Source: Methylocapsa sp. D3K7 (GTDB taxonomy: Bacteria > Pseudomonadota > Alphaproteobacteria > Rhizobiales > Beijerinckiaceae). From it: a stretch of 64,000 nt of DNA. The position numbers were made by a program, and so were the translations under genes. The notes beneath the pieces were generated by a model. It was not told the DNA's origin and did not search any database. It saw only the letters and a program-made list of their open reading frames with translations. Every line of letters starts with the position of its first letter. The stretch's first letter is position 1. Of the stretch, positions 1 to 64,000 are shown in pieces. The stretch lies in the NCBI RefSeq assembly GCF_029855125.1, contig NZ_CP123229.1, positions 2,834,501-2,898,500 on the forward strand, in the 5' to 3' direction.

Positions 1-153
1 TCCTATTAATTCTTGACGCGCTGGTGCAATCACTAGGTTCGGGAGCACGTTTTGCGCATTGGATGTTGCCGCGAACGACTCGATTAACCTTATCCCCAGG
101 CAAATGGAATAAACAAGCGGGTGCCATTAAAGCCGCGCCCAACGAGGCAATCC

Positions 154-1107
154 ATGACGCATGTTGCCACGCTTGTCTGCGATCCGGCGATGCCGGTTTT
201 GACCGGCGCTATGCTCCGCCGGGCAAGCGAAGCCATAACCGCGCAGTCCTGCGCACCGCGAGATCCGCCGTACTGGCTGGCGCAAGACGTCGCCGCCGAT
301 ATTTTTTTTGAGACCGGATCAGCCGTCGGAACCAAAGCCGTTGCGGACGAGGTGCGTGCCAGTCTTGGCAACGCTGCCATCGATGTCATCGTGCAAAAGG
401 CGGAAGGGCGGCGCAAGCGGCTTTTGCTCGCCGACATGGATTCCACCATGATCGGCCAGGAATGTATTGACGAACTCGCCGCTGAAATCGGCAAGAAGGC
501 GCATATCGCGGCGATCACGGAACGCGCCATGCGCGGCGATATCGCGTTTGAACCGGCCTTGCGCGAAAGAGTTGCCCTGCTTAAGGGACTCGACCGTGCC
601 ACGATCCACCGCGTCATCGCCCGCAAAATCAGCTTGACGCCGGGCGGCCGAGCCTTGGTGCGAACGATGCGGGCCCATGGGGCGCAGACCGTGCTCGTCT
701 CGGGAGGGTTCTCGGTGTTTACCTCCGTCATCGCGGCGGCCATCGGTTTTGATGAACATCGGGCGAATGAGCTGCTCTTCGACGAGGAAGGCAAGTTGAG
801 CGGACTTGTCGTTGAGCCGATTCTTGGCAAGAGTGCCAAGCTTGCGGCCCTTGAACATTTTCAGGAAAAGCACGGCCTCACGGCCACGGAAACTCTGGCG
901 GTTGGCGATGGTGCCAATGACCTCGCCATGCTCGAAGCGGCGGGCCTCGGCGTGGCCTTCCGGGCAAAGCCAAGGGTTGCCGCCGCCGCCCACGCACGGA
1001 TCGATCATGGCGACCTGACCGCGCTGCTTTACGCGCAAGGCTACAAACGCGAAGAGTTTGTTGCGGAACAGACTGGGCAAGCTGAAGAATTGCGGGCAGA
1101 GCTGTGA
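154..1107 (+). CDS. serB: Phosphoserine phosphatase
   Basis: This cytoplasmic HAD-superfamily enzyme hydrolyses O-phosphoserine to serine in the last step of serine synthesis. The catalytic DxDST motif is visible as ADMDSTMIGQE (Asp94 nucleophile, Asp96), followed by the VSGGF motif and the C-terminal metal motif VGDGANDLAML. The N-terminal 80 residues form the ACT-like regulatory part usual in long proteobacterial SerB. An in-frame GTG lies at 121, but the ATG at 154 has an AGG-type ribosome site 7 bases upstream and gives 317 residues, near the family norm. It is followed after 29 bases by pxpA in the same direction. Confidence 0.93.
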   Translation: MTHVATLVCDPAMPVLTGAMLRRASEAITAQSCAPRDPPYWLAQDVAADIFFETGSAVGTKAVADEVRASLGNAAIDVIVQKAEGRRKRLLLADMDSTMIGQECIDELAAEIGKKAHIAAITERAMRGDIAFEPALRERVALLKGLDRATIHRVIARKISLTPGGRALVRTMRAHGAQTVLVSGGFSVFTSVIAAAIGFDEHRANELLFDEEGKLSGLVVEPILGKSAKLAALEHFQEKHGLTATETLAVGDGANDLAMLEAAGLGVAFRAKPRVAAAAHARIDHGDLTALLYAQGYKREEFVAEQTGQAEELRAEL

Positions 1108-1136
1108 GTGTGCCGCCGCAATAGAGGTGCCAGGAT

Positions 1137-1904
1137 ATGCGCAGCGTCGATTTGAATTGCGATTGTGGCGAAGGGTTCGGCGCCTATCGGATCGGCGACG
1201 ACGCCGCCATGCTCGACATTGTCACCAGCGTCAATGTCGCTTGCGGCTTTCATGCCGGAGATCCCGAGATCATGGCGCAAACCTTTGCCGCCGCCAAGAC
1301 CAGGGGCATCGCGATTGGTGCGCATCCCGGCTTTCCAGATCTTTGGGGATTTGGCCGCCGAAGACTGCCCTTCACGACGGGGGAAATCGAGCGGCTGGTC
1401 GCCTATCAGATCGGCGCCGCGCAAGCACTCTGCGCTTATGCCGGAGCAAGACTGGGTTACGTCAAAATCCATGGCGCCTTGAGCAATATCGCGGTCGAGG
1501 ATGCAACAATCGCCGAAGCGATCGCCCGCGCGGTCAAAACGGTCGCGAGGGATTTGATGTTCCTCGTCCCCGCCGGAACAAAATTGGAGGAGGCGGGTGT
1601 CACGCAAGGGCTGGCGGTGGCCCGCGAGATTTTTGCCGATCGCGCTTATACGGATGCGGGCAGTCTTGTCGAGAGATCCTGCGCCGGTGCCGTGCTGCAT
1701 AATGTGACTGAGGTTGCCTCGCGTGCGCTTGCGATGATTTCCGAGGGCGCGATTATCACAGAGTCCGGCAAGCGCTTGGCTGCCGGTATCGATAGCATCT
1801 GTGTGCACGGCGACAGTCCTAACGCGGTTGCGATGGCGAAAACGATCCGCGCGCGTCTTGAAGATGCCGGGATCGCGCTCGCGCCGTTCGCGCGGACGAA
1901 ATGA
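1137..1904 (+). CDS. pxpA: 5-oxoprolinase subunit A (LamB/YcsF family)
   Basis: PxpA is part of the ATP-dependent 5-oxoprolinase PxpABC, which opens 5-oxoproline to glutamate and so removes a damage product of glutamine and glutathione metabolism. The 255-residue protein begins with the family hallmark VDLNCDCGEGFG and carries NVACGFHAGDP and IGAHPGFPD, the conserved acidic/His positions of LamB/YcsF proteins. The length is normal. Its stop overlaps the pxpB start (ATGA), so the three subunits are probably translationally coupled. Confidence 0.93.
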   Translation: MRSVDLNCDCGEGFGAYRIGDDAAMLDIVTSVNVACGFHAGDPEIMAQTFAAAKTRGIAIGAHPGFPDLWGFGRRRLPFTTGEIERLVAYQIGAAQALCAYAGARLGYVKIHGALSNIAVEDATIAEAIARAVKTVARDLMFLVPAGTKLEEAGVTQGLAVAREIFADRAYTDAGSLVERSCAGAVLHNVTEVASRALAMISEGAIITESGKRLAAGIDSICVHGDSPNAVAMAKTIRARLEDAGIALAPFARTK

Positions 1905-2641
1905 TGACGAACGAGTCCGCGCCACGCTATCTGCCTGCCGGAGAGTCTGCGCTCGTCGTAGAATTCGGCGCGATCATCGATCCAAAACTTCATGATCGCG
2001 TGTTGGCCCTCGATGCCGCTGTCCAGCAAGCCCATATTCCTGGGGTGACGGAGACCGTGCCCACCTATCGTTCGCTGATGATTCATTTTGACCCGCGAAT
2101 CTTGACGACGGATGCTCTCATCGCAACTCTGTCCCGGCTTGCTATGCCATCGAAGGCGCATCGCGAAGGACGGCAACGCTGGTACATTCCCGTCTGTTAC
2201 GAGTCTCCGCACAGCGAGGATATCGGCGAGATCGTTTCTCTCTCGGGGTTGCCGCCCGCGCGAATCTTCGACCTGCATCAAGGCGCCCGCTACCGCGTTT
2301 ATATGTATGGCTTCGCGCCGGGGTTTGCGTTTCTTGGTGGGCTTCCCCGCGAGCTCACGCTACCGCGCCGTGCCACGCCAAGGGCGCCCGCGCCGCCCGG
2401 TTCCTTGCTGATCGCGGCCGGGCAAGCTCTGATCGCAAGTTGCGCCATGCCGACCGGCTGGTATGCGATCGGACGAACGCCGGTTAAAATGTTCGATCCC
2501 CGCCGCACCCAAGCGTTTCTCCTGGGCATCGGAGATGAGATTTGTTTCGAGCGGATCGATGGCGCGGCCTTCGACGCTTTGGCTCGTGCCGCGGAGGCGG
2601 GCGAGAGTTGCGCGCGATCTGAAATTTTGGAGGAGCCCTGA
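1901..2641 (+). CDS. pxpB: 5-oxoprolinase subunit B (KipI family)
   Basis: This is the KipI/allophanate-hydrolase-subunit-1 family partner of PxpC in 5-oxoprolinase. The conserved start YLPAGESALVVEFG and the GFAPGFAFLGGLP loop (about residue 140) are visible, as is the C-terminal TPVKMFDP segment. The length of 246 residues is standard. It overlaps pxpA by four bases and precedes pxpC by one base, with a GGAGGAG ribosome site for pxpC embedded in its last codons. KipI homologues were first described as kinase inhibitors in Bacillus, but the A-B-C gene order here supports the oxoprolinase role. Confidence 0.92.
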   Translation: MMTNESAPRYLPAGESALVVEFGAIIDPKLHDRVLALDAAVQQAHIPGVTETVPTYRSLMIHFDPRILTTDALIATLSRLAMPSKAHREGRQRWYIPVCYESPHSEDIGEIVSLSGLPPARIFDLHQGARYRVYMYGFAPGFAFLGGLPRELTLPRRATPRAPAPPGSLLIAAGQALIASCAMPTGWYAIGRTPVKMFDPRRTQAFLLGIGDEICFERIDGAAFDALARAAEAGESCARSEILEEP

Positions 2642-2642
2642 C

Positions 2643-3662
2643 ATGCGGGGGCGCTCGCGCGTGCTGCATGCCGGTCCAGGTGCGACCCTTCAAGACAGCG
2701 GCCGCCACGGCTATTTGCGCTATGGCGTTACTCCGGCGGGGCCGATGGATTGGACAGCATTCCGGACCGCCAATTTCGCTCTCGGCAATGATGAGCGCGC
2801 GGCGGCGATCGAAGTCCCGCTAGGAGGAATTAAAGTCGTCTGCGAAGACGCGCCGCTTTGGGTTGCCTTCGCGGGCGGCGCTTTTGTTTGGCGGCGTGGC
2901 GGCGTGACCCTGCCGATTGCGGCGCGGCTGCATTTACAGCCGGGCGAGAGTCTCGCGGCGCGGGCGGGCGCGGATGGCGCGTTTGCTTATCTCGCCGCCG
3001 CTGGCGGATTCGATACTCCGGCCGTGATGGGCAGCCGGGCGACGCATCTGCGCTCAGGGATGGGCGGCATCGAAGGGCGGATGCTGAGGGCAGGAGATGT
3101 TTTGCCTGCCAGCACTCCGGAGCGAGAGCCCGGGGGCGAGGCGCTGATCGGCGCGCCCTGGCTTGCCCGCGACTCCGATCCTTTCCGCGTCGTGCTTGGC
3201 CCGCAAGACGATTATTTTACGGCGGAGAGTCTGACCGGGTTTTTTGCTGGCACATTCACATTGACACCGGCGGCGGATCGTATGGCCTATCGTTTCGATG
3301 GGCCGGACATCGCGCATGCGCGGGGTCATGACATTGTATCGGATGGCGTCGCGCTGGGCGCTATTCAAATTCCCGGCGACAGAAAGCCGCTTGTTCTTAT
3401 GGCGGATCGTCAGCCGACGGGGGGCTATCCAAAACTTGGCCATGTCGCGCGCGCTGACATCGGCAGGCTTGCGCAAATGCGTCCGGGCGAGACGTGCCGG
3501 TTTCGCGCTGTGAGTGTCGCTGAGGCGCGATCGGCGCTCTTAGCCCGCGAGGATGAGATTGCGACGACGCAACAACGCTTGCGACCGCTGCGCGGGGTGT
3601 GCACGTCGCAAGCATTGTTCGAGGCCAATCTGATCGGCGGCGTCATCGATCCGCTGGAATAA
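2643..3662 (+). CDS. pxpC: 5-oxoprolinase subunit C (biotin-dependent carboxyltransferase-like)
   Basis: This is the KipA/allophanate-hydrolase-subunit-2 family protein that pairs with PxpB. It starts at ATG 2643, one base after pxpB, because the GGAGGAG ribosome site lies just upstream; the frame is open further 5' but that part is antisense-like. The 339-residue product shows the family landmarks GATLQDSGRHGYLRYGVTPAG near the N terminus and ADRQPTGGYPKLGHV near residue 250. It ends the serB-pxpABC run. Confidence 0.91.
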   Translation: MRGRSRVLHAGPGATLQDSGRHGYLRYGVTPAGPMDWTAFRTANFALGNDERAAAIEVPLGGIKVVCEDAPLWVAFAGGAFVWRRGGVTLPIAARLHLQPGESLAARAGADGAFAYLAAAGGFDTPAVMGSRATHLRSGMGGIEGRMLRAGDVLPASTPEREPGGEALIGAPWLARDSDPFRVVLGPQDDYFTAESLTGFFAGTFTLTPAADRMAYRFDGPDIAHARGHDIVSDGVALGAIQIPGDRKPLVLMADRQPTGGYPKLGHVARADIGRLAQMRPGETCRFRAVSVAEARSALLAREDEIATTQQRLRPLRGVCTSQALFEANLIGGVIDPLE

Positions 3663-3696
3663 TCTTGTAAGGTTTCAGGGCTCAATCGGACAAAAG

Positions 3697-3712
3697 TGTT
3701 TCACGTGAAACG
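3697..3712. promoter_or_regulatory. parS-like ParB/Spo0J binding site
   Basis: The 16-mer TGTTTCACGTGAAACG matches the bacterial parS consensus TGTTTCACGTGAAACA at 15 of 16 positions and is a perfect 14-bp palindrome in its core. It lies in the 239-base gap between pxpC and the cytochrome gene, not inside a coding region. ParB loads at such sites to organise and segregate the origin region. No parAB genes are in the window. Confidence 0.85.
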
Positions 3713-3901
3713 TTTTGGTACGATTGACACTCGCCTGATTCAGATCGTTACAAGGTGTAAAAGAATGTCTTTTTGACAAGCTCTCTTGTCTGATCGGAGG
3801 GTTTTCGCCTCCGTCAAAGTTTAACTTGCCACGAACTTGCATCTGATCGCATAGCTGTTGGCATGGATACCTATCTCGACCCATGTTTTCGATGGCCGCG
3901 C

Positions 3902-4195
3902 ATGAAGCTCGCCATTGTGTTCGCCGGTATTTTCGTTGCCGTCCCCGCAACTGCGCAGCAGGCGGTTCCCGAACTGATCTCTGGCTGCGTGCCTTGCCAC
4001 GGTGCCAACGGAATCGCGCGGTTTGGCGAAGTGCCGATTCTGGCGGGCCAGAATGCGCCTTATCTCCTCAACCAGTTGCACGCGTTTCAATCTGGCAAAC
4101 GCACGCATAAGGAGATGCGTTACATGACCCGCAGCCTGTCGGAAGAGGAAATGGAGGCCATCGCGGCCTATTTCTCCAGTCTGCCGCCGAGGTGA
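3902..4195 (+). CDS. Small periplasmic cytochrome c (c553-like, class I)
   Basis: The 97-residue product has a short signal peptide (MKLAIVFAGIFVAVPATAQQ) and one covalent haem motif, CVPCH, at residues 29-33. Met72 or Met75 (KEMRYMTR) is the probable distal ligand, followed by an amphipathic C-terminal helix with the EAIAAYFSSLPPR ending typical of c553/c4-type electron carriers. An ATG at 3863 would add 13 residues ahead of the signal peptide, so I prefer 3902. The electron-transfer partner cannot be deduced because the gene stands alone. Confidence 0.85.
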   Translation: MKLAIVFAGIFVAVPATAQQAVPELISGCVPCHGANGIARFGEVPILAGQNAPYLLNQLHAFQSGKRTHKEMRYMTRSLSEEEMEAIAAYFSSLPPR

Positions 4196-4254
4196 TACGC
4201 AGCAGCCGGTGCCGCTGACTTCGTGCTTAGAATCGATCGCCCACCGTCTTCACA

Positions 4255-4306
4255 CTTAGGTATTGACCTAAGCATTTGGCAGGCATATATTTAGGTATAT
4301 GCCTAA
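4255..4306. promoter_or_regulatory. Two palindromic operators in front of the ArsR gene
   Basis: The first is CTTAGGT-ATTG-ACCTAAG (4255-4272), a perfect 7-bp inverted repeat. The second is a nested pair, GGCATATA(4282-4289)/TATATGCC(4296-4303), enclosing TTAGG...CCTAA (4291-4306), and it overlaps the ATG at 4299. The shared TTAGG/CCTAA half-sites and their position on the start codon suggest autorepression by the encoded ArsR protein (inference). Confidence 0.6.
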
Positions 4307-4637
4307 CCAATCTGCTCAATTGGATCGTGTCTTTCAAGCCATGGCGGACCCGACGCGGCGGGCGGTGCTCGAACGTCTGACCCGGGGGCCTGCCCCCGTG
4401 AGCGAGCTGGCGCGACCCTTTAAAATGGCGTTGCCATCTTTTTCGCAGCACCTTGACGTTTTGGAGAGCTGTGGATTGGTGAGGTCGCGCAAATCGGGGC
4501 GTGTGCGAACCTATAAGCTGGCGCCTCAGCCGCTGAAGGCTGCGTTGCACTGGATCGAAACGCAACGCAAGACCTGGGAGCGCCGCCTGGATCAACTGGA
4601 TACGTATCTTGCGGACCTTAAGGAGGAACAACGATGA
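4299..4637 (+). CDS. ArsR-family transcriptional regulator
   Basis: This 112-residue winged-helix protein belongs to the metal-free ArsR branch that controls a downstream AHSA1 gene. It shows the family pattern [33 protein letters not shown] followed by the recognition helix [26 protein letters not shown]. There is no Cys-x-Cys metal site, so a metal ligand is unlikely. Its stop codon overlaps the next gene's start (ATGA), the usual arrangement for this regulator/SRPBCC pair. Palindromes overlapping its start suggest autoregulation. Confidence 0.9.
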
Positions 4638-5140
4638 GCGGTTCGATCATTCATAAGCCAGATCCAAAACTCGATCTCATGTTCGAACGCTTCGTCGATG
4701 TGCCGAGGGAACTCGTCTGGATGGCGTGGACGACACCGGAACACTTGAAGAAGTGGTTCACGCCTGTGCCTTGGAAAACGGTGGATTGCGAAATCGAACT
4801 TCACCCGGGCGGTATGTTCCGCACCGTGATGCGTTCTCCGGAGGGTCAGGAATTTCCGAACGTGGGTTGCTATCTGGAAATCATCGCGAACGAAAAGCTC
4901 GTCTGGACGAACGCCCTCGCGCCGGGTTACCGGCCATCTCATTCACCTGGAACGATGCCTTGCGATACATTCTTTTTCACGGCGGTTATCGCGCTTGAAC
5001 CGCACGGCAATGGGACGAAATACACGGCGCTGGTGATCCACGGCGACGAAGACGCGCGTAAGAAGCATGAGGAGATGGGGTTTTATGAGGGCTGGGGCAA
5101 AGCACTCGATCAGCTCGTCGCTCATGCGAAGAACATGTAG
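4634..5140 (+). CDS. SRPBCC / AHSA1 family protein
   Basis: This 168-residue START-like fold protein resembles the Aha1 C-terminal domain family, which binds small hydrophobic ligands. The recognisable stretches are [23 protein letters not shown] at the N terminus, ELHPGGMF in the middle and [13 protein letters not shown] at the C terminus. It is translationally coupled to the ArsR gene. The ligand is unknown. A decayed relative of this family lies at 46223. Confidence 0.85.
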
Positions 5141-5214
5141 CCTGAGCCACGCAAGCACATTCCCGATTGTCTCCTGCGCAAACAACGATGGAAAACTTCC
5201 CGGGTATGCAGCTT

Positions 5215-5424
5215 TTAGTGCTTACATTCTGTCCGTCCCTGCACCAAGGCAAGCTCTTCATTCATACGGCGAATCCGATTTTCGCAGTTTAGCCATTTCC
5301 CGAAGTTGCACTGACCGACCCGGCATGTGTACTCACATTCCAAAAGCTCGGGGGGCACGTCCGCGATAAAAGGCCCCTTGAAGAGGTTTTTGAAAAATCT
5401 GAAGATACTGGCCGTCCGTCTCAC
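5215..5424 (-). CDS. Small Cys-containing conserved-looking protein
   Basis: I do not recognise a named family. The 69-residue frame starts at a GTG preceded by a good ribosome site (AGGAAGGAAG, about 6 bases away). It has a basic N terminus followed by GPFIADVPPELLECEY and four cysteines spaced C-x3-C-x4-C-x7-C (residues 30-49), then ENRIRRMNEELA. The composition is protein-like and the cysteine spacing could bind metal. It stands alone between the AHSA1 gene and the IS630 element. It could be a chance frame. Confidence 0.5.
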   Translation of the reverse strand: MRRTASIFRFFKNLFKGPFIADVPPELLECEYTCRVGQCNFGKWLNCENRIRRMNEELALVQGRTECKH

Positions 5425-5521
5425 GGTTTTTCTTCCTTCCTAAATCCAACCGCCCCTTGGGACCGCGAGCGAAGATAACTTCCCAATCGAGATGTGCATT
5501 GATCTATCGCAAGATATGCTA

Positions 5522-6573
5522 GAGCAGTATCCGACCTGAATGAATCTGAAGGGATTCCCGAATCGGGCTTGAGGTGATTCAAACTGTCTGCCGGAGCAAG
5601 GAGGCCGGCAGGCATGTCGAAAGCCTTGTCTCTCGATCTTCGGGTTCGTGTACTGTCCGCGGTTGCGCAGGGTCTAAGCCATCGCGAAGCCGGCGCGCGG
5701 TTCGCGGTCAGCGCATCGAGCGTCAGCCGCTGGCGAAAGCTTGCGCGGGAACGGGGTGACGCGCGTCCGAAGGCGCTCGGCGGGGATCGTCGGTCGGGCC
5801 GGATCGACGCCCATAAGGACACAGTCCTCTGCGTGCTCGAGGCGACGCCCGACATCACCATCGAGGAGTTACGCCAAACGCTGGCGGACAAGGGGCTTGT
5901 CGTCGGCTATGGCACGATCCGCCGCTTCTTCGCGCGTCATGCGATCACGCGCAAAAAAAGACTGCGCACGCCAGCGAGCAGGATCGCCCCGACGTCCTGA
6001 AACGGCGCGAGGACTGGTTCGACGGGCAGATCGATCTCGACCCTGACCGCCTCGTCTTCATCGACGAGACCTGGGCCTCGACGAAGATGGCCCGCACGCA
6101 TGGCCGTTGCCGGCGCGGCGAACGCCTGCGCGTCGGCGTGCCCCATGGCCACTGGAAGACCACGACTTTTGTCGCCGCCCTCACGACGCGCGGCATGATC
6201 GCGCCGTGGGTGCTGGACGGGCCGATCAACCGCGACGCTTTCGAGACCTATGTCGACAAGGCCCTCGTTCCAGACCTGCGGCCGGGCGACATCGTCGTCA
6301 TGGACAATCTGTCGAGCCATAAGGGGCCAAGAGTGCGGGAGATGATCGCGGCGGCGGACGCCAGCCTTCTCTACCTGCCGCCTTACAGTCCGGACTTCAA
6401 CCCGATCGAGAATGCCTTCTCCAAGCTGAAGGCTCATCTGCGTAAGGCTGCCGAGCGAACCGTCGGCGGCCTCTGGGACGCCATCGGCCGCATCATCGAT
6501 CTGTTCGCTCCAGCGGAATGCAAAAACTACTTCGCCGCCGCAGGATACGATGCAACATGATCGGCTATTGCTC
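5522..6573 (+). mobile_element. IS630-family insertion sequence (complete, 1052 bp)
   Basis: The element is bounded by imperfect terminal inverted repeats: GAGCAGTATCCGACC at the left end and, read inward from the right end, GAGCAATAGCCGATC. It is flanked on both sides by the dinucleotide TA (5520-5521 and 6574-6575), the target duplication of the IS630/Tc1 superfamily. It carries one transposase gene split by a slippery A7 run. Both ends and the gene look intact, so it may still move. It landed about 20 bases beyond the end of mtaB. Confidence 0.9.
5614..6560 (+). CDS. IS630-family transposase (made by -1 frameshift)
   Basis: The first frame (5614-6000) encodes an HTH-rich DNA-binding half starting MSKALSLDLRVRVLSAVAQG, behind a strong AAGGAGG ribosome site. 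At 5953-5959 seven A's (codons cgc aaa aaa) permit a -1 shift. Reading then continues K-T-A-H-A-S-E-Q-D-R-P-D in the second frame to 6560, giving the usual single protein of about 315 residues. The DDE triad is visible in the second half as VFIDETW, VVMDNLSSHK and NPIENAFSKLK. The shift reconstructs the normal family sequence exactly, so this is programmed frameshifting rather than decay. Confidence 0.9.
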
Positions 6574-6592
6574 TAGCCGACGCAGCAGAGGC

Positions 6593-7909
6593 TCAGGTGT
6601 TACAAACCAAGGCTTGCGCACCATGGTTTCGGGCAGGCTCCAACAGGTCCAATGCAAGGCTCCTCGCCTCGAGCATTTTGCCGTCGTTGCCCGCGATGAC
6701 CACGTTGATCATTTGCGAGGGTGGGAAGTCGCCAATTTTCACACGCGTGAAATCCTCGGTGCGGCCGGTTCCGCCGCGTTCCGACAGGACAGGCAGTGTC
6801 TTGCCGGTTTGTAATGCAAGATGCACGCCCAGTGCCGCGTCCCCGGCCTCACGGAGGCGCTTGGCTCTGGCCTTTATGACCTCCCCCGCGACGGGCGGCA
6901 TTTTTGCGGCGGGGGTTCCGGGCCGGGCGGAAAAGGGAAAGACATGAAGATGCGTCAGGTCGCAATCCGCAATGAGTTGCAGCGTATTTTCGAACATGGC
7001 GTCCGTCTCGGTCGGAAAGCCCGCGATGACATCGGCGCCAAACACGATTTGCGGCCGCAGTTGGCGGAGTTCGGAGCAAAACCGGACTGCATCGGCGCGG
7101 GAGTGGCGCCGCTTCATGCGCTTCAAAATCATATCGTCGCCCGATTGCAGCGACAGATGCAGATGCGGCATGAGGCGCGGCTCATGAGCGAAAGCGTCAA
7201 TGAGATCTGCGTCCGCCTCGATGCAATCGATCGACGATAGCCGCAGCCGTTCGAGTTTTGGCGCGGCGCGCAGGATGGATATGACAAGTTGCCCTAGGGA
7301 TGGGGCGCCGCATAAATCCGTGCCATAGGACGTCAGATCGACGCCAGTGAGGACGATTTCGCAAAAGCCCTTGTCCGCCAGACGCCGCGCGGCGGACGCA
7401 ATATCCTCCATCGGCACCGAGCGTGAAGGGCCACGCCCAAAGGGAATGACGCAAAAGGTGCAGCGGTGATCGCAGCCCGTCTGCACCGCGAGAAAGGCGC
7501 GGGTATGATCCTCGACGCCCTCGCTCAACACATGCGGCGCCGTCTTCGCCGTCATGATTTCGGAGACGCTGCTCCGGCCAAGGTCGGCCCAACTCTCTGG
7601 CGAGGTTTTTTCCGCATTGCCGATGACCTGGGACACTTCCGGCATGGCGGCGAAACGCGCGGAGTCGATTTGCGCCGCACAGCCGGTGACGGCGATCTCG
7701 GCGCCGGGCCGCTCGCGCTTGATGCGGCGGATCGCTTGGCGGGCCTGCCGCGCCGCCTCCGCCGTGACCGCGCAGCTGTTGATGATGACGAGGTTGCTGC
7801 GTCCTTGGGCGAGCGCGGCGCGGCGCATGGCTTCCGACTCGACCAGATTGAGGCGGCAGCCGAAGGTTAGGACTTCGACAGCTGGCGGTTCGCGGGCCGG
7901 TTGGGTCAC
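6593..7909 (-). CDS. mtaB: tRNA t6A37 methylthiotransferase MtaB
   Basis: This radical-SAM enzyme converts t6A to ms2t6A at position 37 of ANN-decoding tRNAs. The 438-residue protein has the N-terminal MTTase domain with cysteines 18, 46 and 77, which hold the auxiliary iron-sulphur cluster. The radical-SAM motif GCDHRCTFC follows (Cys146, 150, 153), then [10 protein letters not shown] and the [11 protein letters not shown] segment, and a C-terminal TRAM-like region. It overlaps the dapF stop by four bases, so the two genes form one minus-strand operon. The IS630 copy lies directly downstream. Confidence 0.93.
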
Positions 7910-8778
7910 GCCGCGATGTCCTTGAAGAGATTAGGATCGAGCCGGGTCTCGAATTCAAATTCGACCGGCCCGGTCATTAGAACATGCTCATCGCTCTGCC
8001 GCCATTCGATGTCGAGATCGCCGCCGGGTAGGCTAACGGTGGCGCGCCGGTCCGTGAGGCCCTTGCGAACCGCCGCGACCAATGCGGCGCAGGCCGCCGA
8101 GCCGCAGGCGCGGGTCAAGCCGGTGCCGCGCTCCCAAACTTTGAGCGCGATGTGGGTGCGGGAGATGACATGAGCGAGCGAGATATTGGCGCGCTCGGGA
8201 AAGATGGGATGATGTTCGAGCAATGGGCCGATTTTGCCAAGATCATAGGCCTCGATATCATCGACCCAGAAAATCGCATGCGGATTGCCCATGTTGACGG
8301 CTGACGGCGTGTGCAAGATGGGGGCATCGATCGGCCCGATCTGCAATTCGATGGTGCGCGTGTCATGAAATGGATCGCGAAGCGGGATTTCATTCCAGGC
8401 GAGGCGCGCGCGGCCCATATCGACGCTGAAAACCGTTTCGGCCTTGCGCTGGCATTCGAGCCGGGCGGCGGCAGTCTCCAAGACAAGCTTTTCGCGCGGC
8501 GTTCCCCGCAACAGGATAAAGGCGACGCAGCGTGTCCCATTGCCGCAACTCTCGGCCTGCGAACCATCCCTGTTATAGATCGTCATATAGGCATCGGTGC
8601 CCGTGGAGCGCGGCTCGTGTAGCACCATGAGCTGATCGAAGGCGAGGCCGTCGCCCCTTGCGATCGCGCGCGCCTCGGCGCCGCTCACGGTCAAGCCCGT
8701 ACCGCGCAGATCGAGAACGGCGATTTCGTTGCCGATCCCATTCAATTTTGCGGCATGCCTATTGGCGAGGGGGCTCAT
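7906..8778 (-). CDS. dapF: Diaminopimelate epimerase
   Basis: DapF interconverts LL- and meso-diaminopimelate for lysine and peptidoglycan synthesis. The two catalytic cysteines are in [13 protein letters not shown] (Cys78) and [11 protein letters not shown]. The start [16 protein letters not shown] is typical. The frame is open upstream to 8910, but the ATG at 8778 gives the normal length of 290 residues. Its last bases overlap the mtaB start. Confidence 0.94.
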
Positions 8779-9119
8779 GATCGATATCCATTTGTCCGCT
8801 GACTTGCGGGAATCGGTAGCGGAACGCCGCCCTCCATGGCAAGTCGTCAAAATCAGCCTTGACCGGGGCCGGTCGAGTCCTCGTCCGAAGCAGGGCGGCA
8901 AGACCGGCATATCCGTTGCAAGTTCATGATATAGAAACTTTCAGGCTGCGGCGCGTTTTCTCGCCGCGTCCTTGCCCTTTTGTTCCTGAATGGGGGTCGT
9001 CCCGCCCCAGCCGCCACCCGCATATATTCAACGTGTTGAAGAATGTTCCGAAAGTCGATCCACTTTTTTGGAACATGCTTGAGCGCGAGACCAAATTCCA
9101 TAAAATTCCGGAGCCGCAC

Positions 9120-9785
9120 ATGAGGATAGGCAAAATTACGCGCTTGCCGGCCGCCGCCCTGGTCTTCGGCCTTGTTCTGGCGATGGCGGCAATACAGCCG
9201 GTACCCGCCCTGGCGCAGACCGATGCGCCGGCGGCGGGGGATCCGGCGCCGCCCGCGCCTGGCGCGGCGCCGCCCGCGTCCTCCGACACCGACTCCAAAC
9301 CTCCGCCGGGAGTTCCAAACGATTCATCAGCCGTGACCCTCGACCTCAAGGCACGCCGGGTCGCCTATGCCAGCGCCAGCGCGGAATGGGCGGATGGCTT
9401 CAAAACCGTGATGGGAGAGATCGCCAAAGTCAACGCGGCGATCAAAAAGGCCGGGTTGGCGCCAGCTGGGCACCCATTTGCTCTGTTTTTGGCGACGGAC
9501 GACAAAAGCTTTCAGTTCGAGGCGATGGTGCCGCTGGATGGCAGTCCCGAGGTCAAGGATCTCTCCGATGGAATCAAAATCGGGGAGTCGCCCGCCGGCA
9601 AGGCGATCAAATTTCTACATCGGGGCTCCTATGACGATATCGATTCGACTTATGATCTCATCACCGCCTTTCTCGATGAAAAAGGCCTCGAATCGCAAAA
9701 TCGCTTCATCGAGGAATATCTGACCGATACGGCGGAGCCGGACGACGCGAATCTCGAAGCCGATATCTATGTGTTTATCAAATAG
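9120..9785 (+). CDS. Exported GyrI-like effector-binding-domain protein
   Basis: The 221-residue product has a clear signal peptide (MRIGKITRLPAAALVFGLVLA...ALAQ), then a Pro/Ala-rich linker (residues 35-65). A GyrI-like small-molecule-binding domain follows, with the recognisable pieces PAGHPFALFLATDD, FEAMVPLDG and the final EADIYVFIK. GyrI-like domains are normally cytoplasmic sensors fused to AraC or MerR regulators; this one is free and exported. The upstream in-frame region to 8859 looks non-coding, so I start at 9120. The ligand is unknown. Confidence 0.8.
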   Translation: MRIGKITRLPAAALVFGLVLAMAAIQPVPALAQTDAPAAGDPAPPAPGAAPPASSDTDSKPPPGVPNDSSAVTLDLKARRVAYASASAEWADGFKTVMGEIAKVNAAIKKAGLAPAGHPFALFLATDDKSFQFEAMVPLDGSPEVKDLSDGIKIGESPAGKAIKFLHRGSYDDIDSTYDLITAFLDEKGLESQNRFIEEYLTDTAEPDDANLEADIYVFIK

Positions 9786-9870
9786 TCTTGCTTGGTACGT
9801 GCCCCCGATTCCGATTCCGAACCCCGCTGTCTTGTGCGTGACTGGTTGATTTTATTCGATGGAGCCCAAA

Positions 9871-10770
9871 ATGGTCCGCCGCCATCCAGTGATCTTCATC
9901 CTTGTCTTGTTCTTTTTACTCTTCGTATCATCGGAAATATATTTGCGTTACGCCGGGTTCGCGTCCTATCCGGTGTATGATATCGATGCGCAGATAAAGT
10001 ATATACCGGCGGCGAATCAGCACGGAAGTTTCCTCAACCATAGCGCCTGGTATTTCAATAATAGGCATATGGGAAACATCGCTGACTGGAACCCCGCGAA
10101 ACATCCAAATATTCTCTTGGTCGGGAACAGTATTGTCCTTGGCGGCAATCCGTTTAATCATCCAGATAAGATCGGGCCGCTGCTGGAAAAGGATTTGGGC
10201 GGCCGCTACACCGTGTGGTCGGCAGCGGCGGGCGGCTGGTCCAATGTCAATGAACTCACCTATCTCGACCGCAACGCGGACGTTGTCCGGAACGCCGACG
10301 AGGTGATCATCGAATATATGGACGGCGGCCTCACCGCCCCGAGCGAGTGGCCGGGGTACTACGTTTTTCCGGATCAAAAGCCTTGGAGTTTGACTTTATA
10401 CACTTTGCGCAAATATGCGCTGCCACGCCTGCTTCACATGTCTTCCACCTCTGATTTCGGGGCATTGCCGCCTACGGGACAGTTTGACGAGACGCAATTG
10501 CAGCGGTTTAAGGCGCGAGTGGACAGCCTCGCCAGGGAACACAAGCTTACAATTTTCTTCTATCCTACGGTCGCGGATCTGAGGAACAGGCCCAAATGGC
10601 TGGAGTCGACGGCGCCCCTATTGGAGCTATGTAAAACCACCCTGGCGAAATGTCTGGACATCGCGCAAGAACCGGCTTGGACTGAAAAGGCATATAGAAG
10701 CGACGGTATCCATCCAACACTGGAAGGAAACAAAATATTGGCATCCATTCTTGCCAAGACGGTGGACTAA
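9871..10770 (+). CDS. Membrane-anchored SGNH-hydrolase-like protein
   Basis: The product of about 299 residues begins with a short basic stretch and one transmembrane helix (VIFILVLFFLLFVSSEIYL), so the rest should face the periplasm. The SGNH block I appears as LLVGNSIVLGGNP (Ser in GNS rather than the usual GDS) and block V as SDGIHPTLEGNKI, giving the Asp-x-x-His pair. A GGAG site 6 bases before ATG 9871 favours this start over 9859. Such proteins often deacetylate or acetylate cell-surface glycans; the substrate here is unknown. Confidence 0.7.
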   Translation: MVRRHPVIFILVLFFLLFVSSEIYLRYAGFASYPVYDIDAQIKYIPAANQHGSFLNHSAWYFNNRHMGNIADWNPAKHPNILLVGNSIVLGGNPFNHPDKIGPLLEKDLGGRYTVWSAAAGGWSNVNELTYLDRNADVVRNADEVIIEYMDGGLTAPSEWPGYYVFPDQKPWSLTLYTLRKYALPRLLHMSSTSDFGALPPTGQFDETQLQRFKARVDSLAREHKLTIFFYPTVADLRNRPKWLESTAPLLELCKTTLAKCLDIAQEPAWTEKAYRSDGIHPTLEGNKILASILAKTVD

Positions 10771-10803
10771 GCTGATCCGGAATTATCGGCCGTTTCTTAT
10801 TTT

Positions 10804-11628
10804 CTACGAGCCTTCCCAAAAGTCCGGGCGCGACTGCGCCAGCCTGCCGCCGATCCGCACGGGGGCGATTTTTGCAGCGAGGCCCGTGGCATCGATCTCG
10901 ACTGCGACGCCGCAAAGGGTCGCTTGGCCAGCCGCTGGCTCGAAGCGGGTTACGGGAAGCTTGGTGGTGAACCGGCGCACCGGTTCCTCCTTTTCCATGC
11001 CAATGACGGAATCATAATCCCCGGTCATGCCGGCGTCGGTCACATAGGCCGTGCCATGCGGCAATATTTGGTGGTCGGCGGTCGGCACATGCGTATGGGT
11101 TCCGACGACGAGCGACACACGCCCATCGACGAAATGCGCGAAGGCTTGTTTTTCGCTCGAGGCCTCGGCGTGGAAATCGACAACCGAGGCATCGCAGCCA
11201 ATTCCCAAGGGACAGGCCGCGATTTCATGCTCGATTGCGGCGAAGGGGTCATCCATCGCGTCCATGAAAATGCGGCCCATGAGATTCACGACAAGGACAC
11301 GGGCGCCGGACGCGGTTTCGATGAGATTGGCGCCGCGGCCCGGTGTCCCGCGCGGATAGTTAAGGGGCCGGATGAGACGCGGCTGGCGGGCGATGAAAAC
11401 CAGCGCCTCGCGCTGATCGAACGCATGATTGCCAAGGGTCACGCAATCGGCGCCCGCCGCAACGAAGTCGGCGCAAATCGTCTCGGTGATGCCAAAGCCG
11501 CCTGCCGCGTTTTCGCCATTGACGACCACGCAATCGAGCCCCCATGCGATGCGCAATTTGGGCAGCGTTTCCAGCAAAGCCGCGCGGCCCGCGCGGCCGA
11601 CGATGTCACCAATGAACAGCAGCCGCAT
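10804..11628 (-). CDS. YmdB-family metallophosphoesterase (TIGR00282)
   Basis: This 274-residue dinuclear-metal phosphoesterase belongs to the YmdB family, whose Bacillus member hydrolyses 2',3'-cyclic nucleotides. The metal-binding motifs are FIGDIVGRAG at the start, VVNGENAAGG, TLGNHAFDQ and VGTHTHVPTAD. An in-frame TTG at 11652 would extend it into the preceding gene; the ATG at 11628 matches the family N terminus (MRLLFIGDIVG). It follows the 5-FTHF cyclo-ligase gene by one base and is probably co-transcribed with it. Confidence 0.9.
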   Translation of the reverse strand: MRLLFIGDIVGRAGRAALLETLPKLRIAWGLDCVVVNGENAAGGFGITETICADFVAAGADCVTLGNHAFDQREALVFIARQPRLIRPLNYPRGTPGRGANLIETASGARVLVVNLMGRIFMDAMDDPFAAIEHEIAACPLGIGCDASVVDFHAEASSEKQAFAHFVDGRVSLVVGTHTHVPTADHQILPHGTAYVTDAGMTGDYDSVIGMEKEEPVRRFTTKLPVTRFEPAAGQATLCGVAVEIDATGLAAKIAPVRIGGRLAQSRPDFWEGS

Positions 11629-11629
11629 G

Positions 11630-12211
11630 CTACGGTCCGGCCCGGCAGTCAATCAATTCGAGCTCGGTGAGCACGTAATCGAGACTTTCGTCATAGGCGT
11701 CATGCGGAACTTCCGGGAACTCCTGGCTGGCATAGGCGATGCCCACGGCCCAAACTGCTTTCTCGGCACGCAACTTCGCCAGGGAGCGATCATAAAACCC
11801 CGCCCCATAGCCGATCCGGTGGCCGGCGCGATCAAACGCGGCCAAGGGCACGAACAAAAAATCCGGCGCCGCCTCGGGCGCCTCCGGCAAAGGTTCTTCG
11901 ATTGCCATCTTTCCCTTCACGGTCGGCTCGCCATGGCGCCACAGCCGGAACACGAGGGGCGTTCCCACTCGGCCGGTCACTGGCAAGGCGGTCTTGATTC
12001 CTGCCGCAGCCAGTTTTTCGAGGAGTGGCAGCGGCGAGGGTTCGCCAGGAAGCGGAAAATAGGCTGAGACGATGGCGGGGTGCAACCTCTTGACGAGGGC
12101 GAGGCCTTCGACGGCGATGCGCTCCGCGAAGGCGGCGGCGGCGATGGGGATCACGTTACGCTGTGCGAGGGCTTTCGCGCGGAGGGCCGGTTTGGAAATT
12201 GGGAGGGACAT
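11630..12211 (-). CDS. 5-formyltetrahydrofolate cyclo-ligase
   Basis: The enzyme uses ATP to convert 5-formyl-THF to 5,10-methenyl-THF, recycling a storage folate. The 193-residue product starts SKPALRAKALAQRN and carries SAYFPLPGEPS, the substrate-site motif IGYGAGFYDRSL and the C-terminal VGIAYASQE. The frame runs open to 12478, but that extension reads through the 6S RNA gene, so the start is the ATG at 12211, which follows a GGGAG-like stretch on the opposite strand poorly. Location directly downstream of 6S RNA is conserved across proteobacteria (ssrS-ygfA). Confidence 0.92.
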   Translation of the reverse strand: MSLPISKPALRAKALAQRNVIPIAAAAFAERIAVEGLALVKRLHPAIVSAYFPLPGEPSPLPLLEKLAAAGIKTALPVTGRVGTPLVFRLWRHGEPTVKGKMAIEEPLPEAPEAAPDFLFVPLAAFDRAGHRIGYGAGFYDRSLAKLRAEKAVWAVGIAYASQEFPEVPHDAYDESLDYVLTELELIDCRAGP

Positions 12212-12261
12212 CGAGAACCGGCCGGACGAGACATGCGCGGGGCCGCGATGGCCGTGGGATA

Positions 12262-12428
12262 TCGATCCCGGGAACCTACAACGTAGGTGGGCGCCGTGTG
12301 GCCAAGCCCACGAGCGAGGCCAGGGACAGCTCCCTTTGAGATCGATAAGGCCCCGGGAATGCTGATCCAACACGCACCCCGCAGCTCCGCCAAGCCAATG
12401 TAAGGGGAGACAGGGCGAAAGGAAAGGC
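12262..12428 (-). ncRNA. ssrS: 6S RNA
   Basis: 6S RNA mimics an open promoter and binds RNA polymerase holoenzyme. On the minus strand this region contains the pieces I associate with the Rhizobiales 6S form: GGCCTTATCGATCTCAAAGG, GAGCTGTCCCTGGCCTCGCT, GTGGGCTTGGCCACACGGCG and CCACCTACGTTGTAGGTTCC, ending in CCCGGG. It sits just upstream of the 5-formyl-THF cyclo-ligase gene, the classical position. The ends are approximate, as I could not fold the sequence. Confidence 0.8.
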
Positions 12429-12524
12429 CTGCGCCAAAAACACAATAGATGGTTGCGGTTTCGCGGCCAAAGACGCATTTAGAGGCCAACATCTGGGAAC
12501 GTTCGCCACGGGGAGAGCCGGAAC

Positions 12525-13478
12525 ATGGCAGGATTATTTGGCCGCAGCCGGAACGAGGGCGGCGCGCAAGGCGCCGGTCAAGCCGTTGAGGGCGCGGCGG
12601 CGACGGAGAAGAATGGGAGTCTCATCAAGGACGCCACCACGGCGAGTTTTAGCGCCGATGTGCTCGCGGAATCGGCGCGCCAGCCAGTTCTGGTCGATTT
12701 TTGGGCGCCCTGGTGTGGTCCCTGCAAACAGCTCGCCCCGGTTCTTGAAAAGGCAGTCAAGGCGGCCGGAGGCAAGGTGAAGCTCGTCAAGATGAACATT
12801 GACGAGCATCCGGACATTCCAGGCCGCCTTGGGGTTCGTTCCATTCCAGCGGTGATCGCCTTCCAGCGCGGGCAGCCGGTCGATGGATTTATGGGTGCGC
12901 TGCCGGAAAGAGAAGTCAAGGGCTTTATCGAGCGGCTTGCGGGACCGATCGCCGATGATGCCGATCGTCTGGCCGAAGCCGAGGCCCTGGTGGCCGCTGG
13001 CGACGTCGAGGGGGCGTCGGACCTATATACCGCGCTGCTCGCCGAAAACTCTGGAGATCCGGCTGCCGTGGCGGGGCTCGCGAAACTGTTCGTCTCGGCG
13101 GGGGACATCGAAAGCGCCAAAAAAGTGCTGGTCTCGGTGGCGCCTGGCGGCGAGCGGGATGCCGCGTTCATTGCCGCCAAGGCAGCGCTCGATCTTGCCG
13201 AACAAGCCGCGGACGTCGGGGATTCTTCTGAGCTGACGCAAAGGATCGCGGCCAATCCCGACGATCATCAGGCGCGGCTCGATTTCGCGACGCTTCTCAA
13301 TGCGAAGAACCGGCGGGAGGAAGCGGCGGCCGAGTTGCTCGAGGTCATCAAACGCGACCGGGCCTGGAACGACGATGGCGCCCGCAAGCAATTGCTGCAA
13401 TTTTTCGACGCGTGGGGACCAGCCGATCCGGCGACGATCGGCGCCCGGAAAAAGCTGTCGCTGCTGCTTTTTTCTTGA
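12525..13478 (+). CDS. cnoX: CnoX/YbbN-type thioredoxin with TPR tail
   Basis: The 317-residue protein joins an N-terminal thioredoxin domain (about residues 35-140, active site WCGPC with Cys64 and Cys67) to an alpha-helical tetratricopeptide-like tail. The tail contains AEALVAAGDVEGASDLYTALL and LDFATLLNAKNRREEAAAELLEVIKRD. This is the architecture of CnoX, a chaperedoxin that protects proteins during oxidative stress and passes them to GroEL. Unlike the E. coli protein, it keeps both redox cysteines and so can act as a true oxidoreductase. It is divergent from the 6S RNA gene. Confidence 0.88.
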   Translation: MAGLFGRSRNEGGAQGAGQAVEGAAATEKNGSLIKDATTASFSADVLAESARQPVLVDFWAPWCGPCKQLAPVLEKAVKAAGGKVKLVKMNIDEHPDIPGRLGVRSIPAVIAFQRGQPVDGFMGALPEREVKGFIERLAGPIADDADRLAEAEALVAAGDVEGASDLYTALLAENSGDPAAVAGLAKLFVSAGDIESAKKVLVSVAPGGERDAAFIAAKAALDLAEQAADVGDSSELTQRIAANPDDHQARLDFATLLNAKNRREEAAAELLEVIKRDRAWNDDGARKQLLQFFDAWGPADPATIGARKKLSLLLFS

Positions 13479-13491
13479 TCAGCTGCCTCGA

Positions 13492-13576
13492 TGGTGCGGA
13501 CGACGGGAGTCGAACCCGTATGACCGAAGTCGAGGGATTTTAAGTCCCTTGCGTCTACCAGTTTCGCCACGTCCGC
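13492..13576 (-). tRNA. tRNA-Leu (anticodon TAA)
   Basis: Read on the minus strand, the gene starts GCGGACGTGGCGAAACTGG, has the anticodon arm GGGACTTAAAATCCC (loop CTTAAAA, anticodon TAA) and a long variable arm typical of tRNA-Leu. The T arm is CGGGTTCGACTCCCG and the acceptor end GTCCGCA with encoded CCA (13492-13494). Confidence 0.96.
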
Positions 13577-13693
13577 TTGCCGCTACCGGCTTTAACGGGG
13601 CTAGCAACAACCGGCAAGGGGTGCGCTGTTTGGTTTTTGTCGCCGCGTGCCATTGATGAGCCGGAAGCCGATGAATTTTAGAACGGAATTGCG

Positions 13694-14785
13694 ATGATTT
13701 GGACGCCGCAGCAGGAAGCGGCGCTGAAATCCGTGGCCGCGTGGCTGAAACGCGGCGAGCCGCAATTGTTCCGGCTGTTTGGCTTTGCCGGAACGGGCAA
13801 GACCACGCTTGCGAAGCATATTGCCGCTGATGTCGATGGCGGGGTTGCTTTTGCCGCTTTCACGGGCAAGGCGGCACTCGTCATGCGGTCCAAGGGTTGC
13901 GGTGACGCCCGCACGATCCACAGTCTGATCTACCGCGCGCGCGAAACCGAGACACAAGAGCCGTCGTTCGTTCTCAACGAAGACAGCGCCGTGACGAAAG
14001 CGAGCCTCGTGATCGTCGATGAATGTTCGATGGTCGATGAGGATCTCGGCCGGGATCTTTTGTCATTCGGCAAGCCGGTGCTGGTGCTCGGTGATCCGGC
14101 GCAACTGCCTCCCGTGAAGGGCGGAGGATTTTTTACCGAAGGCGCGCCCGATGTGATGCTGACCGAGGTGCACCGGCAAGCGGTGGACAATCCGATCATC
14201 AAAATGTCGATGCTGGTGCGTGAAGGAGGGAGGCTTCCCCTCGGCACCTATGGTGAGAGCTGTGTCATCGAGCGGAGCGGCATCGATTCGGGTGCGGTGA
14301 CCGCCGCCGATCAACTGCTTGTCGGCCTCAATCGCACCCGCCGATCCTACAACAGAAGAATGCGCGAACTCTTTGGCCATGCCGATGCCTTTCCGGCACC
14401 CGGCGACAAGCTGGTCTGTCTCAAGAACGACAAGACGAAGGGTCTTTTGAACGGCGGCGTTTGGCTTGTGAAAACTGCCGGGGCCACACGCAAGAAAAAG
14501 CTGTCCTTGCATGTTGTGCCGGAGGATGATCCCGCTCGCAAGCCGCTGCGCATCGGCGTCCTGCCTGAATTTTTTCAGGGGCTCGAGGACAGTCTCAGTC
14601 CCGCGGTCCGCAGGGAATCGGATGAATTCGATTATGGCTACGCGCTGACGGTGCACAAGGCGCAAGGGTCGCAATGGAACCAAGTGGTGTTATTTGACGA
14701 AAGTTTCGCTTTTCGCGAACATCGCAACCGCTGGCTCTACACCGGTATCACCCGCGCCGCCGAGCGGCTGACGGTCGTGGTGTGA
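13694..14785 (+). CDS. RecD-like ATP-dependent DNA helicase (short)
   Basis: This superfamily-1B helicase of 363 residues has Walker A GFAGTGKTTLAKH (about residue 29), motif Ia AFTGKAALVM, Walker B VIVDECSMVDE and motif III VLGDPAQLPPV. The C-terminal UvrD-like part has DYGYALTVHKAQGSQW and YTGITRAAERLTVVV. It lacks the long N-terminal region of RecD/RecD2, so it is a stand-alone motor of unknown role, perhaps Dda-like. Its last codons overlap the reading frame of the next gene. Confidence 0.87.
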   Translation: MIWTPQQEAALKSVAAWLKRGEPQLFRLFGFAGTGKTTLAKHIAADVDGGVAFAAFTGKAALVMRSKGCGDARTIHSLIYRARETETQEPSFVLNEDSAVTKASLVIVDECSMVDEDLGRDLLSFGKPVLVLGDPAQLPPVKGGGFFTEGAPDVMLTEVHRQAVDNPIIKMSMLVREGGRLPLGTYGESCVIERSGIDSGAVTAADQLLVGLNRTRRSYNRRMRELFGHADAFPAPGDKLVCLKNDKTKGLLNGGVWLVKTAGATRKKKLSLHVVPEDDPARKPLRIGVLPEFFQGLEDSLSPAVRRESDEFDYGYALTVHKAQGSQWNQVVLFDESFAFREHRNRWLYTGITRAAERLTVVV

Positions 14786-14787
14786 CA

Positions 14788-15702
14788 ATGCCCACGCGGC
14801 GCTTGTTTTTGAACGGCATGGCCTCGGCGGCGTTCATCCGTACCAGTGGTGCCGCCACGCCTGTCGTGGTCAGCTCAAAACTTGATCTCGAAGGCGGACT
14901 GCTTGGCGAAATGATTTTGCTCGCGCTTGGGCAAGCCAAAATCGTGGCGGAAAACCGGTTGCGGCTTGGCCCGACGTCGATTTTGCGGGCCGCGCTTTTG
15001 AGCGGCGCGATCGACCTTTGTCCGGAATATACCGGCAATGCCGCGTTTTTCTTTCATGAAGATGGCGATCCTGTTTGGAAGAATGCTGCGGCCGGCTACG
15101 CACGGGCCGCGCAACGTGACTATGAAGAAAACCGCCTGGTGTGGCTTGCCCCTGCACCAGCCGACAACAGTTGGGTGATCGCGGTTCCAGCGGCGCTGGC
15201 GGAGAAGCAAAATCTTCGCACCATGGAGGATTTCGCGAGCTTTGTGCGGGACGGCAACCGTGTCAAGCTGGCCGCGTCGGCGGAATTTGTCGAGAGCAAC
15301 GCTGGCCTTCCGGCCTTCGAGGCGAGCTACGGCTTCCGGCTTGAGGCGAGCCAGCTGCTGGTCCTCTCCGGCGGGGAAACCTCCGCCACCATCAAAGCGG
15401 CGGCGGACGGAATTTCGGGGGTCAATGCGGCGATGGCCTATGCGACAGATGGCGCACTCAAAGCGCTCGGTCTAGCGGCCCTTGAAGACACACGCCATGC
15501 ACAGCCGGTCTATGCACCCGCGCCCGTGATACGCGAAGAAACTCTCGCAAGCTATCCTGAAATCCGTGGTATTCTGAAACCAGTTTTTGCGAAGCTCGAC
15601 CTTGCGAGCCTGCGCGATTTGAACGAAAAAGTGGCCGTCGAAGGCGCGGAACCAGGCGCTGTGGCCCGCGAATTTTTCCGATTGCAAGGGCTCCTTCGAT
15701 AG
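14788..15702 (+). CDS. Osmoprotectant ABC importer, substrate-binding protein (OsmF/OpuC type)
   Basis: This is the periplasmic binding component of a quaternary-amine importer. It has a Tat/Sec-like leader (RRLFLNGMASAAFIRTSGAA) followed by an OpuAC domain: SSKLDLEGGLLGEMILLALG, DLCPEYTGNAAFFF and the hinge segment WLAPAPADNSWVIAVP. A GTG at 14782 overlapping the helicase stop is an alternative start. It is the first of four genes with the two permeases and one ATPase of the same system. The substrate could be glycine betaine, choline or a related osmolyte; E. coli OsmF (YehZ) binds betaine only weakly. Confidence 0.86.
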   Translation: MPTRRLFLNGMASAAFIRTSGAATPVVVSSKLDLEGGLLGEMILLALGQAKIVAENRLRLGPTSILRAALLSGAIDLCPEYTGNAAFFFHEDGDPVWKNAAAGYARAAQRDYEENRLVWLAPAPADNSWVIAVPAALAEKQNLRTMEDFASFVRDGNRVKLAASAEFVESNAGLPAFEASYGFRLEASQLLVLSGGETSATIKAAADGISGVNAAMAYATDGALKALGLAALEDTRHAQPVYAPAPVIREETLASYPEIRGILKPVFAKLDLASLRDLNEKVAVEGAEPGAVAREFFRLQGLLR

Positions 15703-15717
15703 ACCGTCAGGCGCTAG

Positions 15718-16893
15718 ATGCGAACGCGGGATGGCTTGATGCCGAAACTGTTCGACCGCGTTCTTCTTACGCTCAGCTGCTTCGGCTTTGCCGGGATTTT
15801 GCTTGGGGGCTTTCTGAATTTTGCGCCGAACCGGCTCGCGCGTGGCGTTGCTTCCGCGATATGGCAAGCACCCCTCGTTGACGCGGCGGCTGCGATAGCT
15901 GGGCTTAGCGGACTGGCGCTTTTAAGTTTTGTTCCAGGCAACAAATGCCGCTCCATCGCAACAATCATCGCAGCAGCGTTGATCCTTTGGGGGACTCTTT
16001 CTGGCGCTGGTCATCTCGCGGCGTTGCTCATGCAAGCAGGACCTCCGGCGGCGCGGGCGTCGCTGGGACCCGCGTTCTGGATCTTGATCAGCGTCGCGCT
16101 TCTCGCGGTTGTCGATGTCATGCAAAGAGGCAGCTTCAGTTATCCTGCACGCGTTTGTGTTGGGGCGGTTCTATGTTCGGGATTCGCCGTGATGGTAGCG
16201 ACGGGCGCGTTCGATCATCTGTCGCTCGCCAGGGAATTTTCGAATGCGCGGGGGCTATTTGTAACTGAGCTCTTGCGTCATGTCGGGCTTGTCGGTGCGG
16301 CGACACTCTTTTCACTGATGATCGGGGTGCCGCTCACTGTGCTTCTCTTGCGCAGGCAATCTGCATCCGGGTTCGTCTTTGCGAGCCTTAGCATTGTGCA
16401 AACGATTCCATCAATCGCACTTTTCGGTGTGCTGATTGCGCCAATGTCGAAATTGAGCGAATCGCTGCCTTTTCTGCGCGCACTGGGTATCAACGGAACC
16501 GGCCCGGCGCCGGCGATCATCGCCTTGACTCTCTATTCCCTGCTGCCGCTCGTGCGCGGCTTCTATACGGGATTTAGCGAAGTTGCCACTGACGTGAAGG
16601 AGGCGGCTGCCGCCATTGGTTTTGGTGCCCGCAAGATATTTTTCGAGGTCGAATTGCCGCTTGCACTGCCGGTGCTCATTTCCGGATTGCGTGTCGTGAT
16701 GATCCAGGCGATCGGCTTGGCAAGTGTCGCGGCTTTGATCGGTGCGGGAGGTCTTGGAACATTTATCTTTCAGGGTATCGGCCAATATGCGCTTGATCTG
16801 GTTTTGGTAGGCGCCCTTCCGATTATTTTGCTGGCGCTTTTGGCGAATGTGATTTTTGACATGCTGTCGGCGCTTGCGAGGAAAAATCTGTGA
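15718..16893 (+). CDS. Osmoprotectant ABC importer, permease (YehY type, long)
   Basis: The 391-residue membrane protein has about 10 hydrophobic helices. The second half is a BPD_transp_1 domain with the coupling motif EAAAAIGFGARKIFFEVELPLALP, and the N-terminal half has additional helices as in YehY. ATG 15739 is a possible alternative start. The gene ends in an overlap with the ATPase gene. It lies between the binding protein and ATPase of the same importer. Confidence 0.86.
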   Translation: MRTRDGLMPKLFDRVLLTLSCFGFAGILLGGFLNFAPNRLARGVASAIWQAPLVDAAAAIAGLSGLALLSFVPGNKCRSIATIIAAALILWGTLSGAGHLAALLMQAGPPAARASLGPAFWILISVALLAVVDVMQRGSFSYPARVCVGAVLCSGFAVMVATGAFDHLSLAREFSNARGLFVTELLRHVGLVGAATLFSLMIGVPLTVLLLRRQSASGFVFASLSIVQTIPSIALFGVLIAPMSKLSESLPFLRALGINGTGPAPAIIALTLYSLLPLVRGFYTGFSEVATDVKEAAAAIGFGARKIFFEVELPLALPVLISGLRVVMIQAIGLASVAALIGAGGLGTFIFQGIGQYALDLVLVGALPIILLALLANVIFDMLSALARKNL

Positions 16894-17825
16894 TCGAGCT
16901 GCGCAATGTGTGGAAGACTTTTGGCGGCGCGCCGGCGGTCTCCGATTTGTCACTCAAAATCGAGAGTGGCGCCTTTTTTGTCCTCGCCGGTCCCTCCGGC
17001 TGCGGCAAATCAACGGTGTTGCGGATGATCAATGCGCTGATTGCCCCCGACAAGGGAGACATCTTTGTGCGCGGCGAAAATGTTCAGGCGAATGATTTAG
17101 AAAAACTCCGGCGCGGCATCGGTTATGTGATCCAGTCCGCCGGGCTTTTTCCCCATTGGACGGTTGCCGATAATATACTGGCGGTGCCGCGTCTGCTCAA
17201 ATGGAGCCCATCGCAATGTGCCGCTCGGCTCGATGAGGTCGCCGCTTTGCTGCGGATCGATTTGGCTTTGCTCAACCGCTACCCGAGGCAGTTGTCGGGC
17301 GGTCAGCAGCAACGCATCGGCATTGCCCGTGCGTTGGCCGCCGATCCCGATATGATCTTGATGGATGAACCGTTCGCGGCGCTCGATCCTGTGAGCCGGG
17401 CAGCACTACAAGACGAACTGCGCGCAATTCACGCTCGCGGCGGCAAGACGATTGTCTTTGTAACACATGATATGGACGAAGCCTTGCGGCTTGCCACGGG
17501 TATGGCGGTGATGCGAAATGGTCAACTCGTGCAGACAGGGGATCCGGCTTCGATCCTGCTTACACCGGCAGATGATTTCGTGCGGGAGTTTGTGGGGGGT
17601 GAAAATTTGCAGCTCCGCCTGCTTGACCTCATGCCAGTCCGTAAGCTTTTGAAACCCGGCAAGACACGGGCAATCGGGACCATTGCGGCAGACGCCAGTC
17701 TCAAAACGGCGCTGAACCTGATGCTGGCAAACCGGAGCTCTGTCCTTGGCGTCGAGGACACAAGAGGCGTCAAGCTCGGCGAAGTCACTTTAGATGATAT
17801 TTTAGCGAGGCGCGATGGTGGTTGA
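16890..17825 (+). CDS. Osmoprotectant ABC importer, ATP-binding protein (YehX/OsmV type)
   Basis: This is the cytoplasmic ATPase of the importer. Walker A is GPSGCGKST (about residue 34), the Q-loop is YVIQSAGLFPHWTV, the signature LSGGQQQRIGIARAL and Walker B ILMDEPFAALD, followed by the H-loop VTHDMDEAL. The C-terminal 60 residues (AIGTIAADASLKTALNLML...) resemble the single CBS-like regulatory piece seen in OpuCA-type ATPases. It starts at a GTG overlapping the previous stop and overlaps the next gene by 11 bases. Confidence 0.9.
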   Translation: MIELRNVWKTFGGAPAVSDLSLKIESGAFFVLAGPSGCGKSTVLRMINALIAPDKGDIFVRGENVQANDLEKLRRGIGYVIQSAGLFPHWTVADNILAVPRLLKWSPSQCAARLDEVAALLRIDLALLNRYPRQLSGGQQQRIGIARALAADPDMILMDEPFAALDPVSRAALQDELRAIHARGGKTIVFVTHDMDEALRLATGMAVMRNGQLVQTGDPASILLTPADDFVREFVGGENLQLRLLDLMPVRKLLKPGKTRAIGTIAADASLKTALNLMLANRSSVLGVEDTRGVKLGEVTLDDILARRDGG

Positions 17826-18594
17826 TCGCCGAGGGCTGCTCGCCATCGTGACCGGTCTCGCGCGCGGGCCTGGGCTCTGGCTGACGATTGCGCTGCTCTC
17901 CGCGATGTTTCTGATGCCCACGGCGGCGCCGCTCATGCGCTGGCTTTTTCCCGGCAATCCGCGTCCGGTTTATACGCGCGCCAACTTTTTTGAGCTGACA
18001 CTGGCGCATGTGGAGCTGGCGGCGCTCTCAAGCCTTGCCGCCGCGGCGATCGGGATTGGCCTTGGCATATTCGTGACCCGCGAAAGTGGGCGCGAATTTG
18101 CCGCGATGGCGGGCGCGATCGCCGCCATCGGCCAGACTTTTCCTCCCGTCGCGGTGCTCGCGCTGACCATCCCGGTTTTGGGTTATGGCGCTGCCCCCGC
18201 ACTCGTGGCGTTGTGTCTCTATGCGATTTTTCCAGTCATCGCGGCGACCATCACAGGTCTTGAGGCCGTGCCTTCGTCGGTTCGCGAAGCGGCACAGGGA
18301 ATTGGCTTTTCTCCACGAGATGTCCTATTGAAAGTCGAATTGCCGCTCGCATTTCCCTTTATCCTCGCCGGGCTCCGCAATGCGGTGATCATCAACATCG
18401 GAACAGCGGCCATTGCCTCCGCCGCTGGTGCCTTGTCGCTCGGCTCGCCCATTATCGAAGGCCTTTCCGCGTCGAATCCAGCCTATGTTTTGGAGGGCGC
18501 GGCGGTGGTCGCGTTGCTCGCAATGGTGACGGATCGCGGCTTTGCGTGGATCGAGGATCGCGCCCGCAAAAGCAGCGGCAGACAACCGGGATAA
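17815..18594 (+). CDS. Osmoprotectant ABC importer, permease (YehW type, short)
   Basis: This 259-residue BPD_transp_1 permease has about 6 helices and the EAA loop REAAQGIGFSPRDVLLKVELPLA, closely parallel to that of the longer permease at 15718. It completes the SBP-permease-ATPase-permease set, the same gene content as yehZYXW. Its stop directly abuts the convergent nth gene with no spacer, so no terminator fits between them. Confidence 0.88.
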   Translation: MVVDRRGLLAIVTGLARGPGLWLTIALLSAMFLMPTAAPLMRWLFPGNPRPVYTRANFFELTLAHVELAALSSLAAAAIGIGLGIFVTRESGREFAAMAGAIAAIGQTFPPVAVLALTIPVLGYGAAPALVALCLYAIFPVIAATITGLEAVPSSVREAAQGIGFSPRDVLLKVELPLAFPFILAGLRNAVIINIGTAAIASAAGALSLGSPIIEGLSASNPAYVLEGAAVVALLAMVTDRGFAWIEDRARKSSGRQPG

Positions 18595-19368
18595 TCACGC
18601 ACGCTTGTCCGGCCACTGGCACAAATCGGAAATGAGACAGCGCGGGCATTCCGGGCGCAGCGCCTTGCAGATGTAGCGGCCGTGCAGGATCAGCCAATGA
18701 TGCGCGTGGCGTTTGTAGGCATCGGGAATGATTTTTTCCAGCCCAGTTTCAACCTCCAGCGGCGTCTTGCCCGGCGCCAGCGGAATCCGGTTCGAGACCC
18801 GGAAAACATGCGTGTCGACGGCGATCACTGGAACGCCAAATGCGATGTTCAAGACCACATTGGCAGTCTTGCGGCCAACTCCGGGAAGCGTTTCGAGCGC
18901 ATCGCGGGTTCGCGGAACCTCGCCGTTGAAGTCCTTGAGAAGCCGCTCCGACAAGGCGATGACATTGCGTGCCTTGGCCCGGAAAAGACCGATCGTCTGA
19001 ATCATAGCCCGGACTTTGTCCTCGCCGAGCGCCAACATTTTCTCCGGACTGTCGGCGCTGGCAAAGAGCGCGCGCGTTGCCTTGTTGACCCCGGTGTCGG
19101 TCGCCTGAGCCGAAAGCACGACCGCGACAAGAAGGGTGAACGGATTGATATAGGCGAGTTCTCCTTCCGGATGCGGGTTAGCGGCTTCGAAGCGCTGGAA
19201 AATTTCGGCGATTGTTGCCGAATTGGGTAGATTTTGCTGCGCCCGTGGCGTGTTGGGTCCCCGCTTGCCCGCTTTAGGCATCGCTGGGGGTGCCGCCTTG
19301 CGCGGCGTTCCGCCCCGCGCAGAAATTTTGGCCCGCGGTTTTTTCTCCGGCGTGTTTCTTTTGTCCAT
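18595..19368 (-). CDS. nth: Endonuclease III (DNA glycosylase/AP lyase)
   Basis: Nth removes oxidised pyrimidines and nicks the abasic site. The helix-hairpin-helix LPGVGRKTANVVL contains the catalytic Lys, followed by the catalytic Asp in VIAVDTHVFRVSNR. The C terminus binds a 4Fe-4S cluster through CKALRPECPRCLISDLC. The N-terminal 45 residues are a basic, proline-rich tail with no homology I recognise. The frame is open to 19434, overlapping the next gene's start, so I prefer ATG 19368; the start is uncertain. Confidence 0.92.
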   Translation of the reverse strand: MDKRNTPEKKPRAKISARGGTPRKAAPPAMPKAGKRGPNTPRAQQNLPNSATIAEIFQRFEAANPHPEGELAYINPFTLLVAVVLSAQATDTGVNKATRALFASADSPEKMLALGEDKVRAMIQTIGLFRAKARNVIALSERLLKDFNGEVPRTRDALETLPGVGRKTANVVLNIAFGVPVIAVDTHVFRVSNRIPLAPGKTPLEVETGLEKIIPDAYKRHAHHWLILHGRYICKALRPECPRCLISDLCQWPDKRA

Positions 19369-19432
19369 CCACGCGTTATAAATTCTTCTAACGAAACTGA
19401 GCAAGGGTGCCGAGCTTTTTCGAGGAAATTCC

Positions 19433-19942
19433 ATGTCCAGTGAAAGTCTGGGGGCGGATCACGAAAATTTACCGCTCTTATCGGTCCGGCTGACGCCGCA
19501 TCGATCCCTGAATCCGCACAATTTTCATGTGCTTTTGGCGATCTTTACCGGCGTCAGTTTTTTCACGACCTTGCCCTTTGTTATTTTGGGAGCTTGGCCG
19601 GTTGCCGGGTTCATGGGGCTGGATGTTGCGATTTTCTATTTTGCGTTCCGCGCCAATTTCTATGCGGCACGCGCCTATGAAGAACTGAAACTCACTTTCT
19701 TCGAACTCGTACTGGCCAAGGTCAGCCCTCGTGGCGAGAGGGCGGAATGGCGCTTCAATCCATCTTTTGTGCGGCTCGATCAGGAAAAGCATGAAGAGTT
19801 TGGCACGCAGCGTCTGGCCTTGGTGTCACGCGGCAAAGCGGTGGAGATCGCGGCGTTTCTTGGACCGGCAGCCAAGGAAAATTTTGCCAGGGATCTTTCG
19901 CGGGCGCTGGCCGAAGCCAGGCGGGGGCCACAGTTTTCTTGA
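19433..19942 (+). CDS. DUF2244 membrane protein
   Basis: This 169-residue inner-membrane protein has two central hydrophobic helices (FHVLLAIFTGVSFFTTLPFVILGAWPV and AGFMGLDVAIFYFAF). The DUF2244 landmark LTPHRSLNPHNF lies before them, and the cytoplasmic tail ends FLGPAAKENFARDLSRALAEAR. In alphaproteobacteria it is often beside nth, as here. Its function is unknown. Confidence 0.85.
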   Translation: MSSESLGADHENLPLLSVRLTPHRSLNPHNFHVLLAIFTGVSFFTTLPFVILGAWPVAGFMGLDVAIFYFAFRANFYAARAYEELKLTFFELVLAKVSPRGERAEWRFNPSFVRLDQEKHEEFGTQRLALVSRGKAVEIAAFLGPAAKENFARDLSRALAEARRGPQFS

Positions 19943-19958
19943 ATTGCCGGGAAAAAGT

Positions 19959-19989
19959 ACCGGCCACCCCGGGGGGCAAGGTGGCCGGT
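19959..19989 (+). terminator. Strong hairpin after the DUF2244 gene
   Basis: ACCGGCCACC (19959-19968) pairs perfectly with GGTGGCCGGT (19980-19989) around an 11-base loop, 17 bases after the DUF2244 stop. There is no long T-run, so it may be a transcript-stabilising hairpin or a weak intrinsic terminator. Confidence 0.6.
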
Positions 19990-20198
19990 CCGGAATTTGG
20001 TTACGCGCCGCTTGCGAGGGCATTAATACGCGCGAACCACTATCCGGAAGATGCGGAGGCTTCAATCTCCACCGTGCAAGAGTAGGGGAAGCGGCGGAAT
20101 ATTTCTTGACCCGAACGCACTAGCACTTGGACGGATGGCTCAGGCCGGTGCTTTGCATTTGATCCGAGCCGCAATGCGCATCTGAGACCGCCACAGCG

Positions 20199-20486
20199 TC
20201 AAGGAAAGAGAACTGAATCTGTATAAAGACCGCGCGATTGGCAGACTGCCGTGGGGCGAAAACGCGCGGTATCGCCATAGAGATTGAGCTGCGGTTGCGG
20301 GACGATCCGGCATCTTGGATCGAGGACAGGGTTAAAATAGCCATAGACCGGCCCATAGATTTCCACGGCCGGCGCAAAGCCAGGCCCCGGCCCTGGCCCA
20401 AGATCAGCGGCATGTGCGGCCTCGATCCCCGCCCAAAAACCGGCGATGCAGAGACAAGCGCAAGCTTGCGAGCCCATGAGTCTCAT
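20199..20486 (-). CDS. Small exported protein of unknown function
   Basis: The 95-residue product has a signal peptide (MRLMGSQACACLCIAGFWAGIEAAHA) followed by a Gly/Pro stretch (DLGPGPGPGF). A compact segment with GYFNPVLDPRCRIVPQPQLNLYGD and VCQSRGLYTDS follows, containing two cysteines that may form a disulphide. I recall similar short exported proteins in Rhizobiales but no function. The start at 20486 has a GGAGAG site 7 bases upstream; longer starts at 20501 and 20546 are possible. Confidence 0.65.
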   Translation of the reverse strand: MRLMGSQACACLCIAGFWAGIEAAHAADLGPGPGPGFAPAVEIYGPVYGYFNPVLDPRCRIVPQPQLNLYGDTARFRPTAVCQSRGLYTDSVLFP

Positions 20487-20672
20487 CACCAGACTCTCCA
20501 TGAGTTTCGTTACGACTGTTTTCGGCACGGTCATTGTCTCCGGCAAAACCGGCCCTGCCGAGGCTGGCGCTGATGATCTCCCTCACGTGGGATGCCTGAT
20601 TCGTACTAACATTTCACCAATGGAACCCAATGCAAGGCCGCCCACTGGCCATTCCTGGCTCGGTGCGGTGTG

Positions 20673-21389
20673 TTATTCCTTGACTTTTAAGTCATGGAGC
20701 TTGGAAAAAACGGAATCGACATCAATATGGGCTTCTGGTGCGGCTTTTCCGGTGCCGCTCGAGCCGAACACACCCGCTTCCGTCTCCGGAACCTCGTGCG
20801 TTTCGCGTGTCGTAACCTCGCTCGGCACCAGCGTTTGGCCGCGATCTTCCTCAACAGGAGGACGATCCTTGGAGGCACGGTTGACTTCCAAATCGAGATC
20901 CATTTGCGAACAAAGCCCAAGTGTGACGGGATCGATCGGCGTCAGCGCGGCGGAATTCCAATGCGTCCGGTCGCGGACGGCGAGCAGTGTCGTTTTTGTG
21001 GTGCCTGCAAGACGCATAATCTGCGCGTCCTTGAGCTCCGGATGATTGCGGATGAGCCAGAGAATGGCGTTCGGACGATCCTGCCTTCGGGACAAGGGCG
21101 TGTAGCGGGCACCACGCTTGCGGCTCGGTTCCGGCAGACGCACCTTCGAGACCGCTAGGATCAACTGGTGCTTTTCATCGACTTCCGCCGCGGCGATTTC
21201 CTCGCGTGTCAGCTGGCCTGAAGTAATTGGATCATGTCCCTTGATCCCGGCGGCGACTTCCCCGTCCGCGATCCCTTTGACTTCCAGCGGATGCAACTTG
21301 CAAAAATTGGCTATCTGTTCAAATGTGAGCGACGTGTTCTCGACGAGCCAAACTGCGGTGGCCTTTGGCATCAGCGGCGCATTGCTCAT
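20673..21389 (-). CDS. trcR: Cell-cycle transcriptional regulator TrcR (DUF1013)
   Basis: This 238-residue protein belongs to an alphaproteobacteria-specific family linked to the CtrA/CcrM cell-cycle circuit in Caulobacter. The conserved N-terminal DUF1013 block is MPKATAVWLVENTSLTFEQIANFCKLHPLEVKGIADGE, followed by an HTH-like part with AILWLIRNHPELKDAQIMRLAGTTK and TLLAVRDRTHWN. The C-terminal 70 residues are acidic and low in complexity. Confidence 0.9.
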   Translation of the reverse strand: MSNAPLMPKATAVWLVENTSLTFEQIANFCKLHPLEVKGIADGEVAAGIKGHDPITSGQLTREEIAAAEVDEKHQLILAVSKVRLPEPSRKRGARYTPLSRRQDRPNAILWLIRNHPELKDAQIMRLAGTTKTTLLAVRDRTHWNSAALTPIDPVTLGLCSQMDLDLEVNRASKDRPPVEEDRGQTLVPSEVTTRETHEVPETEAGVFGSSGTGKAAPEAHIDVDSVFSKLHDLKVKE

Positions 21390-21712
21390 AATTTGCTCCT
21401 TTTGCGCTTCAACATGGATGTTGCGCTCAATATGAAAAACCCGCTTTGTTCGCGGATAAATCCAGCGAAGCTCAAGAAATCACGCGAGAAGGGAAGAGGT
21501 TCGGTGTATAGGCGCTGGTCTTTTCAAACGCAATCAGAACCTTGCTTTCAGGGGGGGGGCTTTGGTCCGGCGGCCACAAACGCAAGCTGGAGCTTAAGAA
21601 TAGCACAACACTGACTTTCTTAAGTATTAATACGCCTCAAAATTATCTGCCACAGTATCGAACATCCGATTTGACCCGTCAGACAGATTATCCAAGGAGC
21701 TTTGCGGTCATC
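21390..21712. other. Intergenic region between trcR and a small membrane protein
   Basis: This 323-base divergent spacer must hold the promoters for both genes. Its only striking feature is a run of nine G's at 21551-21559. I see no gene, tRNA or clear hairpin here. Confidence 0.5.
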
Positions 21713-22033
21713 ATGTTTCGTCTGTTATTGCGGTTGGCGGGACTTTGCTTTCTGGCAACTGCTTTCGTAACCCTCATTGTTGATGGCACTCACGCCATTA
21801 CCGTTCACACATTCTATGTGACGTCCATTGGCGATTGCCTTGCCGCTCTGCTCCCCGGCAAATTCGTCATGGCCCGAGATTTCATTCAAAGTCATGCTCC
21901 CCATATGGTTTGGGACCCTATTTTGATAAATCTTCTAAAATTGCCTGTTTGGCTGGTCTCCGGGGTGATCGGCGCCTTGGCCCTCAGGCTTGGCGGCAAA
22001 CCGCATGCGAAGTTCGGTTATTCGAGCCGTTGA
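21713..22033 (+). CDS. Small membrane protein of unknown function
   Basis: The 106-residue product has two hydrophobic helices, one at the N terminus (LLLRLAGLCFLATAFVTLIVDGTHA) and one near residues 75-92 (LLKLPVWLVSGVIGALALRLG). An AAGGAG site lies 13 bases before ATG 21713. Longer in-frame starts run back through the G-run at 21551 and look non-coding. I do not recognise the family. Confidence 0.65.
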   Translation: MFRLLLRLAGLCFLATAFVTLIVDGTHAITVHTFYVTSIGDCLAALLPGKFVMARDFIQSHAPHMVWDPILINLLKLPVWLVSGVIGALALRLGGKPHAKFGYSSR

Positions 22034-22141
22034 ACGCCCGAAGCTCCGATTGCCGCGAGCATTTGCGTTTTTTTGACTTGTGCGGGAGGGGCGGAAACCC
22101 CAAATTTGCAGGATCAATCATGCCCCTGAGGGAGGCAATCC

Positions 22142-22798
22142 GTGCTTTTTTCCCGCAAGCTTATGTCCTTGCCGGGTGCCGCCGAAGCGCTTCGCGGCCG
22201 GGGACAACCGATTGCGACGGCGAAGACTCACGTCATCACCGGCCACAATTTGCAGCCGCCGTTCCCGCCAGCGATCGAGACCGCCTTGTTTGGCATGGGT
22301 TGCTTCTGGGGCGCCGAGCGAAAGTTCTGGCAACTCGGCGAGGGCATCTATGTGACCGCGGTTGGATATGCGGGCGGACATACCCCCAATCCCACCTATG
22401 AAGAGGTTTGCTCCGGTGCCACCGGTCATACGGAAGTTGTGTTCGTGGCGTTCGACCCCGCGAAGATTTCCTATGACATACTCTTAAAGACGTTTTGGGA
22501 AAATCACGATCCGACGCAGGGGATGCGGCAAGGCAATGATGTTGGCACCCAGTACCGTTCTGCTATCTATGCTGCGAACCCCCGCCAGCGCATCGCCGCC
22601 GAAGCGAGCAAAGCCGCGTATGCGAAAATGCTGGCCGCTCGCGGGTTTTCCGTGATCACGACGGAAATTGCCGATCGTCCCGAGTTTTATTACGCCGAAG
22701 CCTATCATCAGCAATATCTGGCGAAAAACCCGCAGGGCTATTGCGGCCTTGGCGGCACTGGGGTTGCGTGTCCCATAGGAATTGCGGCGCAAGACTGA
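22142..22798 (+). CDS. msrA: Peptide-methionine (S)-S-oxide reductase MsrA
   Basis: MsrA reduces methionine-S-sulfoxide in proteins. The catalytic motif [11 protein letters not shown] (Cys54) is followed by [25 protein letters not shown], and the C-terminal resolving cysteines lie in [13 protein letters not shown]. It starts with GTG behind a strong GGGAGG site. The extra 45 N-terminal residues ahead of the core match the long MsrA form, and no signal peptide is evident. Confidence 0.93.
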
Positions 22799-23003
22799 TA
22801 GCGCAAGGGAAGGGGGGATTTGCTTGACGCGGCGTGACGGGTGCCGAATCGCACGGCGTCTACAAAATATTTACTTTAAACAAGCCATACTCAGTTTAAA
22901 ATAAATTGGGGTGTTGCGTAGCGGCAACGCAACAATTTGAGCATCCGGTGCGTTATCGCGGTTACAGGTTTGCACGGCAAATCCTGTTTGTTGGAGTCAC
23001 GTG

Positions 23004-23354
23004 ATGAAATTTGGTAAAGTTTGCGGTGTCCTATTTGTTTTGAGTCTGGTTGCGACAGGAGCCGCCATGGGCCGGGATATTTCCCACGGCACGGCGAGTG
23101 CGAAGGCGATGGCGTTAAGTTCCGCCAAATCTGCCAGCCCTGCCAAGGCGGCGTCCGCGAAGGCAAACAAATCAACAGCTAAGAGCGTACCCGCGCCGGT
23201 TGTAGTCCGGCATATCGTCAAACCGGCTGCTCCCATTGTGATGGGCCGCAGCGTGAGCGTGCACCACAATACGAAGCTGCATCACGTGAAAATCAAGCCG
23301 TTGGATGCCAACGATACCCCGGTTGTCGCTGCTGGCGCGGTTGGATCGTACTAA
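23004..23354 (+). CDS. Small exported Ala/Lys/Ser-rich protein
   Basis: The 116-residue product has a signal peptide (MKFGKVCGVLFVLSLVATGAAMG) followed by an unstructured-looking, basic stretch rich in Ala, Ser and Lys. The C terminus is His-rich (VHHNTKLHHVKIKPLDANDTP). A GGAG site lies 7 bases before ATG 23004. I recognise no family. The basic, repetitive composition would suit a periplasmic nucleic-acid- or surface-binding protein, but this is only a guess. Confidence 0.6.
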   Translation: MKFGKVCGVLFVLSLVATGAAMGRDISHGTASAKAMALSSAKSASPAKAASAKANKSTAKSVPAPVVVRHIVKPAAPIVMGRSVSVHHNTKLHHVKIKPLDANDTPVVAAGAVGSY

Positions 23355-23394
23355 GCTGGGACAAATTTGAAGGCATTCATCTGCCGCCAAAGTC

Positions 23395-24318
23395 TTAGCG
23401 TGCGGTAAGAACCCTTTCGCATTCGGGCGGCAATTGGGCCATCGTCAGCGGCGGTCTCGGCTTTTGCGGGCCAGGTCTCGGGTGGATAATGGACTCCGAG
23501 AACCACCAGGCGAGCGAGGCGTCGCAGCCGTCCCCTGGCGGGACGGGGTCCTGATCCCGGCATGCGTTTTCCCCGGCCGGACACGCCAGGCGGACGTGGA
23601 AGTGGTAGTCGTGTCCGTAATAGGGGCGGACCTTGTTGAGCCAGGACCGATCGCTCCGCGCTTCCCGGCATAGGGCTTTTTTGATCGCCGCATTGACGAA
23701 AATGCGCTGTACCGCCGGGTCTTGGGCAGCCGCTTTGATGACCGAGACATGGTCGCTGGTCCATTTCGCCGGATCGACGTCCAGCCGGTCCTCACGCACC
23801 ATGTTGGCCGCCGACATTTCCTCGCGTTCCAAGCGCGAGAGTTCGCGATTTGGCATGGGTGTCAGCCAAATGTCGGCATCAAGACCGATCTGATGCGAGG
23901 CGTGCCCCGTAAGCATTGGGCCGCCGCGGGGTTGCGACATATCACCGACGAGAATTCCCGGCCAATGACTGACCTTGGGCACCTTCTGAGCAAAGCGTTC
24001 AAGAAAGGCGAGCAGCGCCGGATGGCCCCAATTACGGTTGCGTGAAATCCGCATCACTTGCCAGGCAGAACCGTTCACGGGCAGCGCCTCGCCGCCCGCA
24101 AGGCACCCATGCGAATAAAATCCGATCGTGCGGGCCGCCAAATTCGCCGGAACCACCTGCCGCCCAAACAACTGTTTCGCGGGCGTGGAGGGATCGTTCG
24201 GATGGGCAAGCGGGGGCAGCGAAACGGGTTCTAGCGTGCCTTTGTCTTGCGCGAAGCTCCCCCCGGTGATGCCCGCCAAAACCAGCACGCCTGCCAGCAA
24301 AGTCAGCCGTCGATCCAT
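23395..24318 (-). CDS. mepA: Penicillin-insensitive murein endopeptidase
   Basis: MepA is a periplasmic zinc endopeptidase of the LAS family that cuts D-Ala-meso-DAP cross-links in peptidoglycan. The 307-residue product has a signal peptide (MDRRLTLLAGVLVLAGITGGSFAQ). The zinc-site motifs are LTGHASHQIGLDADIW and GHDYHFHVRL, and several cysteines near the C terminus match the disulphides of E. coli MepA. Confidence 0.92.
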   Translation of the reverse strand: MDRRLTLLAGVLVLAGITGGSFAQDKGTLEPVSLPPLAHPNDPSTPAKQLFGRQVVPANLAARTIGFYSHGCLAGGEALPVNGSAWQVMRISRNRNWGHPALLAFLERFAQKVPKVSHWPGILVGDMSQPRGGPMLTGHASHQIGLDADIWLTPMPNRELSRLEREEMSAANMVREDRLDVDPAKWTSDHVSVIKAAAQDPAVQRIFVNAAIKKALCREARSDRSWLNKVRPYYGHDYHFHVRLACPAGENACRDQDPVPPGDGCDASLAWWFSESIIHPRPGPQKPRPPLTMAQLPPECERVLTAR

Positions 24319-24445
24319 CGGCTTGTCTCCTACCCGGCGGATCCGGGCGATGGCATCCTCTATGCTAAAAATGGAATAAAAATGAAGAATTGAAATAAAC
24401 AGGCTTATCGTATCGCTTCATACACGATTTTCCTGATGGGGGACC

Positions 24446-24892
24446 ATGATGGGATTCTGGCGAGCGGGCCAAAAATCCGGCTCCAAGGCCAAATGGACGT
24501 GCGCGGCGGCGGCGTTGGCCGGGCTCACCGGCGTCAGTGGGATTCTCCTGGCCGCCGCCGCCGCTCATAGCGTGCCCGATCCGCGACTGCAGACGGCCGC
24601 CAATTTTTTGCTGCTCCACGCGGCGGCGGCTCTCGCTGTCTGCGGGCTTGCCGCCGCGATACCGCGAGGCGGCGTCTTGTTCCTCGGCGCGGCGGGTTTC
24701 TTCCTTTCCGGCAGTTTGATATTTGGCGCCGATCTTTCGACGCGCGCTTTCGCCGGGACAAGGCTGTTCCCGATGGCAGCTCCCCTCGGAGGAAGCCTTC
24801 TGATCGCCGGCTGGATTTCCGTCACGCTCGCTGCTTTAACCGTGTTTTGGCAAAGCGGCGCCTGGACGCCAGGTCAAAACATTGACGATTAA
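24446..24892 (+). CDS. DUF423 membrane protein
   Basis: This 148-residue protein has four hydrophobic helices and the DUF423 pattern: LAGLTGVSGILLAAAAAHSV, then LQTAANFLLLHAAAALAV, FLSGSLIFGADLSTRAF and APLGGSLLIAGWISV. Members (YgdD-like) are small inner-membrane proteins of unknown function. The start could also be the adjacent ATG at 24449. Confidence 0.85.
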   Translation: MMGFWRAGQKSGSKAKWTCAAAALAGLTGVSGILLAAAAAHSVPDPRLQTAANFLLLHAAAALAVCGLAAAIPRGGVLFLGAAGFFLSGSLIFGADLSTRAFAGTRLFPMAAPLGGSLLIAGWISVTLAALTVFWQSGAWTPGQNIDD

Positions 24893-24961
24893 TATATTTC
24901 TGGACTTTGGCCATCTAGCGCTGCAAGATACCTGAATTTCAAGGGTCAAGCAGCAAAAATC

Positions 24962-25477
24962 ATGGTCGCCGCTCCAGAGGCTTCGTCCAGAAGACAGCGC
25001 ATTCTCATTGTTGAGGACGAGCCGTTCATCACGCTCGCCTTGGAAGCGATGTTGCCTGACCTCGGATTTGAGGTTGCGGGTTCCGCGACCAAAGTGTCCG
25101 CTGCCCTCGAATTAATTGCTCGTGAACGGATCGATTGCGCCATCCTCGACGTCAATTTGGGCTTGCAGAGGATCGATCCGGTCGCCGATGCTCTCGCGGC
25201 GCGAGGTTGTCCTTTCATTTTTACGACGGGCTATAGCTTGCCAGGACTGCCTATCCGCCACGCTGGACGCGCCGTGCTGCTAAAGCCGTTCGGAATGGAG
25301 CAACTTGCAACCTTGTTGCGTGCGGAGTTCGGATCTCCTGCCGATGAGTGGTTCAAAACGGATGCCGTGCATTCGACCGGGGAGGCCCTCATAGGAGACA
25401 GGCCGAAGGCGCTACGCGGCGCGGATTCCACCAAGCCGAATCTCCTCTCAAAGCAGGCGCTTCGCGGCGGCGTGTGA
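24962..25477 (+). CDS. Single-domain response regulator (CheY-like)
   Basis: The 171-residue protein is a receiver domain with the acidic pair in VEDEP (residues 17-21), the phospho-acceptor Asp63 in CAILDVNLG, the switch Thr in FTTGYS and the conserved Lys in LLKPF. About 50 residues of unstructured tail follow and no DNA-binding domain is present. No histidine kinase is adjacent, so its partner is elsewhere. It may be a phosphate relay or a phosphate sink. Confidence 0.85.
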   Translation: MVAAPEASSRRQRILIVEDEPFITLALEAMLPDLGFEVAGSATKVSAALELIARERIDCAILDVNLGLQRIDPVADALAARGCPFIFTTGYSLPGLPIRHAGRAVLLKPFGMEQLATLLRAEFGSPADEWFKTDAVHSTGEALIGDRPKALRGADSTKPNLLSKQALRGGV

Positions 25478-25712
25478 AACCGGTCACCGCTTGGTAGTGT
25501 GACTCCGGTAAAGTTCGAGCTTGTATTCTTGCCCGCCTTGATCATGACACAGTCGAAGACCAATTCCTTCATGGGCTGAATCTGTTTTCTTCGCCACGGA
25601 AACGCGGGCCATGTCCTCGTTTCTGATTTCATTTTTGGATAGGAATCGGGTTCGTCTTTCCGCGTATACGGTCCCGGTTTTTGTGCAATCCCGTGTAGGG
25701 CTCTCAAAAACA

Positions 25713-27632
25713 ATGGTAGAACCGGCAACGGTTGTTTCTGGCCCACCTCCGCCGCTCCGCAAACGCCTGCCGCGAATACTTTTCTTCGTCATTGGCGCCG
25801 CTTTGCTTGTAGGACTCGCGGCAGCAGCGGCGCCTTGGGCGTTTTCGAACGCGGCGCTCCGCAGCGAGATAGCTTCGCAAATACGCCGCATGACAGGGCT
25901 CACCATCATTTCGCAGGGCCAAGCGGTATTTGTCGTTTTGCCGCAGCCTCACATCAGCATCGACGAAGTCAGCTTCACCGATCCGTCCGGAGCGCTTCGC
26001 ATCGATGCACACTCCCTCAAAGGATATTTCCGCCTCGCTTCGCTTTTTGCAGGACGTATCGAGATTGCCTCGGCGACCTTGGTAAATCCGGACATGCGCA
26101 TCGATCTCGATGGGCGGCCGATGCCACCGGACAGTGTGATCGGGCGCGCCGCGGATGCTCCGCCGGCGACAGTCGAGGCGGCCTCGGCGGATGAAGCGAA
26201 ACTGGGTGCCGTTACCCTCGTTGACGGCCGTGCCAGCTTAACAGGCAAGCAACTTCCGGTGGGAGTGACGATTGATGCCATCGATGTGACGGTCGACTGG
26301 CGCAAACCTGGGGCCTCTGCCATCATCACGGGGCAGGCACGGTTGCGTGGTGAAACAACGGCGATCGCCGCTTGGATTTCGAGCCCGGTCGGCCTGTTGC
26401 GAGGCCAGCAATCTCCGCTGAGCTTGAAAATCAATGCGCCCTCACTCGCCCTGTCGGCGGATGGTGGACTTGCGAGTCAGCCCAACTGGCAATTTAGCGG
26501 GCACATTCATGCCGCGATGCCGTCGATGCGGGCGCTTCTGGAACAAGCGGGATACAGCATCCCCTTGCCAGGTCCGTTGAGCGATTTCAACGCAAATTGT
26601 GAAGCTATTGTCTCGGCGCAGAGCGCGGTTCTCTCTGGCCTGCGCTTGCAATTCGACGGCAATGAGTTTGAAGGAACCTTGGCGTATCAAACGAGCGATT
26701 CAATTCCTGTCCTCTCCGGGACATTGGCGACAAACCGCCTTTCGCTCCAGCCATTCTTGTCGGGACTTCCCCCCGCAACCGGCCGAGACGGGCAATGGAA
26801 CCGCGACCCGATCGATTTTAGCGAATTGGGCCTCGCCGATCTCGATTTGCGCATATCGGCCGCGCATTTGCTTTTTTCTCAATATGAGATCGAGGACGCC
26901 GCTTTTTCGGTGATGCGGAACAATCGCCGCGTCGAATTGGCCCTTGCGGGAGCCAAGGCTTACCAAGGCGTGATGAAGGGCCGCGTGACATTTGATCCCG
27001 GATCCAAGGGAATTGGCATGCAGGCTTCCGGCGCGATCTCCGGCGCAGATTTCGCGGCTTTGTCATTCGATGCCTTCGGCTGGCCGGAGTTTTTCGGATC
27101 CTTGGACGGCACCGCCACTCTCGAAAGCAGCGGCACGAGCGTGAGCGACCTCATGCGCAATCTTGCGGGGTTAGCGCAAATCGACGTCGTGCAAGGGCAA
27201 CTCGGAGGCATCGATCTTGAATCCGCCCTGCACCGGATCGACAAAAATCCGCTGGCCATGCTCACCGATATACATCGGGGACGGACTGCTTTCGATCATG
27301 CCGCCGCCGGTTTTCATTTTGCCGGCGGGGTCGCCAGCATCGAGGAAGGTAAGCTTGAAAATTCCCGTATGACGCTGGCCTTTGGAGGGATTGTGGATGT
27401 CGGCGAACGCGGGCTTGACCTGCACGCGGTTGCTATGCCCGCTGGCGATGCTGGTGTGACAGATAAGGCAAGTCTAAATTTTCGCTTCGATATCGGCGGC
27501 TCTTGGGACGATCTGGCGTTTACCCCGGATGTACACGGTCTCATTCGCCGGTCCGGTGCGGCGGCGCCGCTGTTTTCGCAGCAGCGAGACGGGAATAAGC
27601 CGTCTGTCCCTAGTGCGGATGGGGCACAATAG
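25713..27632 (+). CDS. AsmA-family protein
   Basis: The product of about 639 residues has one N-terminal transmembrane helix (RILFFVIGAALLVGLAAAAA) followed by a long periplasmic beta-rich region. The AsmA pattern is ITSQGQAVFVVLPQPHISIDEVSF near the start (with I at the family's usual conserved position) and MTLAFGGIVDVGERGLDLHA near the end. AsmA-like proteins are proposed to bridge inner and outer membranes and move phospholipids. I start at ATG 25713, which is close to the helix; the frame is open to 25611. Confidence 0.82.
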   Translation: MVEPATVVSGPPPPLRKRLPRILFFVIGAALLVGLAAAAAPWAFSNAALRSEIASQIRRMTGLTIISQGQAVFVVLPQPHISIDEVSFTDPSGALRIDAHSLKGYFRLASLFAGRIEIASATLVNPDMRIDLDGRPMPPDSVIGRAADAPPATVEAASADEAKLGAVTLVDGRASLTGKQLPVGVTIDAIDVTVDWRKPGASAIITGQARLRGETTAIAAWISSPVGLLRGQQSPLSLKINAPSLALSADGGLASQPNWQFSGHIHAAMPSMRALLEQAGYSIPLPGPLSDFNANCEAIVSAQSAVLSGLRLQFDGNEFEGTLAYQTSDSIPVLSGTLATNRLSLQPFLSGLPPATGRDGQWNRDPIDFSELGLADLDLRISAAHLLFSQYEIEDAAFSVMRNNRRVELALAGAKAYQGVMKGRVTFDPGSKGIGMQASGAISGADFAALSFDAFGWPEFFGSLDGTATLESSGTSVSDLMRNLAGLAQIDVVQGQLGGIDLESALHRIDKNPLAMLTDIHRGRTAFDHAAAGFHFAGGVASIEEGKLENSRMTLAFGGIVDVGERGLDLHAVAMPAGDAGVTDKASLNFRFDIGGSWDDLAFTPDVHGLIRRSGAAAPLFSQQRDGNKPSVPSADGAQ

Positions 27633-27878
27633 ACGCAAGTCCTGCCGGATCTTGACCTTGCCAGAAAGGTCAAAACAAGCCAGAATTTAAGCGTGAATCG
27701 CTCATCCTTTGGAATGCGGCTGAAATCAAATCATCTGATGGAGTTGCCTTGACGCTGATCCATGATCACGGAGATTGCGAATGGTATGGCGTCTCTTAGG
27801 CCAATAGCGCATAATCAATGCAACAAATGCAAAATTATAAATATCAAACAATCAAACAATAAGTGTTGAGGGGGGAAT

Positions 27879-28865
27879 ATGAGAGTGAGAGCACGACGCC
27901 AGATCATCATGGCCATTCTGATGACGGCCGCAATTGGAGCATTTCCGGCCGCGCAGGCCGCCGGGTTCAGTCCAGCGACCCAGCAAGCTCAGTCGAAGCT
28001 CGCAAGTTTGGGCTTCCATCCGGGATCGGCGGATGGCTTTCTCGGTCCCCGTACCATCACGGCCATCAAGGAATTTCAGACAAAATCTGGGCTGCCGGTG
28101 ACCGGCGGTCTCGATAGCGCAACCTTGGCAAAATTGGACGTCGTTGCCGGGTCTCCTTCGCCTCCGGCAGAGGCAGCGTCTCAAGCGTCCCCGACACCGC
28201 AATCCACCGCAGTGAGCGATTGGAGAGCGGCTCCGAGCCAGGACGAATTGGATAAGCTCACTGCCAAGGTCAATGACCCAAGCTCGCCCTATACCGACTA
28301 CAGACCGAACGCGCCGGCGGCCAATCTCGACCTGCCTGGAGCGGCGGTCCTGGCTGCTATGAAAACCAGCTCGGATACGTTTGGGAGCGGTCCTCCTGGA
28401 ACAGCCAAGTCCACCCCACAATCCCACAAGGCGATGCTGACATGCCTCAATACAAGGCCGACACACTGGCCTGACATCGCCATCCACTATTATTGCCAGT
28501 TGTACCAACCGCGCGCGTGTTTCACTTACGCGCTGCGGGGAGAATCGATCCCGGCCGGAAAAAAATATCCACGAACGGGCGCCTACCAAGGCTGCGCGGC
28601 CGGAAAGCTAAAGGATGCGGCGGCCTTTGCATTCGTGACCAAGACTCAGCCGCAGATCTTTCAATATGTGATGTTTGGCCAAACCAACGCTTTCAAGCCG
28701 GAGCAGGAACAAGCCATCATCAATGCGTTCTATGGCGTTTCAAATCCAGCCGATCCAAAAGAATGCCGCTTAAAGCGGCCACGGCGCGCTGAAGATCCAT
28801 CCGATGGAACGCATTGTCTGGCGAACAAGACGATGTCGGAGCATTTGGTGGGGAAAGGCACGTAG
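27879..28865 (+). CDS. Exported peptidoglycan-binding-domain protein
   Basis: The 328-residue protein has a signal peptide (residues 1-27) and then a PG_binding_1 domain (QQAQSKLASLGFHPGSADGFLGPRTITAIKEFQTKSGLPVTG). A Pro/Ala linker and an unrecognised C-terminal domain with six or more cysteines (MLTCLN, YYCQLYQPRACFTYAL, YQGCAAGK, KECRLKRP) follow. The cysteines suggest a disulphide-stabilised periplasmic domain. I cannot name an enzymatic activity. It is convergent with the LpoA-like gene and nearly abuts it. Confidence 0.75.
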   Translation: MRVRARRQIIMAILMTAAIGAFPAAQAAGFSPATQQAQSKLASLGFHPGSADGFLGPRTITAIKEFQTKSGLPVTGGLDSATLAKLDVVAGSPSPPAEAASQASPTPQSTAVSDWRAAPSQDELDKLTAKVNDPSSPYTDYRPNAPAANLDLPGAAVLAAMKTSSDTFGSGPPGTAKSTPQSHKAMLTCLNTRPTHWPDIAIHYYCQLYQPRACFTYALRGESIPAGKKYPRTGAYQGCAAGKLKDAAAFAFVTKTQPQIFQYVMFGQTNAFKPEQEQAIINAFYGVSNPADPKECRLKRPRRAEDPSDGTHCLANKTMSEHLVGKGT

Positions 28866-28868
28866 CTC

Positions 28869-30113
28869 TTATATCGCGGAAGCGTTGGCAGAGAAAGAAT
28901 GCGGTGCCTGGCTGATCGGCGCCGCCGTGTCGTCGTTGATTTGCAGCACCGAAAGACCACGCTCGTTGGTGCCGTCGGCCCGGAAACGGAAAACGCCGTC
29001 GGCGCCATTGAACCCAGACGGATTGGTCAGCACATTTTGTGAATATCGCTGCGATCCTTGCGTATGGGCAAGAGCCGCCGCGAGGGAAACCGCATCATAG
29101 GCGAGTGTCGCGATGCGGGTTGGATCGGTATGGTATTTGGCGCGGTAGCGTTCCACGAAGGCGTTGAATCCGCCATTTTCGGGCGCCGCGAACCACGCCC
29201 CCTGCAAGGCCGGAAGTTTTAACACGCGCGCATCATTCCAAAGCCCGGTGCCGAGAATCTGCACCTGCTTGCCATTGATCCCAGCCGCCGCGAGCGCTTG
29301 CGACATGGCCTCCATGGCATCGGCCTGTTCGGGAATGAACAACGCATCGATTTGGTCGTGCAGCGCGGCGATCTTTTGCACGGCCTCCGCCATCGTCTTC
29401 GATTGATAATGCTCGATGCTCATGACCCTTATGTTGTCGCGCGCTGCTGCTTGCTGGAATTCGGCTTCCGCCACGCGGCCATAGTCATTTTCAGGAATGA
29501 GTGCGGCAATCGATTTCTTGCCCTTGGACGCGGCGAAATCGACGATCCGGTCAACGTAGTTCTCGATCAAGAAGGAGAGCAGAAACAGCCCCTGGCCGGC
29601 GGTCGAGGTGTCGGTCGAAAAGGCGATAACAGGCTTGCCGGCGGTGCGTGCCACCTTGCCTACTTCTCGAACGCTCGACGCAAATAAGGGGCCGATGACG
29701 ATTTCGGCGCCTTCCGAGACAGCGGCCCCTGCCGCCGCGCGCGCGCCCTCGGGATTGGAATGGTCGTCCCTGACAAGCAAAGTGATGTCATTGCCGCCGG
29801 CCTCGAGATAGGCGAGTTCCGCGGCATTGCGCAGGGACGTCCCAACAACGCTCGGCCCGGAGGCCTGCGTCAACGGAACGATCAGGGCGACGCGCGCGGG
29901 GCCAGAGCCGATTTGCTCGCTTTTTTCCGGCGCCGCAGCCTGCGGGCCGGGCGCGACGACGTCCGACGGACTATGTCCGGGCATCGAGCCGCACGCCGCC
30001 ATCGGCAAGCAAAACCCCGCCAGCCACAAGAGGCGGATGCCGCAGCGGAAATCGTCACGCAGACGCCGAAGCGCCTCCTGCCAGCCGGGTTTCGTGGATG
30101 GGGGACGGATCAT
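28869..30113 (-). CDS. LpoA/LppC-like penicillin-binding-protein activator lipoprotein
   Basis: The product of about 414 residues has a lipobox (FCLPMAACGS), so it is a lipoprotein. A periplasmic-binding-protein fold follows, of the type seen in LppC and branched-chain amino-acid receptors (VALIVPLTQASGPSVVGTSLRNAAELAYLEAGG, EIVIGPLFASSVREVGKVA). In E. coli LpoA (YraM) activates PBP1A and sits between rsmI and yraN. Here it is divergent from rsmI-yraN, so the association is kept. The ATG at 30113 places the lipobox correctly near the N terminus. Confidence 0.82.
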   Translation of the reverse strand: MIRPPSTKPGWQEALRRLRDDFRCGIRLLWLAGFCLPMAACGSMPGHSPSDVVAPGPQAAAPEKSEQIGSGPARVALIVPLTQASGPSVVGTSLRNAAELAYLEAGGNDITLLVRDDHSNPEGARAAAGAAVSEGAEIVIGPLFASSVREVGKVARTAGKPVIAFSTDTSTAGQGLFLLSFLIENYVDRIVDFAASKGKKSIAALIPENDYGRVAEAEFQQAAARDNIRVMSIEHYQSKTMAEAVQKIAALHDQIDALFIPEQADAMEAMSQALAAAGINGKQVQILGTGLWNDARVLKLPALQGAWFAAPENGGFNAFVERYRAKYHTDPTRIATLAYDAVSLAAALAHTQGSQRYSQNVLTNPSGFNGADGVFRFRADGTNERGLSVLQINDDTAAPISQAPHSFSANASAI

Positions 30114-30280
30114 TCGGGCGAAGCTCCAACTCGCAAATTTCCAAGTTCCTTGACCGGAGCCCATAGGCTGACAATCGACATAACATGGAAATTCCAAACT
30201 TTTTCAGTCATAAAATGAGAGCAACGGAAATAGTAGCGCTATCTTATACACGTGGTTGGCTTGCGAAAAAAGCCACTCTG

Positions 30281-30294
30281 TTCTATATATAGAA
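30281..30294. promoter_or_regulatory. AT-rich palindrome in the divergent lpoA/rsmI spacer
   Basis: TTCTATATATAGAA is a perfect 14-bp palindrome, and a second TATATAGAA half follows at about 30308. It lies between two divergent genes and could be a regulator site or part of a promoter. The regulator is unknown. Confidence 0.35.
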
Positions 30295-30360
30295 TATATG
30301 GACGCTATATAGAACTTGGCAATTGGGCGCTATGGCCGGGCAACTTCTGGGCGGAAAACC

Positions 30361-31302
30361 ATGAACGCGGGACATAGAGACGCTTTGGAACACGGTAGGG
30401 CCATTGATGGTGAAAAATCTCCGGGCGCCTATACCGCTTTCGGTCTCAAAGCCGAAGCGGAACCCATCCGGCCAGGCTTGCATGTGGTCGCGACGCCGAT
30501 CGGCAATCTCGGCGATATTTCCTTCCGTGCACTGGCAACGCTCGCGGCAGCCGATACGATCATCGCCGAGGATACGCGCGTCACCAAGACCTTACTCGCC
30601 CATTACGGAATTGCGACGCCTTTGGTCGCTTATCACGAGCACAATGCCGCGGTCATGCGTCCACATCTGCTTGCGAGACTTGCCGAGGGCGCGGCGTTAG
30701 CCTTGGTTTCCGACGCAGGCACCCCGCTGATTTCCGATCCCGGATTTAAACTTGTCAGCGATGCGCTGGCCCAAAATATCGAGGTGGTGTCGGTGCCGGG
30801 CGCGTCGGCGGTGCTTGCAGCCTTGGTGGTGGCGGGTCTTCCTACCGACCGGTTCTTTTTTGAAGGATTTTTACCGCCCAAATCCGCCGCGCGGCGCACC
30901 CGCATCGCCGAGCTTTCCACCATTCCGGGAACGCTCGTATTCTTCGAGTCGGCCCGCCGCGTCGCGGAGACATTGAGCGATTTGGCCGCAGTGTTGGGTG
31001 CGCGGGAGGCGGCGATTGCCCGCGAACTGACCAAGCATTTTGAAACCGTCCGGCGTGGCCTTTTGCCGGAGTTGGCCTCGATTGTTGCGGCGGAGGGACC
31101 GCCGAAGGGTGAAATCGTCGTCCTTGTCGGGCCGCCTGGAGCCGTCCCGCCGCTGGCCCAGGAGGACGTCGATGCGAGGCTTGGCAAGGCGTTGGAGAGT
31201 CTGTCGGTGAAGGACGCCGCAGCCGTGGTGTCAGGCGAGACCGGCCAGCCGCGCCGCAAGGTTTATGCGCGGGCGGTCGAACTGGCCGCGCGGGAGCGAT
31301 GA
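30361..31302 (+). CDS. rsmI: 16S rRNA (cytidine(1402)-2'-O)-methyltransferase
   Basis: RsmI methylates the ribose of C1402 in 16S rRNA using SAM. The tetrapyrrole-methylase-like fold shows HVVATPIGNLGDISFRAL at the start, then IIAEDTRVTKTLL, ALVSDAGTPLISDPG and VVSVPGASAVLAAL. I use ATG 30361 (313 residues); an ATG at 30316 is also in frame. The stop overlaps the yraN start. Confidence 0.93.
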   Translation: MNAGHRDALEHGRAIDGEKSPGAYTAFGLKAEAEPIRPGLHVVATPIGNLGDISFRALATLAAADTIIAEDTRVTKTLLAHYGIATPLVAYHEHNAAVMRPHLLARLAEGAALALVSDAGTPLISDPGFKLVSDALAQNIEVVSVPGASAVLAALVVAGLPTDRFFFEGFLPPKSAARRTRIAELSTIPGTLVFFESARRVAETLSDLAAVLGAREAAIARELTKHFETVRRGLLPELASIVAAEGPPKGEIVVLVGPPGAVPPLAQEDVDARLGKALESLSVKDAAAVVSGETGQPRRKVYARAVELAARER

Positions 31303-31679
31303 CGGAGACGGGGCGGCGGAATCGCAAAAAAGCGCATGGTCTTGGGCTGAGGGCCGAAAGTTTGGCTGTTGGGCTTTTACGCCTTAAGGGCTACCGGATC
31401 TTGGCGCGCCGCTACCAGATCAGAGAGGGCGAGATCGATATTGTGGCGCGGCGCGGCGATACGGTGGCTTTTGTCGAAGTGAAAGTCAGGCCAACTCTCG
31501 ACGAGGCACGGACCACGATCGGCCTGGGCAAGCGGCGGCGTATCTCGCGGGCAGCAAGAAGCTGGCTTGCTTCAAATCCTTGGGCGGCGCCTTTAACGTG
31601 GCGCGGCGACGCTGTTTTCCTCGCGCCCTGGTGCTGGCCGCGCCATGAGATCGCGGTTATCGAATTGGATTTGGGCTAG
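31299..31679 (+). CDS. YraN family protein (UPF0102)
   Basis: This 126-residue protein has an endonuclease-like PD-(D/E)XK core: LGLRAESLAVGLLRLKGYRILARRYQIREGEIDIVARRGDTVAFVEVKVR. The EIDIVA and VEVK motifs are the probable metal-binding residues. Its biochemical role is unproven. It is translationally coupled to rsmI, the standard arrangement in many bacteria. Confidence 0.9.
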   Translation: MTETGRRNRKKAHGLGLRAESLAVGLLRLKGYRILARRYQIREGEIDIVARRGDTVAFVEVKVRPTLDEARTTIGLGKRRRISRAARSWLASNPWAAPLTWRGDAVFLAPWCWPRHEIAVIELDLG

Positions 31680-31804
31680 GCGAGGCGCGCCTCTGTATCT
31701 AAGGAGACTATGCCGATAAGGATTCCATTTGCCGCTAAATCGCGGTATATTGGCGAAATTCTCCCATATGTGGAATGGTTTGGACGGGGTGGCGGCGCCG
31801 GCGC

Positions 31805-32803
31805 ATGGGCACGTTTCGCGATATCGGATTAGCCGGAACTGGCACGCCGACCGCCCCGGTTGCGACCGGCAATAGCAATGCCATCGCGGCTGATCTCATT
31901 GCCGTGCTGACCGCCGTGACGACAGGTGATCCGCGCGTCTTGACCATCCAGGATCAAAGCGCCCTGCCATCCGGGCCTTTCGAAGTTGCGCACCGGTCAC
32001 TCCAGGCGGGACTGCGCGCCTGGGTCGAGCGGCAGACCCGTCTGCCGCTTGGCTATGTCGAACAGCTCTACACCTTCGCCGATCAGGATCGCGGCGGCGC
32101 CGGACAGCATGTCATTTCGATTAGCTATCTCGGCCTGACCCGAGAACAACCTGCTTCGGGCGAGCAAGAGGCAAGTTGGCGCAGCTGGTACTCTTATTTT
32201 CCCTGGGAGGATCATCGTGCTGGCAGGCCCGCAATGATCGAACTCGCGCTTTTGCCGCGACTGCAGGCCTGGGCCAATTCAGCAAAAAATCCGGATCTGC
32301 GGCATGACCGGGGTCAACGCGTCACGGTGACGTTTGCTGGCGAGGGCCGCGCCTGGAACGAGGAACTCATTCTCCAGCGCTATGAATTGCTGTACGAAGC
32401 GGGGCTGATCCCGGAGGCGGCACACGGGACGTCTGGAATACTGCGCCAAGGCGCCGCGCCGCTGATGAGCACGGGTCAGCCGATGATCCTCGATCACCGC
32501 CGGATTCTCGCGACGGGAATCGCCAGGCTGAGGGCAAAAATCAAATATCACCCTGTGGTATTCGAATTGATGCCGGACACGTTCACGCTTCTTCAGCTTC
32601 AGCGCTGTGTCGAGGCGCTGGCGGGGCACCTCGTTCACAAGCAGAATTTCCGTCGCCTGATCGAACAGCAGGAGCTCGTCGAGGAAACCGGGGAAACCAC
32701 GTCTGATACCGGGGGACGTCCAGCAAAATTGTTCCGCTTCCGCCGGGAGGTTTTGACCCAGCGCGCAGTCGCCGGAACCAAATTACCGATTCTGAGGGCT
32801 TGA
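31805..32803 (+). CDS. nadQ: NAD-biosynthesis regulator NadQ (COG4111 type)
   Basis: The product of about 332 residues has an N-terminal NUDIX-like ligand domain (ADLIAVLTAVTTGDPRVLTI, GLRAWVERQTRLPLGYVEQLYTFAD) and a C-terminal winged-helix part (FTLLQLQRCVEALAGHLVHKQNFRRLIEQQELVEETGE). This is the layout of NadQ, the alphaproteobacterial repressor of nadABC. It directly precedes nadA, with paired palindromes in the 58-base gap. ATG 31775 is an alternative start; neither has a strong ribosome site. Confidence 0.8.
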   Translation: MGTFRDIGLAGTGTPTAPVATGNSNAIAADLIAVLTAVTTGDPRVLTIQDQSALPSGPFEVAHRSLQAGLRAWVERQTRLPLGYVEQLYTFADQDRGGAGQHVISISYLGLTREQPASGEQEASWRSWYSYFPWEDHRAGRPAMIELALLPRLQAWANSAKNPDLRHDRGQRVTVTFAGEGRAWNEELILQRYELLYEAGLIPEAAHGTSGILRQGAAPLMSTGQPMILDHRRILATGIARLRAKIKYHPVVFELMPDTFTLLQLQRCVEALAGHLVHKQNFRRLIEQQELVEETGETTSDTGGRPAKLFRFRREVLTQRAVAGTKLPILRA

Positions 32804-32809
32804 CAAATC

Positions 32810-32857
32810 TTATACTCAACACCAGCATATGCTGTGTAATGCTCTATTGGAGTATAA
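32810..32857. promoter_or_regulatory. Probable NadQ operator/promoter of nadABC
   Basis: TTATACTC (32810-32817) and GAGTATAA (32850-32857) are perfect inverted copies 32 bases apart, and between them lies the 12-bp palindrome CAGCATATGCTG (32823-32834). The right half overlaps the GGAG ribosome site of nadA. This position, between a NAD regulator gene and nadA, suggests an operator. Which repeat is bound is inference. Confidence 0.6.
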
Positions 32858-32861
32858 TAAC

Positions 32862-33863
32862 ATGGCAATGCCGGGTTTGGAAACGGTCCCCGCGAGAACA
32901 CCCCAAGCGGAGCATCTCTACGCAAAAGTGCGCCATGCGATCCCGGCGGTCGAATGGCCGGTCCACGCGCAAGATATCGATGCGATCATGACTTTGAAGC
33001 GCACCCGTAACGCGGTGGTGCTTGCGCATAATTATCAGACCCCTGAGATTTTTCATTGCGTCTCGGATTTTGTGGGCGACAGTCTCGCTCTCGCTCGGGA
33101 AGCCATGACCGCCGACGCGGATGTGATCGTTTTGGCTGGCGTTCATTTCATGGCCGAGACGGCGAAATTGTTGAACCCTGAAAAAACCGTGCTCATTCCG
33201 GATCTTGGCGCGGGATGTTCGCTCGCCGAATCCATCCGGCCAGAAGATGTACGGCTGCTGCGGCAGACCTATCCTGGGATCCCGATCGTCACCTATGTGA
33301 ACACCTCGGCTGCCGTGAAGGCGCTTTCGGATATTTGTTGTACTTCGGGCAATGCAAAAGCCGTGATCGAATCTCTGGGCGTTGAGCGTGTGATCATGCT
33401 GCCCGATGAGTTTCTGGCCCGCAACGTCGCGGCCGAGACAAATGTAAAAGTCATCGCCTGGTCGGGTCATTGCGAGGTGCATGAGCGGTTCAGTGCTGGC
33501 GAGGTGCGCCAGTTGCGCGAAGACTATCCGGGCGTGATCGTTCTGGCGCATCCCGAATGCCCACCCGAGGTCGTCGCGGAAGCGGACTTCTCCGGCTCGA
33601 CGGCGGCGATGTCGTCCTATGTCAACAAGAACCGCCCGGCCCGGGTCGTGCTTTTGACCGAATGCTCGATGAGCGACAATGTTGCGATCCATTATCCGGA
33701 CCTCGAATTCATTCGTCCCTGCAATCTCTGCCCACATATGAAAAAGATCTCCCTTCGCAATATCCGGCGGGCTTTGGAGACGATGCAGCACGAAGTGCAC
33801 ATCGATCCCGCAATCGCCGTTCCCGCGCGCCGCGCCGTCGAACGCATGTTGGATGTGCGGTGA
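32862..33863 (+). CDS. nadA: Quinolinate synthase A
   Basis: NadA condenses iminoaspartate with dihydroxyacetone phosphate to quinolinate, using a 4Fe-4S cluster. The 333-residue protein has AVVLAHNYQTPEIFHCVSDFVGDSLALA, the cluster cysteine regions LGAGCSLAESI and ARPCNLCPHMKKI-like (seen as PCNLCPHMKKISL), and AHPECPPEV. ATG 32862 follows a GGAG site; ATG 32829 falls inside the palindrome and is unlikely. The stop overlaps nadB (TGATG). Confidence 0.94.
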   Translation: MAMPGLETVPARTPQAEHLYAKVRHAIPAVEWPVHAQDIDAIMTLKRTRNAVVLAHNYQTPEIFHCVSDFVGDSLALAREAMTADADVIVLAGVHFMAETAKLLNPEKTVLIPDLGAGCSLAESIRPEDVRLLRQTYPGIPIVTYVNTSAAVKALSDICCTSGNAKAVIESLGVERVIMLPDEFLARNVAAETNVKVIAWSGHCEVHERFSAGEVRQLREDYPGVIVLAHPECPPEVVAEADFSGSTAAMSSYVNKNRPARVVLLTECSMSDNVAIHYPDLEFIRPCNLCPHMKKISLRNIRRALETMQHEVHIDPAIAVPARRAVERMLDVR

Positions 33864-35389
33864 TGGATGTCTCCAATTCTGCAGGAAATTGCATTATTGT
33901 GGGCGGCGGCCTTGCGGGTCTGACCGCCGCTCTCGCGCTTGCGCCGGAACCGGTCACGCTTCTGAGCAAGGCGCCGCTCGGGTTTGAAGCTTCGAGCGTT
34001 CTGGCGCAAGGTGGGGTTGCCGCGAGTCTCTCCTCTGACGATGATTTTTCGCTGCATCTTGCTGACACCCTCAAAGCGGGGGATGGACTCTGCGATGAGC
34101 CGGTCGCCCGGACGATCCTCGCCGCGGCCCCGGCGGCGATCTCGGAAATGATCAAGTGCGGGGTTCCGTTTGATCGCGACAGCCAGGGCCGGCTCGTTCT
34201 TGGTCTTGAGGCAGCTCACTCGCGCCGCCGCATCGTGCATGCCGGCGGGGATTCGAGCGGCCGCGAAATCATGCGAGCCTTGGCGCATAAACTGCGTGAA
34301 ACGCCTTCTGTGACTTTGATCGAGGGTCTCACCGCCCGCAGTCTTCTTGTCGAGGACAATGCAGTCACGGGGCTTCTCGTGGAAAGCGAGAGCGGCGCGG
34401 GGGTTCTCGCCGCCGGTCGTGTGGTCGTCGCCACTGGCGGCATTGGTGGCTTGTTTCAATATGGCACCAATCCGGCCGGATCATGGGGGCAGGGCTTGGC
34501 GCTCGCAGCAGAGGCCGGCGCGGCGATGGCCGATCTCGAGTTCATCCAGTTTCACCCGACCGCGCTCGACAGCCGGTCATTCCCGCTTAAGCTGGTCAGC
34601 GAGACAGTGCGGGGCGAGGGCGCCATTCTGGTGGACGAGACGGGTCATCGCTTTATGGCCGGTATCCCGGGTGCTGAACTGGCGCCGCGCGACGTGGTCG
34701 CCCGGGCTGTTTGGCGCCATATGGCGGCGGGACACCGGGTTTTCCTCGACGCGCGGGATATCCCGGATCTCGATTTTCCGCGGCGGTTTCCGGCGATCAC
34801 CGGATTTTGCGAGTCGGCGGGAATCGATCCCGTCACCCAGCCTATTCCCATTCGTCCGGCGGCTCATTATCACATGGGCGGAATCGCCGTCGATATTTGG
34901 GGTAGGACATCGATTGAAGGTCTTTGGGCCTGTGGCGAAGCGGCATGCACGGGTCTGCACGGCGCCAATCGCCTCGCCAGCAATTCTTTGCTCGAGGCTG
35001 CCGTTTGCGGCCGGTTGGTTGCCGAAGGCATCAAAGGGACCGCGCTCCCACGCCCTCGCAAACCCATTCGGGCAAGGGCGCGAGTTGCCGCCGACCCTTC
35101 GGCGGTCCGCAAAATTCTCTCCAGCGCCGCCGGAGTTCTGCGAGACGGCGATGGTTTACGGTCCGCGGCGGCGGAATTGCTGCCGCTTGCCTTGGGGGAA
35201 GGGGAAGCGAGCGATCCGGCACGCGTGGGATTGATGATCGTGATTGCGGCGTTGCGCCGTGAGGAAAGCCGCGGTGCCCATGCACGAACCGATTTTCCAT
35301 TGCGCGCGGCTGCCGGGCGGCGGAGCCTGCTATGTCTCGGCGATGCGCTCGAGGCGGCCCGCGAACTGGTCCCTGAAGCCGTTGCCTGA
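33863..35389 (+). CDS. nadB: L-aspartate oxidase
   Basis: NadB is the FAD enzyme that oxidises L-aspartate to iminoaspartate for NadA. The product of about 508 residues starts with the dinucleotide-binding motif IIVGGGLAGLTAALAL. It has SSVLAQGGVAASL and HSRRRIVHAGGDSSG, then VVVATGGIGGLFQYGTNP, EFIQFHPTAL and HYHMGGIAVD. It is coupled to nadA by a one-base overlap, and nadC follows after 15 bases. Confidence 0.95.
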   Translation: MDVSNSAGNCIIVGGGLAGLTAALALAPEPVTLLSKAPLGFEASSVLAQGGVAASLSSDDDFSLHLADTLKAGDGLCDEPVARTILAAAPAAISEMIKCGVPFDRDSQGRLVLGLEAAHSRRRIVHAGGDSSGREIMRALAHKLRETPSVTLIEGLTARSLLVEDNAVTGLLVESESGAGVLAAGRVVVATGGIGGLFQYGTNPAGSWGQGLALAAEAGAAMADLEFIQFHPTALDSRSFPLKLVSETVRGEGAILVDETGHRFMAGIPGAELAPRDVVARAVWRHMAAGHRVFLDARDIPDLDFPRRFPAITGFCESAGIDPVTQPIPIRPAAHYHMGGIAVDIWGRTSIEGLWACGEAACTGLHGANRLASNSLLEAAVCGRLVAEGIKGTALPRPRKPIRARARVAADPSAVRKILSSAAGVLRDGDGLRSAAAELLPLALGEGEASDPARVGLMIVIAALRREESRGAHARTDFPLRAAAGRRSLLCLGDALEAARELVPEAVA

Positions 35390-35404
35390 AACGAAAGCCT
35401 GGCG

Positions 35405-36256
35405 ATGACTTTGGCGCCTCTCCGGCGAATCTTGATCGAGCCCTTGGTTCGCGCCACGCTGCTTGAAGATCTTGGCCGCGCCGGCGATCTCACGACCGAC
35501 TCGATCATACCGGCCGGGTTCATTACCCGTACCGCTCTTGTGGCCCGCGAAAGCGGCGTCGTCGCCGGGCTCGATCTGGCAAGACTCGCTTTCGAACTGA
35601 TCGATCCGGATATCGCACTGGATATTTTATTGACCGACGGCGCGAGCACCACGCCAGGTCAAGTGATCGCCAGAATTAGCGGACCGGCGCGCGGAATTTT
35701 GACAGCCGAACGCACCGCGCTCAATTTTCTCGGGCATCTCAGCGGAATTGCGAGTGCAACGGCTTCCATCGTTGCATCGGTGTGCGGCACCAAGGCAAAG
35801 ATTGTTTGCACACGCAAGACGACGCCCGGTCTTCGTGCGGTTGAAAAATACGCGGTGCGCGCCGGCGGTGGCGCCAACCACCGCTTTGGCCTCGACGATG
35901 CCATCCTCATCAAGGACAACCATGTTGCGATCGCCGGCGGTATCGCCCCAGCCTTCCGGCGTGCCCGCGCGGCTGCCGGTCATCTGGTCAAAATCGAGAT
36001 CGAAGTCGATAATCTGGAGCAGCTTAAAGAAGCGCTCGGCGAAGGCGCCGATGCTGTGCTTCTGGACAATATGGATGTGGAGACGCTCGCCCGCGCCGTC
36101 ACGATCGTCGATGGCCGCGCGATCACGGAAGCCTCTGGGCGGGTGACGCCAAAGTCGGCCCCGGCGATTGCTGCAACCGGCATCGACCTGATCTCAATCG
36201 GCTGGCTTACACATAGCGCCACTGTGCTCGACATCGGGCTCGATTTCGAGACATAG
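35405..36256 (+). CDS. nadC: Nicotinate-nucleotide pyrophosphorylase (carboxylating)
   Basis: NadC converts quinolinate and PRPP to nicotinate mononucleotide, completing the de novo module nadABC. The 283-residue protein has EDLGRAGDLTTDSIIPAG, TAERTALNFLGHLSGIAS, the PRPP/quinolinate motif CTRKTTPGLRAVEKYAVRAGGGANHRFGLDD and the C-terminal IDLISIGWLTHSA. Confidence 0.95.
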   Translation: MTLAPLRRILIEPLVRATLLEDLGRAGDLTTDSIIPAGFITRTALVARESGVVAGLDLARLAFELIDPDIALDILLTDGASTTPGQVIARISGPARGILTAERTALNFLGHLSGIASATASIVASVCGTKAKIVCTRKTTPGLRAVEKYAVRAGGGANHRFGLDDAILIKDNHVAIAGGIAPAFRRARAAAGHLVKIEIEVDNLEQLKEALGEGADAVLLDNMDVETLARAVTIVDGRAITEASGRVTPKSAPAIAATGIDLISIGWLTHSATVLDIGLDFET

Positions 36257-36288
36257 CTTCCATCAAGCGTAGTGTGGTTCGTGTCTCT

Positions 36289-36540
36289 TTAATCGCCGGA
36301 GCGTGGGTTTTGCGGGTCGCCGCTCGGGTACCCTTTTTCATCGGATCCGCCCCAGAATGTTGAGGGATCTTCCATCCGGTAGATGGAACGTCCTTCGATC
36401 ATTCCATCGTCGGGATAGCCGTATTCCGCGCCGGGGAATACATAGGGTGCAGCTGGCACTATTACCCTCGGGGAGGCCACCGCTGACGTACCGCAAGCGA
36501 GGGCTGCTCCTAAAGTAATCAGTGCAATAATTTTCAACAT
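36289..36540 (-). CDS. Small exported protein, DUF-type, unknown function
   Basis: The 83-residue product has a signal peptide (MLKIIALITLGAALACGTSAVA) and an acidic, Gly/Pro/Tyr-rich mature part (PYVFPGAEYGYPDDGMIEGRSIYRMEDP). A GGAG site lies 7 bases upstream of ATG 36540; the frame is open to 36579 but has no ribosome site there. I recognise no family. Confidence 0.65.
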   Translation of the reverse strand: MLKIIALITLGAALACGTSAVASPRVIVPAAPYVFPGAEYGYPDDGMIEGRSIYRMEDPSTFWGGSDEKGYPSGDPQNPRSGD

Positions 36541-37090
36541 TGCCACTCTCCTTGTTTTTGGCGGGTTGGGTCCCGGCACATGATTTTTGAAGCTTTTATG
36601 ACAATGATATGAAACTCGCTAGAGACGTAAAAAATTCCAGAAGTAGTTTTCACGTTTCTGTTATCTCTTTAGTTAAGCGATAGAGATATTTTACTCTATA
36701 TACAATATAGAAAGTATTATTCTTGATGCTGTTCTTGCTGCCGAAGCGGCCGCTCGCGATTGGGGTGATGTCATTGGCGATGTTGCTACGCAGTCGGGGA
36801 AAACGGGGTGAGCGTTTGCCTGGGATAGTGCCTTGGCTCAATCGATCCGCATCAGGCCAACCCCGGCTTCGTTTCGACAAGTCCTTTGGCATGACATGGA
36901 AATACTATCCAAAGACCCTGGTGAATCAGGCTGATCTTGCATCACCAGTCTGCCTTGGAATTCGCCATCTAATCGCGATAGGCCCTCGCCAATCCCTCTT
37001 GATTTCAAACGGATCGGCCCTCTTGCCTAAGAACCGGGCCTATGCGACATACGCCCGCGCTCCAAAATTTTAAAATTTGCATGCGTGAAA
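36541..37090. other. 550-base spacer before tRNA-Thr
   Basis: This is an AT-rich stretch at 36600-36730 followed by GC-richer DNA. Open frames exist on both strands (36723-37073 plus, 36650-36892 minus), but neither has a ribosome site or protein-like composition. I support no gene here. It may contain the promoter of tRNA-Thr. Confidence 0.45.
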
Positions 37091-37165
<75 letters not shown>

Positions 37166-37363
37166 TTCAAACCTTCGGAAATACCGGTCTTTTCGGCGGC
37201 ACATAAGACGTTTGGGCGCAGGTAAGCGCCGTTTTAGTCTGGGGAAAATCCGGGGACAGGTTTTCTAGTGTCTCTACCTTCTGTGCCGCGAGACAGAAAC
37301 GTCATTCTTGGTGATCTGCCGCACCACAATTGCACGGCATTCATTGAGGCGCCCGGTCTTTCG

Positions 37364-38326
37364 CTAGAGGTTGAGGATTCGCCTTGGATCGAGGCGTCCA
37401 CGAAAAAAATCGGAAAGGCCGAGGAGGTTGCCGAACGCCCGGCCGCGGCGATCAATCCAAGGCTCCGGGTTAAACGATTTTATGATGTTTGCCAGAACGT
37501 TACGAATCATCTGCGATGCCACGCCGCCCGCATGTACGGTGCCCTTGCGCCAAAGGTAATAGGGATTGGCAATCTGTGAATAGCCATACCGGAGCCCGGA
37601 GGTGCGGCCGTTCTTGACGCCAAGATGAACACCGGTCATTCGCGGGTTCTTGACGATCTGGCCGTAGGCCGCAAGCTGGCGGGAAAAATCGACGTCTTCC
37701 GCCCAGGCGTAGAAGGGCAGATTTTCGTCGAATCGCAAGCCATGCGCGAGGACCGGCGCCAAGCGCACGGCCATGTTGCAGCCATAGGCATTATATTGGT
37801 CGATCAACGGCATCGCGGCCTCTGACGGCACGAAGGATGCAAGGACGGCCCTCGCTTCGCCAGCAGTGAGGCCTGGCCCCTTGATGTCATCGGCGAGTGT
37901 TCTGCCGGTCGCCACCAGAACCGCGGGATTTGCCACCAAGCAGTCTTCGAGTTCGGCCAGATAGGTTGGCTCGGGGAAGAAATCGTCATCAAAAAACATG
38001 ACAACGTCAAATTGCTGTGCGGCGCAAAGAATCGCATTGCGCTGCATGGGCAAGCCCCGCGAACCTTGGACGATCTGCACAGGGAAGGGCAGTTTCGCCG
38101 CCTGGGACGCATCAAAGTCGTCCGACGCCGCAGGACAAATCAATACTGCCTCAGGAAACCGAGTTTGACGCGCGAGTACAGCCAAAGTGTCCGCGAGAAT
38201 CAAGCGGCGGCCAGCAGTCGGGATCCCTACCGCGATTCTCAGTCCTGGGCGTATCAACTCAGTCGGGCCAACTTCATGAGCCGACATCCGCTGGATGTTA
38301 CGATGCCAGCGCGATGAATGGATCAT
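37364..38326 (-). CDS. Family 2 glycosyltransferase (island)
   Basis: The protein has a GT-A fold: RIAVGIPTAGRRLILADTLAVLARQ at the nucleotide site, the acidic DxD region FFDDDFFPEP and a later AWAEDVDFSRQL that fits the catalytic base area. The C terminus (LLGLSDFFRGRLDPRRIL) is amphipathic. Several starts are possible; ATG 38326 has a GAGG site and gives about 320 residues. It is the island gene nearest tRNA-Thr. It could modify surface sugars; acceptor and donor are unknown. Confidence 0.8.
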   Translation of the reverse strand: MIHSSRWHRNIQRMSAHEVGPTELIRPGLRIAVGIPTAGRRLILADTLAVLARQTRFPEAVLICPAASDDFDASQAAKLPFPVQIVQGSRGLPMQRNAILCAAQQFDVVMFFDDDFFPEPTYLAELEDCLVANPAVLVATGRTLADDIKGPGLTAGEARAVLASFVPSEAAMPLIDQYNAYGCNMAVRLAPVLAHGLRFDENLPFYAWAEDVDFSRQLAAYGQIVKNPRMTGVHLGVKNGRTSGLRYGYSQIANPYYLWRKGTVHAGGVASQMIRNVLANIIKSFNPEPWIDRRGRAFGNLLGLSDFFRGRLDPRRILNL

Positions 38327-38508
38327 TCCTTTGCCCTCTCTCGCAATCCTTCGAGAAGGTGGTTCGGAAAAGTGCCTCATCGATGCTCGGGCGCCTGTTT
38401 TCTGCATTTTCTTTGCTTAGAAACCGTTTTGACCGCTCATGAACGCAGCCGCCGGTAAGATTGTCACGGAACCGCTTCCTCCGCATCCCCTGTTAGGGGG
38501 ACACCGCT

Positions 38509-38652
38509 TCAGACCCTGATCGCCGCGATGGCGCAGGCGCCGATGGTGAGGGCGCCCGCGATCGTTGGCTCGTCGTCAAGGGATTCGATCCACCACGCCA
38601 CCAAAAGCACCACCAGCGCGATGATGGCGAGCCAAAGCGGCGAATAGGTCAT
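38509..38652 (-). CDS. Tiny two-helix membrane protein of the lysis cassette
   Basis: The 47-residue product (MTYSPLWLAIIALVVLLVAWWIESLDDEPTIAGALTIG...) has two hydrophobic segments separated by an acidic turn. Its ATG overlaps the stop of the holin-like gene (ATGA), so it is translated with it. It may be a second holin component, but this is inferred only from position. Confidence 0.6.
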   Translation of the reverse strand: MTYSPLWLAIIALVVLLVAWWIESLDDEPTIAGALTIGACAIAAIRV

Positions 38653-39059
38653 CGGCGGGTCAGCCAGGCCGAAGTCGCCGACAGCACCGGCGCCACCGGC
38701 GAGACGACGATGAAGCTGCTGAGGATGACCCACGCATAGCCATCCCAGGGGGGAGGCAGCTTGGCGATCGCCCAGCCCATATGGAACACGCTGTCAAGCA
38801 CGATCGCGCCGAAATAAAAGACGCAAAGCTCGCCTGCCAGACAGGCGATGATCTTCGGCCCGATCCAGGCGTTATTCGCCGCCTTGATCTGCTCGGCCTG
38901 GATTTGCGCGGCGAGTGTGGCTTTGCCGAGCTCGACGTCCGCGCCCATGGCACTTTGCGCGCCCGACAGATTGATGTCCTGTTTTTTGCCGAGGTAGGTG
39001 AAGAGCGCTGGAAACAGATTCCCGAGCGCTGGGAGGATCAAGCCAAGGATAGCGATCAT
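38649..39059 (-). CDS. Phage holin-like membrane protein
   Basis: The 136-residue protein has an N-terminal hydrophobic segment (IAILGLILPALGNLFPALFTYLG). A helical region ELGKATLAAQIQAEQIKAANNAW follows, and then two more membrane segments (ACLAGELCVFYFGAIVL and YAWVILSSFIVVSPVAPVL). This resembles three-helix holins of phages and gene-transfer agents. It lies three bases after another membrane gene and shortly after an endolysin. Confidence 0.65.
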   Translation of the reverse strand: MIAILGLILPALGNLFPALFTYLGKKQDINLSGAQSAMGADVELGKATLAAQIQAEQIKAANNAWIGPKIIACLAGELCVFYFGAIVLDSVFHMGWAIAKLPPPWDGYAWVILSSFIVVSPVAPVLSATSAWLTRR

Positions 39060-39062
39060 GGC

Positions 39063-39452
39063 TTAGACTTTCGGAGCGACGGGCGGCGCAGGAACCGCGA
39101 CAGGCGGCAAAGCGGCCGCGGCGTTGAGGCCCGAGAAATGCGCCCATAGCGTCGCGAACCATAGCCCGGCCGACACCATCGCCGCATGCTCATGGCTCAT
39201 AAATTGATCCCAGCCGAAGCCGACGAGTTTATCGCCTTCCGTTGTCACAAAGGAAAACAAGGTGCTCAGCGTCGCTAGAAATGGTGTCTTAAGGCCGAGC
39301 ATCATCAGCCAGATTTTTTGCAAGACCGAAAGCTCGCCGGATGCCAGCTTTTGATCGATGCCTATCGTGGCCCGGAATTTGGCGAGCTGCGGAACGACGA
39401 AGAAGAACATGACGAAGAGCAGCGCGATGATGATCAAAGGGACGGTATACAT
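39063..39452 (-). CDS. Phage-cassette membrane protein
   Basis: The 129-residue protein begins with a strong transmembrane helix (YTVPLIIIALLFVMFFFVVPQL), then a soluble stretch and a second, weaker hydrophobic part (AAMVSAGLWFATLWAHFSGL). The end is proline-rich. An AGGAG site sits 5 bases before its ATG. It lies between the endolysin and the holin-like gene and probably belongs to the lysis module; I do not recognise a family. Confidence 0.65.
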   Translation of the reverse strand: MYTVPLIIIALLFVMFFFVVPQLAKFRATIGIDQKLASGELSVLQKIWLMMLGLKTPFLATLSTLFSFVTTEGDKLVGFGWDQFMSHEHAAMVSAGLWFATLWAHFSGLNAAAALPPVAVPAPPVAPKV

Positions 39453-39460
39453 GGGGGCTC

Positions 39461-40321
39461 CTATTTTGACGGGGACATTTCGGCATTGGCGATGGCGGCC
39501 TTTGCCGCATCGAGCTCCGCCTGTTCGGCGGAAATTGCTTTGGCCTTGAGATCGGCCTGGACACCGGCTGCGGTCTTCGCGGCGAGCGCCGCCGCTTGCG
39601 TGGCTTTCATGCGCGCGACGGCATCCGACAGCGCGTCGACTCGTGCGCCCTGCCGCCAAGTGTTGAATGCCGTGATTGCCGACGCCAGAACCACGAAGCC
39701 GATGATGGCCGCTAACGCCCATGCGCCGCCGATGAGATAATGATGCGCGCTACCGGCGGCGACTGCCCCGGCGGTAATGGTGCGCGCCGGCGCTTTCGAG
39801 CCTTTCTTGGCAATGGCAGCCTGCAGGGCGGGTTCGAGCGGTGCGCCGGCCATGACCAGCGCCGTCGCCTCGCATTGCGCCACACGGCGTCCCCAGCCCG
39901 CGCTAAATCGCGACCAAGAGCCTAGCGAGTGCATGAAGGACAAGCGATCCGCGCAGATCTTGTGAATCAGTGGCGCCGGATCCTTGGCTCCCCCAGCGAT
40001 CGCCTGCAGGCGCTCCCAATTGGCTTTGGCAGGGCCTGAGTTAATCGCATAATCGAAGATGCAAAGATCGACGCCCGTCGCGAGGTCATCGCCACGGATC
40101 GGCTGCCAATAGCCAATGGCATAAATCTCCGCGATCTCCGCGTCGCCGATCAAAAACACGTCCTGGCGCGGCAAGCCTTTCTTGTCGCGATAGGCGTCAT
40201 ACGTCGTGTGGGTGATGCCGCCGCGCCCGGTCCGGCCTCCTCGATCGCCAGGCGTGTCCGTATTGCCGCCCTCCTGCTTGCGTACGAACGCAACGCAGGC
40301 CGGATAATTATCGTGAGCCAT
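39461..40321 (-). CDS. Phage endolysin, GH108-type N-acetylmuramidase
   Basis: The 286-residue protein starts with a glycosyl-hydrolase-108 domain (residues 1-90): FVRKQEGGNTDTPGDRGGRTGRGGIT contains the expected catalytic Glu in EGG (Glu17). The PG_binding_3 part follows (DLCIFDYAINSGPAKANWERLQ). A transmembrane helix near residue 200 (GGAWALAAIIGFVVLASAITAF) and a coiled, Ala-rich tail complete it. The membrane helix suggests a membrane-tethered lysin. ATG 40321 has a GGAG site, while the in-frame TTG at 40333 does not. Confidence 0.82.
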   Translation of the reverse strand: MAHDNYPACVAFVRKQEGGNTDTPGDRGGRTGRGGITHTTYDAYRDKKGLPRQDVFLIGDAEIAEIYAIGYWQPIRGDDLATGVDLCIFDYAINSGPAKANWERLQAIAGGAKDPAPLIHKICADRLSFMHSLGSWSRFSAGWGRRVAQCEATALVMAGAPLEPALQAAIAKKGSKAPARTITAGAVAAGSAHHYLIGGAWALAAIIGFVVLASAITAFNTWRQGARVDALSDAVARMKATQAAALAAKTAAGVQADLKAKAISAEQAELDAAKAAIANAEMSPSK

Positions 40322-40357
40322 GGGGGTCTCCAAAGAAAGATTGGCCAGCGAACGGTC

Positions 40358-41452
40358 TTAGACGAGGCTCATCCGCCCTTGATGCGCAGACCCAAAGGTC
40401 GCTGCGAACCGCCGCGTCCACACCTGTTCGGAAGCCCGGCAATAGGCGCTCAAATCCCGCCGCTGCTGGTGGATGCGGACATGCGAGCCTTGAGCGCTCT
40501 CATTCCAAATCATCATCATCCGGCCGACAATCGAGTGTAGCGACGTCGGGTCCGCATGCGCATAAGCGCCGATCCACGGAATGTCTGGCGAGACCACCAA
40601 TGGCACTGACCCTGCCATGGCATCGGCGGAGACAATATTGAACGTCTCACTGAACGAAACCTGCATGGCGATATTCATGCTGCCGATCAGCTGCAGAAAA
40701 TCCTTGTGCGAAAGCCAATCGTGCTCGACCAGCTCGCTGCGGATTGTCTGGGCAAAAAGCTCGCGGATGTTTTTCAAAACCGGCGAAGCATTGCCCTCGA
40801 CGCGCGAACTGTTGATGTGAAAGCGCACCGGCATATCCACGGCATCACTCAAGGCGATCGCCGCGATCGCCTGAATAAGTTGATTTTTTAACGGCCGAAT
40901 CGCGCCGAAGCAGGCGATATCGATCGCACGAGCATTTTCCCTCGACGGGCGGCCTATATGCTCAGGGCTTGGCGACGGGTAGAAGTTCGGGCCGAAGGTC
41001 ACCAGCTGCTCCGGCAGTCCAGCAGCAACGGCAATCGCACGCAAATCTTCTTGCGCGCGAAGGCTGTTGCTCATGACCTCGACGCCGCGTTTTAGATATT
41101 CGATCGTCCAGCCGATCGCGATACCTTCGTTTGATAGAAAGGGAATTTCGGAGTGGTTCCGGACGATCCACCGGACGGTCCGGTGCAGCGGCTTGAGCAC
41201 GTCGAATTTTTCCGGCACGACCCAAAACGCTTCGATGAAGACATGCGTCGGCTTGAAGGAATTTACTTCACGGTCAATGGAATTGTTATCTGGAACAATG
41301 ACCATCTTGGCCTTGACGCCGTGCCGGGTAAGCATATCGACAAGAAACGTGACCGAGTTTGAGAGCCCCGACGAAAGATGGCCGCCGCTCGTGCCGTATC
41401 CTCCATAACTGGTTTCGTTTTGCTTGAGGATAAAAAGCAGTCGCGGGATCAT
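40358..41452 (-). CDS. GT4-type glycosyltransferase (phage-associated)
   Basis: The 364-residue protein has a GT-B fold. The N terminus MIPRLLFILKQNETSYGGYG suits a sugar-binding Rossmann half. The C-terminal part shows the GT4 nucleotide-sugar motif SFSETFNIVSADAMAGSVPLVVSPDIPWIG, with Glu and Asp at the usual E-x7-D spacing. Phages of this group often carry such genes beside tail genes, possibly for host-surface or virion modification. Sugar and acceptor are unknown. Confidence 0.75.
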   Translation of the reverse strand: MIPRLLFILKQNETSYGGYGTSGGHLSSGLSNSVTFLVDMLTRHGVKAKMVIVPDNNSIDREVNSFKPTHVFIEAFWVVPEKFDVLKPLHRTVRWIVRNHSEIPFLSNEGIAIGWTIEYLKRGVEVMSNSLRAQEDLRAIAVAAGLPEQLVTFGPNFYPSPSPEHIGRPSRENARAIDIACFGAIRPLKNQLIQAIAAIALSDAVDMPVRFHINSSRVEGNASPVLKNIRELFAQTIRSELVEHDWLSHKDFLQLIGSMNIAMQVSFSETFNIVSADAMAGSVPLVVSPDIPWIGAYAHADPTSLHSIVGRMMMIWNESAQGSHVRIHQQRRDLSAYCRASEQVWTRRFAATFGSAHQGRMSLV

Positions 41453-41499
41453 AAGAGCTCCTTCAATTCAGTCTTTGGTTAGTTTCGATGCCGCGAATT

Positions 41500-42345
41500 T
41501 CAGAACGATTCGACGTCTTCGATAGTTGGGTACACAATGATCCCACTTTCAAGATCGAGCCGTCCCTGTGGATCGGTCAAAAGCCGCATGAGAGTTGTAG
41601 GATTGGCGAATTCACATGGTGTCGCGGCGCCGATCGATGCGCGCAGCCAGGGATTATCGACATGATAAGTCGCGTAATAGTCGAGGGCCTGCGCGAGACC
41701 TGGAATCAGCCGCGCGTCCCATAGATAGACGCCAGAAACCCGTCACCGAGATAGGTTGAGGTTGTGTTGCTGATTCAAGATGGCATTGCCCATTCGGTGT
41801 TATGCCACTCGTGTAGGGCTGGCCTCTGATCTCACGACGATACCAGCCATTGCCGATCGTCTTCATGTTTGCAAAAGCGCCAGAGGCAGTTTCCGATGGA
41901 AGACCCGGATTTTATCCAAGCCGCATTTGAAAAATCAAAAGGAGCAGTCAAAAGAGTCTACCGCGTCGCCACACTGCCAGAGAATGCCAATTGCATGTTC
42001 TCGTACAAGAGGCCCGCGATCGAGAAACGGTGCCCCGCGAGATCAGATCGCTTCGCTGCACGGTGGGCGGTAGCGACGTCGCATGGAGCACCGCCGCATC
42101 TGCCGTCACCAAGATCAAACTTGCGCCGCAAAAGGCCGACGTCCGCAATCGAAGATCGGCATGTTGAAACTGCCAAGGCGCCCTTGCAGCGCCGCGATGA
42201 AGCCGCGCCATTTGACCAGCGCCTTCGCATCCATCGCAGGCAGCGTGAGTTTTCTTCCCAGCGTGCCGCTGGCGACGCGACAATCTACTCGCTGCCGGCG
42301 AGATGTGATCGTCGGCGTCAATACGGGGCGTGCAGGATGCACGCT
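41500..42345 (-). pseudogene. Degenerate phage tail/structural gene
   Basis: On the minus strand, several reading frames carry successive pieces of one or two phage structural proteins, each broken by frameshifts. The 5' piece has LTLPAMDAKALVKWRGFIAALQGRLGSF (42120-42260). Next comes AGHRFSIAGLLYENMQL, then TYLGDG, then GVYLWDARLIPGLAQALDYYATY and finally TLMRLLTDPQGRLDLESGIIVYP ending at TGA 41500. At about 41740 the GGT GAC GGG TTT context would rejoin TYLGDG to VSGVYLWD if one G were restored. The gene appears inactive. Confidence 0.65.
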
Positions 42346-42351
42346 GGTGGC

Positions 42352-45300
42352 TTACCCCACGAGCACTTCCGCCGCCGAGGATCTTGACTCACGTTCCGAA
42401 CGCCCGCGCGGCGGGCGGTGGATGGGATCGGCGCCGATCGTGCCGACGAGCGAACGGCGGTACTCAGGTGCGCTCACGCGCTCCAGCTCGGCCTGAGCGT
42501 GATCCAGCCGCCCGGCGATGCCGAGTCGTTCCGCCTCCTCACGGTGACCGGCCCGCGCCAGAAACTCGGTCAAGCTCCGGACGTGACGCTCCCAGAGAGC
42601 GACATCCCGCTTCTGCTTGATCGCAAGCCGCTCAAGATACCAATCGCTGGCGAGTAGCGATTCACGGGTGAAGAGGGCTCGAATTTCGGGATGGGCGGCG
42701 TCTCTCTTCTCGTAGTGGCCATACGCCATGATGTGAAGCAGCGCTTTGAGCGGGGGACAAGCGTCGTCGATTGTGCCATCCGCGAAGTACGCCTCAGCCA
42801 TGCGCTGCTGCGCCTCCACGATGTTATTGACCCCATCAGCAAAGACTGCAGGATCCTGAATCTCGGGCTTGAGAATCTCCTCGGTGAAGACCGCGGTGGG
42901 ATTGTCGAACACCCGCCCGAAGTAGGTGCGCACGAACTTGGCGGTGATGCGATAGCCGAGCCGGCTGGCGAGGACCGTCCGTCCTGCGAACTCGTAGTCT
43001 TCGAGCTTTTCCAGGTGACCGGCATCGATCAGTCGCTTCGGGTCGCGCTCGTGGGGGAACAGCCGGCACCAGATCTCGGGAATCAGCAGACTGATGTCGT
43101 GATCCACTCGGTATCGCGGTCCGATGAAACCGGCGGCGGAGCTGAAGCCCGCATACCCCGTGAGCAACATGGAAACCAGAGCGTTGTTGAGATCGGCCGT
43201 GGCCGCGAGCGCATTGAACGGCCCTTTCGTGAGGGCGCCCTCCGAGCCCGCGCCCGTGGTGCTTGGCGAGGTTCCCGTCAGTGAGCACACATAGTCCATG
43301 AAGAGCTCGGGTAACTCCTGGTAGTGGATGGGTCCGTACACGCAGAGCGGGCGAACACCGTCGTCGGGCCGGTTGTTGCGGCGACCTGAGAGCACGCTGA
43401 TCACCGGGAACAGCACAGGCGCGTGGAGCGGCAGCCGCCGGTTGAGCCTCGCGCCCATCTCCGCGACGTACCGGTCGCGGGGTCGAGCGAGGTCCGGCCG
43501 CACCTGAAGGTAGCGCGGGTTCTTGGTACGCTTGCCGCCGACGAGTCGCGGCTCGGCTGAGGAGATCGAGTAGCCGCTGTCGGTGCGCGCCGCGTTGGCG
43601 GCCACGTGCTCCCGCATCGGTTGAGTGAAAGCGTCGTGGACCGCCACGTCCTCGACGATACGCTTCGCGTCCTCCCGGGTGAGAGGCTGAAAATTTGAGC
43701 AAAAGAGCCCGAGGCCTGCCATGTCTTCCTCGGTCTGCCGGTCGAAGCCGGGATGGATCGCGTCGTCGGGGCGCTGAAAGAGCCTGAACTCGCAGTTATG
43801 CGCCAGCTTCAAACTTGGGTGAAAGTTGTACCAGCCCGGGAGCCCAGCGAGCCGACGTGCCGGGACCACCACCGAGGCAGTGATGTCGTCCTCCATCTGG
43901 ACCTTGTCGGCCGCGACGAAGTCCTGCCTCAGCTTGTAGGTCCGCCACGCACCGTTCTCCTCGCGTCCGATCCGGAGATAGCTGGCGACCAGCCTCCGCC
44001 CTTCGTACTTCAGCTCGTGTCCAGGGGCGCCGTTGATGATGTCGACGCTGAAGTGGCGACGCCAATCGTCGCCCCATTCCGGACGGTGAAAGCGCTTGAT
44101 CACGAACACCAGTGCGCGGACCTGGTTCGGGATACTCTCGAGCCAGGCATTGTATTCCGGTGTGAATTCGGCCGGATTGGGTGTGAGCAGCTTGATCACC
44201 GAGCCGAGTGAGCGATCGGTGGAGAGGATTGGGCGGTCGTCGTAGCTCCGATCGAAAATGGCCTGTACCGTGGCCATGTCATGCTCGAAGCTCTGTACGT
44301 GGAACGACCCGGGCAGCACGGCGTCGACCAAGCTCTTACTGATCTCCGACTTTCCCCCGCCCGACACCGTGCTGGGCTTGTGGCAGAAGGCGCCTTCCGG
44401 AACCGACCCGACCAGACGCCAGCTCGGCGCCGCCTGGTGCTTGGTCATCCGGATCTTGTAGCCGCTGGGATGAATGTAGATTCGGCCGGGCAACAGCTTG
44501 AGATGTTGTTGCTGCCCTTTGCTCACCCATGTGATGTCCTGCCGGGGGACATCGATCTCCATGTCTTCCGGCATGTAATGGATTTCGGGGTACAGCGCGT
44601 CGGTCGCGTACCCAGTGTCGTGGAACTTCGCGCGCTCGCCCAGCAGTGCACGAACTTCGGTGAATTTGTGGCCGGCGCTCACCACCCGGACGTGATCGGG
44701 GACGAAGCGGTCGCCAAGATTGAAGGTCGCGAAGGCCAGCGCACCGCCCGCGTGCTCCTCCTCTGCCATGCCGAACAGGTTCGCACTGTAGCCGATCTGA
44801 GTCTTGACCTCCTTCTTGCAATACCCGAAGTAGTTATCGGCAAGAATCGTCACCATGACGCCTTGGATGCTGCGTGACGTGACCTTGAATGGGCTGCCGT
44901 TGTTGTACAGTTCGCTCTCCGCTTCCCAACACATCCCCGCCGCGTACTCAGCCTCGCTGGCGAGGCTCACATGGGGCAGGCCGAGGTCTTTCTTGCGCAG
45001 GCTGGTGAGATGGGGCGCGAGGATCACGCAGCCGCTGTGCCCGGTCCAACCGTCGACGTCGAGCGCGGCGTCGTGTGCGGGGAGGTAGGGGTCGCCCGCG
45101 TTGCCGAAGATGCTCTCGATAAAGTCCAGATTGGAAACGAGCCCACCGGGCACGAAGAATCGCACTTCCATGCGCTTTTCCGGCGTGAATTTCGGGACTG
45201 CGGGACACACGACCGGCCGCAGCAGGAGCGATACCATGGTTTCAACGGGCTTCGGCCAGTTCGCCGTGAACGGCAGGCGCTTGAGCTCGGCCGGGGGCCG

Positions 45301-45834
45301 CAACGCCTCCTGCAGCAGCCGCACGAATGCCGTTAGCGGCACACGTATCTTGTCTGCGGGAATGGGGAGTCCGCCATCGGCCACGTGAAATACGCCCTTG
45401 GTAGTTCGGCGATCGTTGACCGGGTTGTGGAGCACACCGTTGTCGAGGCGATAACTCGACACCAGCTCATTGTGCCACGAGTCGGCGTCCATAGGCAGCG
45501 AAAGCTCACGCGCGAACCCGTAGTGATCTAGAATGAATGTTTCTCCGGGAAGGCGCACGGGCTCAGCAAAGCCGGCAGACGTCAGCAGCCCGTCGATATA
45601 GTTTTGGATTCTCCGGTCAGCAGGGCACAGATGCTCGGAGAGTAGCCGGGCCTGCTCGCGATAGCGGGCAAAAAGATCGCCTGCCAGATGGAACAAATCC
45701 TGGTCGCCGGTGTCAAGCGGCACCTGGACTCCCATGGCCGCGAGCTTGAGCAGTATGGAGCGGACTGCGGTGCGCCGCTCCGGCAGCCACACCGCGCCAT
45801 CCGACGTCAGCCCCACCGTGCGCTCGAGTTCCAT
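42352..45834 (-). CDS. PPi-type phosphoenolpyruvate carboxykinase-like protein
   Basis: This 1160-residue protein matches the size (about 1,100-1,200 residues) and motif set I associate with pyrophosphate-dependent PEP carboxykinases. Those enzymes interconvert oxaloacetate and PEP using PPi/Pi instead of ATP or GTP. The P-loop-like kinase motif is CHKPSTVSGGGKSEISKSL (GGGKSE at 492-497), where GTP-PEPCK has ACGKT. Another landmark is YFGYCKKEVKTQIGYSAN (335-352) with EEEHAGGA. The end past residue 1110 looks unstructured. It ends inside the island beside the tail pseudogene. An unrelated large metabolic enzyme is unlikely given the motifs, but I have not aligned it. Confidence 0.7.
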   Translation of the reverse strand: MELERTVGLTSDGAVWLPERRTAVRSILLKLAAMGVQVPLDTGDQDLFHLAGDLFARYREQARLLSEHLCPADRRIQNYIDGLLTSAGFAEPVRLPGETFILDHYGFARELSLPMDADSWHNELVSSYRLDNGVLHNPVNDRRTTKGVFHVADGGLPIPADKIRVPLTAFVRLLQEALRPPAELKRLPFTANWPKPVETMVSLLLRPVVCPAVPKFTPEKRMEVRFFVPGGLVSNLDFIESIFGNAGDPYLPAHDAALDVDGWTGHSGCVILAPHLTSLRKKDLGLPHVSLASEAEYAAGMCWEAESELYNNGSPFKVTSRSIQGVMVTILADNYFGYCKKEVKTQIGYSANLFGMAEEEHAGGALAFATFNLGDRFVPDHVRVVSAGHKFTEVRALLGERAKFHDTGYATDALYPEIHYMPEDMEIDVPRQDITWVSKGQQQHLKLLPGRIYIHPSGYKIRMTKHQAAPSWRLVGSVPEGAFCHKPSTVSGGGKSEISKSLVDAVLPGSFHVQSFEHDMATVQAIFDRSYDDRPILSTDRSLGSVIKLLTPNPAEFTPEYNAWLESIPNQVRALVFVIKRFHRPEWGDDWRRHFSVDIINGAPGHELKYEGRRLVASYLRIGREENGAWRTYKLRQDFVAADKVQMEDDITASVVVPARRLAGLPGWYNFHPSLKLAHNCEFRLFQRPDDAIHPGFDRQTEEDMAGLGLFCSNFQPLTREDAKRIVEDVAVHDAFTQPMREHVAANAARTDSGYSISSAEPRLVGGKRTKNPRYLQVRPDLARPRDRYVAEMGARLNRRLPLHAPVLFPVISVLSGRRNNRPDDGVRPLCVYGPIHYQELPELFMDYVCSLTGTSPSTTGAGSEGALTKGPFNALAATADLNNALVSMLLTGYAGFSSAAGFIGPRYRVDHDISLLIPEIWCRLFPHERDPKRLIDAGHLEKLEDYEFAGRTVLASRLGYRITAKFVRTYFGRVFDNPTAVFTEEILKPEIQDPAVFADGVNNIVEAQQRMAEAYFADGTIDDACPPLKALLHIMAYGHYEKRDAAHPEIRALFTRESLLASDWYLERLAIKQKRDVALWERHVRSLTEFLARAGHREEAERLGIAGRLDHAQAELERVSAPEYRRSLVGTIGADPIHRPPRGRSERESRSSAAEVLVG

Positions 45835-46222
45835 CCCTAGCCTCCCTGTGAATGATCCGAGAGTTTACCCCAACGTCTCTCCTGGAAGCCTTTCCGTCAA
45901 CCGCCTTGTCCAACGTTGAGCGGTCGATCAGGCAGACATCCGTCATTCGCCAGGAAATTCCAACGGCTGGCTGCGTGGGAACGAGCACCAGTCGGAGCAA
46001 TAAGCTTGAGGAAATTGTGCGTTGCGGGACTTCGACGCTTGGTTCGTTGCCCGTCAAACTGCTGCATGCTCGCTAGGGCTGATTGCAGAAAACCTATAAA
46101 ATCAATATTAATATTGCTGATGGCAAGCGTTCTCTCGCAGCACCAGCAAGGATTGGCTTTTGCTTTGGCTTGATTTGCAAGTGCGATGTGGGCGAACCAA
46201 GCCCCGCGAGGAAATCGGCAAT
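45835..46222. other. Right island junction spacer
   Basis: This 388-base stretch upstream of the PPi-PEPCK gene contains no supported gene. It holds the promoter of that gene and the right attachment repeat (46131-46145). An AT-rich patch (ATCAATATTAATATTG, 46101-46116) precedes the repeat. Confidence 0.5.
46131..46145 (+). repeat. Right attachment repeat (attR), 15 bp
   Basis: TCTCTCGCAGCACCA copies the last 15 bases of tRNA-Thr (37151-37165) in the same orientation, without any tRNA body around it. It marks the probable right end of the island. Confidence 0.7.
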
Positions 46223-46527
46223 ATGACGGAACCATCCCCCAAGCCAAAAAGCACGCGGGTGTCAAAAGTGATCATGGCGCCGCGCCAGGCCGTCAATCAA
46301 GCCTGCCTTGACCCGGACGCGGTGGCGGCATGGCGAGCACCAGTTGGTATGAAGGGTCAGATGCACGTCTTCGACGCGAGATGACAATCACCACGAGCTT
46401 TGCCGTCACCGACGAAGGAACTGAAATCACGCTCCTCTGCGAGGACATACCGGCAGGCATTAAGCCTGAAGACAATGAAACGGGCTCCAGATCATCTTTG
46501 GAGAATCTCGCCGTCTTCCTTGAATAG
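46223..46527 (+). pseudogene. Internally deleted SRPBCC (AHSA1) gene
   Basis: The first frame from ATG 46223 encodes the usual N-terminal third (STRVSKVIMAPRQAVNQACLDPDAVAAWRAPVGMKG...VFDAR) and stops at 46384. A second frame immediately continues with MTITTSFAVTDEGTEITLLCEDIPAGIKPEDNETGSRSSLENLAVFLE, the usual C-terminal third. The middle of the protein (the part after FDAREGG in relatives) is missing and the frames differ, so a deletion has fused the two ends out of frame. It lies 77 bases outside attR. Confidence 0.7.
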
Positions 46528-46670
46528 TTCGGCGTGGCCGCGTGCAATGCCCGCGCACCTTCCTGGCGCTTTGCTTGACGGGTTTTGGATATGATTTCCT
46601 GACAGTGTAGGATACCCGTCAGAGAGCCCAGTATGTTTCGCTGATCCTTTGAACTTTTGCCGGAAGAGTC

Positions 46671-49600
46671 ATGCAACGCGCGAACGTCTTTACGATCGCC
46701 TCCGGCGCGCCATTTCTGCAAACCTTCGTCAATTCACTTTTTGACGGCCGCGTTGTCGAGGGATTTTCAAAAAACCTCGATCCTCTCGAAATGGCGGACG
46801 CCACGATCCACGTGCCGACGCGCCGCGCCGCCCGCGCACTCGCGGTTGAACTCGCTCGCGCGACCGGCTGCCATTCGCTGCTGTTGCCGCGCATCCTGCC
46901 GCTTGGCGCGCTCGACGAGTCCGAACCGGGCCTGTCGATCGACGATACGGGATTTGGGTCCTCTCTTGAGCCGGGGCTTCCCGAGGCGGCGGGCGAAATC
47001 GAACGGCGGATGCGGCTTGCGGGGCTTATCCTCGCATGGGCACAGGCCATGCGCCACGCGATCGTTTCGGTCGGCGCACAAGGCAAATATGAGTATGACA
47101 CGCGGGAGTCTTTTCTTGTCGCGGCGACCCCCGCCGATGCCTGGCATTTGGCTGGCGAACTCGCCAGCCTCATCGACGAATTGATCATCGAGGACGTGGC
47201 CTGGATAAAGCTCGATCCGCTGGTCTTGCCGGAGTTCGATTCCTATTGGCACATCACTCTCGATTTCCTCAATATCGCGATCATGGAATGGCCGAAGATA
47301 CTCGCCGATCGCGGACTTGTGGATAAGGCCAAGCGGCAGGTCGGGTTCATCGAGGCGCAATGCCGCCGCTTGCAAACAGGCGCCGTGACCGGGCCCGTGA
47401 TCGCGATCGGCTCAACCGGATCGCAGAGCACGACGGCGCGGCTGCTCGCGGCCATCGCGCGTGCGCCAAGGGGCGCTGTCGTTCTACGTGGACTTGATCA
47501 GGATCTCGACGCCGAGGCATGGGCGTTGATCCCGGACGGGTCCAGAGAGGATGCAGAGGCATCCTACACGCATCCGCAAGCCGCGCTACGCCGTCTCCTT
47601 CGCATTCTCCAGGTGCCGCGTGATGATGTTGTGAACCTTGGCGAGGCCACGCCAAATCTTGTCATGCGCGGCAAATTCTTATCGGAGGCTTTGCGGCCGG
47701 CGGAGGCGACAGGCGAGTGGATCACCTATCGGGGAACCGCCGGGGCCAACGAACTTGCGGCGGCGCTGCAAGACGTCAGTTTGATCGAGGCCCGCGATGA
47801 ACGCGAGGAGGCCCTCGCCCTCGCTATTGCCATGCGGGAAGTCCTGGAAACACCGGGCAGCACCGCGGCGCTCGTCACGCCGGATCGCACGCTCGCGCGG
47901 CGGGTGGGCGCGGAATTGCTGCGCTGGGATGTTGTGGCAAATGATTCTGCTGGTGAATCCCTCGGCGCGAGCCCGATCGGTGTCCTCGCGCGGCTCGCTA
48001 GCGCCTGCGCCGCCAGTGAAATGGCGGCGCCGGACCTTGCCGCATTGTTCGCGCATCCACTGTTGCGGCTCGGGCTTTCCCGCGCGGATGTTGAAAGGCG
48101 AGCGGCACTTCTTGAAACCGGTCTATTGCGTTCGCTTCATGCCGCGGGCGGTCTTGCCGGGAGCATTGCGGGCGAACCGGCTGCCTTGATCGCACGCGCA
48201 CGGCAAGACGCGAGCAGCCATTTCGCGCATCCCTCTAAGCAGCAAATTTCCGAAAATGAATGGGAAGATCTGCAAGATTTTTTGGTGCGGCTAGGCATTC
48301 AATTCGCGCCGCTTCTGAATTTGCGCGGGCATGCCGCATTGGACCAGTGGGTGACGGCGCATCGTGCAACGATCGAGGCCATCGCCAGCGGCGAGGACGA
48401 TAGCGCCGGCGAGGCGCGCGAGGCCTTGGACATGCTCTTCGATGAACTGGCGCAAAATGCGTCCGATCGCATGATTTTTGACATTGAATCCTACGATCTC
48501 TTTTTCGCATCGGTTGCGGGCGAAGTCATCCTGCGAGACTCTGGACAAACGCATCCACGCCTACAAATCCTCGGCCTCCTCGAAGCACGCCTCATCCAAG
48601 CCGATGTCCTTTTGCTGGGCGGCCTCGACGAAACGGTGTGGCCGCCGCAAGCGCGCACCGATGCTTTTCTCAATCGCCCGATGCGCGCCGCTCTAGGGCT
48701 CACGCCGCCTGAGCGCAAACTCGGCCAAACAGCGCATGATTTCGTGCAAGCCATGGGCAACCGGCGGGTGATTTTAAGCCGCGCCCGCAAACGCGATGGC
48801 GCCCCTACCGTGGCATCCAGGTTTCTGCAGCGTATGGCGGCGCTTGGCGGCTCTGCGTGGGAGATGTGCCGCAAACGCGGAGAGGTTTATCTGCGCCTTG
48901 CGGAAGCCATCGATCGGCCAAATTTTGATCCGCAACCAAGCGGCAGGCCGCTGCCGAGACCACCGCTCGCGCTGCGTCCGAAGCGCCTCAGCGTCACCCA
49001 AATCGAGACATTGCGGCGCGACCCCTACGCCATTTATGCCGAAAAAATTCTGCGTCTGAAGCAGCTCGATCCTCTCGGAGGCGCGTCGGGCGTGGCCGAA
49101 GTTGGCAGCGCGGTCCATTCTACGCTGGAGCGATTTGTCAAAGGTTACCCCTGTGGGCCTCTGCCGTCAGGTGCCCGCGAAATGCTCGCCACCATTCTGC
49201 GCGAAGCGCTCGCGCCGCAATTGCAAGACGCGGATTTCGTGGCGCTCCAATTGCCGCGGCTCGAAAAGATGATCGATTTCTATCTCGGGTTCGAAGCAAG
49301 ACGCCGCGATCGGATTAAGACGATTAAAATCGAGGCCGAGGGCGAACTCGATATTGGTCTTGCCGATGGTTCAAAGTTTCTGCTGGCGGCGCGGGCGGAC
49401 CGGATCGAACTGAACATTGATGGAACGGGGACCCTCGTCGATTATAAAACCGGCGCGCCGCCCGGAAATGGTGAAGTTTTTGTGGGCTTTGCGCCGCAGA
49501 TGACCTTGGAAGCGGCGATGTGGCTTCGCGGAGCCTTCGATCCCGGCCAAAAGAGCGAGACACTCGAGGCACTTTATTTAAAACTCGGCGGCGCTCTGGG

Positions 49601-49844
49601 GGGCCAGGAAAGGGCCGTTTCGTTTGCCAATGTCAAAGCCAATGTAATGCAAAAGAGCTTTATGGACGTCTCGGACGATCATTTTCGCGGTCTCGTTGAT
49701 CTTCTAAATCAGTTCCGCAATCCCGCGACACCCTATCCGCCGCGTCCGTTCCCGAAATATGCAAAACGTTATAACGCCTACGACCATCTTGCTCGCGTGA
49801 AGGAATGGTCGCGGGGCGATGAGGCCGAGGAGAATGGTGCGTAA
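46671..49844 (+). CDS. addB: Double-strand break repair nuclease AddB (alphaproteobacterial type)
   Basis: AddB is the second subunit of the AddAB helicase-nuclease that processes double-strand ends for RecA. The 1057-residue protein has an inactive helicase-like N terminus (VFTIASGAPFLQTFVNSL; the Walker A is not canonical), a long helical core and a C-terminal RecB-type nuclease: KRLSVTQIETLRRDPYAIYAEKIL, then ARADRIELNIDGTGTLVDYKTGAPP with the catalytic D-x-K. It overlaps addA by one base. Confidence 0.93.
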   Translation: MQRANVFTIASGAPFLQTFVNSLFDGRVVEGFSKNLDPLEMADATIHVPTRRAARALAVELARATGCHSLLLPRILPLGALDESEPGLSIDDTGFGSSLEPGLPEAAGEIERRMRLAGLILAWAQAMRHAIVSVGAQGKYEYDTRESFLVAATPADAWHLAGELASLIDELIIEDVAWIKLDPLVLPEFDSYWHITLDFLNIAIMEWPKILADRGLVDKAKRQVGFIEAQCRRLQTGAVTGPVIAIGSTGSQSTTARLLAAIARAPRGAVVLRGLDQDLDAEAWALIPDGSREDAEASYTHPQAALRRLLRILQVPRDDVVNLGEATPNLVMRGKFLSEALRPAEATGEWITYRGTAGANELAAALQDVSLIEARDEREEALALAIAMREVLETPGSTAALVTPDRTLARRVGAELLRWDVVANDSAGESLGASPIGVLARLASACAASEMAAPDLAALFAHPLLRLGLSRADVERRAALLETGLLRSLHAAGGLAGSIAGEPAALIARARQDASSHFAHPSKQQISENEWEDLQDFLVRLGIQFAPLLNLRGHAALDQWVTAHRATIEAIASGEDDSAGEAREALDMLFDELAQNASDRMIFDIESYDLFFASVAGEVILRDSGQTHPRLQILGLLEARLIQADVLLLGGLDETVWPPQARTDAFLNRPMRAALGLTPPERKLGQTAHDFVQAMGNRRVILSRARKRDGAPTVASRFLQRMAALGGSAWEMCRKRGEVYLRLAEAIDRPNFDPQPSGRPLPRPPLALRPKRLSVTQIETLRRDPYAIYAEKILRLKQLDPLGGASGVAEVGSAVHSTLERFVKGYPCGPLPSGAREMLATILREALAPQLQDADFVALQLPRLEKMIDFYLGFEARRRDRIKTIKIEAEGELDIGLADGSKFLLAARADRIELNIDGTGTLVDYKTGAPPGNGEVFVGFAPQMTLEAAMWLRGAFDPGQKSETLEALYLKLGGALGGQERAVSFANVKANVMQKSFMDVSDDHFRGLVDLLNQFRNPATPYPPRPFPKYAKRYNAYDHLARVKEWSRGDEAEENGA

Positions 49845-52800
49845 TGGCCTCCTACGATATCCCGCAAGAGACTCTTCGCAGGCAGCACAGCGCCTCCAAT
49901 CCAGACCAGTCCGTGTGGGTTTCCGCCAATGCCGGTTCGGGCAAGACCCATGTGCTCGCCAGCCGTGTGATCCGGCTTCTGCTGCAAGGCGTTGCCCCCT
50001 CGAAACTTCTCTGCCTGACTTTCACCAAGGCCGCCGCCGCGAATATGGCTTCGGGCGTCTTCGATAAGCTGGCGAAATGGACCCAACTTGCCGACGGCGA
50101 TCTCAGCGCGGAAATCATCAAGGTGGGGGCGCCGGAGCCGGCCAGCGGCGCCTTGCTCGCGGCGCGTAAGCTTTTCGCGCGGACGCTCGAGACGCCGGGT
50201 GGATTAAAGATCCAAACGATCCACGCCTTTTGTGAACGGCTGCTGCATTTGTTTCCGTTCGAAGCCAATGTTCCGGCTCGTTTTGAGGTGCTGGACGAGC
50301 AAGGCCAAGCGGACGTATTGCAGCGCGCCCGGCGGGGGGTACTCGCTGAGGCAATGTCCGGCAAAGGCGTACTTGGCGCCGCTCTCGAACGGCTCAATGA
50401 CGAATGCGGCCCGGATGGTTTTGACGGCCTTATCAAGGAAGCGATGCGGCAGAGCGCCATTTCACAGCCCCGCTGGCTGCAGGATCCCGCCGAAATTTTG
50501 CGCCGTACCTTAGATCTGGCCGAGGGCCGCGATTGTTTTTGCATTGAGCGGGAGATGGTTGAAGGTGGCATGGCACCGGAAAGCTGGCAAAGCATCGCGG
50601 CGATCCTAGAACAAGGAAGTGCGAATGATCGGAAAATGGGAAAGCTATTCTTGCAAGCGGAATCGGCGTGCCGGTCGCGGCCGTCCGAATATGAGCTTCG
50701 GGAATGTCTTGAGTCCTATCTCGCAATCTTTTTCACCGAGCAGGGCAAAGGTACTCCTCGCGACTCTGTCGTAACCAAGGCCATTAACCTGCGGCATCCC
50801 CAACTTGCGGCTGAGTTATTCGCCGAGCAAGGACGTCTCGATGCGCTTCGCGAGGAACGCAAGGCCGCCGCAACCCTTGAGCGCACGCGCGCGCTGATCG
50901 AGATCGCGGCCGAAATATTCAAGCGATACGGCGAGGAGAAAGCGACTCGCGGACTCCTCGATTTCGACGATCTCATCGGCAAGACGTTAGCGTTGCTCGA
51001 GCGCTCGGAAGCGCGCTGGGTGCTCTATAAACTGGATTCCGGGATAGACCATGTGCTGATCGATGAGGCACAGGATACGAGCGAGGCGCAATGGAAAATT
51101 CTCCAGGAGCTAACCGGCGATTTCGCGGCCGGGGAGGGGCAAAGCCGCGCCCCGCGGACCTTCTTCGCGGTTGGCGACGAAAAGCAATCGATCTTTTCGT
51201 TTCAAGGTGCTGCCCCCCAGATGTTCAATGAGATGCGGCGGACATTCGGCAAACGGTTTACGGATGGAGGCCAAGGTTTTCTGAGCGTTCCCCTCAACGC
51301 ATCCTTCCGCTCCGCGCCTGGTATTCTTGCAGCGATCGACAAGGTGTTTGAGCATGGCGAGCACAGGAGCGGAGTTGTCGCAGAGAAAGATGTTTGGAGG
51401 CCGCACCAGGCATTGAAACATGAATTGCCCGCGCTCCTTGAAGTCTGGCCGCTCGTCACGCCGCGAGCCAACGAGCATCCTCGAGAATGGACCCTTCCGC
51501 TTGATCTGCTCGATGAGCAAGATCCAGCCAATCTCGTGGCCCAGCGGATCGCCCAAAAGATCGCGCAGCTCATCGCGCCGGGCTCCGGGGAGTTCGTGCA
51601 TGAGAGTGGAACCTTGGAGAGGCGGCGGGTTCGGCCCGGCGACATTCTCATTCTCGTTCGCACGCGCGGGCCTTTTTTCGAGGCCATGATCCGGGCCTTG
51701 AAGAAAAATCACATTCAAACGGCCGGCGCCGACAGGCTTGAACTCGCGCAACATATCGCCGTCATGGATCTCATCGCGGCCGGACGCGCGAGCTTGCTGC
51801 CACAGGACGATCTGACACTCGCCTGCGTGCTGAAATCGCCGCTCATCGGGCTCGACGATGACGATCTCATTGCGCTAGCGCCAGGCCGGACCGCAAGCCT
51901 TTTCGATGCGCTACAAGCCTCCGCTGATCCAAGATATGCGGCGGCAGCCAAAAAGCTCGCGGTGTGGCGGGGGCGGGCGGGCGGCGGCCCTTTTGTTTTT
52001 TACGCGGCTCTTCTGGGTGCCGACGGCGGACGCCGTGATATTGAAGCGCGGCTCGGCCAGGAAGCTGGAGACGCGATCGACGAATTTCTCAATCTGGCCA
52101 TCAAACATGAAGGCAGTGCGGCGGCGTCGCTCGCGGCTTTCCTCAACGATTTCGCTGGCATCGAATATTCGATCAAGCGCGATATGGAAACTGGCGGCGA
52201 TGCGGTGCGGGTGATGACCGTCCACGCCGCCAAGGGCCTTGAAGCTAAAATCGTGTTTCTCCCGGATACCTGCGCCGTACCCTCGCCCCGCCACGATCCA
52301 AGAATTTTCAAGCTTGGCACACATGTGCCTGGGGAGGAGACCATCGCCTGGTCGCCAGGGAAGAACCATGATTGCGAATTGATCGCGGCCGCGCGCGCGG
52401 GGGCTCGCGAAGATGCCATGGAGGAATACAGGCGGCTCCTCTATGTCGCTTTAACCCGTGCCGAGGAGCGCCTTTATATCGCGGGGTTTCGCGGAGAACA
52501 GAAGCAAGCCGCCGGCTGCTGGGCCGGGATGATCGAGGCGGCTTTCACGGGTGAAGCGGGGCTTGTGAGGGTGCCAGCGTTCTGGAACGGCGAGGAAGAA
52601 ATTCTGCGCCTCACCTTTGCGCAAAGCGGCGCAGGTGCGGCCGTGCCGCCGGACGGCGAGACCGCCGCGGCGCCTGTAGTCCGCCCAGATTGGCTCGGCC
52701 GCGCCGTTCGCGGCGAGGTCAGCGCGCCGTTGCCGGTCGCGCCCTCGAATGTGTTCGTCCCGGCGGGCCAGGGCGGCAGCCCAAACATGACGAAAACCAG

Positions 52801-53317
52801 GCGAGATGTCTTGCGCCGGGGCCGTTTGATTCATCTATTGTTGCAATCTCTGCCTGGCATTGCCCCGTTTTCCCGGCGCGATGCCGCGCTGACTTTCCTT
52901 GCCGTCCGGGCGGCTTTCCTCGACGATACAGCGCGCCAAGATCTTGCCGATGAAGTACTGAAGGTGATCGACACGCCGGACCTTGCTGGTTTGTTCGGGC
53001 CAAGATCGAAAGCGGAAGTTCCGATCTCAGGAAGAATTACAATCGGCCGGAGAGTGATCGATGTCGCGGGGCAAGTGGACCGCATCGGCGAGGATGCCCT
53101 CGAAATTCTGATCGCGGATTACAAGACCGGCACACCTTGCAAGCCGGACGACACCCCTGCCGGGTATCTGACCCAGCTTGCCCTCTATCGTGCGGTTCTG
53201 TCTCCAATCTGGCCAAACAAGACGGTGCGCGCGATGCTCATCTGGACGCAGGGACCGCTCCTTGTGCCGGTTCCCGCCGCGCGGCTTGATGCGGCCCTTG
53301 CTGCCTGCGCCGGCTGA
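49844..53317 (+). CDS. addA: Double-strand break repair helicase-nuclease AddA
   Basis: AddA is the UvrD-type motor and nuclease of AddAB. The 1157-residue protein has Walker A VSANAGSGKTHVLASRVI, LLCLTFTKAAAANM (motif Ia), GLLDFDDLI, Walker B VLIDEAQDTSEAQW, FFAVGDEKQSIFSFQGA and VRVMTVHAAKGLEAKIVFLPD, plus YVALTRAEERLYIAGF. The C-terminal PD-(D/E)XK nuclease shows VDRIGEDALEILIADYKTGTPC. Length and order (B then A) match the alphaproteobacterial operon. Confidence 0.95.
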   Translation: MASYDIPQETLRRQHSASNPDQSVWVSANAGSGKTHVLASRVIRLLLQGVAPSKLLCLTFTKAAAANMASGVFDKLAKWTQLADGDLSAEIIKVGAPEPASGALLAARKLFARTLETPGGLKIQTIHAFCERLLHLFPFEANVPARFEVLDEQGQADVLQRARRGVLAEAMSGKGVLGAALERLNDECGPDGFDGLIKEAMRQSAISQPRWLQDPAEILRRTLDLAEGRDCFCIEREMVEGGMAPESWQSIAAILEQGSANDRKMGKLFLQAESACRSRPSEYELRECLESYLAIFFTEQGKGTPRDSVVTKAINLRHPQLAAELFAEQGRLDALREERKAAATLERTRALIEIAAEIFKRYGEEKATRGLLDFDDLIGKTLALLERSEARWVLYKLDSGIDHVLIDEAQDTSEAQWKILQELTGDFAAGEGQSRAPRTFFAVGDEKQSIFSFQGAAPQMFNEMRRTFGKRFTDGGQGFLSVPLNASFRSAPGILAAIDKVFEHGEHRSGVVAEKDVWRPHQALKHELPALLEVWPLVTPRANEHPREWTLPLDLLDEQDPANLVAQRIAQKIAQLIAPGSGEFVHESGTLERRRVRPGDILILVRTRGPFFEAMIRALKKNHIQTAGADRLELAQHIAVMDLIAAGRASLLPQDDLTLACVLKSPLIGLDDDDLIALAPGRTASLFDALQASADPRYAAAAKKLAVWRGRAGGGPFVFYAALLGADGGRRDIEARLGQEAGDAIDEFLNLAIKHEGSAAASLAAFLNDFAGIEYSIKRDMETGGDAVRVMTVHAAKGLEAKIVFLPDTCAVPSPRHDPRIFKLGTHVPGEETIAWSPGKNHDCELIAAARAGAREDAMEEYRRLLYVALTRAEERLYIAGFRGEQKQAAGCWAGMIEAAFTGEAGLVRVPAFWNGEEEILRLTFAQSGAGAAVPPDGETAAAPVVRPDWLGRAVRGEVSAPLPVAPSNVFVPAGQGGSPNMTKTRRDVLRRGRLIHLLLQSLPGIAPFSRRDAALTFLAVRAAFLDDTARQDLADEVLKVIDTPDLAGLFGPRSKAEVPISGRITIGRRVIDVAGQVDRIGEDALEILIADYKTGTPCKPDDTPAGYLTQLALYRAVLSPIWPNKTVRAMLIWTQGPLLVPVPAARLDAALAACAG

Positions 53318-53439
53318 AAATTTCGCGGTCCGTTCCGTTGCGCCGCAGCATGAGACAGGCACTTTTCCTGTTGCACATTGCTGTGCTAAGGTGTGGATAA
53401 TCGACACCCGCCACGCCGTTCGTTTGTAAGATCACGCCC

Positions 53440-53832
53440 ATGTACAGCACCCTTACCCATGACATCGAGATCACGGTTCTTCCTGAGTTTGTGCCGGAGC
53501 GGTCCGACGCCGACGAGGCCTCATACTGGTGGGCCTACACCGTTGAGATTGCCAACAAGGGAAGCATGACCGTGCAGCTCACTGCCCGCCATTGGAAGAT
53601 TACCGATGGCAACGGGAAGCTCGAGGAAGTAAAAGGCGCGGGTGTTGTCGGCGAACAGCCAGTTTTGCGGCCGGGTGAGACCTTTCGCTACACCTCGGGA
53701 ACCAATATGACGACACCGACCGGCATTATGACGGGCACCTATCGCATGGTGAATGAGAAGGGCGATGTTTTCGAGGCGGAGATACCCGTCTTCTCGCTGG
53801 ATTCTCCATTCGCCCGGCGGGTTCTCAACTGA
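53440..53832 (+). CDS. apaG: ApaG protein
   Basis: This 130-residue fibronectin-type-III-like protein is associated with Co2+/Mg2+ homeostasis, although its molecular role is unproven. It shows the family pattern YWWAYTVEIANKGSMTVQLTARHWKITDGNGKLEEVKGAGVVGEQPVLRPGE and FRYTSGTNMTTPTGIMTGTYRMV. It lies between addA and argE in the same orientation. Confidence 0.93.
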   Translation: MYSTLTHDIEITVLPEFVPERSDADEASYWWAYTVEIANKGSMTVQLTARHWKITDGNGKLEEVKGAGVVGEQPVLRPGETFRYTSGTNMTTPTGIMTGTYRMVNEKGDVFEAEIPVFSLDSPFARRVLN

Positions 53833-53887
53833 TCCCGCGCCTGTTCGCGCTCCGCTTTACCGTTAAGGACCGGCGAACCCGCCGCTC

Positions 53888-55069
53888 ATGAATTTAGACA
53901 GCAACTCTGCCACGGCAAGACGGGATGCGGCGCTCGACATGCTCGAGCACCTTATCGGGTTCGATACGGAAAGTTCCAAATCCAATCTTGAGCTCATTGC
54001 TTTCGTCGAGGAGTATTTAAAATCCCTCGGCATTGCCTATGTGAAAATTCCCAATCCAACGGGCGACAAAGCCGCGCTCTTTGCCACCATAGGGCCAAAC
54101 CAGGAGGGTGGCGTCGTCCTCTCCGGGCACACCGATGTCGTCCCGGTGGCGGGTCAAGCCTGGACAAGCGATCCCTTCAAACTGCGCCGCGAGGCCGGGC
54201 GCCTCTATGGCCGCGGAGCCTGTGACATGAAGGGTTTCGATGCCATCTGTCTTGCGATGATTCCGGAATTTTTGAACGCGCGTCTCGTCCACCCGATCCA
54301 CATTCTGTTGAGCTATGACGAGGAAACGACATGCCGGGGGCCGCTCGATACCATCGCGCGGTTTGGCACGGATTTGCCGCGTCCCGGTGCTGTTCTCGTC
54401 GGTGAGCCGACCTTGATGCAGGTGGCGGATGCGCACAAAAGCGTCGCGGGTTACACCACTATCGTGCATGGCCATGCGGCGCATTCGTCGAAACCCTATC
54501 TTGGAGCGAGCGCTGTGGAGGCGGCTTGCGATCTTGTCACCGGACTTTATCGCTTTGCCGATGAACTTGTGGCAGCAGGCGATCCCTCTGGGCGCTTCGA
54601 TCCTCCGGCATCCACCATTCACGTCGGTACGATTCATGGCGGGACTGCGCGGAATATCATGGCCAAGCTTTGCGAGTTCCGTTGGGAATTCCGTGCGCTG
54701 CCCGGGGTTGCGCAAAATCTTGCGCTCCAGCATCTTGAGGATTACGCGGCACAGGTCGTGACGCCAAAACTGACGCGCTACGCAGCGGATGCTTTTGTTG
54801 AAACCGTGACCGAGGTCGAGGTTCCAGGCCTCAAGCCGGAAAGCGGCTCGGTCGCTGAGAGTTTGGCGCTGAAACTCGCGCGGTCGAACCACACAATTAC
54901 CGTCCCTTACGCGTCCGAAGCAGGCCAATTCCAATTGGCCCATGTTCCGACGGTCGTATGCGGTCCCGGCTCGATCGATCAAGCGCATCAGCCAGACGAA
55001 TATATCGACATCGCGCAAATCGAGATGTGCATAGCCTTCATGCGCAGGCTCGCAACGGAACTGAGCTGA
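53888..55069 (+). CDS. argE: Acetylornithine deacetylase
   Basis: ArgE releases ornithine from N-acetylornithine in arginine synthesis. This M20-family metallohydrolase of 393 residues has the metal ligands in LSGHTDVVPV, RGACDMKGFDA and SYDEETTCRGP (catalytic Glu), with a dimerisation domain between about 185 and 290. The C-terminal His ligand region is CGPGSIDQAHQPDEYI. It could act on a related N-acyl amino acid, but the length and motifs fit ArgE well. Confidence 0.88.
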   Translation: MNLDSNSATARRDAALDMLEHLIGFDTESSKSNLELIAFVEEYLKSLGIAYVKIPNPTGDKAALFATIGPNQEGGVVLSGHTDVVPVAGQAWTSDPFKLRREAGRLYGRGACDMKGFDAICLAMIPEFLNARLVHPIHILLSYDEETTCRGPLDTIARFGTDLPRPGAVLVGEPTLMQVADAHKSVAGYTTIVHGHAAHSSKPYLGASAVEAACDLVTGLYRFADELVAAGDPSGRFDPPASTIHVGTIHGGTARNIMAKLCEFRWEFRALPGVAQNLALQHLEDYAAQVVTPKLTRYAADAFVETVTEVEVPGLKPESGSVAESLALKLARSNHTITVPYASEAGQFQLAHVPTVVCGPGSIDQAHQPDEYIDIAQIEMCIAFMRRLATELS

Positions 55070-55165
55070 TTGTTTTTCGCAAGCTAAGGTATATAATAAG
55101 TTATGAAGGCTGATCGTGATCGAGTGATTGGGATTTGCCATTTCAGACGCGTTATATTGATAATA

Positions 55166-55180
55166 GTGACAAAACGTCAC
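55166..55180. promoter_or_regulatory. GTGAC inverted repeat upstream of a secreted protein
   Basis: GTGAC-AAAAC-GTCAC is a perfect inverted repeat about 35 bases before the start of the secreted propeller-like gene, in an AT-rich promoter-like zone. The binding protein is unknown; Crp/Fnr-like proteins bind related TGA-containing sites. Confidence 0.35.
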
Positions 55181-55214
55181 TCATCTATATTCAAATATGT
55201 TGAGGGAGGAAAAA

Positions 55215-56540
55215 ATGAAAACAGCCGGTCATTCAATTGCCGCCAGCGCTTTGCTTATGGCGTCGTTTTTAGCAGGCGGTGCGTTATCAACGAGTGGTGC
55301 CTTCGCCGCGGGTCCCAATTGCGGGCTTAAGCCTTGTACCAATCCGGTACCCCAGGGATCGTGCCAGCCGTCAAGTTCGTTGACCGTGCTGGTCAAAGGG
55401 ACGAGCGTTGTCGCTTATGTTCCAAAGGGTAGCTGGAGCGGTGGCACGACCGGGATTGGGGTACTGAACGTCGAAGGTAGTTCCATTACCCCTACGCTGG
55501 TTTCTACCCCCAACGTGGTGAACTCTTGCGCTTCGAACCCGACAACAGGCCAAACGGTGTGCTCGGCGAATAACCCTGACGTTTATATTCTCACTGGCAC
55601 GACCCTCAGTAAAACTGTCACCAGTTCTGGGACTGGAACAATCGGTTTTTCTGGCGGAAGCTGCACCAATTGCGGCGTTGCCATAGACGCAGTGCATAAT
55701 AAGGCGCTCATTGGACTGAGTATTTCGGGCGCGGGTGGTTTTCAGTTTCTCAATCTCGCTACGCAAACTTTCGAGCCAGCCTTTAATTCACAATCGCCGG
55801 CGAAGCAGATATCAGAAGACCCCTTGATTGATCCAAGCCGAAACCTGCTTCTATCCCCTTCCGAGAGCAATAATTTTGAGATCGTCAACATCGCGACCTC
55901 CACTGCGCCGAAGTTTTTCGAAAATCCGATCCCTCCGAATGGTGAAGCCGATTCCGCGGGCGAGGATTGCTCCACTGGAATCGCGCTGGCACCTTACGAA
56001 GATGGCGGCGTATCTAACGTATACCTCGCCGATTTAACTCAGGCGAAGTTCACAGCGGGTTCCCCCGCTGGCACATGGATAGCGCCTTCACAGGTGCAGA
56101 TTCTGACGGAATCCTTTTTGTCCGCAGCAGCAAGCGCCATCGCGGTGGCGCAGGGAACCCATGTTGGCATTGTGTCCGGAGAGTTCGGCGGGAGTGCGAT
56201 CACCGCAATCAAGCTTCCCACGACATCGGGTTCCGGGACGCCGGCGATCACCGACTGGGTGACATGCAACATTCCGGCCCCCTTCCAGAATGGCTTGGAT
56301 CCGCATACGGTGACGGCGTATCAGAGCCCTAACGGTGCAAAAGACGCAATCGCGTTACTTGCTAATGGAGGCGCGACGACGCTAGCGGTTGTTGATCTCA
56401 CCAAGATGCTGAACCCGACGATCGTTCCACGGACCACAGGGGCCGGCCTCGGCCACGCGTGCGCATCGGGCACCCTTCCAGCGACCGTGGTGAGCACCCT
56501 CCCGGTACCAATTGCGGCGCCCAGTGCCGTAAAAAAATGA
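55215..56540 (+). CDS. Exported beta-propeller-like protein of unknown function
   Basis: The 441-residue product has a signal peptide (MKTAGHSIAASALLMASFLAGGALSTSGAFA). A Gly/Thr/Ser-rich region follows with repeats of roughly 40 residues that resemble propeller blades (for example DAVHNKALIGLSISGAGGFQFLNLATQTF and DPSRNLLLSPSESNNFEIVNIAT). Cysteines (CGLKPCTN, CTNCGVAID, CASNP) suggest disulphides. A GGGAGG site precedes ATG 55215. I recognise no specific family or activity; a surface or periplasmic binding role is a guess. Confidence 0.7.
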   Translation: MKTAGHSIAASALLMASFLAGGALSTSGAFAAGPNCGLKPCTNPVPQGSCQPSSSLTVLVKGTSVVAYVPKGSWSGGTTGIGVLNVEGSSITPTLVSTPNVVNSCASNPTTGQTVCSANNPDVYILTGTTLSKTVTSSGTGTIGFSGGSCTNCGVAIDAVHNKALIGLSISGAGGFQFLNLATQTFEPAFNSQSPAKQISEDPLIDPSRNLLLSPSESNNFEIVNIATSTAPKFFENPIPPNGEADSAGEDCSTGIALAPYEDGGVSNVYLADLTQAKFTAGSPAGTWIAPSQVQILTESFLSAAASAIAVAQGTHVGIVSGEFGGSAITAIKLPTTSGSGTPAITDWVTCNIPAPFQNGLDPHTVTAYQSPNGAKDAIALLANGGATTLAVVDLTKMLNPTIVPRTTGAGLGHACASGTLPATVVSTLPVPIAAPSAVKK

Positions 56541-56557
56541 AGCCCGTCTAAGGCCTA

Positions 56558-56581
56558 GCGGCACACTGCAAGGTGTGCCGC
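56558..56581 (+). terminator. Hairpin terminator after the propeller-like gene
   Basis: GCGGCACAC (56558-56566) pairs perfectly with GTGTGCCGC (56573-56581) around six bases, about 18 bases after the stop codon. No T-run follows on the plus strand, so it might be bidirectional with the convergent HNH gene. Confidence 0.6.
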
Positions 56582-56616
56582 AGTATAGGCTCTGCGTGAG
56601 CACTTATCGTATAAGA

Positions 56617-57186
56617 TTACGGCTCCAAGACCGAATCCCAATAGAGATAGTCCATCCAGCTTTCATGCAGATAATTCGGCGGAAACTGGCGGCCGTTCTG
56701 GTGCAGATCGTTGACGCTTGGCTGATAGGGCGTCCGCTCGGGCCACATCCTGGCCTCGGCGGGCAGCAGGTCGCCCTTGCGCAAATTGCAGCAGGAACAG
56801 GCGGCGACCACATTTTTCCAAGTGGTGGTGCCCCCCTTCGAGCGGGGGACGACATGGTCAAAGGTCAGATCCTCGCGGGAGCCGCAATATTGGCAGCTGA
56901 AACGGTCGCGAAGAAAGACGTTGAAGCGGGTGAAGGCGGGGTGCCGGGAGGGTTTTACGTAGCTTTTTAGCGAAACCACCGAGGGGAGACGGATTTCGAA
57001 GCTCGGACTTCGGACCGTCTTGTCGTAGTTCGAAACGATGTTCACCCTGTCGAGAAACACCGCCTTGATCGAATCCTGCCAGGACCAAAGCGAGAGCGGA
57101 TAGTAACTCAACGGCCGGAAGTCGGCGTTGAGCACAAGGGCCGGACACGCCTCGGGTGAGACCCTGGGTTGGGAATGAATCGTCAC
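56617..57186 (-). CDS. HNH endonuclease family protein
   Basis: The product has an N-terminal domain (ALVLNADFRPLSYYPLSLWSWQDSIKAVFLDRV) found in stand-alone bacterial HNH proteins. The HNH core follows, with zinc cysteines CQYCG and CSCC and the catalytic DLTFDHVVPRSKGGTTTWKNVVAACSCCNLRKG. A GTG at 57186 after GAGGCGAGG gives about 189 residues; a TTG at 57222 is also in frame but unlikely. Its cellular target is unknown; many such proteins are chromosomal and not tied to restriction. Confidence 0.85.
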   Translation of the reverse strand: MTIHSQPRVSPEACPALVLNADFRPLSYYPLSLWSWQDSIKAVFLDRVNIVSNYDKTVRSPSFEIRLPSVVSLKSYVKPSRHPAFTRFNVFLRDRFSCQYCGSREDLTFDHVVPRSKGGTTTWKNVVAACSCCNLRKGDLLPAEARMWPERTPYQPSVNDLHQNGRQFPPNYLHESWMDYLYWDSVLEP

Positions 57187-57365
57187 GTCATACCTCGCCT
57201 CGGCGCTGCCCGCCGGCGGCAACGCCGCAACCTCCTGCTATGACCCCTCGAAACTCATATCTCTCCTGCGAATCAAACGCTAGCCCTTTCAAAATGTTAC
57301 ATTCCACGGCCCCGATGACAAGCGTGTGAAGGACCCGTGAGACGGCTGTTTCACGCCGGAAGAAT

Positions 57366-58241
57366 TTAGCGCGTCGGAATTGGCGTGCCGCTGCGATAAT
57401 CGTAAAATCCCCGCTGGGTCTTGCGCCCGAGCCAACCCGCTTCGACATATTTCACGAGCAGGGGGCAGGGCCGGTATTTCGAATCCGCCAGGCCATCGTG
57501 CAGCACTTGCATGACCGACAACACCGTGTCGAGGCCGATGAAATCGGCGAGCTGCAGCGGTCCCATGGGATGATTGGCGCCGAGCCGCATCGCGGTGTCG
57601 ATCGATTCGACCGATCCCACGCCCTCATAGAGCGTGTAGATTGCTTCGTTGATCATCGGCAGCAGAATGCGATTGACGATGAAACCAGGAAAATCTTCCG
57701 ACACGGTGAACGTTTTGCCGAGCCTGGCGATCAGTGCCTTGGCGGTATCGAATGTCGTGTTTTCGGTTACGATGCCGCGAATCAATTCGACAAGCTGCAT
57801 GCGGGGCACCGGATTCATGAAATGAATGCCGATAAATTTCTCCGGCCGGTCGGAGACCGAAGCAAGCCGTGTGATCGAAATCGACGACGTATTCGTTGCC
57901 AAAATCGCGTTGGGCTTCAGCGAGGGGCACAACCGCGAAAAAATCTTCCGCTTGACTTCCTCGTTCTCGGCGGCGGCTTCGATCACAAGATCGCTATCGC
58001 CGAAGGCGTCGAAGTCGAGAGCGGGAGTAATCCTGTTCAAGGCTGCGTCGCGTGCCGATGCGTCGAGTTGCTGGCGATCGAGCTGGCGCGCAAGGTTTCC
58101 GGCGATGGTGGCGAGACCGGCATTGATGCGCGCTTCCGAAATATCGTTGAGCGTGACCTCGATCCCCGCCAGCGCGCAAATCTGGGCGATGCCGGTGCCC
58201 ATTTGGCCGGCCCCGATCACGCCCATTTTTTTGATGTCCAT
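57366..58241 (-). CDS. 3-hydroxybutyryl-CoA dehydrogenase
   Basis: This NAD-dependent 3-hydroxyacyl-CoA dehydrogenase of 291 residues starts with the dinucleotide motif KMGVIGAGQMGTGIAQ. It carries AILATNTSSISIT and the active-site HFMNPVPRMQLVELI, with the partner region LGANHPMGPLQLADFIGLDTVL. It lies after etfA in the same direction and feeds electrons from CoA-ester oxidation or butyrate metabolism. The frame is open to 58334; ATG 58241 fits the family. Confidence 0.92.
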   Translation of the reverse strand: MDIKKMGVIGAGQMGTGIAQICALAGIEVTLNDISEARINAGLATIAGNLARQLDRQQLDASARDAALNRITPALDFDAFGDSDLVIEAAAENEEVKRKIFSRLCPSLKPNAILATNTSSISITRLASVSDRPEKFIGIHFMNPVPRMQLVELIRGIVTENTTFDTAKALIARLGKTFTVSEDFPGFIVNRILLPMINEAIYTLYEGVGSVESIDTAMRLGANHPMGPLQLADFIGLDTVLSVMQVLHDGLADSKYRPCPLLVKYVEAGWLGRKTQRGFYDYRSGTPIPTR

Positions 58242-58453
58242 TTCAATTGTCCAATCAAAATCAAGCAGGAAGATTTGTCGGCATGACGTAACGCGGATTG
58301 ACGTAACGCACCAGCCGCCGCGGAGCGGCCACATAAACTCGTGCGACTTCTAGACCAAACACGCAAACATATCCATAGAACCGAACAAGTTCCAGAACCC
58401 TGATGGGCCAAGGCAAAGGCCCGCCACGCCAAGGGACGCCGCTCAGGAAGGCT

Positions 58454-59401
58454 TTATCGGCCCAGTTTGGCAAGCTCCTCATTCAATGACGGCAGGATGG
58501 CGAAGAGATCGCCGACGAGACCATAATCCGCGATTTGGAAAATCGGTGCTTCTTCATCCTTGTTGATGGCGACGATAATTTTTGAATCCTTCATTCCGGC
58601 CAAATGCTGGATCGCGCCGGAGATGCCGACGGCGATATAGAGACTGGGCGCGACCACCTTGCCGGTCTGGCCGACTTGCCAATCATTGGGCGCGTAACCC
58701 GCATCGACCGCGGCGCGCGAGGCGCCCATCGCCGCGCCAAGCTTGTCCGCGATGGGTTCGATCAGGGCCTTGAAATTCTCCGCGCTCTGCATGCCGCGCC
58801 CGCCGGATATGATGATCTTGGCCGAGCCGAGTTCGGGGCGTTCGGATGTGACGAGTGTTTCATCCTTGAAACGCGAAACCTCCGGAGCGGCGGAGATGGC
58901 GAGGGATTCGACCGGAGCTTTTGAACCGTTGCCTGTTGGCTGAAACGCGGCGGTCCGCACCGTAATGACTTTTTTCAAATCCGTGGATTGCACCGTTTCG
59001 ATCGCGTTTCCGGCATAGATCGGCCGCTCGAAAATATCCGGCGCCTTGACCTTGATAATTTCGGAAATTTGCATCACGTCGAGGAGCGCCGCGACCCTGG
59101 GCATGACGTTTTTCCCGGTCGAGGTCGCGGCGGCGACAACCGCCGAATAATTTTCCGCCAATTGCACGAGAAGCGCGGCGAGCGGCTCAGCCAATTGATG
59201 AGCATAGAGGGGCGCATCCGCCAGCAAGACTTTTTCAACGCCGTCGAGGCTGGCGGCGGCATGGGCTGCAGCCTCCACATTATCGCCGGCGGCGAGGATA
59301 TGAATAGGTTCATTCAATGCCTTGGCCGCGGTCAATGCCTTGGCTGTTGACTCATTGAGGCCGCCGTTCGAAATCTCGGCGAGAAGCAAGACCGCCATCA
59401 A
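58454..59401 (-). CDS. etfA: Electron transfer flavoprotein subunit alpha
   Basis: EtfA binds FAD and passes electrons from acyl-CoA and other dehydrogenases to the ETF:quinone oxidoreductase. The C-terminal FAD domain has [42 protein letters not shown] and [29 protein letters not shown]. Length 315 is standard. Its start overlaps the etfB stop. Confidence 0.95.
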
Positions 59402-60144
59402 ATCACCCCGGCTTCCTTGAGCCGCGCGACAAGCTCGGCGGCGGTGGCGACTTTGACTCCCGCCTTGCGCGTTTGCGGCGCGGTGGTGGTCAAAATCTTG
59501 AGACGCGGAGCGACATCGATGCCGAAATCCCCGGGCGTCTTCTCCTCAATGACCTTCTTTTTGGCTTTCATGATATTTGGCAGCGAAGCGTAACGCGGTT
59601 CGTTGAGGCGAAGATCTGTTGTCACGATGGCCGGGAGTTTGAGGCTGACGGTTTGCAAGCCGCCGTCGACCTCGCGGGTGACATCCACCTCGCCGTCGCC
59701 AACGGAGACTTTAGACGCGAATGTGCCCTGTCCCCAGCCCAACAGCGCCGCGAGCATCTGGCCAGTCTGATTGCAATCGTCATCGATCGCTTGCTTGCCA
59801 AGGATAATCAGAAAAGGCTCCTCTTTGAGCGCGACCGCTTTCAAGAGCTTGGCGACAGCGAGGGGCTCGACCGTCTGCTCTACCTTGATATGAATGCCAC
59901 GATCGGCGCCCATTGAGAGGCCGCTGCGGATCGTTTCGGCGGCCTGGGCGGGACCGATCGACACGACGATCACTTCGCTGGCTTTGCCTGCTTCCTTCAG
60001 CCGCAAGGCCTCTTCAACGGCGATCTCGTCAAAAGGGTTCATCGACATTTTGACGTTGGCGAGATCAACGCCAGAACCGTCGGGCTTTACCCTGATCTTG
60101 ACATTGTAATCGATGACCCGCTTCACGGGGACGAGAATTTTCAT
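59398..60144 (-). CDS. etfB: Electron transfer flavoprotein subunit beta
   Basis: EtfB binds AMP and pairs with EtfA. The 248-residue protein has [28 protein letters not shown] at the start, [55 protein letters not shown] and the [23 protein letters not shown] signature. It forms an operon with etfA through a four-base overlap. Confidence 0.95.
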
Positions 60145-60327
60145 GGAGAAACTCTAGGCCATGACCGCTTCAGAGTGAAGCGCGCTGTTTCTACGGGAGC
60201 GGAGTGTTCGACCATGCTCTTCTCGAAGGCCTGCTGTGTCACGCCCTTGCCCTGAGCGTTGGCTAGGTAATAGCGAGCCGTGAAGGAGTCAACATGGCGC
60301 TCGTCTGCGGGGAGGCCTCAGGCTGCA
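60145..60327 (-). other. Spacer with a protein-like fragment between etfB and the ATR gene
   Basis: On the minus strand this 183-base gap encodes an unbroken stretch without a start codon. It includes ERHVDSFTARYYLANAQGKG and VTQQAFEKSMVEHSAPVETA and ends in a stop overlapping the etfB start. It has a natural amino-acid composition, so it might be a gene remnant. I cannot identify it, and it may be chance. Confidence 0.3.
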
Positions 60328-60912
60328 TCAACGATTCTGGCCGGGAACCCAGAGAATGTCGGCTTGCCCTTTGTCGTTCGCATAGCGAGCCGCGACAAAC
60401 AGGAAATCGGAAAGCCGGTTGACATATTTGAGCGCCGGGCCGCCGACGACTTCGCCCTGCGTGCTCGCCAAGGCGACCATGAGCCGTTCCGCTCGCCGCG
60501 TGATGGTCCGGGCAAGGTGCAGGGCCGCCGCCGCCGGTGAGCCGCCCGGTAGAACGAAAGACCGCAAGGGCGCAAGTTCAGCATTGAGTTCGTCAATCTT
60601 GCGCTCCAGACGATCGACTTGCGATTGGACGATACGCAGCGATTCCGAATCGGCGCTTGCATTCAGCGGTACGCAAAGATCGGCGCCAAGGTCGAACAGA
60701 TCGTTCTGGACACAGAGCAGCATCGCGTCGATCCTAGCACAAACCACGTCGGAAGCGGTAGCAACGCGGGCAAGCCCGATCGCCGAATTGGCCTCGTCGA
60801 TGGTGCCATAGGCTTCGATCCTAAGATCGTTCTTGCCGCGCCGCTCGCCAGTGCCAAGCGCGGTTGTGCCGTCGTCTCCGGTCCTCGTATAGATTCTGCT
60901 CAGGACAATCAT
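60328..60912 (-). CDS. Cob(I)alamin adenosyltransferase (PduO type)
   Basis: The enzyme makes adenosylcobalamin from cob(I)alamin and ATP. The 194-residue protein starts with the ATP-binding RIYTRTGDDGTTALGTGER and has IEAYGTIDEANSAIGLARV, VQNDLFDLGADLC and the C-terminal FVLPGGSPAAAALHLARTITRRAER and LKYVNRLSDFLFVAAR. A GGAG site precedes ATG 60912. Its place beside etfBA and hbd is common in Rhizobiales. Confidence 0.93.
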   Translation of the reverse strand: MIVLSRIYTRTGDDGTTALGTGERRGKNDLRIEAYGTIDEANSAIGLARVATASDVVCARIDAMLLCVQNDLFDLGADLCVPLNASADSESLRIVQSQVDRLERKIDELNAELAPLRSFVLPGGSPAAAALHLARTITRRAERLMVALASTQGEVVGGPALKYVNRLSDFLFVAARYANDKGQADILWVPGQNR

Positions 60913-61001
60913 GGCGCTCCATATCAATGCTCGAACCGCGCGCGGCGTCTCAATCCTTCACGCAATCGTCTTCGAACCGTCTTGGTCCATTGAGATCGTG
61001 C

Positions 61002-61190
61002 CTAGCCGCGGAACCACAAGATGCCCATGATAATCACTATAACGGCAAACTGGAGGCCGACCCGCCAGCGCATCAGCAGCTGCGACCTATTGGAGTTACC
61101 GCCGCGCAGCATATTGGCGAGCCCGAGCAGAAGCACGACTGTGACCGCGCCGACGCCTATTGCAACAATCAGATTGGTTGCGGAATGCAT
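61002..61190 (-). CDS. HIG1-domain twin-helix small membrane protein
   Basis: The 62-residue product has two membrane helices (LIVAIGVGAVTVVLLLGLANMLRGG and MRWRVGLQFAVIVIIMGILWF) joined by a short polar loop containing SNRSQLLMRWRV, the HIG_1_N pattern. The eukaryotic family stabilises respiratory complexes; in bacteria the role is unproven. It lies between the DUF4175 and ATR genes. The start ATG 61190 gives a normal length; longer in-frame starts exist. Confidence 0.85.
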   Translation of the reverse strand: MHSATNLIVAIGVGAVTVVLLLGLANMLRGGNSNRSQLLMRWRVGLQFAVIVIIMGILWFRG

Positions 61191-61246
61191 CTTGGTCCTA
61201 TCCTTGGCAACAAAACATGGTGCGCGGCAAGCGGGCGTGCGGGCGG

Positions 61247-63937
61247 TCAATAGCGGCGCAAAAGACGTTTGAGATAGTCCATTTCCTCAAGGGGCCGCAT
61301 GGGCTCTCCGAGCCTGCGGCGGAGCTCCTCAAGGACCCGCCGGGCGCGCTCGGCGGCAGGAACGCCCATCGGATCGAAGCGCGCGTTCGGATTGAACGAT
61401 CGTTCGCTTCCGCTCGGACGCCCCAGCGGGTCGGTGCCCCCGGCAGCGCCAAATTGGCCTTGCCCGCCTTGCCCCTCCTCGCCCTCGGCCCCCTCACCTT
61501 CGCCCTTGCCCTGCATGGCTTCGGCCAGCTTTTGGGCGCCTTCGCGCAGAGCTTCAACGGCACGCCCCTGCGCGTCCACCGCCTCGCGCGAACCGCCCGG
61601 ACCTTGCCCCAGCGCATTCTCCGCCTCGCGCATTGCATTGTGCGCGCCATCGAGGCCATTGGCGTCAGCTCCCGCTCCATCTAAGCGCTTTTGCAGATTT
61701 TCAAGCCGCTCGCGGAGCGCCTGTTGACGTTTGCTGAGACTGGGATCGCCGTTTTGTCCAGCACGCGGCGCCTTGCCTGTTTTTGGGCTGGTGCCTTGCC
61801 CGCGATCATTCTTGTCAACTTGATCTTGGGCGCTGTCCTCGCTGCCGCCTTGATTAAAAAAATCGTCCAAGGTTTGTTCACCCGGCAGCCCCAACTGGCC
61901 GCGTTCCTCACGCTGCCTATGCCGCTCTCCCTGGCCGCTTTGATAGGTTTCGTCGCGCAATTGCTGCTGTTCCTCGCTCATACGACCAAGTTCATCGAGC
62001 GCGCGGGTCATTTCCTGAGCATGAGGATTGGGCTTACGCGGCCCCGCAATTCGCAAATTTTCGAGAATATCTTGCAGAGCCTCCAGCATTTTCTGAGCGC
62101 TCGCGCTGTCGCCGGAACGCAACATGTCCTGCATCTTGTCGAGCATCGCTTGCAGGTCCTGGGGGCTGATCGAGCGGCCCTTGCCCTGCAGCGATGCGGA
62201 GTCGTTTTGATTGTTTTCCTTATTTTGCCGCGCCGCGAGTTCTTGCAAGAACTTGTCCATCGCGGCGCGCAGATTTTCGCTCAGTTTTCGTATTTCATCC
62301 TCTGGTGCTTTGCGCTGGAGGGCGTCCCGCAATTGTTGTTCGGCGGCGCGAAGGTCGCGTTCCGCTTCCGAAAGATCGCCATTTTCGATACGAAGCGCCA
62401 TTTGCCAAAGATAATCGGCGGCCTCGACAAGATCGCTGTCGCTGCGCGCCGTATTGATCTGGTCGAACGCCACCCGCAAGCCGAGGTAAACGCCGGTGCT
62501 GGTCGCAAAGGTTTCCGGCTCGATCATTAAGGCATCGAGCGCGTTCGCCACCCGCGCCTTGTCATCCGGCGCCAGAATCAGATTGCGGCGTTGTTCGACC
62601 AGCGCCCGCGCGAGTGGCTTGACGAAAGGCTTTTGCGGCAGTGTGATTTCGACCGGATCACTTTTGCCTTCATTGCCGCCTTCATCGCGTGCGACCAATG
62701 TCATCTCGACACGCGTGCCCGCCCATGGGTGTTCTGAAAGGTCAGCGGTGGTGTCGGCCTCGCCGGCGAGGCTTGGTGCGGGCGGCAGCTGAAGCGCCAT
62801 TTTGGGCGGATCGACGAGCGAACGCTGCGCTGAACGCCCGCCTGGAAGCACCGGTTTGGCGAAACTCACCTCGGCGCTCGCGACCCCATAATCGTCGGCG
62901 ACACTGTATTTCAGCGTTAGCGATCCGCGAGCATTGAACTTAGGCACGGCCGTGAGGGCGATCGATGGAGGCAGGTCCATAATCGCATGAATATCGAACG
63001 CGCCGAGCGGCCTGCCGGCGTACCCAAGTTTGAGCGCCGCGTTGCCGCGCAGAACCAGCCGGATTTCGTCTTTGCCGCCCGAAATTCCCGCAGTTGGCTT
63101 GGCTGGGGCGGCTCCGGAGCTTGCTGGGGCGGAAGTGGTTTTACTTTGTGGGTTTGCGGTGAGCGCACCTTTGACGTCAATGTCGAGATTGCCTCCGGGG
63201 GCGTGAATGACGACAGTCGAACCGCTCGGCGCCTCGATTTTTTGCGGGTTTTCTGAACTGGTCAGGCTCGTGGTCCCGCCAAGGCTCAAGACGATCGGCG
63301 GTTTTCCCGTGTAGGCGGGAGGATCGATCCAGGCATCCATCCGGTAGCCATGGCCTTGCATGGAGTCCAACCGCCAATCAAATGCCGCCGCGACGCGCGC
63401 ATATCTTTCGGGGCCTGCGACAAAGCCTGTCGCGATCAATGCGACGAAGATACTTGCCCGCAATGCGTAGCGGTCGACGTCCACCATGCGGGGCGACGGG
63501 ACGCCCGTTCGCAGCAAAGCCACTGCCTGCTCCGCTCTGCGGCGATGCAAATTCCACAGCGCTCGAGTCGCCGGATCATTGACCCCATTGCCGAGCCGGT
63601 CGTCGATCACCGCTGCGGGGCGCGATGCAAGCCCCGATACGCGGTCGATCCGGACCAGTGCCTCCTGGCGTGGGGGGAACCGGAAATTGCGCAGTGGAAG
63701 CAGAGCAAAAATGACCCCTGCGGCAAGCGCGAGGACGCCGAGGCCACGCACCCAATGCGGTGCATCGAGCCATACTCCGGTCCAGGACACACAAACAAAG
63801 ATTCCAGCGACGATAAGCGGCGGCAGCACGAGGCGCCAAATCCGCTCAAACAGGAGGATGGCGCGGGCCCTAAAGACAAGCTCTTCGAGCCGCGGATTCG
63901 TCGCGTCGCCGCCGGGTGGCGGGTCGTCTTGGAGCAT
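61247..63937 (-). CDS. DUF4175 / TIGR02302 family membrane protein
   Basis: The product of about 896 residues has two N-terminal transmembrane helices (LVLPPLIVAGIFVCVSWTGVWL and LGVLALAAGVIFALLPL) and a third near residue 160 (FVALIATGFVAGPERYA). A long periplasmic region follows with Ig-like pieces such as GKPPIVLSLGGTTSLTSSE and ALTLKYSVADDYGVASAEVSF. The C-terminal 250 residues are Gln/Gly/Glu-rich and coiled (RMSEEQQQLRDETYQSGQGERHRQREERG), ending in a basic tail. This is the layout of the alphaproteobacterial TIGR02302 family, whose function is unknown. Confidence 0.85.
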   Translation of the reverse strand: MLQDDPPPGGDATNPRLEELVFRARAILLFERIWRLVLPPLIVAGIFVCVSWTGVWLDAPHWVRGLGVLALAAGVIFALLPLRNFRFPPRQEALVRIDRVSGLASRPAAVIDDRLGNGVNDPATRALWNLHRRRAEQAVALLRTGVPSPRMVDVDRYALRASIFVALIATGFVAGPERYARVAAAFDWRLDSMQGHGYRMDAWIDPPAYTGKPPIVLSLGGTTSLTSSENPQKIEAPSGSTVVIHAPGGNLDIDVKGALTANPQSKTTSAPASSGAAPAKPTAGISGGKDEIRLVLRGNAALKLGYAGRPLGAFDIHAIMDLPPSIALTAVPKFNARGSLTLKYSVADDYGVASAEVSFAKPVLPGGRSAQRSLVDPPKMALQLPPAPSLAGEADTTADLSEHPWAGTRVEMTLVARDEGGNEGKSDPVEITLPQKPFVKPLARALVEQRRNLILAPDDKARVANALDALMIEPETFATSTGVYLGLRVAFDQINTARSDSDLVEAADYLWQMALRIENGDLSEAERDLRAAEQQLRDALQRKAPEDEIRKLSENLRAAMDKFLQELAARQNKENNQNDSASLQGKGRSISPQDLQAMLDKMQDMLRSGDSASAQKMLEALQDILENLRIAGPRKPNPHAQEMTRALDELGRMSEEQQQLRDETYQSGQGERHRQREERGQLGLPGEQTLDDFFNQGGSEDSAQDQVDKNDRGQGTSPKTGKAPRAGQNGDPSLSKRQQALRERLENLQKRLDGAGADANGLDGAHNAMREAENALGQGPGGSREAVDAQGRAVEALREGAQKLAEAMQGKGEGEGAEGEEGQGGQGQFGAAGGTDPLGRPSGSERSFNPNARFDPMGVPAAERARRVLEELRRRLGEPMRPLEEMDYLKRLLRRY

Positions 63938-64000
63938 TCGCTTCCAGCGTCCGAATGTTAGCAAACCGGTCTCCGGGAAAAACGAACACCGCAAGTTGAA

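Follow-up and report, generated by a model that had tools for sequence, protein, structure and literature searches.

PPi-dependent PEP carboxykinase (PPi-PEPCK, EC 4.1.1.38) is scattered over a limited but diverse set of lineages, and most of its holders also carry an ATP- or GTP-dependent PEPCK; the PPi-dependent enzyme is said to have no described InterPro family (PMC8100219). The ATP- and GTP-dependent PEPCKs, in which a nucleotide is the donor according to the same source, are about half as long as the protein described here and share 8-14% identity with it. Among methanotrophs, PPi-PEPCK has been described in the gammaproteobacterium Methylotuvimicrobium alcaliphilum 20Z, where it is treated as an anaplerotic, PPi-linked step (PMC6860931, PMC5802761). 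The enzyme is therefore not new to a methanotroph as such. Strain 20Z, compared here by its description only, combines the RuMP pathway with a partial serine cycle and is credited there with one PEPCK, of the PPi type, whereas our host adds an ATP-PEPCK and two PEP carboxylases (PEPC). No literature on PPi-PEPCK in Methylocapsa or Methylovirgula was found in a search judged mostly by titles, and the strings 'carboxykinase' and 'pyrophosph' are absent from the text of PMC10672854, which deals with our host strain. The other relevant class of known systems comprises genomic islands and integrative elements inserted at tRNA genes, where the 3' end of the tRNA is repeated at the far border. The segment described below has such a repeat but differs in lacking an integrase among the ORFs scanned. 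To our knowledge, central-carbon enzymes are seldom met as cargo of small tRNA-bordered segments.

The DNA analyzed (the window) is a stretch of 64,000 nucleotides from Methylocapsa sp. D3K7. According to its description, this Methylocapsa-like strain uses methane for growth, while growth on methanol is very poor and on acetate slow; its closest relatives are metagenome bins (PMC10672854). The host is probably a methane eater. We consider it very probable that the window holds a working PPi-PEPCK from outside the genus, located in a segment of about 9 kb that is bordered by tRNA-Thr and contains a phage-type lysis cassette; catalysis, arrival of the segment as a single unit and metabolic role are the conditional parts of this reading. 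Its direct observations concern the protein family, the fold, the conservation of residues, the absence of the gene from sampled relatives and the border repeats. This is a known enzyme family in a rare host class with a notable carrier, that is, an unusual place and not a new kind of thing. The features of the locus are as follows.

37091..37165, plus strand: tRNA-Thr (GGT), which forms the left border; the repeated attachment-like core consists of its final 15 bases (37151-37165)
37166..46130, no strand assigned: acquired segment of about 9 kb between the borders, which presumably arrived as one unit
37364..38407, minus strand: family-2 glycosyltransferase-like protein, with matches below curated cut-offs
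38649..39059, minus strand: 136-aa protein with three TM-like stretches, phrog_12264 (function unknown), holin-like by anatomy only
39063..39722, minus strand: 219-aa ORF overlapping the lysozyme gene, with one TM-like stretch and no family; possibly not a real gene
39461..40333, minus strand: GH108 lysozyme (endolysin-type muramidase), Pfam E 8.4e-19, phrog_315 endolysin E 2.4e-27, one TM-like stretch
40358..41452, minus strand: 364-aa protein without family, group-1 glycosyltransferase-like on reading (an impression, with no tool match)
42352..45834, minus strand: PPi-PEPCK, 1160 aa, identified by phmmer, invariant residues and fold
46131..46145, plus strand: right border, attR-like, where the last 15 bp of tRNA-Thr recur exactly as a direct repeat, between PPi-PEPCK and addB
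46671..49844, plus strand: addB, the core gene right of the segment (Pfam PDDEXK_1, name by reading)

The PPi-PEPCK ORF starts with ATG, preceded by the purine-rich stretch agggaggctaggg, has no internal stops and is the single match in the host genome. Searches with phmmer against the PDB retrieved two solved PPi-PEPCKs over nearly the full length of the protein, both at E=0: 6k31 ('AiPEPCK', 1185.4 bits, residues 22-1137) and 8e1u ('PPi-dependent PEPCK', 1170.1 bits, residues 18-1137). The latter is from Propionibacterium freudenreichii and the source of 6k31 is presumably Actinomyces israelii. The window protein is 48-52% identical to these enzymes, and its predicted model has the same fold across the whole chain (TMq 0.90-0.91 against both), so that homology and fold are alike while organism and genomic setting differ. 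These PDB matches and the structure comparison rule out an unrelated family. A weak match to 1ln4 (E 0.21) was set aside, and Pfam, NCBIfam, PHROGs and PADLOC returned no family for this protein. In addition, all 194 residues that are invariant in the family are retained, as judged from 56 relatives (13 of 69 loci were left out, 10 not included and 3 with in-frame stops). The motif GGGKSE (residues 492-497) is invariant at six of six positions in this set. Of KKEVKTQ (residues 340-346), K340, K341 and K344 are invariant across the 56 relatives; in a 37-row alignment E342 never varies, T345 and Q346 reach 90% conservation or more, and V343 is absent from the list of conserved positions. Model pLDDT falls below 50 at residues 490-494 (at GGGKSE), at 862-868 and in the last 20 residues. 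Sequence and fold support the assignment as a true PPi-PEPCK. The earlier note, made from the letters of this DNA, had named a 1160-residue PPi-type PEPCK here and proposed a comparison with characterised enzymes and a check of these two motifs; its identification is borne out on both counts.

The gene lies between tRNA-Thr and a copy of the 3' end of that tRNA, beside addB and in company with the lysis-type genes. On the left flank, nadA, a FAD-binding protein that reads as nadB, and nadC (by reading) are followed by tRNA-Thr-GGT. On the right flank, addB, present in 15 of 15 genomes of the genus, is followed by addA (domains found, names by reading). The 15-bp repeat includes CCA, has the same orientation as the tRNA end and lies between the PPi-PEPCK start and addB. 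The host genome has three copies of this 15-mer and seven of 14 congeners have a single copy; the reversed pattern is absent from all 15 genomes. The third copy of the host, at 1.903 Mb, belongs to a tRNA-Thr fragment, which shows that such fragments also occur elsewhere in the host. No longer att repeats or terminal inverted repeats were detected beyond the 15 bp and inexact pairs of 16-22 nt.

The content of the segment is missing at the same place in relatives: in 13 of 14 congeners the DNA upstream of addB has none of its genes (about 3.1 kb searched in G006 and about 1.0 kb in G005, with G012 left out). No integrase was found among the ORFs scanned in 36289-46721, some small ORFs falling outside the scan. 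The congeners with the most similar addB are G003, G005 and G006, whose assemblies are fragmented like bins. In G006, the most similar of all (78%), 291 bp separate addB from an upstream 49-bp fragment of the tRNA-Thr 3' end. Before this fragment comes an ORF containing a Phage_integrase domain; further upstream, an ORF without family match reads like the front part of an integrase. The fragment and the integrase ORF suggest that the position ahead of addB has been used for tRNA-Thr integration in this lineage. The 525 bp from the right repeat to addB align with the 291 bp of G006 over only 46 bases at the addB start, so that no clean empty site is visible. Seven congeners have their tRNA-Thr 12-17 kb away from addB, in the opposite reading direction, and in G010 the distance is about 0.5 Mb; the ancestral layout therefore differs. 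The segment works in part like a tRNA-inserted genomic island, by its paired borders and its absence from relatives, and is not classed as an intact element; it may have arrived as one integrative element. Sigma-70-type promoters (2 against a mean of 3.0) and terminators (11 against 9.8) in the region were not above shuffled sequences. A defence island was also considered and rejected, with no PADLOC match for six segment proteins.

The earlier note had described the surroundings as a mobile, phage-like island. Its mobile-element-type borders and its GH108 lysozyme are real, but the phage content is limited to this lysozyme and the three-TM protein, which by anatomy form a lysis cassette. Scans of the segment ORFs with Pfam and PHROGs found no integrase, capsid, terminase or tail genes. 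The scanned segment proteins are only lysis-type or unknown, without the structural or packaging genes of a prophage. The lysozyme matches 55 of 50,697 phage records, none covering more than 80%, the best being Sinorhizobium phage phiM5 (38.9%).

A strong competitor of arrival in one piece, to which we give somewhat less than an even chance, is that PPi-PEPCK and the lysis cassette reached a tRNA-Thr integration hot spot separately, the 15-bp repeat stemming from only one of these events. Composition varies inside the segment (GC 0.56-0.64, GC3 0.64-0.80), and a different repeat (37104-37311), located after the tRNA, recurs at 1.90-1.93 Mb. Furthermore, tblastn of seven other proteins from the segment and its left flank gave no match in the loci then compared, and none of the window's neighbour genes recur beside PPi-PEPCK in 18 related loci. 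Neighbours are shared among those loci in a few cases: several between Polyangiaceae, one (45% identical) between the Gemmatimonadales loci L002 and L008, and a weaker one among L003, L010 and L016; the gene picking used for this comparison missed PPi-PEPCK itself in L003, L014 and L054. The gene thus seems to travel between lineages without fixed company. Against separate arrivals, a single pair of borders encloses all the segment genes.

PPi-PEPCK is unlikely to be genuine phage cargo, in the sense of an auxiliary metabolic gene brought by a prophage that kept its lysis cassette while its other genes decayed. Such an origin would fit the GH108 endolysin and three-TM protein within the same segment, and the integrase-domain ORF beside the tRNA-Thr scar of G006. 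It would also fit a phrog_12264 ORF about 1 kb from tRNA-Thr in another congener, G013 (L143 10920-11645). However, PPi-PEPCK is encoded in none of the 50,697 phage records; among 72,556 plasmids it occurs once (Persicobacter, 632 kb, 48.6%). One IMG/VR contig (L177) does carry PPi-PEPCK followed by tRNA-Arg and then phage tail genes. Its gene is 95% identical to that of Thiobacillus locus L030, where a different stretch follows the tRNA and closes with a 48-bp repeat of the 3' portion of that tRNA. Given the separation by tRNA-Arg and the comparison with Thiobacillus, the L177 gene reads as a host gene with a prophage as its neighbour, and L177 is ruled out as a case of phage cargo.

The earlier note had called the enzyme unusual for an alphaproteobacterium and had suggested horizontal transfer. 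Both statements hold: the gene is very rare in Alphaproteobacteria and looks horizontally acquired. In a sample of 385 genomes of the class, PPi-PEPCK was found in the host only. Among 60 genomes, host included, it was found in the host and in G035 of another genus, that is, in none of 14 congeners, one of 21 other family members and none of 24 other members of the order. A family sample of 397 genomes including the host gave eight matches. That in G167 proved spurious (E 9.1e-4, 32% over 108 residues, with a stop); the remaining seven are the host and six of the 11 genomes of g22, a genus of Methylovirgula-like Beijerinckiaceae. Presence in one genome of the host genus and in six of 11 of a related one suggests that the gene is mobile.

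In a quick tree, the window copy groups with two Gemmatimonadales copies (SH-aLRT 86) within a nine-row clade (support 100) of four Gemmatimonadota rows, four Beijerinckiaceae rows and the window, itself nested within a 17-row clade (100) with Myxococcota. The g22 and Gemmatimonadales copies in the nine-row clade are 79-84% identical to the window copy, and none of the window's neighbour genes lie beside them. A tree constrained to unite the window with the four Methylovirgula-like copies reached a likelihood 11.76 higher than the free quick tree (p-AU 0.695), and two separate gains in the family, with the window apart from the Methylovirgula-like clade, are consequently not upheld. In four Gemmatimonadales contigs the gene and its flanks are similar in GC (0.69-0.71 in three, 0.686 and 0.664 in L007) and GC3 is 0.90-0.93; in one of the contigs, L002, an S15 peptidase and a DUF5916 protein adjoin the gene. 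PPi-PEPCK has a GC content above its flanks in the Methylovirgula-like L004 and L011, but not in L005. In the composition comparison proposed by the earlier note, the window gene has a GC3 of 0.788, higher than the 0.592-0.736 of 12 genes that lie beyond the segment; the three-TM gene of the segment reaches 0.796, so that the rise is not limited to PPi-PEPCK. Taken together, distribution, tree and GC favour an outside origin of the gene in Beijerinckiaceae. The caveat is possible binning error: of the four Gemmatimonadales contigs used for the tree, two are shorter than 12 kb. The source may have been a relative of the Gemmatimonadota and Myxococcota copies, or the gene may have come via a Methylovirgula-like relative. 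Vertical inheritance within the family with many losses is very improbable: the joint clade of the window and Methylovirgula-like copies withstands the AU test and has the higher likelihood, but 14 congeners and all but one other genus of the family sample lack the gene, Gemmatimonadota copies fall within the same clade, neighbour genes differ between loci and the GC3 of the window gene is raised.

The window enzyme would catalyse PEP + CO2 + Pi <-> oxaloacetate + PPi. The earlier note had proposed a PPi-driven anaplerotic or gluconeogenic route. This needs correction, as it is not the host's only route: the enzyme adds to a PEP-oxaloacetate node that is already served, as this genome also encodes two PEPCs (C1:77440 and C1:987049), a separate ATP-PEPCK (C1:2749391), PPDK (C1:1039951; above cut-off in 53 of 60 genomes) and an H+-pumping PPase (C1:4018571; above cut-off in 58 of 60). 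Gap-filling, with PPi-PEPCK in place of a missing PEPC or PEPCK, is ruled out for the host, which encodes both. The coexistence of PPi-PEPCK and ATP-PEPCK fits the pattern described in PMC8100219. On paper, the enzyme is redundant beside PEPC and ATP-PEPCK. Redundancy at this node might point to a catalytically dead or repurposed relative, a highly improbable reading for a full-length protein without stops that keeps 194 of 194 invariant residues. Replacement of ATP-PEPCK was considered for g22 and is suggested by its most complete carrier, G035, which unlike the host has no ATP-PEPCK, but the pattern is not clean. Several g22 genomes are incomplete; ATP-PEPCK was found in three of the 11 (G098, G244 and G170), G170 also carries PPi-PEPCK, and the non-carriers G128, G151 and G185 have no ATP-PEPCK match either.

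The role of the enzyme would most likely be a reversible, PPi-coupled exchange of PEP and oxaloacetate beside PEPC, with its PPi linked to the host PPDK and H+-pumping PPase. It may alternatively work in the gluconeogenic direction, for example on acetate. In serine-pathway methylotrophs, CO2 is fixed onto PEP by PEPC (PMC11237726). PPi-PEPCK at this step would keep phosphoryl energy as PPi for the H+-PPase or PPDK. We regard it as a tentative and rather doubtful idea that PPi-PEPCK, as a mobile gene carried at a tRNA, rewires the conversion of PEP to oxaloacetate in a presumed serine-cycle methanotroph, saving as PPi what PEPC loses as Pi. If this were true, a bacterium that subsists on trace methane and acetate would have in this gene an energy-saving module that can be transferred. 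Provided that the gene is expressed, nature has set up an experiment in this strain: within a single genus, the same PEP/oxaloacetate enzymes occur with or without a PPi-saving one. The patchy presence of PPi-PEPCK also makes it possible to test directly whether anaplerosis linked to PPi raises the yield when methane is scarce. In the flux balance reported for another methanotroph, PPi reactions raise the in silico growth rate only from 0.146 to 0.149 per h, and the rate is 0.145 per h when biosynthesis is the sole PPi source (PMC5802761).

L177 and L030, two stretches carrying a Thiobacillus-type PPi-PEPCK, were compared:

L177 1-9254, IMG/VR contig, PPi-PEPCK 95% identical to the Thiobacillus copy
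L030 3210-9684, contig with that Thiobacillus copy

In L177 the gene is flanked by tRNA-Ala/tRNA-Glu on one side and by tRNA-Arg on the other, and phage tail genes are found on the far side of tRNA-Arg. In L030 it is followed by a 2.2-kb stretch, terminating in a 48-bp copy of the 3' part of tRNA-Arg. The Thiobacillus-type locus is a second case of PPi-PEPCK adjoining a tRNA integration site.

A repeat unit follows tRNA-Thr in the window, with further copies in the host chromosome (C1):

window 37104-37311, repeat unit after tRNA-Thr
C1:1903217-1927487, copies (host stretches L139 and L176)

There are five further copies (81-93% identity), all on the same strand and inside 24 kb, about 0.95 Mb from the window tRNA-Thr. 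A tRNA-Thr piece of 49 or 62 bp is present in two of the five. The array looks like a dispersed repeat of tRNA origin, or a row of former attachment sites. Near it, a large serine recombinase with Resolvase and Recombinase domains (L139 5037-7053) adjoins tRNA-Gln. The paper describing strain D3K7 is inconsistent on genome size, giving 4.15 Mb in its abstract vs 4,607,683 bp in its results section (PMC10672854).

In the congener G006 (L141 861-2767), a 49-bp tRNA-Thr scar lies upstream of addB and is adjoined by an ORF with a Phage_integrase domain; the same stretch contains an ORF with a glycosyltransferase domain (L141 861-1367).

Partial PEP carboxylase matches (45-71 bits), covering the middle of the profile, were detected in five family and order relatives (G022 C1:1230903, G036 C12:51631, G037 C35:627, G043 C142:5021 and G046 C76:20807). 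The open frames holding them, of 821-1081 aa, perhaps represent a divergent PEPC-like family.
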